This document shows, one piece after another, positions 1 through 64,000 of a stretch of 64,000 nt of DNA. This DNA comes from Leisingera sp. M658 (lineage in GTDB: Bacteria > Pseudomonadota > Alphaproteobacteria > Rhodobacterales > Rhodobacteraceae), in contig NZ_CP083546.1 in NCBI RefSeq assembly GCF_025144145.1, positions 3,878,001 to 3,942,000 of the forward strand, read 5' to 3'. Under the pieces are notes generated by a model, which was given only the letters and a program-made list of their open reading frames with translations, ran no database searches and was not told the DNA's origin. Numbering within the stretch: position 1 is the stretch's first letter; each line of letters starts with the position of its first letter. Position numbers and translations under genes: made by a program.

Positions 1-890
1 ATCGCCGCCAGCAGGTATTTCTTGGAATACCGCTTGCCCAGATAGCCCGCCAGCAGCGTGCCGCCCACATTGGCCGCCCCGATCAATGAGATCGCAGCCG
101 CCCCCAGCGCAGAGGTGGTGGTAATGCCCAATGAGTGCAGCGCCCCGCCCGGCAGGATCGGTCCGCACATCTCGGTCACGAACGCCGGGAAATGCGCTGT
201 GACAAAAGCCAGCTGATAGCCGCAGCTGAAAAAGCCGAGGAAGATCAGCGTGTAAGACGGGTCCTTGAAAGCCTTCACCAGGATCGCGCCCATGCTCTCT
301 TCCAGCTCTGCCTTGCCGGCGGTCTCCGGCGCCCGCATCAGCGGCAGCAAGGCAATCAGCGCCAGCACCACACCCGCAAACACCAGAAAAATCGTCTGCC
401 AGGGCAGAAAGCCCAGCATCCACTCCGCCGTGGGTGCACCGAAAATCTGCCCCGCGGACCCTGCTGCGGTGACAATCGCCAGCGACATCGAGCGGTTCTC
501 GTCGGAACTCGCCCGCCCGACAACCGCCAGCACCACGCCAAAACCGGTGCCCGCAATGCCAAAGCCCACCAGCCATTCATAGCTTTGCATTTCAAACGGC
601 GTCGTCGCCCAGGAGCTCAGCACCAGCCCGGCCGCATAGACAATTGCCCCCATGACGATCGCCTTGCGGTCGCCGACCTTCTCGGCGATGGCGCCGAATA
701 TCGGCTGGCCGATGCCCCAGGCCAGGTTCTGAATGGCAATCGCCAATGAGAACTCCGAGCGCAGCCAGCCGAACTCCTCAGCAATCGGGATCTGGAACAC
801 CCCGAACGAGGCCCGCACCGCAAAGCTCACCATGATGATAATGCAGCCGACGATCAGAACGGGGGTAAACAGCGGCGCGGGACGGTCCAT
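1..890 (-). CDS. MFS transporter, 3' end outside the window
   Basis: Reading leftward from an ATG at 890 there is an uninterrupted frame to the window edge (about 296 codons). It begins MDRPAPLFTPVLIVGC and carries alternating hydrophobic segments. The motif between the second and third segments (GQPIFGAIAEKVGDRKA) fits the MFS loop signature G-x3-D-R/K. A larger loop near residue 200 (APETAGKAELEESMG) separates the two six-helix halves. The protein resembles the monocarboxylate/oxalate-formate-type MFS carriers, but the substrate cannot be read from the sequence. It is divergent from zapE, with a 193-bp shared upstream region that holds an AT-rich inverted repeat (960-984). Confidence 0.85.
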   Translation of the reverse strand, partial: MDRPAPLFTPVLIVGCIIIMVSFAVRASFGVFQIPIAEEFGWLRSEFSLAIAIQNLAWGIGQPIFGAIAEKVGDRKAIVMGAIVYAAGLVLSSWATTPFEMQSYEWLVGFGIAGTGFGVVLAVVGRASSDENRSMSLAIVTAAGSAGQIFGAPTAEWMLGFLPWQTIFLVFAGVVLALIALLPLMRAPETAGKAELEESMGAILVKAFKDPSYTLIFLGFFSCGYQLAFVTAHFPAFVTEMCGPILPGGALHSLGITTTSALGAAAISLIGAANVGGTLLAGYLGKRYSKKYLLAA

Positions 891-959
891 GGGGTCTCTC
901 CTGACAGGCCGCGCAACCCTCGGGGAAATTTGCCTCACGGTCAAATCAGGAATATTGCG

Positions 960-984
960 CACATCATTAAGAATTATTGATGTG
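960..984. promoter_or_regulatory. AT-rich inverted repeat, possible operator
   Basis: CACATCA and TGATGTG form 7-bp arms around an AT-rich centre in which three more pairs match. The repeat lies in the divergent region between the MFS gene (start 890) and zapE (start 1084). It stands out against the GC-rich surroundings and has the size of a dimeric repressor site. No regulator gene is adjacent, so the cognate factor is unknown. Confidence 0.4.
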
Positions 985-1083
985 AAGCCGGCACTTCCCG
1001 GCCGCCATCCAATCCTGCACTCTTCCTGCACCTGGGTCACTGCGGCGCTTCCCATCCCCAGCGCCCCGCGCTATCCCTGTCCC

Positions 1084-2157
1084 ATGACCCATCTGACCAC
1101 GCTGTACCGGCAGAAGATCGACGCGGGCGAATTGAAGCCCGATCCGGCCCAGGAGGCCGTGCTTCCCCATTTCGACCGCATCGCCGAAGGGCTGATGGCG
1201 CCGCCGGTGAAACGCGGTTTCTTCCGCAAGGCGGAATATGAACCGGTCCAGGGGCTCTACCTCTGGGGCGGGGTGGGCCGCGGCAAGTCGATGCTGATGG
1301 ATCTGTTTGTCGACAGCCTGGAGGACATCCCCGCCCGCCGGGTGCACTTCCACGCCTTCATGCAGGAAATCCACACCCAATTGCACGAAGCCCGCCAAAG
1401 CGGGGTGGAGGATGCGCTGGCCCCGGTGGCCAAGGCGGTTGCGGACTCGGTGCGCCTGCTGGCCTTTGACGAGATGCAGATCACCGACATCACCGACGCG
1501 ATGATCGTGGGACGCCTGTTCGAGGCGCTGTTTGCCGCCGGCGTCACCGTGATCACAACTTCCAACCGGGTGCCGGACGACCTGTATAAAAACGGGCTGA
1601 ACCGGCAGCTGTTCCTGCCCTTCATTGATCTCATCAAGGTTCAGATGCACGTGCATGAGATGGTCAGCCCGACCGATTACCGCCAGCACCGTCTGACCGG
1701 TGCCCAGGTCTATTTCGCCCCCGTCGATACCGAGGCCCGCGCGCAGATCCGCGCCATCTGGACCGATCTTTCCGGTGGCCCGGCGCAGCCGCTGACGCTG
1801 GAGGTGAAGGGCCGCGAAGTGACCTTGCCCGCCTTCCGCAACGGGGTCGCGCGCGCCGCCTTCTATGATCTGTGCGGCAAGATGCTGGGTCCCGGCGACT
1901 ATCTCGCCATCGCCGAAGAGGTGAAGGTGCTGGTGCTGGAGGACATCCCCCGTCTCTCCCGTAACAACTTCAACGAGGCCCGGCGCTTTGTGACCCTGAT
2001 TGATGCCCTGTACGAGGCCAAGGTGCGGCTGATCTGCTCGGCGGCGGCGCAGCCTGAAATGCTTTATGTCGAGGGCGAAGGCACCTTTGAGTTCGAACGC
2101 ACAGCCTCGCGCCTGCGCGAAATGCAGGACAAGGATTGGGGAGCCGCCACCCTATGA
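1084..2157 (+). CDS. zapE: Cell division protein ZapE (AFG1-like ATPase)
   Basis: A 357-residue AFG1/ZapE-family P-loop ATPase. Walker A is GGVGRGKS at about residues 62-69 and Walker B is LLAFDEMQ at about 125-132, followed by the family signature TDITDAMIVGRL. The start MTHLTTLYRQK is the usual N-terminus; the frame is open further upstream, but that extension runs through the promoter region and does not look like protein. In E. coli ZapE binds FtsZ and acts in division under stress, and the yeast homologue works in protein quality control. The stop overlaps the ATG of the next gene (ATGA), so the two are probably translated together. Confidence 0.95.
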   Translation: MTHLTTLYRQKIDAGELKPDPAQEAVLPHFDRIAEGLMAPPVKRGFFRKAEYEPVQGLYLWGGVGRGKSMLMDLFVDSLEDIPARRVHFHAFMQEIHTQLHEARQSGVEDALAPVAKAVADSVRLLAFDEMQITDITDAMIVGRLFEALFAAGVTVITTSNRVPDDLYKNGLNRQLFLPFIDLIKVQMHVHEMVSPTDYRQHRLTGAQVYFAPVDTEARAQIRAIWTDLSGGPAQPLTLEVKGREVTLPAFRNGVARAAFYDLCGKMLGPGDYLAIAEEVKVLVLEDIPRLSRNNFNEARRFVTLIDALYEAKVRLICSAAAQPEMLYVEGEGTFEFERTASRLREMQDKDWGAATL

Positions 2158-3059
2158 TTGTCCGCGATACGCCCAGCCGCTGGGAGATTTTTCTGATCCT
2201 GAACGGGTCGGTGGTGCCGCGCATCCTGCCCAATATCATCGGCGCCGCGCTTTGGGCGCTCTTGGTGCTGGTGCTGGACCGCTACATTGTTGCGATGCCG
2301 CAGATTTCCATCGGCGCCATGGGGGTGTTCGGCCTGTCGCTGTCGCTGTTCCTCAGCTTTCGCAACAACGCCGCCTATGACCGCTGGTGGGAGGCGCGCA
2401 AGATCTGGGGCCGCATGGTCTCGGACGTGCGCAGCCTGGCGCAGGAGCTGCGGATCTTTGCCGGCCAAGGCCCGGATGAGGATTACATCCTGACCCGCAT
2501 TCTGGCCTTTCACCACCTGCACCGCGCCCAGCTGCGCGGCGATGAGGTGGCCGAAACGGTCCACCGCTGGGTCGGCGGTGAAGACGCCGATCAGCTCATG
2601 AAAACGGAAAACAGCCCGAACGCCGCCCTCAGGGACATCGCCACCCGCCTGCGCGGCATGGCCGAGGCGGGCCGTATCGACGGGTTCGGCCAGCGCGCCC
2701 TGGCTGAACGTCTGGCCGCCTTTCCAACTGCGCAGGCCGGCAACGAGCGGCTGCTGACCACGCCCTTGCCTTTCGTCTATTCGCTGCTGGTCTGGCGCAC
2801 CACGTATCTGTACTGCCTGCTGCTGCCCTTTGCCCTTCTGGACAGTGCAGGCTGGTTCGAACCGCTGGTGGCGGCGGTGGTGGCTTATGTGTTCTTCGGC
2901 CTGGCCGAGGTCACCCATGAGCTGGAACACCCGTTCCGCAAACAGGCCAACTCAGTTCCGCTCAGCGCGATGTGCCGGGTGATGGAAATCTCGGTCTGCA
3001 ATGCGCTGGGGCGCGACGTGCCGCCCAAGCTGGAACCCGTGGACTACGTTCTGGACTAG
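2154..3059 (+). CDS. Bestrophin-family (UPF0187) ion channel-like membrane protein
   Basis: A 301-residue protein of the bestrophin/UPF0187 family. Hydrophobic segments lie at about residues 25-50, 55-72 and 225-265. Family signatures include FRNNAAYDRWWEARK after the second segment and HELEHPF near residue 265, where bestrophins carry acidic residues lining the channel. Bacterial homologues such as KpBest form pentameric cation channels; transport by this protein is inferred from the family. The start overlaps the zapE stop by 4 bp, which argues for an operon. The downstream junction with folC is convergent. Confidence 0.88.
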   Translation: MIVRDTPSRWEIFLILNGSVVPRILPNIIGAALWALLVLVLDRYIVAMPQISIGAMGVFGLSLSLFLSFRNNAAYDRWWEARKIWGRMVSDVRSLAQELRIFAGQGPDEDYILTRILAFHHLHRAQLRGDEVAETVHRWVGGEDADQLMKTENSPNAALRDIATRLRGMAEAGRIDGFGQRALAERLAAFPTAQAGNERLLTTPLPFVYSLLVWRTTYLYCLLLPFALLDSAGWFEPLVAAVVAYVFFGLAEVTHELEHPFRKQANSVPLSAMCRVMEISVCNALGRDVPPKLEPVDYVLD

Positions 3060-3074
3060 TGGCTGAACGGGTCT

Positions 3075-3139
3075 GGGGGCGCTGCCCCCTCGGCCTCACG
3101 GTCTCACCCCCGGGGTATTGAAACCAGAAAGAAGCAGGA
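3075..3139 (+). repeat. GC hairpin plus purine-rich intergenic motif
   Basis: Just after the bestrophin-like gene there is a perfect hairpin, GGGGGC-GCT-GCCCCC (3075-3089), followed by CCCCCGGGGTATTGAAACC and an AGAAAGAAG-like purine tract. A related string (GAGTATTTGGGGAAAGATG) forms the very 3' end of dnaE2 on the minus strand at about 15116-15143. Similar strings are common at roseobacter gene ends in my experience; that last point is recollection, not tested here. Confidence 0.35.
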
Positions 3140-3142
3140 GGC

Positions 3143-3204
3143 GCGCCGCGCCAGCGGCGCCCGGCCCAACGGAGTGAGATCGCCAGATCGAAGCCGGGCG
3201 GGAG
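3143..3204 (+). repeat. Two-hairpin intergenic element, copy A1
   Basis: Hairpin 1 is GCGCCGC-GCCA-GCGGCGC. Then come GCCCAAC, a second small stem containing GATC-GCCA-GATC, and the 3' block GGGCGGGAG. GCCC of the core can pair with GGGC of the 3' block and enclose stem 2. The copy lies between convergent bestrophin and folC genes. Its stem 2 is nearly identical to that of copy A3, 21 kb away on the other strand. Confidence 0.8.
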
Positions 3205-3231
3205 AACCTCCCCCCGCCGAAGCCTCCAGCC

Positions 3232-4503
3232 TCAGCCGTTTTCGCGCAGGATGTGGCCCGCCAGATACAGCGAACCGCAGATCAGTACCCGCGCCTGCGG
3301 GTCCTTGGCGGTGATCGCCTGCAGCGCCGCCAGGGTGCTCTCCGCGGTGCCGGCCTCCATGCCAACCGATTGGGCTGCGGCTTCGGTCTCTTCGGCGCTC
3401 AGCGTGTTGATCTCATCCGGGATCGAAATCGCCGTCAGGCTGGCAACGTGCGGCGCCAGGGGAGCCATGTAGCCGCTCACGTCTTTGGTGTTCAGCATGC
3501 CGCAGATGAGGTGCGTGGGGCGTTCCGGCAGTTTCGCCAGGACATCCGCCAATGCAATACCCGCCGCAGCATTGTGGCCGCCGTCCAGCCACAGCTCTGC
3601 CTCCGGCGCCGCCTCGATCAGCGGACCGGTTTTCAGCCGCTGCATCCGCGCAGGCCATTCGGCGTTCACCATCGCCGCCTCGCAGGCGGCCTCATCCGCG
3701 CCCAGATGGCGCAGCGCCGCCAGCGCAGCACCGGCGTTCTGGACCTGGTGTGCCCCCAGCAATGCCGGCAGCGGCAGGTCCAGCAGGCCGGTTTCATCCT
3801 GGAACACCAGCCGCCCGTGTTCCTGATGCACATGCCACTGCTGGCCATAGGCAATCACCGGCGCGCCAAGACGGGCGGCGGTGGCCTCGATCACTTCCAT
3901 CGCCTCGTCGGGCTGCGGGCCAACCACCACCGGCACGCCGCGCTTGATGATCCCGGCCTTCTCGGTAGCGATCTTGGTCAGCGTGTCGCCCAGGAACTGC
4001 TCATGGTCGATCGAGATCGGGGTGATCACGCTGATCACGGGCTTATCTATCACATTGGTTGCATCCAGGCGCCCGCCCAGGCCCACCTCCAGCAGCGTGC
4101 AGTCCGCCGGGGTGCGGGAAAACGCCAGCAGCCCCGCCACGGTGGTGATCTCGAAATAGGTGATGTTCTCGCCGCCGTTCGCGCCGTAGCATTCGTCCAG
4201 CACCTCAGTCAGATACTGTTCCGATATCAGCTCCCCCGCCAACCGGATCCGCTCATGGAACCGCGCCAGATGCGGCGAAGTATAGGCGTGCGCGCTCTTG
4301 CCCATGCCTTCCAGCCCGGCGCGGATCATCGCCTGGGTCGACCCCTTGCCATTGGTGCCGGCCAGATGGATCACCGGTGGCAGCTTGTCCTGCGGGTTGT
4401 CCAATGCGTCCAGCAGCCGCCAGACCCGGTCCAGCGTCAGGTCGATGATCTTGGGGTGCAGCGCCATCATGCGGGCGAGAATCGCGTCGGAGGTCTGGGT
4501 CAT
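3232..4503 (-). CDS. folC: Bifunctional folylpolyglutamate synthase/dihydrofolate synthase
   Basis: A 423-residue Mur-ligase-family enzyme that adds glutamate to dihydropteroate and folates in the cytoplasm. The ATP loop is GTNGKGS at about residues 49-55. Other family marks are YTSPHL (about 73-78), TYFEITT and LLEVGLGGRLDATNV. I chose the ATG giving MTQTSDAIL; the longer frame upstream covers the hairpin terminator and reads as non-protein sequence. The gene lies 110 bp downstream of accD, a common alphaproteobacterial order, but a strong terminator separates them, so expression may depend on readthrough or its own promoter. Confidence 0.96.
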   Translation of the reverse strand: MTQTSDAILARMMALHPKIIDLTLDRVWRLLDALDNPQDKLPPVIHLAGTNGKGSTQAMIRAGLEGMGKSAHAYTSPHLARFHERIRLAGELISEQYLTEVLDECYGANGGENITYFEITTVAGLLAFSRTPADCTLLEVGLGGRLDATNVIDKPVISVITPISIDHEQFLGDTLTKIATEKAGIIKRGVPVVVGPQPDEAMEVIEATAARLGAPVIAYGQQWHVHQEHGRLVFQDETGLLDLPLPALLGAHQVQNAGAALAALRHLGADEAACEAAMVNAEWPARMQRLKTGPLIEAAPEAELWLDGGHNAAAGIALADVLAKLPERPTHLICGMLNTKDVSGYMAPLAPHVASLTAISIPDEINTLSAEETEAAAQSVGMEAGTAESTLAALQAITAKDPQARVLICGSLYLAGHILRENG

Positions 4504-4540
4504 CAGCCTGGTCCTGTCAGATCGGATAGTCTTGCGTGGC

Positions 4541-4574
4541 AAAAAACAGCGCCCGCCCTGGTAAGGACGGGCGC
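4541..4574 (-). terminator. Rho-independent terminator after accD
   Basis: On the minus strand a 10-bp stem (4549-4558 with 4565-4574, one U-G pair, six-base loop) is followed directly by TGTTTTTTG. It lies between accD (ends 4614) and folC (starts 4503), both on this strand, so it could end the accD transcript or attenuate readthrough into folC. Confidence 0.8.
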
Positions 4575-4613
4575 GGCCCGGCCGGACAGCCGGGCAGGTC
4601 AATATAGACCGGT

Positions 4614-5564
4614 TTATTCGGCAGCTTCTTCGCTGACTGCGGCCTCGGCTGGCGCATTTGCGGCCTTGGCGGGGTCTTCCTCTTCCGGCGAGGGCAGATC
4701 ACCCACCACCTGCGGCGGCAGGCCCATCAGCATCCGGACGATGGTGATCAGCTCACCGCGCATCTCGGTGCGCGAGGTCACCCGGTCCAGCATACCGTGG
4801 TCCAGCAGGTACTCGGCGCGCTGGAACCCCTCGGGCAGCTTTTCGCGGATCGTCTGCTCGATCACCCGCGGCCCGGCAAAGCAGATCAGCGCGTTCGGTT
4901 CGGAAATATGCACGTCGCCCAGCATCGCATAAGACGCCGTCACCCCGCCGGTGGTCGGATGGGTCAGAACCACGATATAGGGCAGGCCCGCCTCTTTCAG
5001 CATCTGCACCGCCACGGTGGTGCGCGGCATCTGCATCAGCGACAGGATGCCTTCCTGCATCCGCGCACCGCCAGCGGCGGAAAACAGCACCAGCGGGCGG
5101 CCCAGCTTCACCGCTTCTTCAGCCGCGGCAATGATCGCATTGCCCACATACATCCCCATCGAGCCGCCCATGTAGGAAAAGTCCTGCGCGGCGGCGATGA
5201 TCGGAGTGCGGCCGATTTCACCGGCGGCCACCAGCATGGCGTCTTTCTCGCCGGTCTTTTTCTGCGCTGCCTTGATCCGGTCGGGGTATTTCTTCTGATC
5301 CTTGAACTTCAGGGGATCGGCCAGCGGTTCCGGCACCGCAACCTCGGTGAACACACCGCCGTCAAACAGCGCGGTGAACCGGTCGCGCGGCGTGATATGC
5401 ATGTGATGGCCGCAGCTGGTGCAGACATTCTGATTGTCGCTCAGCTCGCGGTGAAACAGCATGGTGCCGCATTCATCGCATTTCTGCCAAAGGTTCTCGG
5501 GCACTTCACGGCGCGAAAAGATCGAGTTGATCTTGGGTCGTACGTAGTTGGTGATCCAGTTCAT
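4614..5564 (-). CDS. accD: Acetyl-CoA carboxylase carboxyltransferase subunit beta
   Basis: A 316-residue beta subunit of the carboxyltransferase that, with AccA, moves CO2 from biotin to acetyl-CoA to give malonyl-CoA, the first step of fatty-acid synthesis. The N-terminal four-cysteine zinc finger is visible (C29, C32, C48, C51: CDECGTM and CTSCGHH). It is followed by the crotonase-like fold with [12 protein letters not shown] and [11 protein letters not shown]. The start [11 protein letters not shown] is typical; the upstream frame extension is not. The C-terminus after about residue 285 is a Glu/Ala-rich tail common in Rhodobacteraceae. A terminator follows 40 bp downstream. Confidence 0.97.
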
Positions 5565-5627
5565 ATTGCTTGCCTCTCCGGGGGCGCGGTTTGCCCCCCA
5601 GATAAGGCGCCTTGGCCGCAATTGCAA

Positions 5628-6542
5628 TCAGCGGCGTATGGCAAGCCGTGCGCAAAGCCAGCTGACCAGCATCAGCGCAAAGTCCACCGCCATCCACGGG
5701 CGCAGCGCCTGAACATCGGCCATCTCGAAGGGGATCAGATACAGCGCCAGCCCGTTCAGGCTGGTCGGCGAGGCAAACAGCAGCAAAGCAGTAACGTTGT
5801 TGAAGAAATGCACCGCCATCGCCGGCCCCAGGGTACCGGCCCGCGCTGTCAGATCCGCCATCAGCACCCCGAACAATCCGGCCCAGACCGTGATCAGCAG
5901 CGCATTCTCCCCAGCCTCGGCAGGCAGATAATGCCCTAGCGCAAACAGCGCCGACGGCCCCAACAGCCACACCGCCGGGCTGCGGAACCGCGCCGCCAGC
6001 GCCTGCTGGATATAACCGCGGAACAGGATCTCCTCTGCGGAGGTCTGCACCAGCACCGCAGCAATGGACAACGGCAGAATGCCCAGCCAGGTCCAGACCG
6101 GCAGGTTCGGGGTCATCGCCGGCCCCATACTGTAGGGCGGCAGCAGCATGATCAGCACGCTTAAGCCCAGCAGATACAGGCTGACCTTTCCGAACTGCCA
6201 GACCAGCGGCACCAGATGCCCCGTGACGGTGGCAAAGCTGCGCTGGTGGAACAGCCGCGCCGCCATGGCTACGCCCAGCGAAAGAAAGGCAAAGCTGCCC
6301 AGAAGCACCAGCATAGCGCCGGGTGTGCTGCCGTCACCCAGCCCCTGCAGCCAGGCACCGGGGAACAGGCCCGCCACCATCACCTGCAGCGCCGCGGTCA
6401 TCGCAAAGCTGACCGCCGCCACCAGCACCAGCCCCAAAAGCAGCCGCCACAGTGCGGGCTGCAGCCGGGCAAAGCGCACCAAGGCCTCATGCGCCCTGTA
6501 ACTGTGCCCGTCGCTGTACCGGTTTCTGTGCCTGTGCTGCAT
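5628..6542 (-). CDS. CPBP-family intramembrane metalloprotease
   Basis: A 304-residue polytopic membrane protein with a C-terminal CPBP (CAAX protease/bacteriocin-processing, PF02517) domain. The three motifs are present: EEILFR (E180-E181, R185), FALGH and HFFNN. These supply the glutamates and histidines that bind metal in Rce1-type proteases. About seven hydrophobic segments are visible. The start MQHRHRNRYS was preferred over an upstream one because the preceding residues look like untranslated sequence. accD starts 63 bp downstream on the same strand. The substrate is unknown. Confidence 0.87.
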   Translation of the reverse strand: MQHRHRNRYSDGHSYRAHEALVRFARLQPALWRLLLGLVLVAAVSFAMTAALQVMVAGLFPGAWLQGLGDGSTPGAMLVLLGSFAFLSLGVAMAARLFHQRSFATVTGHLVPLVWQFGKVSLYLLGLSVLIMLLPPYSMGPAMTPNLPVWTWLGILPLSIAAVLVQTSAEEILFRGYIQQALAARFRSPAVWLLGPSALFALGHYLPAEAGENALLITVWAGLFGVLMADLTARAGTLGPAMAVHFFNNVTALLLFASPTSLNGLALYLIPFEMADVQALRPWMAVDFALMLVSWLCARLAIRR

Positions 6543-6696
6543 GTGTCCTCCGGCTGGAATGGCGGCAAATTGCACCAACGTTATGCATTGCTGCAACGCC
6601 ATGGCAAGGCAGACAGCCCGGCGCACGGTTCACACTTGCCGCACAGCAGCCCGGCCCGTAGTAAAATTGTCAAAAACAAGACTGGCAGGGATAGCA

Positions 6697-7521
6697 GTGA
6701 CCAGAATAAGCAACGGGAAACCCGTGTCTTTTTCGCTCCCCGGCGGAAAGGCGCCAAGACTGCGCAGGGCTGCAGCCGCAGCCGCGCTGGCCGGCCTGGC
6801 CCTGGCAGGATGCAGCCCCGCCCCCACAGGCATGTCCTTTGCCGCCCGCGTATCCGGCCCGGCGCCGCGCCTCAGCGGCCAGGTGATGTCCTTTGCCGGC
6901 GGCGGCGTGCTGCTGGCTGCCCCGGAAACCTTTTGCTTTGACCGGCGCAGCAGCACGGCGGATGACAGCGGCGGTTTTGCCTTGATTGCCCATTGCAGCC
7001 GGCTGGACCGGAACCGCTGGTTCGGCTCCCGTAATGCGGCCGTGCTGACTGCCTCGATCGGTCCGGCACAACAAGACGCCGCAGCCCCGCAAGCGGCTGA
7101 TATCGTGGCCATGTTCCCCGGCGCCACGCTGCTGGAAACCCGCGACGACCAGTTGCTGCCGCTGGTCCGGCTGGAATTCCCCGAAGCCGTCGCCGAAGGG
7201 GCCAGCCCGGTCCACTGGCGCGGCGCCTTTGTGCTCGACCGGCATCTGGTCGCCCTGGCGCTTTACGCGCCGGAGGGCAGCCGCGCCCTGGGCCGTCAGG
7301 GAGCTGCGCTGCTGAACGAAGTGACCCACCGCTCGCTGGAAGCCTCCACCCTGCCGGATCTTGAGGAAGCCGGCGCGGTGCTGCCCAAAGGCCCCCGGCA
7401 GTCCCTGCGCCCCCTGGCACGGCCCGCAGCGGCAGCCGCCGGCGCCCCGGAAACCGGCGCCACGCCTGCCCTGCGTAAAAAACGCGGGCTTGGCCAGCGG
7501 ATTGCCGGTTTATTTCAATAG
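6697..7521 (+). CDS. Putative lipoprotein of unknown function
   Basis: A 274-residue protein if started at the GTG at 6697, which has an AGGGA-like ribosome site a few bases upstream. The N-terminus is a signal peptide (basic residues, then an Ala/Leu core) ending in the lipobox LALAGC, so the mature protein should begin at that cysteine. A globular domain of about 180 residues follows, and the C-terminus is Pro/Ala-rich and ends in a basic stretch (RKKRGLGQR). I recognise no domain. The frame is open upstream of 6697, but the residues there precede a complete signal peptide and look spurious. Confidence 0.7.
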   Translation: MTRISNGKPVSFSLPGGKAPRLRRAAAAAALAGLALAGCSPAPTGMSFAARVSGPAPRLSGQVMSFAGGGVLLAAPETFCFDRRSSTADDSGGFALIAHCSRLDRNRWFGSRNAAVLTASIGPAQQDAAAPQAADIVAMFPGATLLETRDDQLLPLVRLEFPEAVAEGASPVHWRGAFVLDRHLVALALYAPEGSRALGRQGAALLNEVTHRSLEASTLPDLEEAGAVLPKGPRQSLRPLARPAAAAAGAPETGATPALRKKRGLGQRIAGLFQ

Positions 7522-7610
7522 CCGCCAGCGGTTACACTGGCGCCAGCGCCCGCCGCGTTACCGCACGGGCCGGACTCCGCAATACGGCGCAACAGGCAAG
7601 AGAGAGCACG

Positions 7611-8372
7611 ATGGGCAGGATCATGGACCGGCTGCTGCACCTGCGCAGCCTGCGCCGCTGGCGCGCAGCCGCAGAAGAGTCGGCCCGCGCGCCGCTGTCT
7701 GAACTGCGCCGCCAGCGCAATCAGGCCCGCCAGCTGCGCACCCATCTGGACCGGCTGATCCACACCGCCGACGGCCGCCTGGCGCTGCCGCAGATCGGCT
7801 CCTCCTTCTTTCCGCGTCCGCATGGCACCGATTGGTCCTGGCGTCCGGAGCTGTGGCGCGGGCCGCTGCCCGAATGCGGGCTGTCCTCCGTTCCCGCCAA
7901 GGCCCGGCTCGGCGATGAGGCGCAGCTGTTTCACGATTGCGCCTTCTCCGAACTGACCCTGCGCCAGCTGCGCAACACCCGCGAAGAAGACCTCGCCCCC
8001 TTCGGTCTGCGCATGGATGTGTTCCAATTCGATGGATCGTTCCTGTCGCTGGTGATCGACCTGCCGCCCGCTGCTGCCAACGGCATGACCCGGCAGCATC
8101 TGCTGCGGATCGACAGCATTATCGAATCCGAAAAACCGATCGAGATTTTTGCCCGGCTCAACATCCAGCACGGTCCCAATACCGAACAGATCGTGCGCGA
8201 GCTGCCGCAGGAGCAAAAGAACATCGTGGTGGAGTTCGATCTGGCCTATTCCAAGCTGAACGAGAAGCGGATCGAAAAGATCTGGCTTGATCTGATATTT
8301 GAAGCGCCGGATATGAACCAGGTGATCCTGCGCGACCTGACCTTCTCGCGCCACCGCCGCGCGGCGATCTGA
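7611..8372 (+). CDS. DUF6478-type protein
   Basis: A 253-residue cytoplasmic protein of the kind annotated as DUF6478 in Rhodobacteraceae. It begins with a basic helical stretch (MDRLLHLRSLRRWRAAAEE) and has HGTDWSWRPELWRGPL near residue 70 and DLAYSKLNEKRIEKIW near 215. The last residues (RDLTFSRHRRAAI) are typical of the family. Function is unknown. Start 7611 follows GAGAGAG; an in-frame ATG four codons later is possible. The next gene begins 12 bp downstream, and the pair is probably one operon. Confidence 0.78.
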   Translation: MGRIMDRLLHLRSLRRWRAAAEESARAPLSELRRQRNQARQLRTHLDRLIHTADGRLALPQIGSSFFPRPHGTDWSWRPELWRGPLPECGLSSVPAKARLGDEAQLFHDCAFSELTLRQLRNTREEDLAPFGLRMDVFQFDGSFLSLVIDLPPAAANGMTRQHLLRIDSIIESEKPIEIFARLNIQHGPNTEQIVRELPQEQKNIVVEFDLAYSKLNEKRIEKIWLDLIFEAPDMNQVILRDLTFSRHRRAAI

Positions 8373-8384
8373 GGAACCTGAGCC

Positions 8385-8762
8385 ATGAGCGACCTGTCAC
8401 TGACCAAAATCCGCTTCCGCAACGGCATCTGGGAGGGCCGGATCAGCAACGCCCCCGCCAGCGGCGCAAGGCCCGAGATTTCCGTGATGTTCCAGGATCA
8501 GCCGGTGGCCGATGCAAAACTGAACGAAGGCCAGGCAGGCGGCGAATGGCTGATCTCAGTACCGGTCCCCGCCGAGGCATTGGCCGACGGGGTGCAGACT
8601 TTCGTGATATTCGATGCCGCCGGCGGCACCCGTCTGGGCGATTTCACCCTGATCGCCGGGGAGGCGGTGGCGGACGATCTGCGCGCCGAGGTCGAACTGC
8701 TGCGCGCAGAACTCGACATGCTGAAACGCGCCTTCCGCCGCCACTGCCTGGAAACCACCTGA
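8385..8762 (+). CDS. Conserved hypothetical protein paired with the DUF6478 gene
   Basis: A 125-residue protein beginning MSDLSLTKIRFRNGIWEG. The first 90 residues look like a beta-rich domain. The C-terminus (ADDLRAEVELLRAELDMLKRAF) has leucine heptads and should form a coiled coil, suggesting oligomerisation or a partner. I do not recognise a characterised family. It follows the DUF6478 gene by 12 bp with a GAGG-type ribosome site, so the two may act together. It ends 7 bp from the convergent PEP-mutase-like gene. Confidence 0.72.
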   Translation: MSDLSLTKIRFRNGIWEGRISNAPASGARPEISVMFQDQPVADAKLNEGQAGGEWLISVPVPAEALADGVQTFVIFDAAGGTRLGDFTLIAGEAVADDLRAEVELLRAELDMLKRAFRRHCLETT

Positions 8763-8769
8763 GCGGCGG

Positions 8770-9513
8770 TTACACCAATGTCTGGAAATGCTCTGCCAGC
8801 ACCTGCATCAGCTTGGCGTGCGGGATCGGGCCATAGCTGCAGCGCGCAACGCCTGCCTGCCGCGCGGTTTCCAGCGTGATGCCGCGCATCATCGTGTTGA
8901 CCGGCAGGCTGCAGCCCTCGCAGACTTGTGCAATCAGGTCCGGATCGGTCAGGCCCGGGATGAAATACCCATTGCCGCCGGCCTCGGCATAAGCCGCGCC
9001 GCGCTCCAGCGTCTCCGCCATCAGGCCCGCATGTTTTGACGTATCTTTTTCCTTCAAAAACAAATCTGTACGCGCATTGACGAAGATATCCGCATTGGCT
9101 GCCCGTACTGCGGCGACCCGCCGGGCTTGCTCCTCGATGCCGTAAAGATCCGCAGTGCCGACCACCTGATCCTCGAAGTTCAGCCCCACCGCACCGGTTT
9201 CGGCCAGCCGTTTCACATTGGCGGTCAGCTGTTCCGGCGCACGGGCATAGCCGCCCTCAAAATCAATCGTCACCGGCAAATCCGTGGCGGCGATGATGCG
9301 TTCAGCGTTGCCCAGAACAAACTCCAGCGGGATCTGCTCGCCATCGGCAAAGCCCTGCGCCACGGCCACCGGATAGCTGCCGGTCGCCAAGGCCGCGGCC
9401 CCCGCCCCGGCAATCGCCTTGGCGCTGCCAGCATCCCAGATGTTATACAGCACCACCGGGTTGCCCGGCTGGTGCAGCGCCGCAAAGGCGCGTGCGCGGT
9501 CGGAATATGTCAT
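8770..9513 (-). CDS. Isocitrate lyase/PEP mutase family protein
   Basis: A 247-residue TIM-barrel protein of the ICL/PEP-mutase superfamily. Recognisable active-site segments are YNIWDAGSAK (about 22-31), TIDFEGGYA (about 82-90), LNFEDQ and NARTDLF, which carry the acidic residues that bind Mg in this superfamily. The isocitrate-lyase signature KKCGH is absent, so it is a short 2-methylisocitrate-lyase-like C-C or P-C bond enzyme of unknown substrate. Its ATG overlaps the ada stop by 4 bp (ATGA), so it is translated from the ada transcript. Confidence 0.85.
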   Translation of the reverse strand: MTYSDRARAFAALHQPGNPVVLYNIWDAGSAKAIAGAGAAALATGSYPVAVAQGFADGEQIPLEFVLGNAERIIAATDLPVTIDFEGGYARAPEQLTANVKRLAETGAVGLNFEDQVVGTADLYGIEEQARRVAAVRAANADIFVNARTDLFLKEKDTSKHAGLMAETLERGAAYAEAGGNGYFIPGLTDPDLIAQVCEGCSLPVNTMMRGITLETARQAGVARCSYGPIPHAKLMQVLAEHFQTLV

Positions 9514-10574
9514 GCAGAAATCCTCTGTTTGTAGCTTGTCTCAATCTCGATCAGCCGCTGTTTGCGCCACAAGCCGCCGCCATAACCGGTCAGCGATCCA
9601 TCCGCCGACAGCACCCGGTGGCAGGGTACGACCAGCGCCAGCTGGTTGGATCCATTGGCCCGCGCCACCGCGCGGGTGGCCGAAGCCCGGCCCAGCTCGC
9701 GCGCGATCTGCGAATAACTGCGGGTTTCACCCGCCGGAATGGTCAGCAGATAGCGCCAGACCTCGCGTTCAAATCCGGTGCCATGCAGGGCCAGCGGGGT
9801 TTGGAAATCCGCCCCCTCGCCCGCAAAGAACCGCTGCAGCTCATCGGCGATCTGCTGTGTCGGCGCCGGCCGCCCAAAGCCGATCCCGCCGGGCTGCGCC
9901 TTTTGCAGCTTGGCCACTTCCCGCGGCAGCGCCTTGCGGTCGGCAAATTCCAGCAGATGCAGCTGGTGCCGGCAGCTGATCGCAATCATCGCGCCCAGCG
10001 GCGTGTCGATCCAGTCGGCGAGCAACAGCGCGTCCTTGCGGAAGGCGCCCGGCGCTATCCCGACCAGCTTGGCAAAGGCCGCGCGAAAGGCGCTGGCGCT
10101 TTCAAACCCGGCATCAATCTGCGCCGCAATCACCGGCTCGCCGGCCTTTAGCGCGGTGAACCCCTCGCGCAGGCGGCGCTGGCGGGCCATTTCCAGAAAG
10201 GTCATGCCGAAATGCCGTTTGAACGCCCGCCGAACGGTGGACGCATCCAGACCCATCCGTGCCAGATCGCCCTCGCCCCAGCGATAGGCGGGCCGTTCTT
10301 CCAGCCGGGCCAGCAGGTCCTGCACCACCGGGTCATCGCCGGCAGCGGCGGCCAGCGGCTTGCAGCGCTTGCAGGCCCGGAACCCCGCCTCAATGCATTG
10401 GCCGGGGCTGGCGTAAAACCGGCAGTTCTCGAATTTGGGATTGCGCGCCGGACAGGTCAGGCGGCAGAAAATGCCGGTGGAGGTCACACCGACATAGGCG
10501 CGCCCCTCATAGGCGTCATCACGGGTGATCAGCGCTTGGTACAGCGTCGGGGAATCAGGCAGGTCAAACATCAT
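9510..10574 (-). CDS. ada: Ada: methylphosphotriester/O6-methylguanine repair protein and regulator
   Basis: A 354-residue complete Ada. The N-terminal Ada metal-binding domain has the cysteine set FCRLTCPAR and FRACKRCKP, which takes methyl from DNA phosphotriesters. An AraC-type helix-turn-helix follows (about residues 90-180). The C-terminal methyltransferase has the PCHRV active-site cysteine and GYGGGLWRKQRLIE. Methylated Ada activates its own operon in E. coli. Two ATGs lie at 10574 and 10571; the ribosome site does not decide between them. The downstream PEP-mutase-like gene overlaps by 4 bp, which would put that enzyme under Ada control. Confidence 0.95.
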   Translation of the reverse strand: MMFDLPDSPTLYQALITRDDAYEGRAYVGVTSTGIFCRLTCPARNPKFENCRFYASPGQCIEAGFRACKRCKPLAAAAGDDPVVQDLLARLEERPAYRWGEGDLARMGLDASTVRRAFKRHFGMTFLEMARQRRLREGFTALKAGEPVIAAQIDAGFESASAFRAAFAKLVGIAPGAFRKDALLLADWIDTPLGAMIAISCRHQLHLLEFADRKALPREVAKLQKAQPGGIGFGRPAPTQQIADELQRFFAGEGADFQTPLALHGTGFEREVWRYLLTIPAGETRSYSQIARELGRASATRAVARANGSNQLALVVPCHRVLSADGSLTGYGGGLWRKQRLIEIETSYKQRISA

Positions 10575-10952
10575 GGGGCGAACATAGCCCAGCCCATGCA
10601 ATCAATGCGCCGGAGATCGGGCGTTGATATTCACTTTGACGCGACAAATGCGTTGTGCCGGGTTGGGTGTTGCCCATTCAGCGTACGCCGGTTTCACCTG
10701 ATCATCAGGTTTTCACAACATACTCTCCCCTGATCGATCACCCATTGCACAAGACGCGGGCAAGCTGTGCGGCTGCCCGCATCTCACCCGGAGACCGGCC
10801 CCGATAAAAAGGGGGTCGTTCAGGAATTCCTGTCCGAGCAGGCCCCGCAGGGTCTGTCCATTCTCTGCCCGGCGGCGCCGCCATCCCTTTTACCGGCAGC
10901 CCCAGACATCAGCAGATCAGCCACCGGCAGTTCCGGCGGCACAGCAGACATG
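10575..10952. other. Non-coding region upstream of ada with a perfect palindrome
   Basis: About 380 bp without a convincing gene, lying upstream of ada and downstream of the ctpA terminator. It holds a perfect 15-base palindrome, ACCTGATCATCAGGT (10696-10710), about 120 bp before the ada start. The palindrome resembles the ends of lux-type boxes (ACCTG...CAGGT) but is shorter than the usual 18-20 bp. A second GATC-rich stretch follows (CCCTGATCGATCACCC). No Ada box can be named from sequence alone. Confidence 0.4.
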
Positions 10953-10977
10953 AAAAAGGCCGCCCAACCGGACGGCC
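10953..10977 (-). terminator. Rho-independent terminator after ctpA
   Basis: On the minus strand an 8-bp stem (arms 10970-10977 and 10958-10965, loop GGTT) is followed by TTTTTC. One pair is U-G in this orientation but A-C on the other strand, which supports use on the minus strand. It sits 26 bp beyond the ctpA stop. Confidence 0.8.
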
Positions 10978-11003
10978 CCTTTGTGCTGCAATATGGCCAA
11001 GCC

Positions 11004-12338
11004 TTACTTCGGTCCCAGGGCAACCAGCCCCTTCAGAATGTCGATGGCATAGGCCAGCTGGTAATCCTCTTCGCGCAGCTCGGCGGCCTTCTCGGCCTTT
11101 TCGCGGTCGGCTTCGATCTGGCGGATCTCATCCTCGCTCAGGCTGTCATTGTTCAGACTGCCGCGCAGATCGGCCTCCGAGCGCGAGCGGCGGGCAGGCG
11201 AGTCGTTCTCCTCCTCAGCCGCAGCGGTTCGGCGGGGCTGCTGCACCACAATATCAGGGCTGACGCCCAGCGCCTGGATCGACCGGCCCGACGGCGTGTA
11301 ATAGCGCGCAGTGGTCAGACGCATCGCACCCTCGCCTTTCAGCGGCATCACCGTCTGCACCGATCCCTTGCCGAAAGACTTGGTGCCGATGACGATAGCG
11401 CGGCGGTGATCCTGCAGCGCACCGGCCACAATTTCCGAGGCCGAGGCCGAACCGCCATTGATCAGCACCACAATCGGCTTGCCATCCGCCAGATCGCCCG
11501 GCGTTGCGTTGAACCGCTCGCCGTCCTCTGGGTCGCGGCCGCGGGTCGAGACGATCTCACCAGATTCCAGGAAACTGTCTGCCACCTTGATCGCCTGGGT
11601 CAGCAGCCCGCCGGGATTGTTGCGCAGGTCCAGAACGATGCCGTTCACATTGTCCTTGCCGCCCGCATCCTCGATCTGCTTTTTCAGCCCGGACACCAGG
11701 TTGGTTGTGGTTTGATCGTTGAAGGTGGTGATCCGCATCACCACGGTATCGCCCTCAACACGGCTGCGTACCGCCGTCAGCTTGATGGTGTCGCGGATGA
11801 TCGAGACATCAAACGGTTCGGACTCGCCTTCGCGCACCACGGTGATCACAATCTCGGACCCCACCGGTCCGCGCATCAGGGTGACCGCATCGTCCAGCGA
11901 CAGGCCCAGCACGCTTTCGCCATCCACATGGGTGATGAAATCGCCTGATTCCATGCCGGCCTCGTCCGCCGGGGTACCGTCGATCGGCGAGACAACTTTG
12001 ACAAAGCCCTCTTCCTGGGTGACTTCGATCCCAAGGCCGCCGAATTCGCCGCGGGTCTGCACCCGCATGCTGGCCGCATCATCCGGCGACAGATAGCTGG
12101 AATGCGGATCCAGCGACGTCAGCATGCCGCCGATGGCCGCCTCAATCAGCTCTTTCTCGTCAACTTCCTCGACATATTGGGCGCGGATGCGCTCGAAGAT
12201 GTCGCCGAACAGATCCAGCTGCTCATAGACATTTGCCTCGCGCGTGCCTTCCTGCGCCAGTAAAGGACCCGCCACATAGGTTGTTGCCACGATCCCTGCC
12301 AGCGTGCCGCCAATGGCCGCCATCGCAAATTTTCTCAT
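11004..12338 (-). CDS. ctpA: S41-family C-terminal processing peptidase
   Basis: A 444-residue periplasmic serine protease of the CtpA/Prc-like S41 family. It has an N-terminal signal/anchor segment (residues 1-30), a PDZ domain (about 85-165, GGLGIEVTQ) and the S41 catalytic core. The serine is in NGGSASASEIVAGAL and the lysine in GTKSFGKGSVQ about 25 residues later, the family Ser-Lys dyad. A charged, probably helical tail follows. The ATG at 12338 has a GAAGG ribosome site; a GTG at 12353 would overlap envC and is less likely. It is the last gene of gpmI-envC-ctpA and has its own terminator. Confidence 0.94.
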   Translation of the reverse strand: MRKFAMAAIGGTLAGIVATTYVAGPLLAQEGTREANVYEQLDLFGDIFERIRAQYVEEVDEKELIEAAIGGMLTSLDPHSSYLSPDDAASMRVQTRGEFGGLGIEVTQEEGFVKVVSPIDGTPADEAGMESGDFITHVDGESVLGLSLDDAVTLMRGPVGSEIVITVVREGESEPFDVSIIRDTIKLTAVRSRVEGDTVVMRITTFNDQTTTNLVSGLKKQIEDAGGKDNVNGIVLDLRNNPGGLLTQAIKVADSFLESGEIVSTRGRDPEDGERFNATPGDLADGKPIVVLINGGSASASEIVAGALQDHRRAIVIGTKSFGKGSVQTVMPLKGEGAMRLTTARYYTPSGRSIQALGVSPDIVVQQPRRTAAAEEENDSPARRSRSEADLRGSLNNDSLSEDEIRQIEADREKAEKAAELREEDYQLAYAIDILKGLVALGPK

Positions 12339-12345
12339 CAAGCCT

Positions 12346-13479
12346 TCATCCACCTTTTCCAGTGCGGAACCATGTTTCCGGGTCCACCGGGCTGTTGTCC
12401 ATTCTCACTTCTATATAGAGCGTTTCTGTCCGGTCAGTTCCACCCCCTTCACCGCTAAGTGACAGAATTGCGTCCGGCTTGGGGTTTTCTCCGCTCATCA
12501 ATCCCACCGGCGTGCCCTCGGGGATCACTTGCCCCGCCTCGCCGAACACCTCGGCCAGGCCGGAGAGCACAAACAGCGTCTCCGGCTGCGGTTCCAGAAT
12601 CACCACATTGCCCAGATCCAGCAGCGGCCCGCGATAGCGGATGGTGGCCGCCGTTGGCGCCGTGACCAGCGCCCGGGGACGCGCCGCGATCAACAGACCG
12701 GGCCGGGCAATGCCCGCCGCATCGCGTTCGCCGTAGCCGCGCAGCAGCAGCCCTTCGACCGGCAGCGGCAGGGTGCCGCGCAGCTCTGTGATGTCGGCGC
12801 TGGTCCCGGCGATGTCACCGCCGGCAATCTCGGCCAGCCCGTCGGCAAAGCCCGACAGGGTTTCAGTCGAAGAGATCAGGATCGCGGTGCGCACCGGGTC
12901 GGCAGTGAAACGGCGCGGCAGCGTGGTGCGGTCGGCAATGGCAGTGGACAGCTGCACCCGCGCGGATTGCACGCCTGCCAGCCCCTCCTCCAGCGTCCTG
13001 GCCGCATTCTGCTGCAGCAGCCGCAGGCTTTGCACCTCGTCCAGATCCATCTTCAGCGACTGCGCCCTGGCGTGCAGGGCCGGGGTCACTTCAGCCAGCA
13101 TCATCGCTGAGCGCGCCGCGCCCAAAGGCCCCGAAGGATGCACCATCAGAACCGGAGGCGGCGAGGTTTCAATGGTCTGGATAATCCCCAGCAGCCCCGA
13201 GACCTCCTCTTGCCGCGCCGCCAGCTGCGCACTCAGCTGCGCCTCGCGCCGCGCCACCCGGCGCAAGCCGTCGCGCATCGCCGCCAGCCCGGCCTCAAAC
13301 GCCTGCACGGTTGCGGTCAGCGCCTTCACCCGGTCACGGGAGCTGCCGGCCTCCTGCAATTGCACCGAAGCCCCCTCCAGCTGCGCCGCCGCCGTGCGTG
13401 CGGCCCCGGCGGGGTCCGCCGCAACCTGCAGCGGCGCGGCCAGCAGCGCCAGCAGCAAAAGACCCGCCCGCAAGGTCAT
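12346..13479 (-). CDS. envC: EnvC-type murein hydrolase activator (degenerate M23)
   Basis: A 377-residue exported protein: signal peptide (residues 1-22, ending QVAA), a long Ala/Gln/Arg-rich coiled coil (about 25-200) and a C-terminal LytM/M23-like domain (about 250-377). EnvC activates amidases during cell separation and interacts with FtsEX. The zinc ligands of active M23 peptidases are missing: where active enzymes have H-x-G-x-D, this one has RPGLLIAARPRALVTAP. It should therefore be a non-catalytic activator, as in known EnvC. Its ATG overlaps the gpmI stop by 4 bp, and ctpA follows 7 bp after its stop. Confidence 0.85.
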   Translation of the reverse strand: MTLRAGLLLLALLAAPLQVAADPAGAARTAAAQLEGASVQLQEAGSSRDRVKALTATVQAFEAGLAAMRDGLRRVARREAQLSAQLAARQEEVSGLLGIIQTIETSPPPVLMVHPSGPLGAARSAMMLAEVTPALHARAQSLKMDLDEVQSLRLLQQNAARTLEEGLAGVQSARVQLSTAIADRTTLPRRFTADPVRTAILISSTETLSGFADGLAEIAGGDIAGTSADITELRGTLPLPVEGLLLRGYGERDAAGIARPGLLIAARPRALVTAPTAATIRYRGPLLDLGNVVILEPQPETLFVLSGLAEVFGEAGQVIPEGTPVGLMSGENPKPDAILSLSGEGGGTDRTETLYIEVRMDNSPVDPETWFRTGKGG

Positions 13480-14993
13480 GACAGCAGGCTCTCCCCGGTC
13501 ATTTCTGCCGGTTTCTCCAGCCCCATCAGCTCCAGAATAGTCGGCGCCAGGTCCGCCAGCCGGCCATCCCGGAGTGTGGCGCCTTCCGGCCCGCCGACCA
13601 GCGCCACCGGCACCAGGTTCAGCGTATGCGCGGTATGGGCACCGCCGGTTTCCGGATCGACCATCACCTCGCAATTGCCGTGATCTGCGGTAACAATCAT
13701 CGCGCCGCCCGCCTTTTCCAGCGCTTCCACCACCTGCGCCAACCCGCGGTCCACCGCTTCACAGGCCAGCATCGCCGCCTTCAGATCGCCGGTATGGCCG
13801 ACCATGTCGGGGTTGGCATAGTTGGTCACAATCAGGTCATAGCCCGCAGCAATTGCCTCAACAAACTTCTCCGTCACCTCGGGGGCCGACATCTCCGGCT
13901 GCAAATCATAGGTCGCCACATTGGGCGACTTCGGCATGAACCGCTCCTCGCCCTCTTCCGGGTCTTCCTTGCCGCCATTCAGGAAGAAGGTCACATGCGG
14001 ATATTTCTCGGTCTCCGCCAGCCGGAACTGCCGCTTGCCCTGTTTGGCCACCCAGGCGCCCAGCGTGTTCACAATCGCCGCCTTGGGATAACAGGTGGTC
14101 ATGTAATCGCTGTGGCTGTCGGAATACTCCACCATGCCCAGCAGGCCCGCCAGTTTGGGGCGCTCGCCTGCATCAAATTCAGCAAACCCCGGTTCGCCAA
14201 TCGCGCGCAGAATCTCGCGTGCGCGGTCAGCCCGGAAGTTCAGGCAAAAGACCCCGTCGCCGTCCTTCACCCCCTGATAGCCGTCCAGCACGGTGGCGGC
14301 GATGAACTCATCCGTTTCCGACTGATTATAGGCATGATCCACCGCGCCGTGGGCATTCATTCCCGGCCGCCCCTTGGCGTGGATCATCGCATCATAGGCC
14401 TCGCTGACGCGGCCCCAGCGGTTGTCGCGGTCCATCGCGAAATAGCGCCCGGTGACGGTGGCAATGCGCGCGCCTTCGGGCAGCCTCTCCTCCAGCCGGC
14501 GGAAATGGCGAAAGGCCGATTTCGGCGCCACATCGCGCCCGTCGGTGATTGCATGCAGCCAGACCGGCACGCCCGCGTCCGTCACCGCCTTCACCGCCGC
14601 CAGAATGTGGTTGATATGCCCATGCACGCCGCCGTCCGAGACCAGCCCCATCAGATGCGCCGCGCCGCCGCTGTCCTTCAGCTGCCGGATAAACGCCTGC
14701 AAAGCGCCGTTTTCAAAGAAGCTGCCATCTTCAATGGCCAGGTCGATCTGCCCCAGATCCATCGCCACCACCCGGCCCGCGCCGATATTGGTGTGGCCCA
14801 CTTCTGAATTGCCCATCTGCCCGGTCGGCAGCCCCACATCCGGCCCATGGGTGATCAGCCGGGCGGCAGGTCCCTTGGCCAGGATCGCATCAAAGGTTGG
14901 CGTTTGCGCCAGATAAGGCGCGTTTGCCTTGCCGGGTTCGCCGCTGCCCCAGCCGTCAAGAATGCACAGGACAACGGGTTTGGGTGCGGTCAT
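13476..14993 (-). CDS. gpmI: 2,3-bisphosphoglycerate-independent phosphoglycerate mutase
   Basis: A 505-residue alkaline-phosphatase-superfamily enzyme that interconverts 3- and 2-phosphoglycerate in glycolysis. The metal site starts with LDGWGSGEPG (Asp13) and the phosphoserine is Ser63 in GNSEVGHTNIGAGR. Later metal ligands appear in NYANPDMVGHTGD and TADHGNCE. The length is normal for the family. The start MTAPKPVVLCILDGWG is typical, and the six upstream codons in frame were discarded. It opens the gpmI-envC-ctpA operon with 4-bp overlap to envC. Confidence 0.97.
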   Translation of the reverse strand: MTAPKPVVLCILDGWGSGEPGKANAPYLAQTPTFDAILAKGPAARLITHGPDVGLPTGQMGNSEVGHTNIGAGRVVAMDLGQIDLAIEDGSFFENGALQAFIRQLKDSGGAAHLMGLVSDGGVHGHINHILAAVKAVTDAGVPVWLHAITDGRDVAPKSAFRHFRRLEERLPEGARIATVTGRYFAMDRDNRWGRVSEAYDAMIHAKGRPGMNAHGAVDHAYNQSETDEFIAATVLDGYQGVKDGDGVFCLNFRADRAREILRAIGEPGFAEFDAGERPKLAGLLGMVEYSDSHSDYMTTCYPKAAIVNTLGAWVAKQGKRQFRLAETEKYPHVTFFLNGGKEDPEEGEERFMPKSPNVATYDLQPEMSAPEVTEKFVEAIAAGYDLIVTNYANPDMVGHTGDLKAAMLACEAVDRGLAQVVEALEKAGGAMIVTADHGNCEVMVDPETGGAHTAHTLNLVPVALVGGPEGATLRDGRLADLAPTILELMGLEKPAEMTGESLLS

Positions 14994-15138
14994 GGGGTAG
15001 CTCCGGGGCAAGGCTGTGTTCGCAAGCCTTCTAACGCCTCGCCGCGCCGGGGTGAACCGGCATTCCTGCCACAGTTGGCGTTATCAGCGCGCAGGCCGGT
15101 GCAAAGCCCGCCAATCCGCTTCATCTTTCCCCAAATAC

Positions 15139-18075
15139 TCAATCCCCCGGCCCGCCACCCGCGCCGCCGCCCGCGTTCTGCGGTGTCAGCAGATGCCGGA
15201 TCAGCGCCACCGGATGGGCCCGCAAGGACAGCCGCATGGCGACGTAATCCTCCACCACTTCCTCGCCCAGGCCCATCTGCGGCAGATCCGCCTCCGGCTC
15301 GTAAATCCCCTCGCCCTCCAGCTCGCGGGCAAACAGCGGCAGCGGCTTGCGGGCGGCGATCGCCTTGGCCGCCCACAAGGCCTCACGCCGGTTCAACCCG
15401 AGGGCAGCAAAGGCATCGGCTTCAGCCAGCCGCTCGATCACCGGCGGCGGGGTGCCTGCCTTGCGCCAGACGTCCTCCACCTCTGTATAGCCATTGCCGC
15501 GCGCCGCAGTCAGCCAGGCGGCGTCCTCATCGCGCAGACCTTTCACCTGCCGGAACCCCAGCCGCAGCGCCAGGCCGCCATGGCCGTCGGGCTCCATCAC
15601 ATTGTCCCAATAGGAATTATTGATGCAGACCGGGCGCACGTCTACGCCATGTTCGCGGGCGTCGCGAACAATCTGCGCGGGCGCATAAAACCCCATCGGC
15701 TGCGCATTCAGCAGCGCACAGGCAAAGATGCCGGGATGGTGGCATTTGATCCAGGCAGAGGCATAAACCAAGAGCGCAAAAGACGCCGCATGGCTTTCCG
15801 GAAACCCGTAGGAGCCGAAGCCCTCGATCTGGGAAAAGCAGCGCTCGGAGAACTCTGTATCATAGCCGTTCCTGGCCATGCCACGCAAAAACAGGCTGCG
15901 GAATTCGCTGACGTTGCCGTGTTTCTTGAAGGTCGCGAGCGACCGCCGCAGCCGGTCGGCCTGCTCGGGCGTGAAGCCCGCGCCGACAATGGCGATCTGC
16001 ATCGCCTGCTCCTGAAATAAGGGCACGCCAAGGGTCTTACCCAGCACCTCGCCCAGCGCGTCCGAGGGGAAATGCACCGGCTCCTCGCCATTGCGGCGGC
16101 GGATATAGGGGTGCACCATATCGCCCTGGATCGGGCCGGGGCGGACGATGGCAACCTCGATCACCAGATCATAGAAATGGCGCGGCTTCATCCGCGGCAG
16201 AAAATTCATCTGCGCCCGGCTTTCGACCTGAAAGACGCCAATGCTGTCGGCCCGGCACAGCATGTTGTAGACCGCCGGATCCTCGGGCGGCAGGGTGGCC
16301 AGGCTGTAATCCAGCTGGTGGTGCTGCTGCAGCAGATCAAACGCCTTGCGGATACAGGTCAGCATGCCCAAGGACAGCACATCGACCTTGAGGATACCAA
16401 GCGTGTCGATGTCATCCTTGTCCCAGCAGATGACTGTGCGCCCCTCCATGGTGGCATTCTCGATCGGCACCAGCTCGTCCAGCCGGCCTTGGGTGATGAT
16501 AAAGCCGCCCACATGTTGCGACAGGTGGCGCGGGAAGCCGATGATCTGCTCCACCATCTGCATCGTCAGCTGCAGGCGGCGGCTGCCGGGGTCCAGCCCG
16601 ATCTCGCGCATCCGCTCGGCCTCCACCCCCTTGGCGCTGAAAAACCCCCACAGCTGCGAGGACAGGGCCGAAATGGTGTCCTCGGTCAGGCCCATGGCAC
16701 GGCCCACCTCGCGGATGGCGCGCTTGCCGCGGTAGTGGATCACCGTGGCACACAGCCCTGCGCGGTGGCGGCCGTAGCGTTCATAAATCCACTGGATCAC
16801 CTCCTCGCGCCGCTCGTGCTCGAAATCGACGTCGATGTCGGGCGGCTCGTCGCGGGCCTCGGAGACGAAACGCTCGAACACCATGGTGCCGAGTTCGGGG
16901 CTGACCGAGGTCACGCCGAGACAGTAGCAGACCACCGAATTCGCCGCCGAGCCGCGCCCCTGGCACAGGATCCCGCGGGAGCGGGCAAAGGCGACGATGT
17001 CGCGCACCGTCAGGAAGTAGGGATCATATTTCAGCTTGCCGATCAGGGCCAGTTCATGCTCCAGCAGGCTGCGCACCTTGTCCGGCGCGCCGCCCGGATA
17101 GCGCCATTGCAGGCCCTCCTCGGCCAGCCGCCGCAGGCGTTGCGGCGGGGGCTCACTGCCGCGCCCTTCATCCGGGTAGTCATAGCGCAGCTCATCCAGG
17201 GAGAAATTCAGCCGCTCCGCCAGCCGGGCGGCATTCTCCACAGCGTCTTCATACCCGCGGAACAGACGGCGCATTTCCGCCTCTGACCGCAGGCGCTGCT
17301 CACCATTGGCCATGGCGGCACGGCCCAGGGTCTCTACCTTGCAGCGCAGGCGGATGGCGCTGAGGACATCGCCCAGGCGGCGGCGGCTGCCGTGGTGCAT
17401 CTTTGGCGCGGCACTGGCGAGCGGCGGCAGGTTCAGATGCCGGGCGAGATCCGCGAGCTGCGCAAACCGTGTTTGGTCGCCGCCGTCATAGGCAGGCGTC
17501 ATCAGCAGATGCATGCGGCCGGCAAAGCGGCGCGTCAGCCCGTCCATATGCGGCCCCCATCCGCCCGCACCGCTGAGGCCATGTTCCTCCTGCGGCAACA
17601 GGAGAAGGTGGAGACCCTCCGCGAATTCCAGCAGGTCAGCGATATGCAGGAGACAGCTGCCTTTCTCCACTCTGAGCCGCCCGGTGGAGATCAGCTGTGT
17701 CAGACTGCCCCAGCCCGCGCGGTTCACCGGCAGCGCGATCACCTCTGGCGCATCACTGAAGATAAGCCGCGCCGCCGGGATCAGCCGTGGCGCATCGCAG
17801 ATAGGGAAAGAAAGCGGCGGCGCGATGCCCTCGGGGGGCGGCGGGCCGATGGGCGTGTTCTGCCGGTTCCAGTCCTGCCGCTCGCGCACCTGGCGGGCAA
17901 TGCCGCGGCATTCGGCATGGGCGCGCACGATGCCCGCCACCGAGTTTTCGTCGGCAATGGCAACCGCCGCGATCCCCAGCTCCAGCGCGCGGGTCACATA
18001 TTCCTCAGGGTGGGAGGCCCCGGTGAGGAAGGTGAAGTTGGAAAGGCAGGCAAATTCGGCAAACATGACCTGCAT
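15139..18075 (-). CDS. dnaE2: Error-prone DNA polymerase DnaE2 (ImuC), C-terminally truncated
   Basis: A 978-residue C-family polymerase subunit for SOS-induced translesion synthesis. The PHP domain opens with NFTFLTGASHPEEY. The catalytic palm has the paired aspartates in PDIDVDF and the third in LKVDVLSLGML. The thumb, fingers and helix-hairpin-helix parts continue to SLRAHPVALIRHLLT. Family members then have roughly 90-110 more residues with an OB fold; here the frame instead ends in PQNAGGGAGGGPGD. No frameshifted remnant is visible in the 145 bp before gpmI. A LexA box overlaps the start region. The imuA and imuB genes that normally precede it are absent. ATG 18066 is an alternative start. 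Confidence 0.9.
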   Translation of the reverse strand: MQVMFAEFACLSNFTFLTGASHPEEYVTRALELGIAAVAIADENSVAGIVRAHAECRGIARQVRERQDWNRQNTPIGPPPPEGIAPPLSFPICDAPRLIPAARLIFSDAPEVIALPVNRAGWGSLTQLISTGRLRVEKGSCLLHIADLLEFAEGLHLLLLPQEEHGLSGAGGWGPHMDGLTRRFAGRMHLLMTPAYDGGDQTRFAQLADLARHLNLPPLASAAPKMHHGSRRRLGDVLSAIRLRCKVETLGRAAMANGEQRLRSEAEMRRLFRGYEDAVENAARLAERLNFSLDELRYDYPDEGRGSEPPPQRLRRLAEEGLQWRYPGGAPDKVRSLLEHELALIGKLKYDPYFLTVRDIVAFARSRGILCQGRGSAANSVVCYCLGVTSVSPELGTMVFERFVSEARDEPPDIDVDFEHERREEVIQWIYERYGRHRAGLCATVIHYRGKRAIREVGRAMGLTEDTISALSSQLWGFFSAKGVEAERMREIGLDPGSRRLQLTMQMVEQIIGFPRHLSQHVGGFIITQGRLDELVPIENATMEGRTVICWDKDDIDTLGILKVDVLSLGMLTCIRKAFDLLQQHHQLDYSLATLPPEDPAVYNMLCRADSIGVFQVESRAQMNFLPRMKPRHFYDLVIEVAIVRPGPIQGDMVHPYIRRRNGEEPVHFPSDALGEVLGKTLGVPLFQEQAMQIAIVGAGFTPEQADRLRRSLATFKKHGNVSEFRSLFLRGMARNGYDTEFSERCFSQIEGFGSYGFPESHAASFALLVYASAWIKCHHPGIFACALLNAQPMGFYAPAQIVRDAREHGVDVRPVCINNSYWDNVMEPDGHGGLALRLGFRQVKGLRDEDAAWLTAARGNGYTEVEDVWRKAGTPPPVIERLAEADAFAALGLNRREALWAAKAIAARKPLPLFARELEGEGIYEPEADLPQMGLGEEVVEDYVAMRLSLRAHPVALIRHLLTPQNAGGGAGGGPGD

Positions 18076-18078
18076 GAT

Positions 18079-18093
18079 ATTCCTGTTTTGTTC
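18079..18093 (-). promoter_or_regulatory. LexA (SOS) box upstream of dnaE2
   Basis: On the minus strand the sequence GAAC-AAAACAG-GAAT matches the alphaproteobacterial LexA site GAAC-N7-GAAC with one change at the last base. It ends only 4 bases before the dnaE2 start codon at 18075, so LexA binding would block both transcription and the start region. Confidence 0.75.
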
Positions 18094-18135
18094 TCATGTG
18101 GAGTCCTGCCGCAACGCCAGCCGCAGACGCCGCCC

Positions 18136-18206
18136 GCGCCGCGCGCTGCGCGGCGCTTGGCCCAACCGCCGCAGGGCATTTTCAATGCCCGCACGACGGG
18201 CGGGAG
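18136..18206 (+). repeat. Two-hairpin intergenic element, copy A2
   Basis: Hairpin 1 is GCGCCGCGC-GCT-GCGCGGCGC (9 bp). The core GCCCAAC is followed by stem 2 (GGGCATT-TTC-AATGCCC) and the block GGGCGGGAG. This copy lies in a divergent region between dnaE2 and the DUF1203 gene, about 95 bp before the latter. Confidence 0.8.
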
Positions 18207-18300
18207 CGCTTTGTTTCAGGCCACTGCGGGATGCGCAAGATCCGGGTCGATTGCGGCGAGGCGGTCCGGGCATGGTGGTGTCAGCAAAAGGAGAAAACCC

Positions 18301-18807
18301 ATGATCAGGATCACCGCCCTGCCCACAGAGATTGTCCGCGCGCTGCAGGAGGGCGGCGCCGATGCCCACGGCCAAGCGCCGGAGCGCGCGGTGTCCGGCG
18401 GCGGCAGCAACCCCTGCCGCCACTGCCTGCAATACATCCCCGATGGTAAAGACATGCTGATCCTGGCCCACCGCCCCTTTCCCGAAGCACAGCCCTATGC
18501 CGAAACAGGGCCGATTTTCCTGTGCGCCGATCATTGCGAACGGCACGAAGGCGAAGATATGCCGGAGATGTTGACGGGCTCCCCGGATTACCTGATCAAA
18601 GGCTACAGCGCCGATCACCGGATTGTTTACGGCACCGGCATTGTCATCCCGCAGGCCGAGATGAGGCGGCAGACGGAAGCGATCTTTGCGGACGAGCGGG
18701 TCAGCTACATCCACGTCCGGTCATCACGCAACAACTGCTACCAGGCGCGGATCGACCGGGGGGTAAAGGGGAAAGTGCCAACCCTCACGTTGACCTCGGA
18801 ACACTAA
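18301..18807 (+). CDS. DUF1203 domain-containing protein
   Basis: A 168-residue protein matching the DUF1203 family over its length. It has a cysteine/histidine group (NPCRHCLQY at about 40-48 and LCADHCERH at about 77-85) and the ending SSRNNCYQARIDRG. The clustered Cys/His residues may bind metal; this is inferred from spacing. Function is unknown. A good ribosome site, AAAGGAG, lies just upstream of the ATG. It stands alone between element A2 and a convergent ABC ATPase gene. Confidence 0.85.
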   Translation: MIRITALPTEIVRALQEGGADAHGQAPERAVSGGGSNPCRHCLQYIPDGKDMLILAHRPFPEAQPYAETGPIFLCADHCERHEGEDMPEMLTGSPDYLIKGYSADHRIVYGTGIVIPQAEMRRQTEAIFADERVSYIHVRSSRNNCYQARIDRGVKGKVPTLTLTSEH

Positions 18808-18877
18808 GGGCGGCGTCTGCCTGGGCAGGCGCGAACGTGCCTGTCTGTTTTGCCGGAGGCAAACCTGCGGATTGACG

Positions 18878-18907
18878 GGCCGGCAAGCGCGGCCCGGCTT
18901 GCCGGCC
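18878..18907. terminator. Strong hairpin between convergent genes
   Basis: A perfect 11-bp inverted repeat (GGCCGGCAAGC and GCTTGCCGGCC, 8-base loop) between the convergent DUF1203 and ABC genes. It lacks a T tract on either side, so it may act as a bidirectional stop aided by Rho, or protect 3' ends. Confidence 0.5.
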
Positions 18908-18940
18908 GCGCGGAACAGATGTTCCAACCTGCCGGACAGA

Positions 18941-19879
18941 CTATCCCGCTCTGGCTGACTTTGTCAGCGACAGGAAAACATCCTCCAAGTCTGCCTCTTC
19001 GGTCTTCACATCACGGATCGAAATACCGGCAGCATGGACCGCGGCCAGCACGTCCTCGGCGCTGGTCAGGCGGCTGCGGTAGCGCAGCACCACGGCGCCG
19101 TCTTCGCGCAAACAGGCCTCGATCCCCTCGCCCTGCGGCATGACCGTGGCGGGCACCGCCGGATGCACCACCATGGTCTTGGCATCAAGCCGCCCCAGCA
19201 GGCTGGATTTGCTGTCCCGCGCCACCACCTCGCCCTGGTTGATAATGGCGATCTCGTCGCACATCTCCTCGGCTTCCTCCAGGTAGTGGGTGGTGAGGAT
19301 GATGGTCATGCCTTGCGCGTTCAGCTTGCGGATGTTCTGCCACAGCATCTGGCGCAGCTCGATATCGACACCCGCAGTGGGTTCATCCAGCACCAGCACC
19401 GACGGGCGGTGAACCAGCGCCTTGCCCAGCAGCAAGCGCCGCCGCATGCCGCCAGAGAGGGTCCGGGCATAAGCCCCGGCCTTGTCCGTGAGGCCGATCA
19501 TCCGCAGGATTTCGTCGCTGTGGCGTTCGGATTTGGGCACACCGTAAAGACCCGCCTGCACCTCCAGCGCGCCGCGCGGGGTGAAGAAAGGATCAAGGTT
19601 CAGCTCCTGCGGCATGACACCGATGGCAGCCCGGCTCTGGCGCGGGTTTTCGTCCTGGTCAAAGCCCCAGATCGACACCTGCCCGCTGGTCTTGCGCACC
19701 AGCCCTGCCAGGATATTGATCAGAGTGGATTTACCGGCGCCATTCGGCCCCAATAGCCCAAAGACCGAACCGCGCGGCACCGTGAGATCGACACCCTTCA
19801 GCGCGTGTTTCCCGGGCTGGCCTTTGTGCCCTTTGTAAATTTTGCGCAAAGCTTTGATACGGATTGCATCGCTTGTCAT
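18941..19879 (-). CDS. ABC transporter ATP-binding protein (YadG/DrrA-like)
   Basis: A 312-residue ABC2-type ATPase. Walker A is GLLGPNGAGKST (about 41-52), the signature is LSGGMRRR, Walker B is VLVLDEPTAGVD and the switch histidine is in TTHYLEEAEE. The C-terminal 80 residues form the extra domain common to DrrA/YadG proteins that work with an ABC2 permease. No permease gene is adjacent in this window, which is unusual, since such ATPases are normally next to one. The substrate cannot be stated. Confidence 0.9.
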   Translation of the reverse strand: MTSDAIRIKALRKIYKGHKGQPGKHALKGVDLTVPRGSVFGLLGPNGAGKSTLINILAGLVRKTSGQVSIWGFDQDENPRQSRAAIGVMPQELNLDPFFTPRGALEVQAGLYGVPKSERHSDEILRMIGLTDKAGAYARTLSGGMRRRLLLGKALVHRPSVLVLDEPTAGVDIELRQMLWQNIRKLNAQGMTIILTTHYLEEAEEMCDEIAIINQGEVVARDSKSSLLGRLDAKTMVVHPAVPATVMPQGEGIEACLREDGAVVLRYRSRLTSAEDVLAAVHAAGISIRDVKTEEADLEDVFLSLTKSARAG

Positions 19880-19950
19880 CGCCGCTCTTGCCCCCGGTTT
19901 TTCCTTGGCTCATAAAAGCGCCTAGCCGAAAAGTGAAAGGACTGCCAGCC

Positions 19951-20145
19951 ATGAGCACCGCCACGCCCCCTGAAGCGCCGGAAACCAGGATCGTGAACAG
20001 CCGCAAGGTGGCCTGCGACGGCAGCGAGGGCGCACTGGGGCATCCGCGGGTCTATTTGCAGATCCCCGAGGCCGAGGGTTTCGTAGAATGCCCCTATTGC
20101 GACTGCAAGTATATCTATGAGGATGCAGCCAAGGCGGCGGAGTGA
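19951..20145 (+). CDS. Zinc-finger domain-containing protein (CHCC type)
   Basis: A 64-residue protein with the zf-CHCC pattern (PF10276): VACDGSEGALGHPRVYL followed by ECPYCDCKYIY, giving one Cys, one His and a C-x2-C pair. The same fold occurs in the NDUFS6 subunit of complex I, and short free-standing forms are common in alphaproteobacteria. Start MSTATPPEAPE follows an AAAGGA ribosome site. It is divergent from the ABC ATPase with 71 bp between. Confidence 0.85.
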   Translation: MSTATPPEAPETRIVNSRKVACDGSEGALGHPRVYLQIPEAEGFVECPYCDCKYIYEDAAKAAE

Positions 20146-20183
20146 TCCAACGCGGCCCAGCCCAGGCCTGCAGCGGCTGGGAA

Positions 20184-20228
20184 CCGGAAAATTCAAATTT
20201 TCCGGCCAAATTTCTTCGAAGAAATTTG
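20184..20228. repeat. Two AT-rich hairpins back to back
   Basis: The first hairpin is CCGGAAAAT-TCAA-ATTTTCCGG (20184-20205). The second is a perfect palindrome at 20207-20228 centred on TTCGAA. They are strikingly AT-rich for this genome and lie between the zinc-finger and flavodoxin genes, both on the plus strand. They may mark a transcript end or be a small dispersed repeat; no T tract follows. Confidence 0.6.
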
Positions 20229-20267
20229 CCAGCGCCCGGTATGGTCCCGCAGGGCTGAAGCAAACGG

Positions 20268-20762
20268 ATGGTGCACATGGCACAGCTTCTGATCGTCTAC
20301 CACTCACGCACCGGCGGCAGCCGCCGGATGGCGGAGGTGGCGGCGGAGGCGGCACGCGGTGAGGTTTCCACGGTTCTGAAGCGGGCCGAAGAGGCCGGGC
20401 CGGAGGATCTGCTGGCGGCGGATGGCTACATCTTCTGCGCGCCGGAAAACCTGGCGGCGCTGTCGGGCCAGATGAAAGAGTTTTTCGACCGCTGCTATTA
20501 TCCGGTGCTGGGGCAGCTCAGCGGACGGCCCTATGCGCAGATGGTCTGTGCCGGCTCGGATGGGGAGAACGCCGCCCGCCAATGCGCCCGGATTGCCACC
20601 GGCTGGCGATTAAAACAGGTGCAGGAGCCGCTGATCATCTGCACCCATGCGCAGACGCCTGAGGCCATTCTGGCGCCAAAAGTGATCCCGGAGGAACAGC
20701 TGGACGCCTGCCGCGAGCTGGGATTGGCACTGGGTGCTGGGCTGGCGATGGGGGTGTTTTGA
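20268..20762 (+). CDS. Flavodoxin-family protein
   Basis: A protein of 164 residues (161 if started at the ATG at 20277). The N-terminus LLIVYHSRTGGSRRMAE is the phosphate-binding loop of flavodoxin-like folds. Segments near residues 55-80 (CAPENLAALSGQMKEFFDR) and 95-105 correspond to the other FMN loops of NAD(P)H:quinone-reductase-like flavodoxins. It likely binds FMN and acts in cytoplasmic electron transfer; the partner is unknown. The start MAQLLIVY is the more usual one for this family. Confidence 0.85.
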   Translation: MVHMAQLLIVYHSRTGGSRRMAEVAAEAARGEVSTVLKRAEEAGPEDLLAADGYIFCAPENLAALSGQMKEFFDRCYYPVLGQLSGRPYAQMVCAGSDGENAARQCARIATGWRLKQVQEPLIICTHAQTPEAILAPKVIPEEQLDACRELGLALGAGLAMGVF

Positions 20763-20807
20763 GCTAGAGGCACCGGCCTGTGGTTGCGGTCGCCAGCGTG
20801 ACCGTAA

Positions 20808-21245
20808 TCAGCCGTAGATCCGGGGATCCTGCAAATAGACCGCATCAAAGATTGCAAACGCGGTAGCGGCCACTTCGGTCCCAGCAACACTTTCGCGATC
20901 AAATGCACTGTCGGCCAGATCACTGTTTGCGGAGGCGCGGGCATCAGCGTCTATGACCATTACTCCTGGACCATCCTCGTTCTCAAAATGCAACAAGGAA
21001 ACTGCAACGCGATCAGCGGGAGACGCGCCCTCCCCCCAAGGTCCAATGATCAAGTCATAATTGGCCGGGTGACGATCCAACCCAGCACCAGCGGTCCACT
21101 GCACATGAAAGCTGGCGATGGTGCTTTCCGGAGTATGAACAAATCCCCAGACCAAACGGGTTTCGCTACCGCAACAGCTGCAAACCCCGCTGTTTTGATC
21201 AAGCGGTTCCACTTCGTAATCGTTTTTTCCAGCGGTATCCTGCAT
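20808..21245 (-). CDS. Hypothetical protein with a short Cys cluster
   Basis: A 145-residue protein beginning MQDTAGKNDYEVEPL. Near the N-terminus it has CSCCGS, a spacing that could bind zinc. The remainder is mixed alpha/beta with many acidic residues and no signal peptide or membrane segment. I recognise no family. Its base use is less GC-rich than that of its neighbours, which may point to later acquisition. It lies alone on the minus strand between two plus-strand genes; no overlapping frame is a better candidate. Confidence 0.6.
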   Translation of the reverse strand: MQDTAGKNDYEVEPLDQNSGVCSCCGSETRLVWGFVHTPESTIASFHVQWTAGAGLDRHPANYDLIIGPWGEGASPADRVAVSLLHFENEDGPGVMVIDADARASANSDLADSAFDRESVAGTEVAATAFAIFDAVYLQDPRIYG

Positions 21246-21396
21246 AACACCCGTCTACCTTTGGCGGAGCTGCGCGTCCAGTTTCTCTATTACGCACGGC
21301 TCTGCCCGCGCCCCAAACTCCAATTGCCCTTCCTGCCCGGATCACCGATAACCGGGAAACTGAACACGAACGGATTTTCCAGGGAGCGCGGCGCAC

Positions 21397-24198
21397 ATGA
21401 GCGGCACACAATTCGGCAAGGGCTGCCATCTCCATCTGATCGACGGCTCGGCTTTCATCTTCCGCGCCTATCACGCGCTGCCGCCGCTGACGCGGAAATC
21501 CGACGGGCTGCCGATTGGGGCAGTGGCCGGCTTCTGCAACATGCTGCAGCGCTATGTGGAGGGCAACACAGGCCCCGATGCGCCGACCCATGTGGCGGTG
21601 ATCTTTGACCATTCCGGCAAGTCGTTCCGCAACGAGATGTACGACCTTTACAAGGCCAACCGTCCGCCCGCGCCTGAGGACTTGCGCCCGCAGTTCCCGC
21701 TGACCCGCGAGGCGACCCGCGCCTTCAACATCGCCTGCAAGGAAGTTGAAGGGTTCGAGGCCGACGATATCATCGCCACCCTGGCGCATCAGGCGCGCGA
21801 TGCCGGCGGGCGCTGTACCATCATTTCATCCGACAAGGACCTGATGCAGCTGGTCGGCGGCGGTGTTGAAATGCTGGACGCGATGAAGAACAAGCGGATC
21901 GACAGCGACGGCGTGCATGAGAAATTCGGTGTCGGCCCCGACCGGGTGGTGGATGTGCAGGCGCTGGCGGGTGACAGCGTTGATAACGTGCCGGGCGCGC
22001 CGGGGATCGGAATCAAGACCGCGGCCCTGCTGATCAATGAATTCGGCGATCTGACCAGCCTTCTGGACCGGGCTGAGGAGATCAAACAGCCCAAGCGCCG
22101 CCAGACCCTGATCGAACACCGCGCGCAGATTGAACTGTCCAAACGGCTGGTGCAGCTGGATTGCAATATGGCGCTGGATTTCTCGCTGGAGGATCTGGAA
22201 GTGATGGTGCCGGATGCCGAGACCCTGCTGACCTTCCTGTCGGAGATGGAGTTCCGCACCCTGACCAAGCGCCTTGCCGATCAGCTGGGCATGGATGCGC
22301 CTGCCATTCCCGAAGCGGCCGCCGCTGCGGCTGAGGTCACAGCACCCGAAGCAGTGCCGTTCGACAAAGACAAATACGAATGCGTCCGCGAGGCGGAAGC
22401 CTTGCAGGTCTGGGTGGACCGCATCCGCCGGCGCGGCTGGGTGGCGGTGGATACCGAGACCACCGGGCTGGATGAAATGGTCGTCGATCTGGTCGGCATT
22501 TCGCTGTGCGTGGAGCCGGGCGAGGCCTGCTATATTCCGCTGGCGCATAAGGCCGGGGGCGACGATCTGTTTGGCGGCGAGGGGTTGTCCGACGGGCAGA
22601 TGCCGCTGAACGACGCTGTCGCAATGCTGAAGGACGTGCTGGAAGATCCGGCGATCCTGAAGATCGGCCAGAACATGAAATACGACGCTAAGATCCTGCA
22701 CCGCTACGGGGTGGATGTGGCGCCGATTGATGACACTATGCTGATGTCTTATGCGCTGCATGCCGGGATGCACGGGCATGGCATGGATGCGCTGTCGGAA
22801 CGCTACCTGGACCACACGCCGATCCCGATCAAGCCGCTGCTGGGCAGTGGCAAATCGGCAATCACCTTTGACCGGGTGCCGATTGATGATGCGGTGCCTT
22901 ATGCCGCCGAAGACGCAGATATCACCCTGCGCCTGTGGCAGGCGTTCAAGCCGCAGCTGCATCAGGAGCGGGTGACCACGGTTTACGAGACGCTGGAACG
23001 GCCCTTGGTGCCGGTGCTGGCGGATATGGAACGCAACGGCATCAAGGTGGACCGCGATACGCTGAGCCGGATGTCCAATGCCTTTGCCCAGAAGATGGCT
23101 GGCTTGGAGGCCGAGATCCACGAGCTGGCGGGCCGCAGCTTCAACGTCGGCTCCCCCAAACAGCTGGGGGAGATCCTGTTTGACGAAATGTCGCTGCCCG
23201 GCGGCAAGAAGGGCAAGACAGGCGCCTATGCCACCGGTGCGGATATCCTGGAGGATCTGGCGACCGAGCATGATCTGCCCGCGCGGGTGCTGGACTGGCG
23301 GCAGCTCAGCAAACTGAAATCGACCTACACGGATGCGCTGCAGGACCATATCAACGCAGATACCGGCCGGGTGCATACATCTTATGCGCAGACCGGGGCC
23401 AGCACCGGGCGGATGGCCTCGACCGATCCGAACCTGCAGAATATCCCTGTACGCACCGAGGAAGGCCGCCGCATCCGCGAAGCCTTTGTGGCGGACGAGG
23501 GCAATGTGCTGCTGTCACTGGATTACAGCCAGATTGAGCTGCGTATTTTGGCGCATATGGCCGGGATCGACGCGCTGAAGGCGGCCTTTGCCGAAGGGCA
23601 GGATATTCACGCGATGACTGCGTCGGAGATGTTTGAGGTGCCGCTGGACCAGATGACACCGGAGATCCGCCGTCAGGCCAAGGCGATCAACTTTGGTGTG
23701 ATCTACGGCATCTCCGGCTTTGGCCTTGCGCGTAATCTGCGCATTCCGCGCAAGGACGCGCAGGGGTTCATCGACCGGTATTTCGAGCGTTTCCCGGGCA
23801 TCCGCAAATACATGGATCAGACGGTGGAGTTCGCCAAGGAGCATGGCTATGTGCAGACCTTGTTCGGGCGCAAGATCCACACCGCGGAGATCAACGCCAA
23901 GGGGCCCAAAGCAGGCTTTGCCAAACGCGCCGCGATCAACGCCCCGATCCAGGGGACTGCTGCCGACGTGATCCGCCGGGCGATGGTCCGGATGCCTGCG
24001 GCGATTGCCCATCTGCCCGCGCGGATGCTGCTGCAGGTGCACGATGAACTGCTGTTCGAAGTGCCGGAAGCGGCAGTGGAGGAGACCATCGCAGCCGCCC
24101 GCCAGGTGATGGAGACTGCCGCCGATCCGGCGGTGCATCTGGACGTAAAGCTGGTGGTAGACGCAGGCCGAGGCCAGAACTGGGCCGAGGCGCACTAA
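21397..24198 (+). CDS. polA: DNA polymerase I
   Basis: A 933-residue PolI with all three domains. The 5'-3' exonuclease occupies about residues 1-300 (LIDGSAFIFRAYHALPPL near the start, EGFEADDIIATL, DKDLMQLV). The 3'-5' proofreading domain (about 325-520) keeps the catalytic pair in WVAVDTETTGLDEM, so it is probably active. The polymerase domain (about 560-933) has motif A LSLDYSQIELRILAH, motif B RRQAKAINFGVIYG and motif C LLQVHDELLFEV. It works in Okazaki-fragment maturation and repair. The ATG at 21397 follows AGGGAG, a good ribosome site. Confidence 0.98.
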   Translation: MSGTQFGKGCHLHLIDGSAFIFRAYHALPPLTRKSDGLPIGAVAGFCNMLQRYVEGNTGPDAPTHVAVIFDHSGKSFRNEMYDLYKANRPPAPEDLRPQFPLTREATRAFNIACKEVEGFEADDIIATLAHQARDAGGRCTIISSDKDLMQLVGGGVEMLDAMKNKRIDSDGVHEKFGVGPDRVVDVQALAGDSVDNVPGAPGIGIKTAALLINEFGDLTSLLDRAEEIKQPKRRQTLIEHRAQIELSKRLVQLDCNMALDFSLEDLEVMVPDAETLLTFLSEMEFRTLTKRLADQLGMDAPAIPEAAAAAAEVTAPEAVPFDKDKYECVREAEALQVWVDRIRRRGWVAVDTETTGLDEMVVDLVGISLCVEPGEACYIPLAHKAGGDDLFGGEGLSDGQMPLNDAVAMLKDVLEDPAILKIGQNMKYDAKILHRYGVDVAPIDDTMLMSYALHAGMHGHGMDALSERYLDHTPIPIKPLLGSGKSAITFDRVPIDDAVPYAAEDADITLRLWQAFKPQLHQERVTTVYETLERPLVPVLADMERNGIKVDRDTLSRMSNAFAQKMAGLEAEIHELAGRSFNVGSPKQLGEILFDEMSLPGGKKGKTGAYATGADILEDLATEHDLPARVLDWRQLSKLKSTYTDALQDHINADTGRVHTSYAQTGASTGRMASTDPNLQNIPVRTEEGRRIREAFVADEGNVLLSLDYSQIELRILAHMAGIDALKAAFAEGQDIHAMTASEMFEVPLDQMTPEIRRQAKAINFGVIYGISGFGLARNLRIPRKDAQGFIDRYFERFPGIRKYMDQTVEFAKEHGYVQTLFGRKIHTAEINAKGPKAGFAKRAAINAPIQGTAADVIRRAMVRMPAAIAHLPARMLLQVHDELLFEVPEAAVEETIAAARQVMETAADPAVHLDVKLVVDAGRGQNWAEAH

Positions 24199-24239
24199 GC
24201 CAGTTATCTTGAGGCGGCCCTCGCGCGGCAGGCGGGGCA

Positions 24240-24301
24240 CTCCCGCCCGGCTTCGATCTGGCGATCTCATCCCATTGGGCCAAGCGCCGCTGGCGCGGCG
24301 C
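24240..24301 (-). repeat. Two-hairpin intergenic element, copy A3
   Basis: Reverse-strand copy: hairpin 1 GCGCCGC-GCCA-GCGGCGC, core GCCCAA, stem 2 with GATC-GCCA-GATC, block GGGCGGGAG. Stem 2 and its flanks match copy A1 almost base for base. It lies downstream of polA in a convergent region that also holds copy A4 in the opposite orientation. Confidence 0.8.
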
Positions 24302-24329
24302 GGCGATTGCCGCACTCTCTCCACTCCGG

Positions 24330-24378
24330 GTCAAGGGAGCCGCAAGGCTCCGCGCGTTCAGCGCGGCTTGCCCTTGAC
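24330..24378. repeat. Palindromic element, family B, copy B3
   Basis: Outer arms GTCAAGGG and CCCTTGAC (8 bp) enclose two small hairpins, AGCC-GCAA-GGCT and CCGCGC-GTTCA-GCGCGG. The same outer arms bound the larger element at 57713-57822. It lies in the 343-bp region between polA and the DUF2798 gene. Confidence 0.65.
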
Positions 24379-24407
24379 GCGGGCTTCACAGAAAACAATC
24401 GGAAACA

Positions 24408-24436
24408 CCCCTCAAGGGCAGGCCTGCCCTTAGGGG
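24408..24436. repeat. Long hairpin in the polA-DUF2798 gap
   Basis: CCCCT and AGGGG close a stem whose inner part AAGGGCAGG-CCTGCCCTT is fully self-complementary, with one bulged C. It lies between elements B3 and A4. No gene is visible in 24199-24541; the whole stretch is made of such inverted repeats. Confidence 0.6.
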
Positions 24437-24454
24437 CTTCCTAGCGGAACCTCT

Positions 24455-24524
24455 GCGCCGCGCCAGCGGCGCCACGCCCAACGGCTGCTGCAGCATCGCA
24501 GATGCAGCTTGCAGCGGGCGGGAG
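24455..24524 (+). repeat. Two-hairpin intergenic element, copy A4
   Basis: Hairpin 1 GCGCCGC-GCCA-GCGGCGC, core GCCCAAC, a long stem 2 (GCTGCAGCATC-GCA-GATGCAGC with extension) and block GGGCGGGAG followed by TTTTCCC. It lies between convergent polA and DUF2798 genes, 153 bp from the inverted copy A3. Confidence 0.8.
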
Positions 24525-24541
24525 TTTTCCCTTGCCCGGCC

Positions 24542-24778
24542 TCAGCCGTCGGCCGGTTTTTTGACCAGTTTTGCCACCAGCCGCCGCACCAGCGGTGCGG
24601 CCGTGAAGGCGACGGCAAACGCAATCGGCCAGCTGACCGACCAGGCCTGCATCCAGGCCTGCATAAACCCCGCACCAATCCCCAGAGCTTTCCAGGTCGC
24701 CACACCGGTCACAATGAAGGACATCAGCCCCGACAGGATCAGGCTGAACAGCAGAGGGGCAAAACGGGCGGGCAGCAT
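24542..24778 (-). CDS. DUF2798 small membrane protein
   Basis: A 78-residue protein with two hydrophobic segments (about residues 8-28 and 45-65), starting MLPARFAPLLFSLILSGLMS and ending in a lysine-rich tail (RRLVAKLVKKPADG). This arrangement and the sequence match DUF2798 proteins of the inner membrane. Function is unknown. Confidence 0.8.
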   Translation of the reverse strand: MLPARFAPLLFSLILSGLMSFIVTGVATWKALGIGAGFMQAWMQAWSVSWPIAFAVAFTAAPLVRRLVAKLVKKPADG

Positions 24779-24868
24779 CGGCGGGGTCCTTCCTGTGATC
24801 CTGCCGCCCTTATGCAGGCCGCCGCATCATATTTCAATTCACGAATGTAACAGCCCGCCTGCGGCGGC

Positions 24869-25621
24869 TTAACGCATCCAGCCAAGGCTGTCTTCGGTGC
24901 GCCGGGTCGAGGGCGTGTATTCGGCACTGACCCAGCCGTCATAACCGCTGGCGTCGATGGCGGCAAACAGCGCCGGGAAATCGACCGGACCGGTGCCTGG
25001 CTCGCAGCGTCCGGGTGCTGCACCGATCTGCACATGCACGGCGCGGGAGCCGAACATCTCCCAGACCTTGGCCGCATCGCCGTGGATCAGCTGGGCATGG
25101 TAGGCATCATACTGCAAACCGACATTGGGGCGGTCCACCGCCTCCAGCACCTCCATCGCCAGGTTGTAGTCGTCCAGGAAGTAACCGGGCTGGTCGCCGC
25201 TGTTCAAAGGTTCGATTGTGAACTGCTGCTCCGGCGCGCGGCCGGCGGCCCATTGCAGGTTCTCAACAAAGGTCCGCTGCGCCTCTGCACCCTTGGTATA
25301 GCCCGCCATCACATGGATCTTGCCAGCCTTCAGTACCTCGGCGTAGCGCAGCACCCTGCGGATGTCGCGCTGGAACCGGTCGACGCCCTCTGGGATGGCC
25401 GCATATCCGGGCGTGCCGCCGGTGTAATTCGGCGGCGGCGCGTTGATCAGCAGCAGCTCCAGCCCGTTGGCCAGCAGGGCGCGCTGGGTTTCCTTGGCGG
25501 CAAGCTCATAGGGGTAAAGGATTTCCACCGCTTCGAACCCCGCCGCCGCTGCGGCCTGGAACCGGTCGGGATAGGGCAGCTCGGCAAACAGCATCGAGAT
25601 GTTGGCTGCGAATCTGGGCAT
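24869..25621 (-). CDS. hyi: Hydroxypyruvate isomerase-like sugar isomerase
   Basis: A 250-residue xylose-isomerase-like TIM barrel. It begins MPRFAANISMLFAELP, as hydroxypyruvate isomerase and OtnI/Hyi proteins do. It carries the metal-binding segments VEILYPYE (about 40-47), IEPLNSGDQPGYFL and QYDAYHAQL. It probably interconverts hydroxypyruvate and tartronate semialdehyde or a related small keto-sugar. The in-frame residues upstream of this ATG were discarded because they do not resemble the family. No glyoxylate-pathway genes are adjacent, so the exact substrate is unsure. Confidence 0.85.
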   Translation of the reverse strand: MPRFAANISMLFAELPYPDRFQAAAAAGFEAVEILYPYELAAKETQRALLANGLELLLINAPPPNYTGGTPGYAAIPEGVDRFQRDIRRVLRYAEVLKAGKIHVMAGYTKGAEAQRTFVENLQWAAGRAPEQQFTIEPLNSGDQPGYFLDDYNLAMEVLEAVDRPNVGLQYDAYHAQLIHGDAAKVWEMFGSRAVHVQIGAAPGRCEPGTGPVDFPALFAAIDASGYDGWVSAEYTPSTRRTEDSLGWMR

Positions 25622-25783
25622 CGGGTTTCTCCTGGCTTCACGGTGGTTTATCCCGCGCAAATCCATGAGGCCAAGAGATAGAAAACGACGCATTGTCGCT
25701 TTCCCGCAATAGCTGAGGCCGCGATTCGGCTGCAGCTTCAGGAAACCGGCATGTTTCCGCCGGAAATCCGAAGGATAGCACCC

Positions 25784-26050
25784 ATGACGATGCGCCGCGA
25801 GCGCCTTACCGCAGGTCTTTCTGCGCCGCTGCCGGCAACTGGGTTTGGCGGCAATGCCCTGGCAGCAGCCGCGATGATCACCTAGTCAGCAGGCCTTCCA
25901 GCGGCTGAAATACTGCTGCTGATTTTCGGCCTGGTGCCGGTGATGTTGAGCCAGCTGTTGCGGCTGTCCTCGGTTGACCGGCTGGGGGTAATTGCCGCCC
26001 AGATCAAGCGGCCCAAGCCGGCAGAGCCGGTGGGCGGCAGCCGGGTTTAG
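25784..26050 (+). pseudogene. Broken small ORF with an internal TAG
   Basis: A frame from ATG 25784 to TAG 26048-26050 spans 88 codons but has an in-frame TAG at 25883-25885. The second half (EILLLIFGLVPVMLSQLLRLS, then basic residues) looks like a single membrane segment. Both halves stay in the same frame, which suggests one nonsense mutation in a small membrane protein. I do not recognise the family. It is the only coding-like content in 25622-26161. Confidence 0.4.
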
Positions 26051-26161
26051 CTCTACCGCGATTATCTACGTTGGCCTATCGCGTCAGTGGCGGGTGCGTA
26101 CTGCCTCCACCCGGACGAACGCTCACCGCATTAATCGGATACGCACCTTTTGGTTGCAGGT

Positions 26162-26770
26162 TTAGTCCGCTTCCAGCTCCACCGAAGGGATCAGCGGGAA
26201 AAACTCCCCGCCGGACCAGACCCCGAACCAGCCGTCGTGGTGCTCGCCCAGCTCCGCCAGCCGGTAGAAGCTTTTGCGGTCGATCAGCGCCTCCAGCCCG
26301 GCCCGCATCATAACGTACGGAGACGGCTCGCCGGTTTCGCCATCGCGTTCGGCCCGGACCGGATTCTCCGCCCCCGCCGCGGCAGTGTCGCCGATATTGG
26401 TGGTGAAGGTGATCAGCTGATCACGCCCCGCGCCTTCAACATCGAAATCCACCGCCACGAATGGTGCGTCCTCGACGGTGATTCCAACCTTTTCCACCGG
26501 GGTCACAAGGTAGTATTTGCCATCCTCCAGTTTGAGGATAGAGGCGAACAGCTTGACCAGTTCGAACCGGGTGAACGGCGTGCCGAGGTAATGCCAGCTG
26601 CCGTCACGGGCAATGCGGATGTCCAGATCCCCGCTGAACGGCGGGTTCCACAGGTGGACCGGCGGCAGCCCCCCGCGCTTCCTGGCTTCCTTGCCGGCCG
26701 CTTTGGCCGCCGCGGCAAGGCCTTCGGCATCGGGTGTCACAGCTTTTTGTCCGCTCATTGCTTTTGCCAT
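26162..26770 (-). CDS. DUF1285 domain-containing protein
   Basis: A 202-residue protein of the DUF1285 family: VHLWNPPFSGDLDIRIARDGSWHYLGTPF near residue 40 and the ending GVWSGGEFFPLIPSVEL are characteristic. An Ala/Lys-rich N-terminal stretch precedes the domain. The structural family has two similar beta subdomains, and no biochemical role is established. It is divergent from the moxR gene with only 52 bp between, an arrangement I have seen in related genomes, so it may share regulation with that operon. Confidence 0.9.
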   Translation of the reverse strand: MAKAMSGQKAVTPDAEGLAAAAKAAGKEARKRGGLPPVHLWNPPFSGDLDIRIARDGSWHYLGTPFTRFELVKLFASILKLEDGKYYLVTPVEKVGITVEDAPFVAVDFDVEGAGRDQLITFTTNIGDTAAAGAENPVRAERDGETGEPSPYVMMRAGLEALIDRKSFYRLAELGEHHDGWFGVWSGGEFFPLIPSVELEAD

Positions 26771-26822
26771 TTCCAGTCAGCACGATAGAGTAACAGCATA
26801 TATCCGGGAAACGAGGAATGTC

Positions 26823-27826
<1,004 letters not shown>

Positions 27827-27830
<4 letters not shown>

Positions 27831-28732
27831 CCAGAGAAACCGCCTCCGTTCCGGCCTCTGGGGCAGCAGCAGGGCTGCGGCACCGGGCCGAGGCCGCGGC
27901 CAGCGCCCTGCCGCCCTTGCTGGTGCAGGCGCGGCATTTGGCCGGGTCTGTCCTGATGGGGGAGCATGGCCGCCGCCGCGCGGGCACGGGGGATGATTTC
28001 TGGCAGTACCGGCCTGCGCAAGCGGGCGACAGCCGCCGGATGATCGACCACCGGCGTTCGGCCCGCGGCGACATCCAGTTTGTGCGCGAGCGGGAGTGGC
28101 AGATTTCCCAGACGGTGCATCTGTGGGTGGATACCGGCGCCTCAATGCGCTTTGCCTCCACGCCAAAGCTGCCGCAGAAGGCAGACCGCGCCAGGTTGCT
28201 GGCGCTGGCGGCCTCGGTGCTGATGGTGCAGGGCGGCGAGCGGGTTGGCCTGACCGGCGGCACCCTGCCGCCCCGGCGCGGCAATGTGCAGATCTTGCGG
28301 CTGGCCGAGGCGCTCTCGGACGACGCGGAACAGGATTACGCGCCGCCGAACGACCGCGCCCTGATCCCGCATGCCCGCGCATTGTTCATTTCGGATTTCC
28401 TGGGGCCGTCCGAACCGATGGAGCAGGCGCTGTCCAAGGCTGCGGCACGCGGCGTGCGCGGGGTGCTGTTGCAGGTTCTGGACCCGGCAGAGGAGGCCTT
28501 TCCGTTCTCCGGGCGCACGGTGTTTGAAAGCATCAAAGGCGGTGTCACACATGAAACATTGAAGGCCTCGGCGCTGCAGGAGCGCTATCTGGACCGGCTG
28601 GCCGAGCGCCGCAGCGTGCTGGAGCGCCTGTGCCGCGAGGCCGGCTGGCGGTTCGGCCAGCATCACACCGGCGATACGGCGCAAAATGCGCTGATGTGGC
28701 TTTACCACGCATTGGAGCGGACCGCGCCATGA
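27827..28732 (+). CDS. DUF58 domain-containing protein
   Basis: A 301-residue DUF58 protein starting at a GTG that overlaps the moxR stop. The DUF58 core contains DFWQYRPAQAGDSRRMIDHRRSAR (cut here to its key RPAQAGD-RRMIDHRRSAR pattern) followed by LWVDTGASMRF, where the aspartate resembles the start of a MIDAS site. No membrane segment is evident, so it is probably a cytoplasmic partner of the MoxR ATPase. The next gene starts within its stop codon (ATGA). Confidence 0.92.
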
Positions 28733-31512
28733 CCATGATTGCAGGCATCGGTTTTACCGCGCCCTGGCTTTTGCTGGGGCTCTTGGCTTTGCCGGTGCTG
28801 TGGCTGCTGTTGCGTGCGATACCGCCCGCCCCCAAGCGCCAGCCGTTTCCGGCGGTGACGCTGCTGCTGGGCCTCAAGGACGACGAGAGCCTGTCGGACC
28901 GCACCCCTTGGTGGCTCTTGCTGCTGCGGACACTGGCGGTGGCGGCGGCGATCATCGGGCTGGCGGGACCGGTTCTCAATCCCGCAACCGAAGAGGCAGG
29001 CGGCCGCGGGCCGCTGCTGATCGTGATGGATGCCAGCTGGGGCGGAGCTGCGGGCTGGAAACAGACCAGCGCCCAGGCCGCGGCGCAGCTGGAGGAGGCG
29101 GGCCGCGCCGGACGCCCGGTGGCCGTCCTGCGGCTGAGCGCGCCGGAACCCTTGCAGTTCCGCGCTGCCAGCGACTGGCAGCGGCAATTGGCCGGGCTGG
29201 CGCCGCTGCCCTGGCAGCCGGGGCCGGATCAGCTGCAGCAGGCCGTGGCCGCGATTGCCGCGGCAGAGGGCGGATTTGACACCGTCTGGTTCAGCGACGG
29301 GCTGGCGTATCCGGACCGCGGCAGAGTGATCGAAGCCCTGAGCCGCCGTGGTGATATCGAAGTTTTTGAGCAGCCGCTGCCGGTGCTGGGGCTGCAGCCC
29401 GCCAGCTATTCCGGCGGGGCGATCGAACTGACGGTGCAGCGCAGCCGCGCCGGGCCTGCACAGGAGGTTTCGGTGGTCGCGCAGGGCAAAGACCCCGGCG
29501 GCACCGCGCGCAGCCTGGCGGTGCTGCCGCTGCGGTTTGCGGATGGCGCCCGCAGCGCCACGGCTGAGCTGTCGCTGCCGGCCGAGCTGCGCGCGCGGCT
29601 GTCGCGGTTCGAAATCCGCGATGTGAAATCCGCAGGCGCAGTGGCGCTGACCGATGACAGCCTGCGGCGGCGCGAGGTGGCGCTGGTCTCCTCTGAAAGC
29701 GCCGATGAGGCGTTGGCGCTGCTGTCGCCGCTGCATTACCTGCGCCAGGCGCTGGCGCCTTCTGCCGAACTGCTGGAAGGCGCGCTGGCGGATCTGCTGC
29801 CTGCCAACCCGGATGTGATCGTGCTGGCGGATGTGGCGCGGCTGGCGCCCGCACAGGAAGAGGCGGTGATCACATGGGTGGAAAACGGCGGCCTCCTGTT
29901 GCGCTTTGCCGGGCCAAGGCTGGCCGCCAGCGACACCGCGCGCAGCGGCGAGGAACCCCTGATGCCGGTGCGGTTGCGCATTGGCGGCCGCAGCATTGGC
30001 GGCGCGATGAGCTGGGGCGAGCCCAAGACACTGGCACCCTTTGCCGAGGCCTCGCCCTTCTACGGGCTGGAGGTGCCGGGCGAGGTCTCGATCAGCTCGC
30101 AGGTGGTGGCACAGCCCGATCCGCAGCTGGCGGACCGGGTGATTGCCGAACTGGGCGACGGCACGCCGCTGGTCACCCGCAAGACGCTGGGCCAGGGTCA
30201 GGTGGTGCTGTTTCACGTGACTGCCAATGCAGAGTGGAGCAGCCTGCCGCTGTCCGGCCTGTTTGTTTCGATGCTGGAGCGGCTGGCGGTGTCTTCCTCT
30301 GCCGCCGCACCTACGGCTGCGGACCTGGAGGGCACCACCTGGACCCCGGTTGAAGTGCTGGACGGCTTTGGCCGGCTGGCGGCGGCGGAAACGCTGCCCG
30401 GCGTCAAAGGCCCGGATCTGGTGGCCGCACCCGCCGGGCCGGAGCTGCGCCCCGGCGTCTATGATGGCGGGCGCCGGATGCTGGCCCGCAATGTGCTGCG
30501 CCCAGAGGATGAGCTGCAGGCCGCGCGCTGGCCTGCCTCGGTTGCGGTCAGCAGCTATGACGCGCCGCAGGAGCTGCCGCTGGGCGGCGCGCTGCTGACG
30601 CTGGCGCTGGGGCTCTTGGCACTGGATGTGCTGGGTACGCTGGCACTCTCCGGCCTGCTGGGCGGTGCCCGGACTGCAGCTCTGGCAGCTGCGCTGGGGC
30701 TGGCGGCATGGGCCGCGCCGCAGGAGCTGCAGGCGCAGAACGTAGCGGCGCCTGAAGATTTCAGAGCGGCGGAGCTGGCCTCGGAACTAGTGCTGGCGCA
30801 TGTGCTGACCGGCGACCGGGAGGTGGACCGCATCGCAGCGGCCGGCCTGCGCGGATTGTCCGAGACGCTGTTCTTCCGCACCTCGGTTGAGCCTGCCGCC
30901 CCGGCGGGTGTCGATCTGGAGCGCGATGAGCTGGCGTTTTATCCGCTTCTGTACTGGCCGGTCACGCGGGATCAACCGCTGCCCTCGTCCCAGGCTTACG
31001 GCAAGCTGAACGCATACTTGCGGGCGGGCGGCATGATCCTGTTCGACACCCGGGATGCGGATCTGGCGGTCTCTGGCGCCACCAGCCCGGCGGCGCGGCG
31101 GCTCCAGCAGATTGCGCTGCCGCTGGACGTGCCGCCGCTGGAAGTGCTGCCGGAGGACCATGTGCTGACCCGTGCCTTTTACCTGCTGCAGGCCTTTCCC
31201 GGCCGCCACAGCCGCGGCCCGGTCTGGGTCGAGGCCGCACCGCCGGATGCCGAACAGGCCGAGGGCATTCCGTTCCGCAACCTCAACGACGGGGTGACGC
31301 CGGTGGTGATCGGCGGCAACGACTGGGCGGCGGCCTGGGCGGTGGACGGCAACGGGCGGCCCTTGCTGCCGGTCGGACGCGGCTATGCCGGCGAGCGGCA
31401 GCGCGAACTGGCGTTCCGGTTCGGCGTCAACCTGGTGATGCATGTGCTGACCGGCAATTACAAATCCGACCAGGTGCACGTGCCCGCACTGCTGGACCGG
31501 CTGGGGCAATAG
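28729..31512 (+). CDS. BatA-type N-terminus with DUF4159 C-terminus, membrane protein
   Basis: A 927-residue protein. The N-terminus has two membrane segments of the Aerotolerance/BatA type (APWLLLGLLALPVLWLLLRAIP and a second near residue 65). A long periplasmic or lumenal beta-rich region follows (about 85-610), then membrane segments at about 620-665. The C-terminal DUF4159 domain (about 690-900) contains YPLLYWPVT, LNAYLRAGGMILFDTRD and the ending FRFGVNLVMHVLTGNYKSDQ. DUF4159 resembles glutamine-amidotransferase-like folds without clear catalytic residues. The ATG sits in the DUF58 stop codon. Role within the MoxR system is inferred. Confidence 0.9.
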   Translation: MTMIAGIGFTAPWLLLGLLALPVLWLLLRAIPPAPKRQPFPAVTLLLGLKDDESLSDRTPWWLLLLRTLAVAAAIIGLAGPVLNPATEEAGGRGPLLIVMDASWGGAAGWKQTSAQAAAQLEEAGRAGRPVAVLRLSAPEPLQFRAASDWQRQLAGLAPLPWQPGPDQLQQAVAAIAAAEGGFDTVWFSDGLAYPDRGRVIEALSRRGDIEVFEQPLPVLGLQPASYSGGAIELTVQRSRAGPAQEVSVVAQGKDPGGTARSLAVLPLRFADGARSATAELSLPAELRARLSRFEIRDVKSAGAVALTDDSLRRREVALVSSESADEALALLSPLHYLRQALAPSAELLEGALADLLPANPDVIVLADVARLAPAQEEAVITWVENGGLLLRFAGPRLAASDTARSGEEPLMPVRLRIGGRSIGGAMSWGEPKTLAPFAEASPFYGLEVPGEVSISSQVVAQPDPQLADRVIAELGDGTPLVTRKTLGQGQVVLFHVTANAEWSSLPLSGLFVSMLERLAVSSSAAAPTAADLEGTTWTPVEVLDGFGRLAAAETLPGVKGPDLVAAPAGPELRPGVYDGGRRMLARNVLRPEDELQAARWPASVAVSSYDAPQELPLGGALLTLALGLLALDVLGTLALSGLLGGARTAALAAALGLAAWAAPQELQAQNVAAPEDFRAAELASELVLAHVLTGDREVDRIAAAGLRGLSETLFFRTSVEPAAPAGVDLERDELAFYPLLYWPVTRDQPLPSSQAYGKLNAYLRAGGMILFDTRDADLAVSGATSPAARRLQQIALPLDVPPLEVLPEDHVLTRAFYLLQAFPGRHSRGPVWVEAAPPDAEQAEGIPFRNLNDGVTPVVIGGNDWAAAWAVDGNGRPLLPVGRGYAGERQRELAFRFGVNLVMHVLTGNYKSDQVHVPALLDRLGQ

Positions 31513-31521
31513 GGGAACCCG

Positions 31522-33564
31522 ATGACACAGACGATCCTGTTTGACCCGCTGGTGCCATGGCCGGTGATCTGGGCTGCGGGTGCCATAACCCTGGCGGCGC
31601 TGGTGCTGGGCCTGTGGAGGGGCCTGTCAGGCTGGGCGCTGCGGGCGCTGGCGGCGCTTGTACTGCTGGCCGCGCTGGCAGGCCCGGTGCATCAGAGCGA
31701 GGATCGCGCCCCTTTAAGCGACATCGTGATTGTGGCCGAGGATCAGACTGCCAGCCAGCAGCTGCGCAGCCGCCCGGAACAGATGGCGCGGGCACGGACC
31801 CAGCTGAAGGCAGCATTGGCGGCCCGGGCAGGCACTGAGGTGCGCTGGGTCACCGTTCCGGACAGTGAAGGCGACGCGGGCACACGGCTGATGGCGGCAG
31901 TGGCCGGGGCACTGGCGGATGAGCCACGGGCGCGGGTGGCCGGCATCATTGCCCTGTCCGACGGGCAGGTGCATGACGCGGATCAGGTGCTGAACCTGCC
32001 TGCGCCGATGCATTTGCTGCTGACGGGCCGAAAAGACGATTGGGACCGCCGCCTGATCGTGAAAAACGCCCCCGGCTTTGCGATCATCGGCGAGCCGGTG
32101 AAGCTGACGCTGCGGATCGAGGATCAGGGTGCGGTGCCGGTTCAGGGTGGCTTTGCGGATCTGAACATTTCAGTCGGCGGCGACGCGCCGCAGCGTTTCA
32201 CCCTGCCAATCGGCGTCGATTTCGAGCTGCCGATGGTGCTGCAGCACGGCGGGCGCAATGTAATCAGGTTCAGCGTGCCGGAAGAGCCGGGCGAGCTGAC
32301 GGCGCGCAACAACCAGGCCTTGGTGCAGATCAACGGGGTGCGCGACCGGCTGCGGGTGCTGCTGGTCTCGGGCGAACCGCACGCGGGCGGGCGCACCTGG
32401 CGCAACCTGTTGAAATCCGACAGCGCCGTGGATCTGGTGCATTTCACCATCCTGCGCCCGCCGGAAAAACAGGATGGCGTGCCGGTGGAGGAGCTGTCGC
32501 TAATCGCCTTCCCGACGCGCGAGCTGTTCCTGGAGAAAATCGACGATTTCGACCTGATCATCTTTGACCGCTATAAGCGGCGCGGCATTCTGCCAGCGGT
32601 CTATCTGGACAATGTGGCCAATTACGCGATGGGCGGCGGCGCGGTGCTGGTGGCCGCCGGCCCCGATTTTGCCAGCGCCGACAGCATCTACCGCTCGCCG
32701 CTGTCGCTGATCCTTCCCGCCGAACCCTCGGCGCGGGTGCTGGAAGAGGCCTACCGCCCGGAAGTGACGGATCTGGGCAAGCAGCATCCGGTGACCTCGG
32801 GACTGGAGGGGGCTGCGGACTGGGGCCGCTGGCTGCGCCAGGTTGAGCTGCGCCGCCCCGAGGGCCATGTACTGATGAACGGCGCGGGCGAACGCCCCCT
32901 TCTGGTGCTGAACCGGGTGGGCGAGGGGCGGGTGGCGCTGCTGGCCTCGGACCATGCCTGGCTGTGGAGCCGCGGCTATGAAGGCGGCGGGCCGCAGCTG
33001 GAACTGCTGCGCCGTCTCGCCCATTGGATGATGAAAGAACCGGAACTGGAGGAAGAAGCACTGTGGGCTGAGGCCTCGGGCCAGCGGATGCGTATCCTGC
33101 GCCGCACGCTTGCCGGTCAGGCAGGGCCGGTGACGGTGACCAACCCGGATGGCTCCACCGTGGAGCTGGCGCTGCGCCAGACTGCGCCGGGACAGTGGGA
33201 GGCCCGTTATGAAGGCCCGGAAGCGGGGCTGTACCGGCTGGAAGAAGGCGGCGAGACGGCAGTGGCCGGGCTGGGGCCCGCGGCACCGAAAGAATTCGAG
33301 GAAACCATTGCCACCGACGAAGTTCTGGCGCCGGTTCTGGAACCTTTGCGCGGCGGTGTGCTGCGGCTGGAGGAGGGTATGCCGTCCTTACGCAACGTGC
33401 GGGCCGGGCGCCCGGCGGCGGGACGCGGCTGGATCGGACTTACGCCGCGCGCGGCTTATGAGACTCTCTCGGTCAGCCAAGGACCGCTGCTGCCCGGCTG
33501 GCTGGCGCTGGTTATGGCGTCTTTCTTTATCGTCGCGGGCTGGCTGCGGGAAGGGCGGCGGTAG
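31522..33564 (+). CDS. Large membrane protein of the MoxR operon (GATase1-like)
   Basis: A 680-residue protein with two N-terminal membrane segments (about residues 12-30 and 35-58), a large extracytoplasmic part, and one C-terminal segment (LLPGWLALVMASFFIVAGWL). The middle (about 275-480) matches the glutamine-amidotransferase-like domain found in these clusters: LRVLLVSGEPHAGGRTWRNLL, LIIFDRYKRRGILP and EGRVALLASDHAWLWSRG. It starts 9 bp after the DUF4159 gene and closes the moxR operon. Such clusters are linked to envelope stress or aerotolerance, but no substrate is known. Confidence 0.87.
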   Translation: MTQTILFDPLVPWPVIWAAGAITLAALVLGLWRGLSGWALRALAALVLLAALAGPVHQSEDRAPLSDIVIVAEDQTASQQLRSRPEQMARARTQLKAALAARAGTEVRWVTVPDSEGDAGTRLMAAVAGALADEPRARVAGIIALSDGQVHDADQVLNLPAPMHLLLTGRKDDWDRRLIVKNAPGFAIIGEPVKLTLRIEDQGAVPVQGGFADLNISVGGDAPQRFTLPIGVDFELPMVLQHGGRNVIRFSVPEEPGELTARNNQALVQINGVRDRLRVLLVSGEPHAGGRTWRNLLKSDSAVDLVHFTILRPPEKQDGVPVEELSLIAFPTRELFLEKIDDFDLIIFDRYKRRGILPAVYLDNVANYAMGGGAVLVAAGPDFASADSIYRSPLSLILPAEPSARVLEEAYRPEVTDLGKQHPVTSGLEGAADWGRWLRQVELRRPEGHVLMNGAGERPLLVLNRVGEGRVALLASDHAWLWSRGYEGGGPQLELLRRLAHWMMKEPELEEEALWAEASGQRMRILRRTLAGQAGPVTVTNPDGSTVELALRQTAPGQWEARYEGPEAGLYRLEEGGETAVAGLGPAAPKEFEETIATDEVLAPVLEPLRGGVLRLEEGMPSLRNVRAGRPAAGRGWIGLTPRAAYETLSVSQGPLLPGWLALVMASFFIVAGWLREGRR

Positions 33565-33597
33565 GCGGTTTCAACCGGTTTCACAACGGGCGGGGTC

Positions 33598-33670
33598 CTC
33601 CCGCCCACCGCAGGTTTCCTGCCGGACCCCCGCGAAAGTTGGGCCATGCGCCGCGCCAAAGGCGCGGCGC
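33598..33670 (-). repeat. Two-hairpin intergenic element, copy A5
   Basis: Reverse-strand copy: hairpin 1 GCGCCGCGCC-TTT-GGCGCGGCGC (10 bp), core GCCCAAC, stem 2 with GGCAGG-AAA-CCTGCC-like arms, then GGGCGGGAG. It lies between the convergent MoxR operon and pbpC. Confidence 0.78.
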
Positions 33671-33744
33671 GGGTCGCTTCGGGCGCAGCCCGAAGCGAAA
33701 CACCTCTGCCCGGCAGTGCCCCGCGTCGATTGACGCCACCCGCA

Positions 33745-35874
33745 TTAGTCAATCCGCAGGTCAACCCGGTCAGACCGGCCTGCACCATCGACAATCACCA
33801 GCGAAGAAAAACCAGGGCCGGGGCTGGGCAGGGAGAACTCGCGCCGACGCTGTCCCGTCAGCACCGGCAGGCCGTTTGCCATCACCAGAAACGGCGCGGT
33901 GCCGCCGCGGAGTTTCAGTGTCAGGTCCGCACCTTCCAGCATCAGCCGGGCGCCTTCGGGCGGGAAGATCAGTTCCGGCGCATCTTCGGGTTCCGAGAAG
34001 GCGGCATCGCGGGGGCGGAAGCGCTGCAGGGGCGGCGGCAATTCGGCCGAGCTGACGATCAGCGTGGCGGGTGGCGGCGGCGGCAGCGGGTCGAGGGCGG
34101 GTTTCAGGCGGCCAAATGCTTCAAACAGCACCGGCGCTGCAAGGTCACCGCCAAAGATACCGGGGACAGGCGTGCCGTCGGCACGGCCCATCCAGACGCC
34201 GATCACGTGGTGCCCGTCCCAGCCGATCGCCCAGGCATCGCGGTGGCCATAAGAGGTGCCGGTCTTATAGGCGATGGTGCCGCGGCGCACACCTGCAGGC
34301 ACCGGCAGCCCGCGCAGGATGTCTGCGACTTGCCAGGCAGCCTCGGGCGAGGTCAGGTGGCCTGCGGGTGTGCGCGTTTCGCCCTGCAGCATGCGCAAGG
34401 CCGGTCCCTGCCCGCCTGATGCCAGCCCGGCGTAAAGCTGTACCATGTCTTGCAGGCTGATGCCCAGCCCGCCCAGCGACAGCGCCAGGCCGGGGGCGCC
34501 GCCGGGCAGCTCCGGCTTGGCGCCGCCAGCGCGCAAGGATGCCAGCACGCGCGCCGGTCCCAGCTCCTGCGTCAGCTTCACCACTGGGATGTTGAGCGAT
34601 AGCTGCAGCGCTTTACGCACCCTTATGTCGCCGCGGAACTCACCATCGAAATTCTGCGGCGCGTAGCCTGCGAAGTTGACGGGACCGTCGTGGATCAGGG
34701 TTTCCGGATGCGCCAGCCCCTGATCGAAGGCGAGGCCGTAAATCAGCGGCTTCAGGGTCGAACCGGGGGAGCGGATCGCCTGTGTCATGTCGACAAAGCC
34801 GCGCCTTTGCGCATCGGAATAGCCGGGAGAACCAACCAGCGCCAGCACTTCGCCGGTCTGGTGGTCCGCGGCGATCAGCGCAGCGGAGAGACTCGGGGTG
34901 GTGCTGCGGGCGGCCTCTGCCAGCAACTGCTGCATCCGGGATTGCACCGCGCTGTCGATGGTCAGCCTGATCTGCCGCTTACCAGGGTGCTGTGCCTTAA
35001 CCCGGTCCGCCAAATGCGGTGCCAGCCGCGGGAAGGCCGCCATTTGGTGCGGCAGCGGAGTGCGGCGGGCGGCCTCGGCCTGTTCTTCGCTCAGGAGGCC
35101 CTGGCGCTGCATCCGGGCGAGCACCCGGTCGCGGGCCTCGCTGGCGGCCTCTGGGAAACGGTCCGGGCGGCGGCGTTCGGGGGATTGCGGCAGGGCGACC
35201 AGCAGCGCCGCTTCTGCCGGGGTGAGGCGCTTGGGTTCTTTACCGAACCAGCTGTAGGCTGCCGCGCGGATACCCTCTGCCGCGCCGCCATAGGGAGCGT
35301 GGGTCAGGTAGAGGGTGAGGATCCCGTCCTTGCTGAGGCGGCGTTCCAGCGCCAGCGCCACCCGCATCTGGCGCAGCTTGCCGGCCCAGCGGCCGGTGGT
35401 GCCGTCCTCCAGCAGGCGCGCCACCTGCATGGTCAGGGTAGAGCCGCCGGAGACCGCGCGGCCATTCCAAAGCGCCTGACCTGCTGCGCGCAGCAAGGCA
35501 ATAGGGTCGACACCGGCGTGGGAGCGGAAGCGCTTGTCCTCGTAGCGCAGCAGCATGCCGAGGAAGCGCGGGTCGACGTCCGCGGGCTGGACAGCGAGAC
35601 GCCAGAGGCCTGTGCCGACTGGGTAGGCGCGCAAAAGCTTGCCGTTTCGGCCGAGCACCTCGGTGGAGGTTTCGGCGAGAGTGAGGGGGAGGTTTGTGTT
35701 GTCAATCCAAGCGTCGAAGCTGCGCCACGCCGTGAAGGCAGCCACAAGCAGGACCGCTAAAGTAGCGGTGTACAATTTCCATCTTTTGCCTGGCCGAAGG
35801 CCGGGCAGCGCCCGTCCCGCCCCGTGGGGGGCGGGACGGGCGCTGCCCTCAGTTCTTTTCCACCAGCGCTTCAC
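33745..35874 (-). CDS. pbpC: Penicillin-binding protein 1C
   Basis: A 709-residue class A penicillin-binding protein. After a cytoplasmic tail and a membrane anchor (about residues 33-50) comes the GT51 glycosyltransferase (catalytic Glu112 in YEDKRFRSHAGVD, then GGSTLTMQ). The transpeptidase follows (Ser372 and Lys375 in SPGSTLKP, KTGTSYG near 540), and then a PBP1C-type C-terminal beta domain (about 625-709). It starts at a GTG that overlaps the stop of the alpha-2-macroglobulin gene (GTGA), the classic pairing in which macroglobulin and PBP1C act together in the periplasm. The cytoplasmic tail is encoded by a 21-bp inverted repeat. Confidence 0.96.
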   Translation of the reverse strand: MKRWWKRTEGSARPAPHGAGRALPGLRPGKRWKLYTATLAVLLVAAFTAWRSFDAWIDNTNLPLTLAETSTEVLGRNGKLLRAYPVGTGLWRLAVQPADVDPRFLGMLLRYEDKRFRSHAGVDPIALLRAAGQALWNGRAVSGGSTLTMQVARLLEDGTTGRWAGKLRQMRVALALERRLSKDGILTLYLTHAPYGGAAEGIRAAAYSWFGKEPKRLTPAEAALLVALPQSPERRRPDRFPEAASEARDRVLARMQRQGLLSEEQAEAARRTPLPHQMAAFPRLAPHLADRVKAQHPGKRQIRLTIDSAVQSRMQQLLAEAARSTTPSLSAALIAADHQTGEVLALVGSPGYSDAQRRGFVDMTQAIRSPGSTLKPLIYGLAFDQGLAHPETLIHDGPVNFAGYAPQNFDGEFRGDIRVRKALQLSLNIPVVKLTQELGPARVLASLRAGGAKPELPGGAPGLALSLGGLGISLQDMVQLYAGLASGGQGPALRMLQGETRTPAGHLTSPEAAWQVADILRGLPVPAGVRRGTIAYKTGTSYGHRDAWAIGWDGHHVIGVWMGRADGTPVPGIFGGDLAAPVLFEAFGRLKPALDPLPPPPPATLIVSSAELPPPLQRFRPRDAAFSEPEDAPELIFPPEGARLMLEGADLTLKLRGGTAPFLVMANGLPVLTGQRRREFSLPSPGPGFSSLVIVDGAGRSDRVDLRID
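35803..35848 (-). repeat. Perfect 21-bp inverted repeat inside the pbpC 5' coding region
   Basis: Two 21-base arms (35803-35823 and 35828-35848) are perfect reverse complements around a 4-base loop. They encode residues 9-24 of PbpC (EGSARPAPHGAGRALP), in the cytoplasmic tail, starting 26 bases after the start codon. A second small hairpin (GGCCGAAGGCC) adjoins. In mRNA this would be a very stable structure near the ribosome site. Confidence 0.85.
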
Positions 35875-38800
35875 CTGACTTCCACACGGCCTGCCGCCGT
35901 GCGGGCGCGATAAGCGGGGCGGTACATGTCCTCGACCGAGGCTGCCGGGTGATGGAACACGCCGGGCGTCACCGCGCGGGCGATATAGGCCAGTGTCACC
36001 GGCGCGGCATCGCGCATATTCACAGCCGCCAGAAAGCGGTCGCTGCGGAATTCGGTGTGTTCGGCCCCGGCCGGGTTCAGCCAGTCCAGATCGCGCAGGT
36101 CGCCAGAGCGCAAGAGGTTCGGATTGTCGATCTCGAACCCGGCAGGCAATGGATCGTTGATCATCAGCCTCGCACCGGTCTTCTCATGCGGTTTCACCCG
36201 CAGGACGGTGAGAAAACGCGCGCCTGTAGTGACAGACTGCACGTCCAGCGGCTGGCCCTCTAGCGTGTAGTAGCTGCGTTCGATGGTGTAGCCGAAGCCG
36301 CCCGCGGCCGGCGGGACCTGTGGCACGCCAAGCGTGGTGAGGGTGATCTCCGCAGTCCGCCCGCTGGCGGCAGTCAGCGCCAGCTCCGGCGTGTTTTGCC
36401 CGTCTGCAGCCTGCACAAATGGCCCCTGAACGGGCTGACCGTTGACCAGCAGGCCGGAATCCTCGGGGGTCCGGGTCAGCGCGTGGGCGGCCATCAGGGT
36501 CCAGGCAGACTCTTGCGTGGAGCGATGGCCGCTGGCGTTGGCAAGCCGTGACGACAGGCTGACGCGGTCCACAGCCTCGGACCCGGCCTCGGCGGCAAGG
36601 GCCAGAACGCCAGCGGTATCGCGCAAGGCGGAGCCAAAGTCGGCGCGCCAGAGGCGGCTGTCCTTTTGCCCTTCAGACCCGATCATCTGCGCGGCGCGGG
36701 TGAACATCCGGTCCGCGCGGCGCTGGTCGCCATAGGCTGCAAGGGCCGCGCCCAATTGGGCGGCAGCAAGCGGGGTGGCAAAGGCCTCACCCTTCACATC
36801 GGCGTAATAGCGCAGGTCGCCCATCCGGGCCGCACCCTCGCGCGCCAGAACATGGAGGGCATAGGCAATCTCCTCGCCGCCGGTGTCGAAGTCGGGGGCG
36901 TAGTTGATGCGGTTGCGCAGGTTGTCCATCGCCTGAGCGAAGGCCTGTTGCGGCACGGCGTAGCCTTGCGATCGCGCGCGGCTGAGGAAGTCGCTGGCAT
37001 AGGCGTCCAGCCAGAACTCACCGCTGTCGGCGCGCCAGAGGCCAAAGGCGCCGCTGGAGGCCTGGCGGGTCAGCACCTTGCGGATGGCGGCGTTGATGCG
37101 CGCGTCCACCGCCGGGCCATCACCCAGCCCTGCCGCCTGCGCCACGCTGCTGAGGTAGAGGAGCGGCAGTGCCTTGGAGGTCACCTGTTCGGTGCAGCCA
37201 TAGGGGTACTGGTCCAGCTCTGCCAGCAGGCCCGGCACGTCGAATTTGGCCAACGGGCCAGAGGAGATGGCGGCACGGGCGGTGCCGGGGAGGAGGCCGG
37301 TGAAGACGTCCTTGCTGAACAGGAAAGTATCACCGCCTGCGAGCGTGAAGCGGCGGGTTTCAGAGACCACCGGATCATTGGCACGGACCGGCAGACGCAG
37401 GTTTTGACGCAGCTCCTGCCCATCCGGGGTGGTGAGGGTAAGGGTGAGTTCGTGGTCGCCAACGGTTTCTGCCGTCACCGGCAATTCCAGCACTGTCTTG
37501 CCCTGTTCCGCCAAGGTGACGGAGGCGGGCAGGCTGCCCAGCGTCAGACCGCCTGCGGTGCTGGCGGTCAGCGCCATGTCTCCGGCGGGGCCGTCGGCAT
37601 GGACGATCTCGATCCTTGCGCGGCTTTCATCGCCGGGCGCCAGAAAGCGCGGCAGCGAGGCGGTGACCACCACCGGGTTGCGCACCAGCATGTCGGCCTC
37701 GGCCTGACCGACAGCGCGGCCGGACCAGGCGACGGCCATCAGCCGCACGGTGCCATTGAAGGCGGGCAGGGTCAGTGGAAACTCCGCTGCGCCATTGGCG
37801 TCCACTTTCAACGGGCCGGAGAACAGGGCCACCAGGTCCTGCGTGGGCGGCGGCGATTGCATCTTGAGGCCGCTGTCAGAATCACCGCCGGAGCGGATGC
37901 GGCCCATGGCGCCGTTGCCGGGGTCGATGAGGCGGCCATAGATGTCGCGCAGCTCCATCCCCAGCCTGCGCTGGCCATAATAATGCGCGCTGGGATCGGG
38001 ACTGGTGAAGCCGGTGAGGTTGAGGATGCCAAGGTCCACGGCGGCGACGGTGAGCCAGACTTCATCGCCCTCTGCCGCGCCCTCCACGCGGAGTTTCGCC
38101 ACTTGCGTGCCGCGCGGGCGGGCCACGCCGGGGACGTCAATCGTCACCTCCAGCTGCTGACCGGGCTGGGTGACGCCTGCGTGGGCCAGCCCTAGGGCGC
38201 GCAGCGGGGTGCGGCCCCGGTCGCCTGCAACAGGCTGGATTATGGTGGCGGTCACATAGGCGCCGCTGCCCCAGTCCTGTGTCACCTGCAGCGGGATCAC
38301 GGTTTCGCCGGCGGGGACTTCGACAGCCATGCGGTGGATCAGGTGGTTCGATACCACCGAGACCAGCGCGGTGCCTGCCGCTTGCGGCACGATGCGCAGG
38401 CGGGCGGTGTCGCCGGGTGCATAGCTTTTGCGGTCCAGCGACAGCTCCAGCCTGGCGGGCGTCCCGGTGCTGCCTTCGGGGGCATACCAGCCGGCGTAGA
38501 AATCATAAGCAGCAGAGGCATAGGCGCCGTCGAGCCGTTCCACCACCAGTTCATAGCGGCCCCAGTCAACGGGCTGCGACAGCGGCAGGGGATCGCTGCC
38601 CAGCTGCGCCTCGCCCGTGGCGATGCGGGTGCGGCGCGTTATAGGCTCCCAGTTCCAGTTGCCGTAAAGCTGATACCACTGATAGCGGGTCTCGACCCGG
38701 TTCAGGGTCCATTTGACACGCATCGGCTTCGGCGTCAGGTCCGGCGACAGGGCGATGAGTTCAAAGCCTGCCTCGGAGCCTTCTGCCGCAACCTCGTCAA

Positions 38801-41321
38801 ACTGCGGCTTTATGCCGAGGACCGGACCGGCGGGGCGGACAGGGATGTCCACTGAGCGTTCGACCGGGCGGGCGGCGCCATCGGCGACGCGGGTGGTGAG
38901 AGTGGCCAGAAGCGGCTTGCCTTCTGCCGGGGCGGCAGCGGGCAGGTTTACAGCGAAGGCCGCGCTGCCATCCGCGCCGGTTTCCTGGCCGCCGAAAAAT
39001 CCGGTCTGGGCAGAGGAGGCCGTATCATAGCGGCCAAAGCGGAAACCCGGCCATTGATCCAGGGTATTAGCGGCAGTGAGGCGGATGTCTCCTTCCACCA
39101 TCAACCCGGCACCCGGCGCGCCGAACAGGTAGTCTGCTTGCAGTGCAATCTGCGCTGCACTGCCGGGCTGGAGGGTGTCTGCATTGGTGACCTCTTGCGC
39201 AAAGTCGATGCGTTCTGGCAGGAAATCCTCGACCAGGATCTGGCGGCTGGCGAGCGCGGGGGAGTTGAGGTCGCTTTTGATTTCGATCCGCCAGGTGCCG
39301 CGCGGGGCGGCGGGGCCGGTGGGCAGGGCAAAGACATGGCCGCCCTGATGGCCTGCGGCGGAGGTCTGGCGGGTGTATTCCACCCCGTCAGGGCGCAGCA
39401 GGATTGCGGTGAGCGGCAGGCCCGCGATCGCCTGCGCCCTGTCGTCACGCGCCAATGCGGTCACATGCACGGTTTCGCCCGCACGGTAGGCGCCGCGGGT
39501 GGTGGCGAGGAAGACATCCACCGGCCCCGGCGCGGGCCGGCCGGCCACGCCGCGGTCTGACAGATCAAAAGCGGCATCGTTCAGGGGCAGAAAGGTGAAA
39601 TCGCCCTCCCCCGCCCGGGCAGTGATCAGCGCCGGTGACGCGCCGCCGGTACCGCGCGTCAGGCCAGGCCTAAAACGGACATAGCCGCTGGCGTCGCTTG
39701 TTTCAGATGCCAGAACCTCATTGGCGCTGGAGATCAAACTGATCTCGGCACCGGCCTGCGGTTTGGCGTCCGCCAGGCCCTGCACCTGCACATGCAGGCC
39801 ATCGCTGCCGGACATGGTGCTGAGACCCAGGGTGGTCAGCACAAACCATTGCGTGGCACCGGCGTCGTCATAAGGGTCGGCGCCCGGCACCCGTGCGGTG
39901 AGGGCGTACAGACCCGGTGTCTTTTGCCCAGTCAGGGCATCTTCCAGCGGCAGGCGGCTGGTCATCGCCTGATTGAGCGCAGTGTCCACCTCGGCGCTGC
40001 CCTGCCAGATCTCTTCGGCGATATCGGAGGCGAAATGCTTGTCCTCCCACTGGGAAAGCGGCTTGGCAAAATACCCCTCCTGCAGGGTGCGCAGCACGTT
40101 GCGGCTGCTGACCCGGCGCAGGCGCAGGTCCAGTTCCGTCAGGTTCACGGTTTCCACCGGCAGCGCCGCAGCAGCGCCCGCGGGCAGAACATAGGCGCGG
40201 CCCGGGAAGCGGACCTTGGGCGCGCGGTCGCGCACGTAATGGGTCAGCTCCACATCTTTATAGAGCTGCTCGCCGCTGGCCGCCGGCAACCCGCGGCGCA
40301 GGGTCAGCTGGTAGCGTTTGCCGTGCTCCACCCCGTCAAAACACAGCTGCCGGCCGGATGCGGTGACTGCCAGACTGCTGCCGGCCAAGCGCACATAGTT
40401 TTCGTAATCGGTTCCGGCCTGTTCCAGATCTTCGGAGAATTCAGCGCAGATACGGGGGGCTGCACTTTCGCTTTCGACCGTGGAGCCAGTCACGCGAAAA
40501 CCGTATTTCCGGATCGCATAGTGGATCATCTCGGCATTCGCCTTAAGCGGGATGATGTTGTCAGCCAGGCGCAGCAGCGGCAGCATCTCGCGGCCGCGGC
40601 CAAGTGCCTCCACCGCTTCGGCGGCCTGACGCAGGGCCTGCGCCTGATCTGCCGGTGCCGCTGCCCGTAAGTAGCCATTGAGGGCCGCCAAGTAAGCCTC
40701 CTGCCGGAAACGGCGCTGCTGGGAACGGTTGCCGGAGTCTTTGGCAGCCCGCAGCAAATAGGCCGAGAAACGGGTCCAATCCTGAGCAGAGTCAGTCAGC
40801 ACCACGGCCTGCCCCATCCAGCGCAACGCCGCAAGCGGCTCTGCGGCACGAAACAGCGAACGGGCCGCCGAAACCGCCTTGGCGGCGTCCTCTGTGGTCA
40901 GCGGATAGGCCAGGCCCAGCGACTGGGCAAACCCGGCCGCGCGCGGCAACTCCAGGTCCGGGATTGCGTCCAGCCGGCCTGCCCGCATGGCGGCCTCTGC
41001 CTGAAGCCCGCCGGTTGCCGGCTGTTTTAGAGCCGAAAAGGCGCCCTCATAGGTACTGGGCTGAGTCAGCGCGGATTTTGGAAAACAGGCATTTGCCTTT
41101 TGGTTGAACACAAAACCGGCGCAATCCGTCTGGGCAGAACACGCCCGCGCGCAGGACTCGACATCCGTGTCGAACAGCGGCTGCAGGTCCGAGCCGAAGA
41201 AATCGGTGTTGGCAAAAGCCTTGTACCGGAAACCGGGAACCTCCGGCCCGGCCCAGGCAGCGGGCAGAAACGCAATAAAAGCAATAATATACAGTAGAAC
41301 CGAAGCAAACAGACGCGGCAT
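35871..41321 (-). CDS. Bacterial alpha-2-macroglobulin with PAN-like N-terminus
   Basis: A protein of about 1816 residues. A signal peptide (MPRLFASVLLYIIAFIAFLP, ending AWA) carries no lipobox cysteine, so it is probably soluble or periplasmic rather than a lipoprotein as in E. coli. A PAN/apple-like cysteine-rich domain follows (CARACSAQTDC, CFPKS; about residues 28-95), then macroglobulin MG domains. The thioester motif is intact (YGCTEQ, near residue 1380), so it should trap proteases covalently. The alpha-helical thioester domain and receptor-type C-terminus complete it. Its stop overlaps the pbpC start. It is divergent from the histidine kinase. Confidence 0.95.
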   Translation of the reverse strand: MPRLFASVLLYIIAFIAFLPAAWAGPEVPGFRYKAFANTDFFGSDLQPLFDTDVESCARACSAQTDCAGFVFNQKANACFPKSALTQPSTYEGAFSALKQPATGGLQAEAAMRAGRLDAIPDLELPRAAGFAQSLGLAYPLTTEDAAKAVSAARSLFRAAEPLAALRWMGQAVVLTDSAQDWTRFSAYLLRAAKDSGNRSQQRRFRQEAYLAALNGYLRAAAPADQAQALRQAAEAVEALGRGREMLPLLRLADNIIPLKANAEMIHYAIRKYGFRVTGSTVESESAAPRICAEFSEDLEQAGTDYENYVRLAGSSLAVTASGRQLCFDGVEHGKRYQLTLRRGLPAASGEQLYKDVELTHYVRDRAPKVRFPGRAYVLPAGAAAALPVETVNLTELDLRLRRVSSRNVLRTLQEGYFAKPLSQWEDKHFASDIAEEIWQGSAEVDTALNQAMTSRLPLEDALTGQKTPGLYALTARVPGADPYDDAGATQWFVLTTLGLSTMSGSDGLHVQVQGLADAKPQAGAEISLISSANEVLASETSDASGYVRFRPGLTRGTGGASPALITARAGEGDFTFLPLNDAAFDLSDRGVAGRPAPGPVDVFLATTRGAYRAGETVHVTALARDDRAQAIAGLPLTAILLRPDGVEYTRQTSAAGHQGGHVFALPTGPAAPRGTWRIEIKSDLNSPALASRQILVEDFLPERIDFAQEVTNADTLQPGSAAQIALQADYLFGAPGAGLMVEGDIRLTAANTLDQWPGFRFGRYDTASSAQTGFFGGQETGADGSAAFAVNLPAAAPAEGKPLLATLTTRVADGAARPVERSVDIPVRPAGPVLGIKPQFDEVAAEGSEAGFELIALSPDLTPKPMRVKWTLNRVETRYQWYQLYGNWNWEPITRRTRIATGEAQLGSDPLPLSQPVDWGRYELVVERLDGAYASAAYDFYAGWYAPEGSTGTPARLELSLDRKSYAPGDTARLRIVPQAAGTALVSVVSNHLIHRMAVEVPAGETVIPLQVTQDWGSGAYVTATIIQPVAGDRGRTPLRALGLAHAGVTQPGQQLEVTIDVPGVARPRGTQVAKLRVEGAAEGDEVWLTVAAVDLGILNLTGFTSPDPSAHYYGQRRLGMELRDIYGRLIDPGNGAMGRIRSGGDSDSGLKMQSPPPTQDLVALFSGPLKVDANGAAEFPLTLPAFNGTVRLMAVAWSGRAVGQAEADMLVRNPVVVTASLPRFLAPGDESRARIEIVHADGPAGDMALTASTAGGLTLGSLPASVTLAEQGKTVLELPVTAETVGDHELTLTLTTPDGQELRQNLRLPVRANDPVVSETRRFTLAGGDTFLFSKDVFTGLLPGTARAAISSGPLAKFDVPGLLAELDQYPYGCTEQVTSKALPLLYLSSVAQAAGLGDGPAVDARINAAIRKVLTRQASSGAFGLWRADSGEFWLDAYASDFLSRARSQGYAVPQQAFAQAMDNLRNRINYAPDFDTGGEEIAYALHVLAREGAARMGDLRYYADVKGEAFATPLAAAQLGAALAAYGDQRRADRMFTRAAQMIGSEGQKDSRLWRADFGSALRDTAGVLALAAEAGSEAVDRVSLSSRLANASGHRSTQESAWTLMAAHALTRTPEDSGLLVNGQPVQGPFVQAADGQNTPELALTAASGRTAEITLTTLGVPQVPPAAGGFGYTIERSYYTLEGQPLDVQSVTTGARFLTVLRVKPHEKTGARLMINDPLPAGFEIDNPNLLRSGDLRDLDWLNPAGAEHTEFRSDRFLAAVNMRDAAPVTLAYIARAVTPGVFHHPAASVEDMYRPAYRARTAAGRVEVR

Positions 41322-41469
41322 GGCACCCTCCAATACTTGGCGCAGGCTGGCACGGGCTTAACGTCATAGCAAGATTCACCCGCGTAACACGTAAGGGCAG
41401 CCCTGCTGTCTCTGGCGTGCGGAATTGCCGCGCGCTGTTCGTGTTAATGTATTGCCGGAGTTCGCAGGG

Positions 41470-43758
41470 ATGCCCCTTGCCGACAAATTAGCGGAAGAAA
41501 GACGGGCCCGGCTGGCCGCCGAGCGGCTGCTTGAGCTGAAGCAGGCGGAGCTATCTGCTGCCAACCGCAAGCTGGGCCGCCATGCGCTGGCATTGACCAA
41601 GCAGATCGGCCAGACCCAGGCCGAAGTGGCCACCGTGCGCGATGAAAACGCCAAGGTGAAATCCGACCTCGATACAGCGCATGAAAAGGTTGAGACTGCA
41701 GAGCGGCGGCTGTGGCATTCGATCCAGGCGTTTCAGGACGGATTTGCCTTTTTTGATTCTGATGGCAGTCTGATCGGGGCGAACACCGCCTACCTCAATA
41801 TCTTCGACGGGCTGGAAGAGGTCTCGCCCGGTATCTCCTATGTGCGGATCCTGCAGCTTCTGACCGACGAAGGGCTGATCAATACCGGCGAGCTGGGCAC
41901 CGATGCCTGGCGCGAAATGATGAGTGAGCGCTGGCTTTCCCCTTCGCCCGATCCGGTGGTGATTCAGCTGTGGGATGAGCGGTATTTGCGGCTGATCGAT
42001 CAGCGCGGCCACGGCGGCGATGTGGTGACGCTGGCGCTCGATATCACTTCGACCGTGCAGTATGAAAAGGACCTGCGCGGCGCCCGCGCCCGCGCCGAAG
42101 CGGCAAACCGGGCAAAATCCGCCTTCCTTGCCAATATGAGCCATGAGATCCGCACCCCGATGAACGGGGTGGTGGGCATGGCAGAGCTGCTGAGCGATAC
42201 CGAGCTGGACGAGGAACAGCGGCTTTATGCCAACACCATCAAAAACTCGGGCGAAGCGCTGCTGGTCATCATCAATGACGTGCTCGACTATTCCAAGATC
42301 GAAGCCGACAAGCTGGAGCTGCATCCAGAACCCTTTGACCTGGAACGCAGCCTGCACGAGGTGGTGATGCTGCTGCAGCCCACCGCGCGGGACAAGGGGC
42401 TGACGCTGCTGGTGGATTACGACCTGTTCCTGCCAACCCGCTTTACCGGCGATCCAGGCCGGATCCGGCAGGTGCTGACCAATCTGGCCGGCAATGCGGT
42501 GAAGTTCACCAAGGAGGGCCATGTGACCCTGCGGGTGACCGGTGTTTCGTCGCCTGATGACAAGCAATGCGCGGTGCATATTTCGATCGAGGACACCGGT
42601 ATCGGCATCCCGGAAGAGAAGATTGAGCATATTTTCGGCGAATTCAACCAGGTCGAAGATGAGCGCAACCGCAAGTTTGAAGGCACCGGGCTGGGGCTGG
42701 CGATCTCCAAGCGGCTGATCGAATTGATGGGCGGCGAGATCTGGGTCGACAGCGAAGAAGGCAAAGGCTCCTGTTTCGGCTTCCGTTTGCCGCTGCCCCT
42801 TGAAGGATCCGCTGAGCGGGCCTTGCCGAAGCTGCCAAGCGCGCTGCGCCATGTGCTGCTGGCGGATGATGCGCCGCTTAACCGCGAGATCCTGCAAAAG
42901 CATCTGCTGATGCTGGGCATTCAGGTTACCACGGCCGAAACCGCGCCTGGCGCGCTTGCTGCGATGCACGGCAATATTGATCTGGTCATCAGCGGCCACA
43001 ACCTGCCCGGGCTGGATGGCGTGCAGCTGGCAAGGGATCTGAAATCCGGATCCTGGCGCGGGGTGCCGGTGCTAATGCTGAATTCCGGCCCGCATGGTGC
43101 CAATGATCCGGAAATCCGCCAGCTGGCGGACGGGGTGCTGCAAACCCCGGCGCCGCGGGACGATCTTTTCAACCAGCTGGCCAAGCTGGGCGCCGGTGCT
43201 GCCGGGCCCGGCTGCGAGGCTCCGCTGCAGGACCCGCTGACGGCAGACAGGGCGATGGCACCGCAAGCAGGTCTTGAGGCACAGCAGACCGGACCATCCG
43301 CCGGCCCGCCGCCGGACCCGGAAATCCGCCGGATGCGGGTGCTGGCAGCAGAGGACAACAAGACCAATCAGCTGGTGTTCAGCAAAATGGTGAAAGAGTT
43401 GAACATAGAGCTCAAGTTTGCCGGCAACGGGCTGGAGGCGGTCGAAGCCTACCAGGCGTTCCGCCCGGATCTGATTTTCATGGATATATCGATGCCAATG
43501 ATGGACGGCAAGGAAGCCACCGCCAGGATCCGCAGTATCGAGGCGGACACCGGCGGCCATATCCCGATTGTGGCCTTGACCGCACATGCGATGGCAGGCG
43601 ATTCAGATGGTATCCTTGCGGCCGGCCTGGACCACTACCTGACCAAGCCGTTGCGCAAGGCGCTGATCCACGAAAAGATCCGCGCCTGTGCGCCTGACGG
43701 GACACAGGCCTTGGATCAGGACGGCCCGCCGGCCCCGGCTGCCGCCCAAGCACTCTGA
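41470..43758 (+). CDS. Hybrid histidine kinase with two receiver domains
   Basis: A 762-residue cytoplasmic hybrid kinase. An N-terminal coiled coil (about 1-85) is followed by a PAS-like sensor (about 85-200), HisKA with His225 in [10 protein letters not shown], and HATPase ([33 protein letters not shown]). The first receiver is degenerate: where the phospho-accepting Asp belongs the sequence is [12 protein letters not shown], and the conserved Lys position reads LQTPAP. The second receiver (about 600-735) is canonical ([25 protein letters not shown]). There are no membrane segments. I used the ATG at 41470; an upstream TTG in frame (41425) is less likely. Confidence 0.92.
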
Positions 43759-44026
43759 GCTGACAGGTCTCCCCCGCCGCCGCCACGCCATGGCGGTCAA
43801 TCTTTGAACCAAACTGTTCTCAGGGTGCGCCAGGGCTTCTGCTCTTGGCCCAGTGCTGAGCTGTGTCCCTGTTGCCGGGTGCCGCCAGGATCCGGCTTTT
43901 CCGGGTCTTCTCCCATCCGTTTGCAGCGTACGCCTTTTCCATCACCCTGCCGGTGTTTAACAACGGCGAAACTCTCCCGCGCCCGCAGGCGCACCGGCTG
44001 CGCCGGCACCGCCCTTGTGCGGCCTT

Positions 44027-44105
44027 GGGCGTGGCAGCGCGCAGAGCGCGCTGCCACGCCCAACCGTGAAGGTGCATTCTTTGAATGTGCCGGAGCGGGC
44101 GGGAG
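44027..44105 (+). repeat. Two-hairpin intergenic element, copy A6
   Basis: Hairpin 1 is long here: GGGCGTGGCAGCGCGC-AGA with a perfect 16-bp partner ending GCCC. AAC, stem 2 (GGTGCATTC-TTT-GAATGTGCC, G-U pairs allowed) and GGGCGGGAG follow. GCCC can pair either with the 5' GGGC or the 3' GGGC, so two folds compete. It lies in the 360-bp convergent gap between the kinase and yaaA. The rest of that gap (43759-44026) holds small GC hairpins and no gene I can support. Confidence 0.8.
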
Positions 44106-44118
44106 CCTTTCTCCTGCC

Positions 44119-44883
44119 TCAGGCGCTGCGCAAAAAAACAGGTTTGCCGGGGTCCGACATTGCCGGCTGAAACACGTAGCCGCCAGCATCAAATTCTTTG
44201 AGGCTCTCCGCATCTGTCAGCCGGTTCTGGATAATGAACCGCGCCATCGCGCCGCGGGCGCGCTTGGCGTAGAAACTCACCACCTTGGGGGTGCCGTTCT
44301 TGTCTTCCATGAACACCGGAGTGACGATACGCGGTTTCAGCGCTGCTAAATCCACTGCTCCGAAATACTCCTGGCTGGCACAATTGACCAGCACGCTGTC
44401 ATTTACCGCATCCGCCTGCGCATTCAGTGCCGCGGAAATCCGGCTGCCCCAGAATTCATAGAGGTTTTTCCCGCGCGCATTTTTCAGACGCGATCCCATT
44501 TCCAGCCGGTAGGGCTGCATCGCGTCCAAGGGACGCAGCACACCATAAAGACCTGACAGGATGCGGAAATGCTCCTGCGCCCAGGCCATTTCATCAGCAT
44601 CAAGCGAGGACGCCTCCAGGCCCTGGTAGGTATCGCCGGCGAAGGCCAGCGCCGCCGGGCGGGTGGCCGCGGTTGCCGGATCCGCAGTAAACTCTTGAAA
44701 CCGTGCGTGATTCAGCTTGGCCAGATCTTCGCTGATATGCATCAGCTTCATCAGATCCGCCACGGATTGTCCGCGGGCCACCTCTGCCAGCTCTACCGCG
44801 TCGTCATGCAGCGCGGGCCAGGTCATGTCCTGATCCCGCTCCGCCCAGTCCAGCTTCTTGGCCGGAGAGGTCACTACCAGCAT
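44119..44883 (-). CDS. yaaA: Peroxide stress protein YaaA
   Basis: A 254-residue YaaA/DUF328 protein. The N-terminus MLVVTSPAKKLDWAER, the segment ILSGLYGVLRPLDAMQPYRLEMG near residue 110, and FYAKRARGAMARFII near the C-terminus are family hallmarks. In E. coli YaaA lowers free iron during hydrogen peroxide stress and can bind DNA. The length is normal. It lies 56 bp downstream of recQ on the same strand, possibly in one transcript. Confidence 0.95.
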   Translation of the reverse strand: MLVVTSPAKKLDWAERDQDMTWPALHDDAVELAEVARGQSVADLMKLMHISEDLAKLNHARFQEFTADPATAATRPAALAFAGDTYQGLEASSLDADEMAWAQEHFRILSGLYGVLRPLDAMQPYRLEMGSRLKNARGKNLYEFWGSRISAALNAQADAVNDSVLVNCASQEYFGAVDLAALKPRIVTPVFMEDKNGTPKVVSFYAKRARGAMARFIIQNRLTDAESLKEFDAGGYVFQPAMSDPGKPVFLRSA

Positions 44884-44939
44884 ATCTGCCCCTTTGAATT
44901 CTTGGCCCGGCTGCCAGGCCCGGGTTCCTTGGCGCGACC

Positions 44940-47021
44940 CTAGCCCGCGCCGCGCAGGACGTCCAGAAACGCCGCTGCGAAACGTTCGGCGCGGCGCTCT
45001 CCTAACAGTCTTGTGATCCCCGCCTCATCACCGGCGCGCAACTGCGCCACTTTCGCAAGCAGCGACGCGGAACAGCTGAGCGGTTTCATGGTGCCGCAGT
45101 CCCCGCGGGCAAGCTGTGCCTGCACTTCCAGCAGCGAGTCGTAAACCGAACCGGACCCGCTCCCGGCCAGCCTGCGCCTTGCGGGATGCAGCTGCTCAGC
45201 GGCGCCGGTGATCACGCTCAGGAAATCATCGCCATAGCGCTCCAGCTTCTTGGCGCCGACGCCGTTCACACGCGCCATCTGGTCCAGCGTTTCCGGGCGG
45301 GTCTCGGCCATCTCGATCAGGGTGCGGTCGGGAAAGATCACATAGGCCGGCACTTTCTGCGCCTCGGCCAGGGCGCGGCGTTTGGCCTTCAGCGCCGACA
45401 GCAGCGGCGCGTCTTCTTCCGAAACCAGTGCCTTCACTGCGGGGCGGCGTTCAGCCGCTTTGATGGTGTCGCGGCGCAGTTCGATCGACTGCTCGCCGCG
45501 CAGGATCGGCAGGGCGGATTCCGTGAAGCGGAGCGCGCCGTGGCGTTCCGGATCGGGGCGCAGCAGGTCGTGGCCCATCATCTGCCGGAACACCGCCTGC
45601 CACTGGCGCTTGCCGAATTCCTTGCCGCAGCCATAGACCGACAGCTGATCATGGCGCTTGGCCCGGATCCGCTCGTTGGCAGCGCCCAATAGGATGTCGA
45701 TCAGATGGCCCGAACCGAACCATTCCTCGGTCCTGAGCACCGCTGACAGCGCCTTCCTGACCACAGTGGTGCCGTCGAACACATCGGCGGGCGTGTCGCA
45801 GAGGTCGCAATTGCCGCAGGGGTTTGACTCCTCGCCGAAATAGGCCAGCAGCTTCTGGCGGCGGCAGCGCAGCGCCTCGGCCAGACCAAGCAACGCATTC
45901 AGCCGGGCATGGTCCGCGGCGCGGCGTTCCGGCGGGGCCAACCCCTCGTCCACCTGGGTACGGCGCAGGCGGATGTCGTCGGGGCCGAACAGGGTCAGGG
46001 TTTCGGCAGGCGCCCCGTCGCGGCCCGCGCGGCCGATTTCCTGATAATAGGCCTCGATGCTTTTGGGCAGGTCAGCGTGGGCAACCCAGCGGATGTCCGG
46101 CTTGTCGATCCCCATGCCAAAGGCCACGGTAGCAACCACGATCAAGCCGTCCTCGCGGGCAAAGCGGGTCTCAACAATGCGGCGGTCCTCGGCGTCCATG
46201 CCGCCATGGTAGAAACAGGCGGAGTGGCCACCTTCGCGCAGGGCTGCAGACAGTGCTTCGGTCTTGGCGCGGGTGCCGCAATAGACGATGCCGGACTGGC
46301 CCTTACGGGCGGCGGCAAATTCCAGAATCTGGCGGCGCGGGCTGTCCTTAGCACCAAAGGCCAGGTGAATATTGGGCCGGTCAAAGCCGCGCAGGAAGCT
46401 GCGGGGAGCCTCGCCGTCAAACAGTTTCTGGACAATCTCTTCCTGGGTTTCCTGATCCGCGGTGGCCGTAAAGGCGGCTAGCGGCACATCCAGGGCGCGG
46501 CGCAATTCGCCGATGCGCAAATAGTCGGGGCGGAAGTCATGGCCCCATTGGCTGACGCAGTGCGCCTCATCCACCGCAATCATGCTGACGCCGATCCGGC
46601 GCAGCATCCCCATCGCGGCCCCTGAGGCGAGCCGTTCCGGCGCCATATAGAGGAGTTTCAGGCGGCCGGCCTCGATCGCCTCCCACACCGCTTCGGTTTC
46701 TTCCTCGGTGTTGCCGGAGGTGAGCGCGCCGGCGGTCACACCCGCCTCTTGCAGCGCACGGACCTGATCCCGCATCAGCGCAATCAGCGGCGAGATCACC
46801 ACAGTGACTCCGTCGCGCAGCAGCGCAGGCAGTTGGAAGCATAGGGATTTGCCGCCGCCGGTGGGCATGATTGCCAGCACGTTTTCACCCGCGGTCACGG
46901 CGTCGACGATTTCCTCCTGGCCGGGTCGGAAGGCGTCAAAGCCGAAGATCTCACGGAGGATCGGGGACGCGCCTGTCTGGGCTGGCGCGGCTAACTCTGC
47001 CGGGGATGCCGGGGCTGTCAT
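44940..47021 (-). CDS. recQ: ATP-dependent DNA helicase RecQ
   Basis: A 693-residue RecQ. The helicase core has the Q motif FGFDAFRPGQEEIV, Walker A MPTGGGKS, the DEAH-type box AVDEAHCVSQWGHDF, and motif VI EIGRAGRDG. The zinc-binding domain (CGNCDLC near residue 390), winged helix and an HRDC domain (about 530-610) follow. A further C-terminal stretch after the HRDC is typical of alphaproteobacterial RecQ. The ATG at 47021 was preferred over a TTG at 47039. It acts in recombination and fork repair. Confidence 0.97.
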   Translation of the reverse strand: MTAPASPAELAAPAQTGASPILREIFGFDAFRPGQEEIVDAVTAGENVLAIMPTGGGKSLCFQLPALLRDGVTVVISPLIALMRDQVRALQEAGVTAGALTSGNTEEETEAVWEAIEAGRLKLLYMAPERLASGAAMGMLRRIGVSMIAVDEAHCVSQWGHDFRPDYLRIGELRRALDVPLAAFTATADQETQEEIVQKLFDGEAPRSFLRGFDRPNIHLAFGAKDSPRRQILEFAAARKGQSGIVYCGTRAKTEALSAALREGGHSACFYHGGMDAEDRRIVETRFAREDGLIVVATVAFGMGIDKPDIRWVAHADLPKSIEAYYQEIGRAGRDGAPAETLTLFGPDDIRLRRTQVDEGLAPPERRAADHARLNALLGLAEALRCRRQKLLAYFGEESNPCGNCDLCDTPADVFDGTTVVRKALSAVLRTEEWFGSGHLIDILLGAANERIRAKRHDQLSVYGCGKEFGKRQWQAVFRQMMGHDLLRPDPERHGALRFTESALPILRGEQSIELRRDTIKAAERRPAVKALVSEEDAPLLSALKAKRRALAEAQKVPAYVIFPDRTLIEMAETRPETLDQMARVNGVGAKKLERYGDDFLSVITGAAEQLHPARRRLAGSGSGSVYDSLLEVQAQLARGDCGTMKPLSCSASLLAKVAQLRAGDEAGITRLLGERRAERFAAAFLDVLRGAG

Positions 47022-47107
47022 GGGGGCGATGGGCCTCAATGTGGTGGTCTGCTCTTGTTGGCAGGCACAATCCCACAGGAGGTATCAGCCGGCAAGGGCT
47101 GCCGCGC

Positions 47108-47132
47108 AAAAGCCCGGCGAAAGCCGCCGGGC
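47108..47132 (-). terminator. Rho-independent terminator after yggT
   Basis: On the minus strand GCCCGGCG-GCTTT-CGCCGGGC is an 8-bp stem followed by TTTT. It lies 15 bp beyond the yggT stop and upstream of recQ, so it separates the two transcripts. Confidence 0.75.
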
Positions 47133-47146
47133 CGCAGATGTTCAGA

Positions 47147-47434
47147 TCAGTAAAAGGCCGAGACGTTGTTCACCAGAATGATGCGCAGTGCATAGACGCC
47201 AATCAGTACAGCCAGCGGCGCCAGGTCGATGCCGCCCATGTTCGGCATAATCCGGCGCACCGGAGCATAGAGCGGCTCAAGAATCCGGTTCAGCATGTAC
47301 CAGATCTGGGCCACCAGCTGCTGGTGCAGGTTCAGCACCTGGAAGTTGATCAGCCAGCTCATGATCACATGGGCAATGATGAAGAACCAGACAATGTCCA
47401 GGATCAGCATCAGGATTTGGAACAGCGAGACCAT
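47147..47434 (-). CDS. YggT family membrane protein
   Basis: A 95-residue protein with two hydrophobic segments, MVSLFQILMLILDIVWFFII and APLAVLIGVYALRIILVNN. Between them is the family motif LEPLYAPVRRIMPNMGGIDLAP. YggT proteins sit in the inner membrane, and homologues affect osmotic tolerance and, in plants and cyanobacteria, cytochrome b6 biogenesis or division. The start is fixed by an AAGGGAA-like ribosome site upstream of the ATG at 47434. Confidence 0.92.
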   Translation of the reverse strand: MVSLFQILMLILDIVWFFIIAHVIMSWLINFQVLNLHQQLVAQIWYMLNRILEPLYAPVRRIMPNMGGIDLAPLAVLIGVYALRIILVNNVSAFY

Positions 47435-47567
47435 CTGTAATTCCCTTTTTCGAACAGCCACACAGGTAAGCAGACGCGGCGAAATGCGCAAGGCTTCCGC
47501 GAGGTTGCGGTTGACGCGCTGTAAACGGGTGGCATCACGGGCACAAGCGAAACAGGAGGCCTTGCAT

Positions 47568-48116
47568 ATGTACCCGATATTCCGCCTGATCAAGGATACC
47601 GTTCTGGCCAGCCGGATGCCGCGGCTGGCGATCACCGGGCTGCATGTCTCGCACCACATCTGCTGGCCCTGGGACCTGGATATGTGGATGGAGCTGAACA
47701 ACGGCCGCACCATGACACTGTATGACCTGGGCCGCACCATGCTGGCGCAGCGGGCGGGGCTGATCGGTGCGCTGAAGAAAAACCGCTGGGGGCTGACGGT
47801 GGCAGGGTCTTCGGTGCGCTATCGCCGCCGCATCCGCGGCTTTGAGAAATTCGAGATGCGCAGCCGCGCGGCGGGCTGGGATGACAAGTTCATCTATGTC
47901 GAACAGTCCATGTGGAAGAAAAACGGCGACTGCGCCAGCCATGTGATGCTGCGCACCGCAGTCACGGACCGCAAGGGCATCGTACCGCCCGCCAAGGTGC
48001 TGGCGGCATTGGGGCAGGACGCTGAAAACTCACCCGAATTGCCCGGCTGGATCAAGGATTGGTGCCAAGCGGATGGCGGCCGGCCCTGGCCGCCGATGCA
48101 GGACGGGCTTGCCTAG
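47568..48116 (+). CDS. Thioesterase-like (hotdog fold) protein
   Basis: A 182-residue protein that looks like the 4HBT-type acyl-CoA thioesterase/THEM6 group: DMWMELNNGRTMTLYDLGRTMLAQRAGL corresponds to the hotdog helix region with conserved N-x-G-x-hydrophobic-x-D pattern, followed by YRRRIRGFEKFEMRSR and KFIYVEQSMW. A ribosome site, ACAGGAGG, precedes the ATG. The acyl substrate is unknown. It is divergent from yggT and is followed by an MFS gene after 50 bp. Confidence 0.8.
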   Translation: MYPIFRLIKDTVLASRMPRLAITGLHVSHHICWPWDLDMWMELNNGRTMTLYDLGRTMLAQRAGLIGALKKNRWGLTVAGSSVRYRRRIRGFEKFEMRSRAAGWDDKFIYVEQSMWKKNGDCASHVMLRTAVTDRKGIVPPAKVLAALGQDAENSPELPGWIKDWCQADGGRPWPPMQDGLA

Positions 48117-48166
48117 GCCCCTGCCCGCCTGCCATACCTGAAGGCAACGATAAAAAGAGGCCGGGC

Positions 48167-49531
48167 ATGCAGCAGGTATCCACGCGCAAGCGGATCTGGG
48201 GATGGTGGTTCTTTGACTGGGCCAGCCAGCCGTATCAGACGCTGCTGGTGACGTTTATTTTCAGCCCGTTCTTTGCCGCTGTGGCCGCGGATTACTTTAT
48301 GACCCAGGGGTTGGCGGGCGAGGCTGCCAAGGCGCAGGCGCAGACTGTCTGGTCGCTGTGCCTGACCGTGACCGGTCTGATCATCGCCTTTGGCGCGCCG
48401 TTTCTGGGTGCGCTGGCCGATATCACCGGGCGCCGCCTGCCCTGGATCATGTTGTTTTCACTGATGTATCTGATCGGTGCCTGGGGGCTGTGGTACATGG
48501 ACCCTGCGGGAAGCAACCTGTGGTGGATGCTGGTCAGCTTTGGTTTTGGCTTCATCGGCGCCGAATTTGCGCTGATCTTTGTCAATGCGCAGCTGCCGAC
48601 GCTTGCCAGCCGCGAGGACGTTGGGGCGGTCTCTGGCTCCGGCTTTGCATTCGGCTATCTTGGCGGGGTGATTGCGCTGTTCATCATGCTTTTGCTGTTT
48701 GTCGAGCAAAGCTCGGGCAAGACGCTGATCGGCCTTAGCCCGGCGCTGGGATTGGATGCCGAGGCCAAGGAAGGCACCCGCGCCGTCGGCCCTTTTACCG
48801 CCGTCTGGTTTGCTGTTTTCATGATCCCCTATTTCCTGTGGGTGCAGGACCGCGGCGCCACCGGGCGCAAGGCCAGCCTTGGCAAAGCCTGGCAAATGGT
48901 GGTCAAGCTGGTTGTCAGCCTGCGCCACCGGCTGAGCCTGGCAACCTATCTTGGCTCGTCGATGTTTTACCGCGACGCGCTGAACGGGCTATACGGTTTT
49001 GGCGGTGTCTACGCCAAGCTGGTGCTGGGCTGGGAGATCACCCAGATCGGCATTTTCGGCATTGTCGCCGCCTTTGCCGCCACTGTCTTTAGCTGGCTGG
49101 GCGGCAAGGCGGACCGGCGGCTGGGCCCGAAGCCGGTGATCATCACCTCAATCCTGGTGCTGGCCTTTGTCTGCCTGATCATCGTCAATATGTCGCGAAG
49201 CCAGATTTTCGGCATAACGCTGGCAGAAGACTCTACCCTGCCTGACACGGTGTTTTTCGGCTGCGGCATGCTGATCGGTGGCTTTGGCGGTATCTTGCAA
49301 GCCGCCAGCCGCAGCCTGATGGTACGCCACACCAGCCCTGCGGACGCGACCGAAAGTTTTGGCCTTTATGGCCTGTCGGGACGCGCCACGGCCTTTCTGG
49401 CGCCGGCGCTGATCGGCCTGGCCACCACGGTAACCGGCAGCGCCCGGCTGGGGATCACCCCCGTGATTGGGCTGTTTCTGATCGGATTGGTACTGTTGTT
49501 CTGGGTTCAAGGAGAAGGAGATCAGGTTTGA
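48167..49531 (+). CDS. UMF1-family MFS transporter
   Basis: A 454-residue, twelve-helix transporter of the UMF1/Atg22-like branch. The start region WWFFDWASQPYQTLLVTFIF is diagnostic. Other marks are GAPFLGALADITGRRLPW between helices 2 and 3 and GGKADRRLGPKPVI in the second half. The substrate is unknown; eukaryotic Atg22 exports amino acids from vacuoles. The start MQQVSTRKRIWGW has an AAGAGG ribosome site. Its TGA overlaps the TTG start of mepA. Confidence 0.9.
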   Translation: MQQVSTRKRIWGWWFFDWASQPYQTLLVTFIFSPFFAAVAADYFMTQGLAGEAAKAQAQTVWSLCLTVTGLIIAFGAPFLGALADITGRRLPWIMLFSLMYLIGAWGLWYMDPAGSNLWWMLVSFGFGFIGAEFALIFVNAQLPTLASREDVGAVSGSGFAFGYLGGVIALFIMLLLFVEQSSGKTLIGLSPALGLDAEAKEGTRAVGPFTAVWFAVFMIPYFLWVQDRGATGRKASLGKAWQMVVKLVVSLRHRLSLATYLGSSMFYRDALNGLYGFGGVYAKLVLGWEITQIGIFGIVAAFAATVFSWLGGKADRRLGPKPVIITSILVLAFVCLIIVNMSRSQIFGITLAEDSTLPDTVFFGCGMLIGGFGGILQAASRSLMVRHTSPADATESFGLYGLSGRATAFLAPALIGLATTVTGSARLGITPVIGLFLIGLVLLFWVQGEGDQV

Positions 49532-50397
49532 AACTGTTTCTTGCCATATGTTTAGCGGTTGCGGGCTTATGCAGCCCGGCAAGTGCGCAAACCCCGGCCA
49601 AGGCCCTGTTCGGAGCCAAGCCAAGCGCCTCGCAGCAGCGCCCCGCGCCGTTCGGCTCCTACGCCAAGGGCTGCGTTGCCGGCGCCGCCCAACTGCCCGA
49701 AACCGGCCCGACCTGGCAGGCGATGCGCCTTAGCCGCAACCGCAACTGGGGGCACCCGGCGGCAATTGATTTTGTCCAGGACCTGAGCCGCGTGGCCGCC
49801 AAACAGCGCGGCTGGAAGGGGCTGTATATCGGCGACATCAGCCAGCCGCGCGGCGGGCCGATGCTGTCGGGCCACCGCAGCCATCAGATCGGTCTCGATA
49901 TCGACATCTGGATGCGGCCGCCGGACCGGCTGAACCTCAGCCGCGGTGCGCGGGAAAACATCTCCTCAATCTCGATGCGCCGGGCCAAGGGCGCCTATGT
50001 AAACTCCAGCTGGACCCGTGCCCATCATGAAATCCTGAAAGCCGCAGCGCAGGATAAACGGGTGGCGCGGATCTTTGTCTTTCCCGGCGCCAAGGTGCAG
50101 ATGTGCAAGGACGCAAAGGGCGACCGCCGCTGGCTGCGCAAGATCCGGCCCTGGTGGGGGCATCACTATCACTTCCACGTGCGGCTGGCCTGTCCGCGCG
50201 GCGCGCGCGGCTGCGTTGATCAGGCGGCCCCGCCCAAGGGCGACGGCTGCGCCGATGCCCAGCGCTGGGTCAATGACATCCTGAACCCGCCGCCGCCGAA
50301 ACCGGTTGACCCCAACGCGCCAAAGCCTAAACCGAGACGCGATTACACCCTTTCGGACCTGCCCAAGCAATGCGCCGCCGTTCTGCAATCAAACTGA
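49528..50397 (+). CDS. mepA: Penicillin-insensitive murein endopeptidase
   Basis: A 289-residue M74 (LAS-type) metallopeptidase that cleaves D-Ala-mDAP cross-links in murein. The signal peptide is MKLFLAICLAVAGLCSPASA. Zinc ligands are visible in GHRSHQIGLDIDIW (His and Asp) and in WWGHHYHFHVRLACP. Six cysteines could form the disulfides known for MepA. It starts at TTG with a strong AAGGAGAAGGAG ribosome site and overlaps the MFS stop. Its 3' end overlaps the following gene by 28 bp. Confidence 0.95.
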   Translation: MKLFLAICLAVAGLCSPASAQTPAKALFGAKPSASQQRPAPFGSYAKGCVAGAAQLPETGPTWQAMRLSRNRNWGHPAAIDFVQDLSRVAAKQRGWKGLYIGDISQPRGGPMLSGHRSHQIGLDIDIWMRPPDRLNLSRGARENISSISMRRAKGAYVNSSWTRAHHEILKAAAQDKRVARIFVFPGAKVQMCKDAKGDRRWLRKIRPWWGHHYHFHVRLACPRGARGCVDQAAPPKGDGCADAQRWVNDILNPPPPKPVDPNAPKPKPRRDYTLSDLPKQCAAVLQSN

Positions 50398-51284
50398 TCC
50401 TGGCCTTCACTGCTGCTGCCGGCCTGGCAGCAGCGGCCTATGCGGCAAACCGCCCCGCTGCTGCGGCAGCAGGCAAGGCGCAGCACCTCAGCAGCTATAC
50501 TTGGAAACTGAACCAACGCTGGTTCGGCGGGTTCTCGGCGCTCAAGCTCAGTGACGGCGGCAAGTCCATGACCGTGCTCAGCGACCGCGCGACATTGGTG
50601 ACAACCCGGATCCAGCGCAGCCAGGGTCTGATTTCCGGCATCACGGCCCGGCGCGCGCATGAACTGCGGGCCTCTACCGGCAAAACGCTCCGGGGCTTTG
50701 CCGGCGACAGCGAAGGGCTGGCGGTGGCGGCGGACGGCAGCCGCTATATCTCCTTTGAAGGTGCCGCACGGGTGGCGCGGTACCATAGCCCCGAAGGCCG
50801 CGCCACGGTGCTGCCGCGCCCCAAGGCCTTTCGCGGCCTGCCGCCTAACAAATCGCTGGAAACCCTGGCCATTGATGCCCGCGGGCGGCTGTATACCTTG
50901 CCCGAACGCGCCTTGGACAAACACGGGCAGATCCCGGTCTGGCGCTGGAACGGCCGCCGCTGGTCGCGCCCCTTCAGCCTGCCGCCCGAGGGTGGTTTTC
51001 TGCCGGTGGATGCCGATTTCGGCCCTGATGGGCGGTTCTATCTCCTGGAGCGCGACTTTACCCTGTTTGGTTTCCGCAGCCGGTTGCGCCGCTGGGACAT
51101 CACCGCCGCAGGGCCCGCGAACGAGGCGATCCTGCTGCAGACCCGCGCCCGCACCCATGACAATCTGGAAGGGCTGTCAGTTTGGGCGGATGGAACCGGG
51201 CGCCTGCGCGCCACGATGGTGTCGGACGACAATTTCCTGCCCTTTCAACGCACCGAAATAGTAGAATACGCGCTGCCCCGCTGA
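50370..51284 (+). CDS. Esterase-like activity of phytase family protein
   Basis: A 304-residue exported protein. The signal peptide (MRRRSAIKLILAFTAAAGLA) has a twin-basic start and Ala-rich core. The remainder is a beta-propeller-like phytase-like domain (PF13449): GFSALKLSDGGKSMTVLSD, GDSEGLAVAADGSRYIS and HDNLEGLSVWADGTG are typical acidic calcium-binding blades. Activity on phytate is not shown for most members. It begins inside mepA (28-bp overlap), so translation is probably coupled. Confidence 0.88.
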   Translation: MRRRSAIKLILAFTAAAGLAAAAYAANRPAAAAAGKAQHLSSYTWKLNQRWFGGFSALKLSDGGKSMTVLSDRATLVTTRIQRSQGLISGITARRAHELRASTGKTLRGFAGDSEGLAVAADGSRYISFEGAARVARYHSPEGRATVLPRPKAFRGLPPNKSLETLAIDARGRLYTLPERALDKHGQIPVWRWNGRRWSRPFSLPPEGGFLPVDADFGPDGRFYLLERDFTLFGFRSRLRRWDITAAGPANEAILLQTRARTHDNLEGLSVWADGTGRLRATMVSDDNFLPFQRTEIVEYALPR

Positions 51285-51296
51285 CCACCAGTCCCC

Positions 51297-51365
51297 GCGC
51301 CGCGCCAGCGGCGCCGGGCCCAACCGGGCGGCGCATTTCCTGAAATGCGCCCGAACGGGCGGGAG
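51297..51365 (+). repeat. Two-hairpin intergenic element, copy A7
   Basis: Hairpin 1 GCGCCGC-GCCA-GCGGCGC, then GCCC-AAC, stem 2 (GCGCATTT-CCT-GAAATGCGC), a matching AAC, and GGGC-GGGAG. The two AAC triplets face each other as a symmetric internal loop between the GCCC/GGGC clamp and stem 2, the clearest example of the shared fold. It lies between the same-direction phytase-like and VUT genes. Confidence 0.82.
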
Positions 51366-51471
51366 CCGCTGCCCTGCAGGATGCTTGCAGCAGCAGGACG
51401 TCCGGTTTAAAGGGCCAGTCTTCTGCCGTGGCAGTCATGATGCCCGCGGCCTTGAAAAATGGATCCGGCCC

Positions 51472-52107
51472 ATGACCCGCTCACATATTCCCGGCATCGC
51501 TGCCATGGCCGCCGTCGTTGTGGCGTCCAACATCCTGGTGCAATTCCTGTTCGGCCAATGGCTGACCTGGGGCGCCTTCACCTATCCCATCGCTTTCCTG
51601 GTCACTGATGTGATGAACCGGATCTATGGCACCGCAGCTGCCCGCAAGGTGGTGCTGGCCGGTTTCCTTGCCGGGGTCATCTGCTCGCTGATCGGCACTC
51701 AAATCATGCTGCAGGGCGACGGCTTCACCTATCCGGCCGTGACGCTGCGGATTGCACTTGGCTCCGGCCTTGCCTTCCTCACCGCCCAGCTGTTGGACGT
51801 TGCTGTCTTTTCCGCCCTGCGGACAGGCAAATGGTGGCGCGCACCGCTGGCGTCCACGCTGGCCGGCTCTTCGGTGGACACAGCAATCTTCTTCACCATC
51901 GCCTTCTCAGGCGCGCTTGCCTGGCTCGAGCCGGGCAACGATGTCGCCTGGGCCGCAGAGGTGCTGCCGCTGCTGGGCATCGGCCCTATGGCCCCCCTGT
52001 GGGTCTCGCTTGCCACGGCCGATTGGCTGGTGAAACTGACGCTTGCTTTGGCCGCCCTTGTGCCCTTCCGCATCATCGTGCGTAAACTGACCGCAAAGAC
52101 CACATGA
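51472..52107 (+). CDS. VUT family (queuosine precursor transporter-like) protein
   Basis: A 211-residue membrane protein with about six hydrophobic segments, of the VUT_1/YhhQ type (PF02592). Typical pieces are ASNILVQFLFGQWLTWGAFTYPIAFLVTD near the start (here abbreviated to its NxxxQF and FTYPIAFLVTD features) and a helix pair around residue 120. YhhQ imports queuine precursors into the cytoplasm. I looked for a preQ1 riboswitch in the 100 bp upstream and could not recognise one. The start at 51472 follows GGATCCGGCC and has a weak ribosome site. Confidence 0.85.
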   Translation: MTRSHIPGIAAMAAVVVASNILVQFLFGQWLTWGAFTYPIAFLVTDVMNRIYGTAAARKVVLAGFLAGVICSLIGTQIMLQGDGFTYPAVTLRIALGSGLAFLTAQLLDVAVFSALRTGKWWRAPLASTLAGSSVDTAIFFTIAFSGALAWLEPGNDVAWAAEVLPLLGIGPMAPLWVSLATADWLVKLTLALAALVPFRIIVRKLTAKTT

Positions 52108-52177
52108 TTTTGTTTTGACATTAACCGAATCTATGGCAGGCTGGAATCACACGAAACATTCAGAAAGGAGGTGCCCA

Positions 52178-52255
52178 TTGTCTAGAGAAGCTATGGAGAG
52201 CAGTGCCGGAACAGTTCAGAAGGTGTGCGGCCGAGGCAGCCCTTGGCGCGTATAG
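52178..52255 (+). CDS. Possible 25-residue leader peptide
   Basis: TTG start six bases after AGGAGG, then 24 codons (SREAMESSAGTVQKVCGRG followed by SPWRV) and TAG. The ribosome site is among the best in the window, which is the main argument for translation. It resembles no known leader peptide and has no run of a single amino acid. It may be a regulatory ORF or a chance frame within a structured RNA. Confidence 0.4.
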   Translation: MSREAMESSAGTVQKVCGRGSPWRV

Positions 52256-52302
52256 ACCCCTGAATTGGTGCTGACCTAACCGGTGCACCTCCTATCATCT
52301 CG

Positions 52303-52336
52303 AAGGGCTGTTCCCGCGTGTGGGAACAGCCCTTTT
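52303..52336 (+). terminator. Rho-independent terminator before arfB
   Basis: A perfect 13-bp stem, AAGGGCTGTTCCC and GGGAACAGCCCTT with a six-base loop, runs into four T residues. It lies 18 bp before the arfB ATG, so it would end the leader transcript or attenuate arfB. Confidence 0.85.
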
Positions 52337-52353
52337 CGATTACTGACTGAGCC

Positions 52354-52773
52354 ATGATCCACGTTAACGCGCAAATCACCCTGCAGGATTGGGAACTCAC
52401 CGAGAGCTTTGTCCGCGCCTCGGGCCCCGGCGGGCAGAATGTGAACAAAGTGGCCACCGCGGTGGAACTGCGGTTCGAGGCCGAACGCTCGCCTGCGCTG
52501 ACGCCCGCGGTCAAAAACCGGCTGAGACGGCTGGCCGGGCGCCGCTGGACCAAGGAAGGCGCGATCATCCTGCAATGCGACGAGACCCGGTCGCAGCAGC
52601 GCAACCGCGAAATCGTGCGCGAGCGGCTGGCCGAGCTGGTGCGCAAGGCGCTGGTGGCGCCCAAGCGGCGCATTGCCACCAAACCCACCCGCGGCTCGGT
52701 CAAGCGGCGGCTTGAGGCCAAGAAACAGCGCGGCGGATTGAAGGCGACGCGCGGTAAAATCGACCCGGATTGA
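52354..52773 (+). CDS. arfB: Ribosome rescue peptidyl-tRNA hydrolase ArfB (YaeJ)
   Basis: A 139-residue ArfB/ICT1-type protein. The catalytic GGQ is in ASGPGGQNVNKVATAVEL (about residues 25-42). The C-terminus is strongly basic (KRRIATKPTRGSVKRRLEAK, then more Lys/Arg), as needed to enter the mRNA channel of stalled ribosomes and release the peptide. It rescues non-stop ribosomes independently of tmRNA. The terminator and structured leader immediately upstream suggest conditional expression. Confidence 0.95.
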   Translation: MIHVNAQITLQDWELTESFVRASGPGGQNVNKVATAVELRFEAERSPALTPAVKNRLRRLAGRRWTKEGAIILQCDETRSQQRNREIVRERLAELVRKALVAPKRRIATKPTRGSVKRRLEAKKQRGGLKATRGKIDPD

Positions 52774-52840
52774 TCCGGCGGATTGCACCCGCCGCCCGCT
52801 CCGCCCATGCTGCTGGCAAAACAGCAGGGAGGATCAGAAT

Positions 52841-53587
52841 ATGCGGCTGGACGGGAAAACCGCCATCGTGACCGGCGGCGCCTCGGGCTTTGGCGCCGGG
52901 ATTGCGCGCAAGTTCCTGGCTGAGGGCGCCCGGGTGATGATTGCAGACATCAATGGTGCTGCGGCAGCGGAAATGGCCGCAGAGCTGGGCAGCAACGCCA
53001 CCGCGTGGACGGTGGATGTCTCCGACGGCGCCTCGGTCAATGCCATGGCAGAGGCCGCTTTGGAGGCCTTTGGTCAGTTGGACATCCTGGTCAACAATGC
53101 CGGCGTCACCCATCTGCCTGCGCCGCTGGAGGATGTCACCGAGAACGACTTCGACCGGGTGCTAGGCATCAACGTCAAATCCGTCTACCTGACAGCCCGC
53201 GCCCTGGTGCCGCATATGAAGGCGCGCCAGACCGGCGCGATCCTGAATGTCGCCTCCACCGCCGGTGTCTCGCCGCGCCCCAGCCTCAACTGGTACAATG
53301 CCTCCAAGGGCTGGATGATCACCGCCACCAAGACCATGGCGGTTGAGCTGGCGCCCCATGGCGTGCGGGTAAATGCGATCAACCCGGTGGCCGGAGAAAC
53401 GCCGCTGCTGAAAACCTTCATGGGCGAAGACACACCGGAAATGCGCGCCAAGTTTCTGTCCACCATCCCGATTGGCCGGTTTTCCACTCCCGAGGACATG
53501 GGCAACGCAGCCTGTTACTTGTGTTCGGACGAGGCTAGCATGGTGACCGGAGTGGCGATGGAAGTGGACGGGGGACGCTGCATATGA
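52841..53587 (+). CDS. SDR family oxidoreductase
   Basis: A 248-residue classical short-chain dehydrogenase. The NAD(P)-binding motif is VTGGASGFGAGIA (about 10-22), NNAG follows at about 84-87, the catalytic serine is in NVASTAGVSPRPS, and the Tyr-Lys pair is in WYNASKGW. It ends with the family-typical VAMEVDGGRCI. An Asp (ADIN) after the second strand suggests NAD rather than NADP. The substrate is unknown. It overlaps the cupin gene by 4 bp. Confidence 0.92.
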   Translation: MRLDGKTAIVTGGASGFGAGIARKFLAEGARVMIADINGAAAAEMAAELGSNATAWTVDVSDGASVNAMAEAALEAFGQLDILVNNAGVTHLPAPLEDVTENDFDRVLGINVKSVYLTARALVPHMKARQTGAILNVASTAGVSPRPSLNWYNASKGWMITATKTMAVELAPHGVRVNAINPVAGETPLLKTFMGEDTPEMRAKFLSTIPIGRFSTPEDMGNAACYLCSDEASMVTGVAMEVDGGRCI

Positions 53588-53937
53588 AGACTGTGAACTT
53601 GGCCGGAAAACTCAGCCAATTCTCCACCCATTGGGACCCGCATGTGGTGGCGGATTACAATGGCAACGACGTGATGGTGGTGAAGTTTCAGGGGGAATTT
53701 CCGTTCCACCATCATCCGGATACCGATGATTTCTTCCTGGTTCTGGAAGGTGAAATGGTGATGGATATCGAAGGCCAGCAGCCGCAGACCGTCCGCGCAG
53801 GTGAGCTGTTCGTGGTGCCCAAAGGCATCAGTCACCGCCCCCGTGCCGAACGGGAATGCAAGGTGCTGCTGATCGAACCCAAGGGCGAACCGAATTCAGG
53901 CGATCCGGCGACGGCAGCGCCCAAGCCGCGGATCTGA
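53584..53937 (+). CDS. Cupin domain-containing protein
   Basis: A 117-residue single cupin. Metal-site residues lie in FPFHHHPDTDDFFLVLEGEM (about 38-57), with the second cupin motif around AGELFVVPKGISHRPRAE. Such small cupins next to an SDR gene usually handle a small organic acid or sugar, but the reaction is not known. The ATG overlaps the SDR stop (ATGA), so the two are co-translated. Confidence 0.9.
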   Translation: MKTVNLAGKLSQFSTHWDPHVVADYNGNDVMVVKFQGEFPFHHHPDTDDFFLVLEGEMVMDIEGQQPQTVRAGELFVVPKGISHRPRAERECKVLLIEPKGEPNSGDPATAAPKPRI

Positions 53938-53958
53938 CGCCGCGCTTTCATCTTTTCC

Positions 53959-54004
53959 GGGCTCCGCCCGTTCGGCCTTGAAACCCTCCCCCGGAGGGTT
54001 TCAA
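53959..54004. repeat. Palindromic element, family B, copy B1
   Basis: GGGC-TCC-GCCC, then TTCG, then a perfect 12-bp stem TTGAAACCCTCC-CCC-GGAGGGTTTCAA. Copy B2 has the same order and loops, but the C-G pair in the middle of the long stem is G-C there. It lies between the cupin and P1 peptidase genes. Confidence 0.75.
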
Positions 54005-54071
54005 TGACAGGCCTCCCCCCCGCCGGAGGCAGCGCGCCCCAGCGCGCTTCATGCAAGAAGGACTTCTCACC

Positions 54072-55088
54072 ATGCTCCCCGGCCCTCGAAATCTGATCAC
54101 CGATGTCCCCGGCATCCTGGTTGGCAACGCGCAGGATGCGGCGCTGAAATCCGGTACCACAGTTCTAACGGCTGACAAGCCCTTCACCGCATCGTTGCAT
54201 GTGATGGGCGGCGCACCGGGAACACGGGAAACCGACCTGCTGGCGCCGGACAAATCGGTGGCAAAGATCGACGCGCTGGTGCTGTCCGGCGGCTCTGCCT
54301 TTGGTCTTGATGCCTGTTCCGGCGTGATGGATGCGCTGCACAGTCAGGGCCGCGGTTTTCCGGTTGGCCCGGCGCGGGTGCCGTTGGTGCCGGGCGCGAT
54401 CCTGTTTGATCTGCTGAACGGCGGCGGCAAGGCATGGGATGAAAATCCCTACCGCGCCCTGGGCCGGGCGGCGTTTGAAGCCGCGGCAGATACCTTTGAC
54501 CTTGGTACTTTTGGTGCGGGCACCGGCGCGCTGACCGCGATGGTCAAGGGCGGGCTGGGGTCGGCCTCGCTGGTGCTGGACAGCGGCGTGACCGTCGGTG
54601 CGCTGGTGGCCGCCAACCCGCTGGGCGCCGTCACCACGCCGGGTGAGCGGCATTTCTGGGCGGCGCCATTTGAAATCGGGGATGAATTCGGCGGTTTGGG
54701 CCCGGATCCCTCCGCCGGCCTGGGCCGCAGTCCGGAAAGCCGCAAACTGGCCGCCATGCAGAAGCTGGGCGGCACCCCGATGCCGCAAGAGCGCGCCAAT
54801 ACCACCATCGCCATCGTCGCCACGGATGCCGCACTCAGCAAGGCGCAGTGCCAGCGCCTGGCTACTGCCGCCCATGACGGCATCGGACGCGCAATTATCC
54901 CTGCCCATGCCCCCGGCGACGGCGATCTGGTCTTTGCCGCAAGCACCGGCGCCCTGGAAAACCCGGATGCGAACCTTGGGCCGGTCTGCCATGCCGCAGC
55001 GCTGTGCCTTAGCCGTGCCATTGCCCGTGCTGTCTCACACGCCCGGCCAGAACCCGGCGATCTGCTGCCCTGCTGGGCGGCGCCATAA
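54072..55088 (+). CDS. P1 (S58, DmpA/NylC-like) family peptidase
   Basis: A 338-residue N-terminal-nucleophile hydrolase of the P1/DmpA family, in the branch with 6-aminohexanoate-oligomer hydrolase NylC. The start ITDVPGILVGNAQD and the segment LVLSGGSAFGLDACSGVMD are typical. Self-cleavage should occur between Asn243 and Thr244 (RANTTIAIVATDAALSK), freeing the threonine nucleophile. Natural substrates are probably beta-aminopeptides or cyclic amides. The ATG at 54072 was chosen with AGAAGGA upstream; an ATG at 54051 is also in frame. Confidence 0.9.
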   Translation: MLPGPRNLITDVPGILVGNAQDAALKSGTTVLTADKPFTASLHVMGGAPGTRETDLLAPDKSVAKIDALVLSGGSAFGLDACSGVMDALHSQGRGFPVGPARVPLVPGAILFDLLNGGGKAWDENPYRALGRAAFEAAADTFDLGTFGAGTGALTAMVKGGLGSASLVLDSGVTVGALVAANPLGAVTTPGERHFWAAPFEIGDEFGGLGPDPSAGLGRSPESRKLAAMQKLGGTPMPQERANTTIAIVATDAALSKAQCQRLATAAHDGIGRAIIPAHAPGDGDLVFAASTGALENPDANLGPVCHAAALCLSRAIARAVSHARPEPGDLLPCWAAP

Positions 55089-55113
55089 AGGTCCGCAACT
55101 TCCTGCCATGACT

Positions 55114-55127
55114 TTGATGCGCGTCAA
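55114..55127. promoter_or_regulatory. Possible FNR/FnrL box upstream of cytochrome c gene
   Basis: TTGAT-GCGC-GTCAA matches the FNR-type site TTGAT-N4-ATCAA with one change and sits in the larger near-palindrome TTTGATGCGCGTCAAA. It is centred about 77 bp before the start of a cytochrome c gene, a usual target of FnrL in Rhodobacteraceae. Confidence 0.55.
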
Positions 55128-55197
55128 ACTGCCGGTTGACACCGCCGGCTATTGGATCATGAGTCACACCTGCCAACTCAAAACCGGAGCAAGCAAT

Positions 55198-55659
55198 ATG
55201 AAACCTCTCGTTACAGCCGCCATTTTCGGCCTCCTCGCCGCCCCTGCCTTTGCCGAAGGCGACCCGGCCAAGGGGGAGAAGGGGTTTAACAAATGCAAAT
55301 CCTGCCACATGGTTGTCTCGGACGACGGCGATGTGATCGTGAAGGGCGGCAAGACCGGTCCGAACCTGTGGGGCCTGGCAGGCCGCACTGCCGGCAGCAC
55401 CGAAGACTTCAAATACAGCAAGGACTTGATTGCGGCGGGCGAAGCCGGACTGGTCTGGGACGAAGCGAAATTCGTCGGCTACACCACCGATCCCAAGAAA
55501 TTCCTGCAGGCCGAAACCGGCAACGCCAAAGCCAAGTCAAAAATGTCCTTCCGCCTGAAGAAGGGCGGCGAGGATATCTTTGCTTTCCTGGCCAGCCACG
55601 GCCCGGCGCCGGCTGAAGAACCCGCCGCGGAAGAAAACGCAGAAGCCGCTTCCGAGTAA
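55198..55659 (+). CDS. Periplasmic class I cytochrome c
   Basis: A 153-residue exported cytochrome. The signal peptide is MKPLVTAAIFGLLAAPAFA. Heme binds at CKSCH (C33, C36, H37). The axial methionine is in KSKMSFRLKK, and GKTGPNLWGLAGR is the usual class I loop. The large insertions and length are like c2/c550 electron carriers of Paracoccus and Rhodobacter. A low-complexity Ala/Glu/Pro tail follows. A possible FnrL box upstream and a strong terminator downstream mark it as a single-gene unit. Confidence 0.93.
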   Translation: MKPLVTAAIFGLLAAPAFAEGDPAKGEKGFNKCKSCHMVVSDDGDVIVKGGKTGPNLWGLAGRTAGSTEDFKYSKDLIAAGEAGLVWDEAKFVGYTTDPKKFLQAETGNAKAKSKMSFRLKKGGEDIFAFLASHGPAPAEEPAAEENAEAASE

Positions 55660-55686
55660 GGCCGAATTTTCCGGCAGCACGGCCAC

Positions 55687-55715
55687 AAAGCCGCGGCATT
55701 TTCGCCGCGGCTTTT
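55687..55715 (+). terminator. Rho-independent terminator after cytochrome c gene
   Basis: AAAGCCGCGGC and GCCGCGGCTTT form an 11-bp stem with loop ATTTTC, followed by one more T. It lies 28 bp after the stop codon. Confidence 0.85.
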
Positions 55716-55812
55716 CGCGTAATTGCTTTCGTAACCCGCAGAGGTTAGCGGTAGGAGCCAGGCCATCGCAGTTGCGGCAGGCCGCGCCAGAAAAAACCGT
55801 CACGGACACAGC

Positions 55813-56355
55813 ATGAGCCACATGATCCCCGCCTGGGTGAACGGCGATTTGACACCTGTTGACAAGCTCGCCGCGCATGAGCGCGGGCTGAAACACAAGG
55901 CGGTCTCCGTTTTTGTGGTGAAAGGCGTGGAAATCCTGATGCAGCGCCGGGCGATGGGGAAATACCACACCCCCGGCCTCTGGGCGAACACCTGCTGCAC
56001 CCATCCGATGTGGGACGAGCAGCCCTCGGCCTGTGCCGTGCGGCGGATGCAGGAGGAGCTGGGCCTGACCGGCCTCTACCCTGAGTTCCGCCATCACCTG
56101 GAATACCGCGCCGATGTCGGCAATGGCCTGGTCGAGCATGAAGCCGTGGATGTGTTCCTGGCCCATGCCCACCGCCCCTTGAACATCACCCCAAACCCGG
56201 ACGAAGTGATGGAGACCCGCTGGGTCGATTACCATGACCTTCTGGCCGAAGTCAGCCGCCACCCGGAACGGTTCACGCCCTGGCTGAAAATCTATCTGCA
56301 CAATTATGCCGATGTGATCTTTGGCCCCGACCTGATCATCGGTCGCCGGCGCTGA
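55813..56355 (+). CDS. idi: Isopentenyl-diphosphate delta-isomerase, type 1
   Basis: A 180-residue Nudix-fold isomerase converting isopentenyl to dimethylallyl diphosphate in the cytoplasm. The catalytic cysteine is in LWANTCCTHPMWDE (about residues 57-70), and the Nudix-like helix is ACAVRRMQEELGL. The catalytic glutamate lies in LVEHEAVDVFLA. Bacteria with the DXP pathway do not strictly need it, but photosynthetic and carotenoid-making Rhodobacteraceae often keep it. No isoprenoid genes are adjacent here. Confidence 0.96.
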   Translation: MSHMIPAWVNGDLTPVDKLAAHERGLKHKAVSVFVVKGVEILMQRRAMGKYHTPGLWANTCCTHPMWDEQPSACAVRRMQEELGLTGLYPEFRHHLEYRADVGNGLVEHEAVDVFLAHAHRPLNITPNPDEVMETRWVDYHDLLAEVSRHPERFTPWLKIYLHNYADVIFGPDLIIGRRR

Positions 56356-56433
56356 CCTTTTACCCTTTCTGCCAGCTTGCTCCCCGTCGCGCGCCGTGGT
56401 TATCTGCCCGCGCAATTAGGGAGTATGCTTATC

Positions 56434-57690
56434 ATGTCCATCCTCATCACGGGCGGCGGCATTGCAGGGCTGACGCTGGGGCTGACGCTGCATCAGATCG
56501 GGGTTCCGTTTCAGATTTATGAGGCAGTCAGCGGCCTGAAACCGCTGGGTGTTGGCATCAACCTGCAGCCCAACGCGGTGCGGGAGCTGTTCGATTTGGG
56601 GCTGGAGGCGGAACTGGACGCAATTGGTGTCCGGACCCGGCAGCTGGGATTTTACAGCAAGCTCGGCAAAACGATCTGGGAGGAGCCGCGTGGTACCCGC
56701 GCCGGCTATGCCTGGCCGCAGTATTCGGTGCACCGTGGCGCGCTGCAGATGATGCTCTACCGCACGCTGGTGGAGCGCGCGGGGACGGGCTGCTTTAAGA
56801 CCGGCACACGGGCGGCAGGGATTGACAATGCGGCGGAGGGTGCTGCGCTGCTGCTGGCGGACGGGCGGCGGGTCGAGGGATCGCTGGTTGTCGCAGCAGA
56901 CGGCATCCATTCCGCCCTGCGCGCACAGATGGCGCCGGATGAGGGCGCGCCAATCTGGAACGGCCGTATCCTGTGGCGGGCCACCGCCCGCGCGCCTGCC
57001 TTCAAGGGCGGCGCGGCGATGGCGATGATCGGCAATGATCATCTGCGGCTGGTGGCCTACCCGATCTCGGCGCCTGATGCCAAGGACCGCGTCACCATGA
57101 ACTGGATCGCCGAGAAGAGATTTGATCCCTCCACCCACTGGCGCCGGGAAGACTGGAACCGGCCCGCGGATATCACTGAGTTCCTGCCAGATTTCGCAGG
57201 CTGGCGGTTTGATTGGATTGACGTGCCCGCCCTGATCCGCGGTGCCGGGACGGTCTATGAATACCCAATGGTGGACCGCAACCCGCTGGAGCGCTGGACG
57301 ATCGGCAACGTGACTCTGATGGGTGACGCTGCCCATCCGACCTATCCGGTAGGATCGAATGGCGCCAGCCAGGCCATTGTGGACGCGCGGGTGATCGGCG
57401 CGCAACTGCTGGAGCACGGGGTCACATCCGCCGCGCTTGAGGCCTACGAGGCAGAAGTGCGCCCAGTAACGACGGCAGTGGGTCTCGCCAACCGCGCAGG
57501 CGGCGGGCCGGACGGGGTTCTGCAGCGGGTCGAGGACCTCTGCGGCGGCGACTTCGCAGACATTGGCAAAGTGATCCCGCAGGCGGAACTGGCCGCCCAT
57601 GCCGCCAAATACAAGATGATTGCGGGCTTCTCCATCGAGGAGCTGAACGCCCGCCCGCCAACCATCCCGGCAGGCGCCCGCATCAGCTGA
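56434..57690 (+). CDS. FAD-dependent monooxygenase (PhzS-like)
   Basis: A 418-residue class A flavin monooxygenase. The FAD-binding GxGxxG is ITGGGIAGLTLGLTL at the start, the second FAD motif is VVAADGIHSALR (about 153-164), and the third is VTLMGDAAHPTYPVGSNGASQAI (around residue 290). It resembles 5-methylphenazine-1-carboxylate monooxygenase and related flavin-dependent oxidoreductases; the real substrate is unknown. The ATG at 56434 is preferred because GGGAG lies at a normal distance. Confidence 0.9.
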   Translation: MSILITGGGIAGLTLGLTLHQIGVPFQIYEAVSGLKPLGVGINLQPNAVRELFDLGLEAELDAIGVRTRQLGFYSKLGKTIWEEPRGTRAGYAWPQYSVHRGALQMMLYRTLVERAGTGCFKTGTRAAGIDNAAEGAALLLADGRRVEGSLVVAADGIHSALRAQMAPDEGAPIWNGRILWRATARAPAFKGGAAMAMIGNDHLRLVAYPISAPDAKDRVTMNWIAEKRFDPSTHWRREDWNRPADITEFLPDFAGWRFDWIDVPALIRGAGTVYEYPMVDRNPLERWTIGNVTLMGDAAHPTYPVGSNGASQAIVDARVIGAQLLEHGVTSAALEAYEAEVRPVTTAVGLANRAGGGPDGVLQRVEDLCGGDFADIGKVIPQAELAAHAAKYKMIAGFSIEELNARPPTIPAGARIS

Positions 57691-57712
57691 GGCACGCCGC
57701 GGCCAGCCGCGG

Positions 57713-57822
57713 GTCAAGGGCGGCACAGCCGCCGTGCCGCAGGCACGGTTTTGCCAGGGCTCCGCCCGTTCGCAAGCGAAACGCTCCCCCGGAGCGTTTC
57801 CGGGCAGCTTGCTCACCCTTGA
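57713..57822. repeat. Palindromic element, family B, copy B2, abutting the IS
   Basis: Outer arms GTCAAGGG (57713-57720) and CCCTTGA (57816-57822) enclose several hairpins: CGGC-ACAG-CCG type, GTGCC-GCA-GGCAC, GGGC-TCC-GCCC, and the 10-bp stem GAAACGCTCC-CCC-GGAGCGTTTC (57778-57800). The IS is inserted at the 3' outer arm, and CCTTGAG is repeated on the far side of the IS. Confidence 0.7.
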
Positions 57823-58297
57823 GGGGCGTTGTTGCAAAACTCCCTCTTGAGGCCTGACTACCCCTTTCCCCTCTGAACTTAGGCGACGCGGACGATCTCG
57901 GCGGTGCCGAGTGCATTGAAGCGATTGATGAGGGCGATGCGGATGTGGATTTCAGCGGTTTGGCTACCAGGGTCTCTTGCGGCGATGCGTTCGCCGAATG
58001 CCTTCAAGCAGCGCATCTTTGCCTCGACCCGGCTCCGGGCGTGGTATCCTGTCCAGCGTTTCCAGAAGGCCCGGCCGTAGTGCCGGGTGGCGCGCAAGGT
58101 TTCGTTTCTGACCTGTGCCGCCGGGCAGTTTTCTTTCCACGGCTGGCCATTCTTGCGGATAGGGATAATCGGGACGGCCCACGCTTGATGATGGCGGAGT
58201 GGCAACGGCGCGTGTCATAGGCCCCGTCTGCAGTCACGCTGCCGATCTCTTCGTCCTTCGGACTCTGGTCGCGCAGTTCCGGCAGGACCGGGCTGTC

Positions 58298-58338
58298 CAC
58301 TGCCCGGCAGTGGTTTGCGCAGCATAACCACGAGAGGG
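58298..58338 (-). repeat. Nested hairpin element, copy N1 (41 bp)
   Basis: Read on the minus strand: CCCTCTC, stem GTGGTT(A)TGC-TGC-GCAAACCAC with one bulged A, then CTGCCGGGCA. It splits the transposase codons SRDG and DSPVLPEL; removing exactly 41 bp rejoins them in frame. The base after the element on that strand begins GACAGC. Confidence 0.8.
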
Positions 58339-58362
58339 GCCGTCGCGGCTGGGGGTGAATTC

Positions 58363-58404
58363 CCTCTCGTCAGATTTGCTTTGCAAATCGCCTGCCGGAC
58401 AAGG
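58363..58404 (+). repeat. Nested hairpin element, copy N2 (42 bp)
   Basis: CCTCTCG, stem GATTTGC-TTT-GCAAATC, then CTGCCGGACA. It lies between GAATTC and GACAGC; removal rejoins the transposase residues DIRAV and EFTPSR. Being 42 bp it is frame-neutral and adds 14 residues (PCPAGDLQSKSDER) to the frame. Confidence 0.8.
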
Positions 58405-58457
58405 GACAGCACGGATGTCAGACGTGGCAGCATCCATCGCAAGATGCACCTTGCGCC

Positions 58458-58496
58458 CCTCTCATTGATTGCTCTGCAATCAACTGCCGGGCAGCG
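58458..58496 (+). repeat. Nested hairpin element, copy N3 (39 bp)
   Basis: CCTCTCA, perfect 8-bp stem TTGATTGC-TCT-GCAATCAA, then CTGCCGGGCA. Removal restores the tryptophan codon in RRQWRKVHLAMD on the minus strand. It is the only copy not followed by GACAGC. Confidence 0.8.
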
Positions 58497-58572
58497 ATTG
58501 GCGTCGCCCCTGAACGCCGTGCTTGCGGGCCTGCCACTCACCATCGCCAAGGAACTTGATCCCGGTGCTGTC

Positions 58573-58613
58573 CGTTGCCCGGCAGGGCATTGCATAGCAA
58601 TGTCCCGAGAGGG
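58573..58613 (-). repeat. Nested hairpin element, copy N4 (41 bp)
   Basis: On the minus strand: CCCTCTC, stem GGG(A)CATTGC-TAT-GCAATGCCC with one bulged A, then CTGCCGGGCA. It lies directly before GACAGC of the DSTGIK catalytic segment. Two bases of the transposase also appear to be missing at the junction, so the net change is 39 bp. Confidence 0.78.
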
Positions 58614-58669
58614 GACGCAGGTTCAACGGACCATCGGCGCGGCGATACGGGATCTGGACGGCCAGCGTT

Positions 58670-58714
58670 CTATGGGCTTACGCGGCCCCACTGGGGCCAC
58701 GGTCCCATCTCACT
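58670..58714 (-). repeat. Fifth hairpin insertion in the transposase, different type
   Basis: About 45 bp between the transposase segments TLCRRQ and the next conserved codons. On the minus strand the inner stem is CGTGGCCCC-AGT-GGGGCCGCG (one G-U pair), with outer arms ATGGG and CCCAT. It lacks the CCTCTC and CTGCCGGGCA flanks of N1-N4. The exact borders are uncertain by a few bases. Confidence 0.6.
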
Positions 58715-59161
58715 CTGCCGGCGGCACAGTGTAGAGAAATCGGGAACGGGCCAGTCCACAGGTGCAAAAGGCTGGCGACCATCCCGGCGGTCTGCCGGAG
58801 TGGCAACTTGAACAGAACCTTGATCGACAGGCAGAACTGGATCGCCGAGTTCGAGAAGACTGGTGGACGCCCCGGTCGCCCTTCATGCGGCGCGAGCCAG
58901 GTCATCTCTTTGTCCAACCGGATCAGAAGCGACCCGCGCTTCCTGAGCGCATCGTTGTAGCTGGACCAATTCGTCGTGCGGTAGCGGGCAGGTGCGGGCT
59001 TGCTCATCTAACCCGTCTAACCGCATGGATTCGTGATGTGAATCCTTAGCGGTCAGAGTTCTGCAACAATGCCCCCTTGAGGCGCGGATGGCCGCAATCA
59101 CCCTGGAATGGGCGCGTTTAAGGGCAATTCTGACCTTAAACCGCTTCTCAGCAAAGGGAAG

Positions 59162-59232
59162 GCGCCGCGCAAAGCGCGGCGCTACGCCCAACTGTGAGGC
59201 ACATTCGCAGAATGTGGCGGAACAGGCGGGAG
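59162..59232 (+). repeat. Two-hairpin intergenic element, copy A8
   Basis: Hairpin 1 GCGCCGCGC-AAA-GCGCGGCGC (9 bp), core GCCCAAC, stem 2 (CACATTC-GCA-GAATGTG with extension) and AGGCGGGAG, where the first G of the block is A. It lies between the IS remnant and the glpK stop. Confidence 0.78.
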
Positions 59233-59260
59233 CGCCCTGCCCTGCCTTGCCCGCCTAACG

Positions 59261-60751
59261 TCAAACCCCGATCACCGCCTGAACCGCGCGCTGCCAGCGC
59301 GCATAAGCCGCCTGCCGCACCGCGGGCTGCATCAGCGGTGAAAACTGGCGGTCGAGCTTCCAGGTATCGGCGAACCCCGTCTGATCCGGGTAGATCCCCG
59401 CCCGCATCCCCGCCAGCCAGGCGGCGCCAAGTGCTGTGGTTTCCTGCATCACCGGGCGGTCGACGGCGGCGCCCAGGATGTCCGACAGGCTCTGCATCGT
59501 CCAGTCGCTGGCGCTCATGCCGCCATCGACGCGCAGGGTCACGGTGTGGTGTCTGTCGTCCTCCCAGTCGGCGCGCATCGCCTCATAGAGATCGCGGGTC
59601 TGATAGGCGACGCTTTGCAGCGCGGCGCGGGCAAATTCCGCCGGGCCGGAGTTGCGGCTGAGGCCGAACATGCCGCCGCGGCACTCCGGCTCCCAATAAG
59701 GCGCGCCAAGGCCGGTGAAGGCGGGCACCAGGATCACGTCCTGTCCCGGATCGGCCCGCAGCGCCAGCTCGCCCGACTGCGACGCTTCCTCGATGATCCC
59801 CAGCCCGTCGCGCAGCCATTGCACCGCCGCGCCGGCGATGAAGATCGAGCCTTCCAGCGCATAGGTCGGCTTGCCGTCCAGCTGATAGGCGATGGTGGTC
59901 AGCATCCGGTTCTTTGACACCACCGGCTCATCCCCGGTGTTCAAGAGCGCAAAGCAGCCCGTCCCGTAGGTGGATTTCATCATTCCCGGCTGGAAGCAGG
60001 CCTGGCCGATGGTGGCCGCCTGCTGGTCGCCCGCCACCCCCAGGATCGGGACCGGGCCGCCCAGGATTTCCGGATCGGTGGTGCCGAAATCTGCCGCGCT
60101 GTCCTTGACCTCCGGCAGCATCTGCTGCGGCACATCCAGCAGATCGCTGATGGTGCGGCTCCAGCGGCCCTTGCGGATGTCATACATCAGCGTCCGCGCG
60201 GCGTTGGTGGCGTCGGTGACGTGGGAGGCACCGCCAGTCAGCCGCCAGATCAGGAAGGTATCCACCGTGCCGAACAGCAGATCGCCCGCCGCCGCCCGCT
60301 CGCGCGCGCCGGGCACCATGTCGAGAATCCACTTCACCTTGGTGCCGGAGAAATAGGGATCGAGCAGCAGCCCGGTGCGGTCAGAGACCATCTCAGCCTG
60401 GCCATCCTGGCGCAGCTGCTCGCAAATAGATGCGGTGCGGCGGTCCTGCCAGACAATGGCGTTGTGAATGGCATTGCCGCTGGATTTGTCCCAGACCACG
60501 GTGGTTTCGCGTTGGTTGGTGATGCCAATGCCCGCAATATCCGCGGCAGACACATCCAGCTCCGCCATCACCTTGCGGCAGACCGTGACGGTGGTCTCCC
60601 AGATCTCTTCCGGGTCATGCTCCACCCAGCCCGCCTGCGGGTAGTGCTGGGTGAACTCCTGCTGTGCGGTGCCCGCGACCTGCATTCCCGCATCAAACAG
60701 GATTGCCCGGGTCGACGTGGTGCCCTGATCAATTGCCAGAATATAGGTCAT
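59261..60751 (-). CDS. glpK: Glycerol kinase
   Basis: A 496-residue FGGY-family kinase that makes glycerol 3-phosphate in the cytoplasm. The N-terminal phosphate loop is [15 protein letters not shown]. The glycerol-binding stretch is [14 protein letters not shown], and the second FGGY signature is in [29 protein letters not shown] and [15 protein letters not shown] are also typical. The length is normal. No glpD or glpF lies in the window, so it stands apart from the rest of the glycerol system, or those genes are elsewhere. Confidence 0.97.
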
Positions 60752-60818
60752 CGGCTGCCCTCCAGTCTCCTCTGACCGGGGAGCATAAACGCAAAAGTGT
60801 TACCGCTGCCAGCCCCTA

Positions 60819-61691
60819 CTAAAGATTTAGTTGAGGAACTTCGATATTATCGATCAGCCGGACGCCATCCATCCAGGCGGCGGCCAGCAGACGGGCAGGA
60901 AGTGTGGGGCTATCCAGCGCCTCTAGCGTTTCGGCACATCGCAGGTCGAAGTATTCCACGTCGCCGAATCCCGCCTCCGCCAGTGTCTGGCGCGCAGCAG
61001 TCTCCAGCGGCGCCCAAGGTTCGCCCGCTGAAGCTTTGGCAGCCGCCTCCCGCATCGCGGCATTCAGCGCTGCCGCCTTGGCAAGCCTGTCCTTTGGCAG
61101 CAGCAGATTACGTGAGGACATGGCGAGGCCCGACGCCTCGCGCACGGTCTCGCAGCCGATGACCTCGATCGGGATATCCAGATCGCGGGCCATCCGGGTG
61201 ACAACCATCAGCTGCTGGTAATCCTTCTGGCCGAAAAACGCCTTATCCGCGCTGGTTTGCAGAAACAGCTTGGCCACAACCGTTGCTACCCCGTCGAAAT
61301 GGCCGGGACGGAAGGGGCCTTCCATCACGTCCGTAATGCTGCCGGCAACAGAAACATTGGTGGCGTAACCCTGCGGATAGATCTGGTCCGGATCCGGGAC
61401 ATAGATCAGATCCACCCCCAGATGTGCGAGCTTTTGCGCGTCGTCAGCTTCAGTCCGGGGGTAATTCTCCAGGTCTTCCGGCTTGTTGAACTGCTTGGGG
61501 TTCACGAAGATGGTCACGATCACCCGGTCGCAGGACTGTTTGGCCGCTGCGGCCAGTGACAGATGGCCCGCGTGCAGCGCGCCCATGGTCGGCACCAGGC
61601 CGATGGTTTCGTCGGCACGGCGCCATGCGGTTGTCTTGGCGCGCAGATCAGACAAGCGGCGCAGGATCGGTGCGGTCATGTCGGCAGTCAT
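60819..61691 (-). CDS. panC: Pantoate-beta-alanine ligase (pantothenate synthetase)
   Basis: A 290-residue enzyme that joins pantoate and beta-alanine with ATP to make pantothenate. Nucleotidyltransferase motifs are clear: [14 protein letters not shown] (with the HxGH), [16 protein letters not shown], and MSSRNLLL as the KMSKS equivalent. The C-terminal domain is present. Its ATG overlaps the panB stop (ATGA), so the pair is translated together; a second ATG four codons in is possible. Confidence 0.97.
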
Positions 61692-62518
61692 CCTTTGGAG
61701 GGCGCCTGATCGGCAAACACATGCTCAGCCGCCGGGAAGGAGCGGGCACGGACCTCGGCGGCGTATTCGGCAATACCAGCCTCGGCCAGCGGGCCAAGGT
61801 CGGCGTAGCGTTTCACGAATTTCGGTTTGAAGGCGGTGAAAAAGCCCAGCATGTCATCAACCACCAGGATCTGCCCGTCGCAGCCGGCACTGGCACCGAT
61901 ACCGATGGTGGGAATCGCCACCTCGGCGGTGATTGTGTCGGCCAGTTTCTGCGGTACCTTTTCCAGCACCACCGAAAACGCGCCGGCCTCGGCCACCGCG
62001 CGGGCATCGGCCAGCACGGCGTCGGCTTGCGTATCACGGCCCTGCACCTTGTAGCCGCCCAGAGTATTGATCGACTGCGGCGTAAGACCAATGTGCGCCA
62101 TCACCGGAATGCCGCGCTTGACCAGAAAGCGGATGGTTTCGGCCATCCCGACGCCGCCCTCCAGCTTGACCGCGGCGCAGCCGGTCTCGGCCATCAGCCA
62201 GGCGGCATTGCGAAATGCCTGTTGCGGGCTTTCCTCATAAGACCCGAAGGGCATGTCGATCACCAGCATCGCCTGTTCCAGACCACGCGCCACCGCCTGG
62301 CCGTGCAGGATCATCATCTCCATCGTCACGCCCAGGGTGGAGGTCAGCCCGTGCAGCACCATGCCAACGCTGTCGCCGACCAGCACAAAATCGCAATGGG
62401 CGTCCATCAACCGCGCCATCGGCGTGGTATAGGCTGTCAGGCTGACCAAAGGGGTGCCGCCTTTGCGGGCCCGGATGTCTTCGGCGTTGGGCGCCTGTTT
62501 CTTGGCTGTTGCGCTCAT
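61688..62518 (-). CDS. panB: 3-methyl-2-oxobutanoate hydroxymethyltransferase
   Basis: A 276-residue TIM-barrel enzyme of pantothenate synthesis that adds a hydroxymethyl group from methylene-THF to ketoisovalerate. Typical segments are [28 protein letters not shown] (Mg-binding Asp), DMPFGSY, VKLEGGV and [11 protein letters not shown]. It heads panB-panC with a 4-bp overlap. The ABC binding-protein gene is divergent, with 163 bp between. Confidence 0.97.
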
Positions 62519-62681
62519 GGCTTCCTGTCCGCAGTTCGAATAGCGCCCGGATTACCAATTAACGCCGCGTGCTTCCAGTGCGCGAAATGCCGCCCGGTCT
62601 TGATTACGCTTGGGAAACAAGGAAACTCGTTTCCAATAGGCGCCCAAACAGGCCCGAATTTTGCACACAGGGAGTTTTCCG

Positions 62682-64000
62682 ATGGCCTTCAGATCCTACG
62701 TTTTCGCCGCCAGTTCCGCGCTGGCCTTGATGGCGGGCGCCGCCTGGGCCAAGGACAGCGTCACCATCGGCCTGCAGCTGGAACCACCGCATCTGGACCC
62801 GACAAGCGCCGCCGCACAGGCCATCGATTCGGTGGTTTACAGCAACATTTTCGAAGGGCTGACCCGGTTCATGGGCGATGGATCTGTGGTGCCGGGGTTG
62901 GCGGAAAGCTGGGAAATTTCCGGGGACGGCACCGTTTACACCTTCAAGCTGCGCGAAGGCGTCATCTTTCACGACGGCAGCACGATGGATGCGGAGGACG
63001 TGAAGTTCTCGCTCGACCGCGCCCGCGCCGAAGACAGCACCAACGCACAGAAAGCGCTGTTTGAGGGGATCGTGTCGGTAGATGCGGTGAACCCGCAAAC
63101 CGTCAAAGTCACTCTGGACGCGCCGAACGGCAGTTTCCTGTTCAATCTGGCCTGGGGCGATGCGGTGATTGTGGCACCGGAGAGCATCGAGGATATCAAG
63201 ACCAGCCCGGTCGGCACCGGCGCCTATACCTTTCAGGAATGGGTGCAGGGCGACCGGATCAGCCTGGCGCGCAATCCGGAGTATTGGGGCGAACAGCCCG
63301 CGCTGGCCTCGGCCACCTTTAAATTCATCTCCGATCCCACCGCCGCCTTTGCCGCGATGATGGCCGAGGATATCGACGCCTTTGACAACTTCCCGGCGCC
63401 GGAGAACCTGCCGCAATTCGAGGCTGATTCGCGGTTCCAGGTGCTGGTGGGATCGACCGAGGGCGAGACAATCCTGTCCACCAATAACAAACAGCCGCCG
63501 TTCGACGACGCGCGCGTGCGCCAGGCTGTGGCCTATGCCATCGACCGGCAGTCCATCATCGACGGCGCGATGTTCGGCTATGGCACCCCCATCGGCACCC
63601 ATTTTGCACCGCATAACCCGGCCTACAAGGATCTGACCGGCGCGTCTTCCTTTGATCCTGAGAGGGCCAAGGCGCTGCTGGCAGAGGCTGGTCTGCCTGA
63701 CGGGTTTGAGACCACATTGCACCTGCCGCCGCCCTCTTATGCCCGCCGCGGCGGTGAAATTGTTGCGGCGCAGCTGGCCCAGGTGGGGATCAAGGCGGAG
63801 ATCATCAACGTGGAATGGGCGCAGTGGCTGGAATCTGTCTTTCGCGGCAAAAGCTTTGGCCTGTCGATCATCAGCCATACCGAGCCGATGGACATCGGCA
63901 TCTATGCACGGCCCGAGTACTACTTCCAGTATGACAGCAAGCCATTCCAGGAGCTTATGGCGACGCTGAACGCCACCACCGATCCGGACGCCCGCACCGC
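62682..64000 (+). CDS. Peptide/nickel-type ABC transporter substrate-binding protein, 3' end outside the window
   Basis: A frame open to the window edge (about 440 codons) encoding a family-5 (DppA/OppA) binding protein. The signal peptide is MAFRSYVFAASSALALMAG, ending AWA. The family signature AIDSVVYSNIFEGLTRF and LAESWEIS-DGTVYTFKLREGV pattern (about residues 45-95), and the later PFDDARVRQAVAYAIDRQ, are clear. The ATG follows CAGGGAG. The ligand cannot be read from sequence; the permease genes are presumably downstream of the window. Confidence 0.92.
   Translation, partial: MAFRSYVFAASSALALMAGAAWAKDSVTIGLQLEPPHLDPTSAAAQAIDSVVYSNIFEGLTRFMGDGSVVPGLAESWEISGDGTVYTFKLREGVIFHDGSTMDAEDVKFSLDRARAEDSTNAQKALFEGIVSVDAVNPQTVKVTLDAPNGSFLFNLAWGDAVIVAPESIEDIKTSPVGTGAYTFQEWVQGDRISLARNPEYWGEQPALASATFKFISDPTAAFAAMMAEDIDAFDNFPAPENLPQFEADSRFQVLVGSTEGETILSTNNKQPPFDDARVRQAVAYAIDRQSIIDGAMFGYGTPIGTHFAPHNPAYKDLTGASSFDPERAKALLAEAGLPDGFETTLHLPPPSYARRGGEIVAAQLAQVGIKAEIINVEWAQWLESVFRGKSFGLSIISHTEPMDIGIYARPEYYFQYDSKPFQELMATLNATTDPDART

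Follow-up and report, generated by a model that had tools for sequence, protein, structure and literature searches.

A dispersed family of short hairpin inserts in insertion sequence genes of Leisingera sp. M658 and related bacteria

A single transposase gene in the genome of Leisingera sp. M658 is interrupted by four short blocks that can each be drawn as a hairpin, and this locus raises the question of what such blocks are, how they came to lie within a coding sequence and whether they occur elsewhere. The stretch of DNA analysed here (hereafter the window) comprises 64,000 nucleotides of contig NZ_CP083546.1. A first-pass annotation of the window had placed four inserts in the gene, two in each orientation, and its coordinates proved to be exact (Table 1). 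Its description of the blocks, with CCTCTC at one end, CTGCCGG(G/A)CA at the other and stems that differ in sequence but remain paired around a 3-base loop, was likewise borne out: on the element strand, all four read as CCTCTC, stem, 3-base loop, CTGCCGG(G/A)CA and three bases ending in G. Folding of the single window elements was just modestly better than that of shuffled sequences in three of the four cases.

Table 1. Coordinates of the insertion sequence in the window, its transposase pseudogene and the hairpin inserts
Feature	Position in window	Strand	Details
ISRhba5-like IS5-family IS, non-autonomous copy	57825..59073	-	Direct repeat of 9 bp, CCCTTGAGG, at each edge
Transposase pseudogene	57879..59007 (start 59007, stop 57879)	-	Deduced from ORFs and by comparison with intact copies of 1052 bp
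Hairpin element 1, 41 bp	58298..58338	-	Stem GTGGTT(A)TGC / GCAAACCAC; directly before GACAGC
Hairpin element 2, 42 bp	58363..58404	+	Stem GATTTGC / GCAAATC; directly before GACAGC
Hairpin element 3, 39 bp	58458..58496	+	Stem TTGATTGC / GCAATCAA; adjoins ATTGGC
Hairpin element 4, 41 bp	58573..58613	-	Stem GGGACATTGC / GCAATGCCC; immediately preceding GACAGC (codons of DSTGIK)
Unrelated 43-bp hairpin insert of another family, same transposase gene	58672..58714	-	From alignment to relatives

Four inserts in a multiplied insertion sequence

Comparison of copies within the own genome gave a length of ~1248 bp for the window IS, and an annotated ISRhba5 relative aligned with it across 1052 bp, which places it in the ISRhba5 group of IS5. 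The two halves of its transposase matched the Pfam families DDE_Tnp_1_5 (E 7e-20) and DDE_Tnp_1 (E 1.6e-5). Seven full-length copies, including that in the window, were found in the own genome at 99–100% identity when the best 40 of 73 candidates were scored, a sampling from which a diverged intact copy may have escaped. Two further matches, at 66–67%, belong to a different IS5-type gene with an open frame of 221 residues. Besides the four hairpins, the window transposase contains a fifth insert of 43 bp and has lost 7 nt and 1 nt in two small deletions, and because of these three lesions it is dead irrespective of the four elements. The 43-bp hairpin was present at 22 of 299 loci, each of the 22 being a copy of the window IS or a stretch that includes such a copy. 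The 9-bp direct repeat and the seven nearly identical copies imply that the broken IS nevertheless moved recently, presumably in trans.

The alignment of the window IS covered 15 relatives, taken from genomes of the genus and from named plasmids. In its uninterrupted relatives (L212, L213, L203–L205, L214 and L216) the sites are exactly empty, with no base duplicated, and the uninterrupted ISRhba5-like copies, of 1032–1052 bp, are without all four blocks. The blocks are thus true insertions, as had been proposed from the window, and do not belong to the normal length of the IS. Just to the left of insert 4, the copy in G000 is 2 bases shorter than the copies in G003.

Architecture, targets and host genes of the family

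The blocks also recur as dispersed copies in the own genome and in related genomes. A loose sequence pattern gave 67 matches in the own genome compared with none for a reversed-pattern control. A covariance model trained on 12 copies (cut-off E up to 0.5; 150 of 7006 first-look candidates scored) returned at least 101 matches, which were grouped by their flanks into 58 clusters; this figure overcounts sites, since seven clusters represent the four window-IS sites in diverged or recombined copies and others represent homologous sites in related IS. Rfam searches of the window and of loci L004, L012 and L202 gave no match at the gathering threshold.

The family consensus is (C)CCTCTC-stem-CTGCCGGRCA-RYG, the last three bases being mostly RYG. 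The constant ends are CCCTCTC or CCTCTC on the left and CTGCCGGGCARYG on the right, and can also be read as CCCTCTC and CTGCCGGRCARYG. Loops are mostly of 3 bases, some of 4, and elements of the family are ~29–46 bp long, with 29–45 bp in the tally over the 58 clusters, each length having two readings because the first C is assignable either to the target or to the element.

Pairing of the stems was examined in 116 distinct rows out of 130 aligned copies, in an alignment that was itself fitted to the model. Pair cells were paired in 95.5% of cases compared with 68.1% after shuffling, and the covariation score was 0.563 compared with 0.129 in shuffles and at most 0.045 in slid controls. Eight of the nine pairs vary on both sides, a figure that shuffles approach (mean 6.2; reached in 6 of 500), and the outermost stem pair is unpaired in 24 of the 116 rows. 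An ungapped alignment of 12 rows concurs, with 99.1% of cells paired, seven of nine pairs varying, a covariation score of 0.591 and slid controls at or below 0.135. The combination of constant flanks with strongly covarying stems indicates that the shape of the element matters. The stems had been described at first as shuffling. They do vary with pairing kept, but no exchange of stems between copies is evident, and the variation is better described as many self-complementary stem subfamilies.

The target approximates to NNC|GAYG, with insertion mostly between C and GAYG and without target duplication. Across 75 deduplicated sites, position −1 is C in 57, +1 is G in 59, +2 is A in 43, +3 is T or C in 64 and +4 is G in 44; at least five of these loci (L076, L113, L118, L145 and L165) are probably chance matches, and a recount without them gave 56, 58, 42, 62 and 43 of 70 at the same positions. 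The preference for GACAGC suggested by the window holds for three of its four inserts, the fourth adjoining ATTGGC, and for the family gives way to this wider target. Coding frames support the position of the boundary. When elements are excised exactly, both flanks have the same best coding frame in 9 of 15 strongly coding sites, and moving the left boundary one base either way lowers the agreement to 1 of 15 and 4 of 16. Across all 58 clusters the corresponding figures are 20 at the exact boundary and 7 and 14 when shifted, where ~10 would be expected by chance. The idea that the stem is chosen by, or copied from, the target was rejected, as a permutation test at the 75 deduplicated sites gave a best p of ~0.09, which is not significant. 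The stem ATTG at the target ATTGG is a tempting single case of such a match.

The host genes are overwhelmingly those of IS. Pfam matches to transposition-related or IS-type HTH families support 39 of the 58 clusters, 29 of them above the curated cut-off. These figures derive in part from 49 joined stretches (E up to 0.01; clusters 49 and 52 not included), of which 32 matched a transposase, integrase, IS-associated or HTH family, 22 over the curated cut-off and three by HTH only (clusters 29, 41 and 53). The remaining seven of the 39 are the four sites in copies of the window IS, where the match lies on that IS. Other Pfam matches were to Med23 (E 0.0018, cluster 31) and to DUF6527 next to IS66 (cluster 43). 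A further 17 clusters lie in what we take, by eye, to be IS3, IS5, IS21, IS110, IS481 or recombinase sequence, clusters 37 and 47 being weak cases. Reading frames of hosts were picked by recognised motifs, codon usage being unreliable for decayed IS, and the assignments are to that extent biased towards the recognisable. One cluster is intergenic and one was left without a host assignment. The Pfam host types in the own genome include IS5, IS3, IS66, IS21, IS110 and IS91, and the near-restriction to IS genes may reflect either a target preference or survivorship in IS.

Two host loci are unusually dense. One IS66-type transposase gene (L004; own genome C1:586.4–587.5 kb) contains four elements, of which three lie at or close to what are presumably the catalytic D, D and E codons, and a cluster of decayed IS (L012; C1:2412.0–2416.7 kb) holds eight hairpin matches in less than 5 kb. 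The intergenic copy (L030:2037–2075) belongs to a shorter class with the stem GGCGGC-AAA-GCCGCC and lies outside any IS, between two genes resembling dTDP-sugar genes. Similar short matches are common to many genus genomes, and this may be a separate or domesticated class.

Filled and empty sites, and how the elements may move

The occupation of homologous sites was compared between IS copies. The IS of G000, G003, G004, G005 and Leisingera sp. M527 all carry insert 3 at one and the same nucleotide. Among the relatives examined, the one closest to the G000 copy is empty (L212, 93.6%), and no filled copy exceeds 88.6%; the G004 copy likewise has an empty one as its closest (L203, 90.8%), and no filled copy exceeds 79.6%. 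In the clade of G005 and M527, filled L202 and empty L213 show no difference in closeness, both being at 97.1%, and the IS of the G003 group stands at ~80% from all others and has no close relative; the discordance is therefore shown in two lineages only. In at least these two, the filled and empty sites are out of step with the relatedness of the IS. Moreover, the insert-3 copies of G000, G003 and G004 differ at ~2 of 39 bases while their IS backbones differ by ~20%, the stem at the insert-4 site is not the same in G000 as in G003, and further stems again are found at similar DSTGIK sites of other genomes. The mosaic means that precise insertion, precise loss or both took place repeatedly.

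IS copies that carry elements went on multiplying, as the seven copies of the window IS and a second, five-copy carrier attest. The latter is an IS5 element of ~880 bp whose five copies (L002, L017, L023, L031 and L033) differ by 2 SNPs, occupy different targets on contigs C1 and C7 and all contain the hairpin, directly before what is presumably the first catalytic Asp codon. The corresponding empty site exists at 98% identity in L190. Besides the hairpin a single frame change is visible, at an A5G6 run, which we take to be, perhaps, a case of programmed frameshifting. A protein search of the own genome (43 of 43 candidates scored) revealed no full-length, close, uninterrupted relative; it returned fragments (the longest of 88 aa, 89% identical), element-carrying copies and others at 28–47% identity. 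This leaves two readings, loss of the helper or an interrupted gene that is open to restoration. At full length, two IS types of the own genome were seen only in interrupted, multi-copy form. In G003, five ISRhba5-like copies (L206–L210) that are 98.4–99.5% alike contain two elements each, and they have multiplied despite a tandem duplication of 13 bp and the loss of 1 nt. Multiplication of carriers in spite of such additional frameshifts suggests that mobilisation in trans does occur.

The explanation that we consider probable is that the hairpins form a non-coding, miniature mobile family that resides mostly in IS genes, is read by its structure and is moved in trans, as a parasite of parasites. 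The comparisons of copies with one another and with empty sites show precise insertion, compensatory upkeep of the hairpin, dispersal, mosaic use of sites and hitch-hiking in IS. Dispersal, empty sites, covariation and the different stems per site also support the original suggestion of an active or once-active miniature palindromic element. Such an element would travel as single-stranded DNA in folded form, with an enzyme provided in trans reading its flanks and hairpin shape and not the stem sequence; this enzyme would most likely be of the HUH or tyrosine-recombinase type. Insertion is precise, without target duplication and in either orientation, mostly at C|GAYG and almost exclusively in genes of many IS families. 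The element spreads by hitch-hiking in IS copies that still transpose, and interrupted IS copies would be moved in trans by related transposases; it is this carriage of an interrupted IS in trans that would make it a parasite of parasites.

The search for a mobilising enzyme found none, and the own genome contains no Y1 transposase gene. Y1 genes are present in six of the 21 genus genomes; at none of 13 such loci do elements form the two ends or do repeats flank a RAYT-type gene, and at one of them a single element lies ~140 bp upstream. On these grounds a Y1/RAYT enzyme was rejected as a likely present-day mobiliser in the own genome. A longer, autonomous version was rejected likewise: the 3′ end occurs in 51 exact copies in the own genome, every one of them in a short element, so no such version is seen there, a result that concerns exact ends, one-mismatch matches outside elements being also present (control 6).

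Several other explanations were weighed against this one. That the hairpins are REP-like repeats moved in trans by an IS200/IS605-type (Y1, HUH) transposase, and so a distant branch of REP/RAYT systems, is conceivable, if rather unlikely. A short hairpin with an unpaired conserved tag and tail, a bulged stem and target-specific insertion without duplication would all fit, as would the Y1 genes of some genus genomes, and CGTC-type REPs are described as commonest in Alphaproteobacteria and likewise without a dedicated transposase (PMC3733652). However, the own genome has the most pattern matches of the 21 and no Y1 gene, G020 (28 matches) and G018 (11) are also without one, the Y1 loci have no pair of elements around the gene, and the elements have no GTAG tag, loops mostly of 3 rather than 4–5 bases and a tail that is not CCA; REPs are, moreover, described as lying mainly between ORFs (PMC3733652). 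It is very unlikely that the hairpins act as mini-introns, with precise DNA excision, RNA splicing or ribosome bypass keeping the interrupted transposases usable. In support of that idea, two IS types were seen at full length only in interrupted form, the five-copy IS5 shows nothing beyond its hairpin and one A5G6 frame change and gave no close full-length intact relative in the search of the own genome, the insert-3 discordance in two lineages is also expected from precise loss, and the frame is preserved by two of the window's four inserts (42 and 39 bp). Evidence to the contrary is that elements are unbiased in orientation relative to the host gene (28 same and 25 opposite among 53 scored), so that removal from RNA or by the ribosome would need to work on both strands; these versions are unlikely, whereas precise excision from DNA is conceivable. 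A weaker argument than orientation is that lengths divisible by 3 occur in only 7 or 21 of the 58 clusters, according to the left boundary chosen, with at least 30 of 58 shifting the frame under both readings; carriers with further lesions (the 7-nt and 1-nt deletions in G000, the 13-bp duplication and 1-nt deletion in G003) multiplied all the same. A related and quite unlikely reading takes the hairpins as reversible switches, which an enzyme in trans inserts and precisely excises, often at IS catalytic codons, so that the IS is mostly silent, is sometimes restored and spreads with its hyperparasite. If true, this would explain both the mosaic of filled and empty sites and the IS types that are found only interrupted yet are freshly multiplied.

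A host defence that plants hairpins in conserved catalytic codons of transposases would account for hosts that are nearly all IS genes, for the four inserts in one IS66 transposase gene and for clusters 6, 7, 9, 10, 11, 13, 27 and 42, which lie directly before, or 1–2 codons before, codons that presumably encode DDE catalytic residues. It is nonetheless highly improbable, since most clusters lie away from catalytic codons, the target C|GAY by itself favours Val/Ile-Asp codons and the interrupted IS copies kept multiplying. The presence of the blocks in several copies of one IS, and nothing more, would favour an ordinary part of the IS or a chance similarity. Their absence from uninterrupted copies of 1032–1052 bp, the empty pattern control and dozens of unrelated host genes render this practically negligible.

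The mobile hairpin family favoured here was also compared with known systems. Integron attC sites have complementary core sites GTT and AAC and are recognised through their structure by the integron integrase; the element consensus contains no attC core motif. CCCTCTC and CTGCCGGGCARYG are not inverted repeats and the empty sites L212, L213 and L203–L205 show no duplication, so that the element is no classical MITE. Its covariation and the lack of duplication would agree with a putative single-strand element of the HUH or IS200/IS605 type, whose hairpin is recognised in single-stranded form and which inserts and excises precisely. With the GTAG REP/RAYT repeats it shares a size class of 20–40 bp, a hairpin beside an unpaired conserved tag, dispersal and some copies within genes (PMC3733652); it differs in that it has no GTAG tag, is not accompanied by a RAYT or other Y1 gene in the own genome, has a longer constant tail and lies in transposase genes rather than between ORFs. 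CGTC-type REPs are mostly alphaproteobacterial, with the tag CGTC (variants TGTC and CCTC), a stem of 8–9 bp, a loop of 4–5 bases, an unpaired tag and a CCA tail, no dedicated transposase known, and few, fortuitous associations with other transposase genes (PMC3733652). The element tag CCCTCTC contains CCTC, one of these variants (PMC3733652), whereas its loops of mostly 3 bases and its tail CTGCCGGGCARYG depart from 4–5 bases and CCA in a comparison made by description.

The Rickettsia palindromic element, put forward at first as the closest analogue, is likewise palindromic and lies within coding sequence of Alphaproteobacteria; it is 105–146 bp long and provides in-frame open reading frames, many in genes for conserved proteins (PMC2229807). 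The elements described here, at ~29–45 bp, often frame-shifting and in IS genes, differ in size and frame, and the analogy is a loose one. The GC clusters of yeast mitochondria (GC42) are likewise mobile palindromes of ~42 bp with a short defined target, a patchy presence at homologous sites and, as here, no known enzyme; they reside in an organelle, target AG nucleotides with a putative target duplication and have conserved stems and variable loops, the reverse of the emphasis seen here (PMC4478555). As far as our searches reach, by topic and by literal sequence in the open-licence literature, with subscription journals mostly outside, this ~41-bp mobile hairpin family is unnamed, in agreement with the first-pass view that it was undescribed. 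A family that lives almost wholly inside other transposons, and keeps its shape while its stem sequence changes, makes three questions accessible to tests: by what means the smallest mobile DNAs of bacteria move when they have no transposase gene dedicated to them, whether structure or sequence is what is read in a stem, and how an IS multiplies when the full-length copies found in a genome are interrupted. In annotation, some 'frameshifted transposases' of roseobacters are precise insertions.

Occurrence in other genomes

The search of roseobacter genomes proposed by the first-pass annotation showed that the element recurs across the genus and the family. The loose pattern was found in 20 of 21 genus genomes, the own included, with one control match, in G008, although some of the genus matches (G006 and one of G005) look like chance. 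A stricter pattern was found in 39 of 120 sampled family genomes, again including the own, with no control match. In a class sample of 385 it was found in the own genome, in three of four other family members and in 2 of 380 genomes from other families. The scan of public genomes mixes true copies with chance matches, and only loci with stem and flanks were kept.

In G007, 17 distinct matches were read among the 19 present in 16 loci, with three further pattern places left out. Pfam supports an IS type in five of seven host stretches tested there (two through HTH_21 only), the others being assigned by eye, and one short GGCGGC-type copy lies apparently outside any IS. Three hosts from other genera (Cohaesibacter, Ruegeria and Oceaniovalibus) gave Pfam matches to transposases of the Mutator type, the IS240 type and the DDE class, the DDE match falling below its cut-off; hosts of the IS6 and IS256 types are thereby included. 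Elements at L081:2076–2119 and L238:620–667 precede the same Ile-Glu codon pair in two apparent IS256-type transposases from different genera, the former host being supported by Pfam and the latter assigned by eye. Among the matches listed, an apparently genuine copy is present in the gammaproteobacterium Vreelandella neptunia (L138:4176–4219), in a host that appears IS3-like by eye, suggesting either transfer with an IS or assembly contamination.
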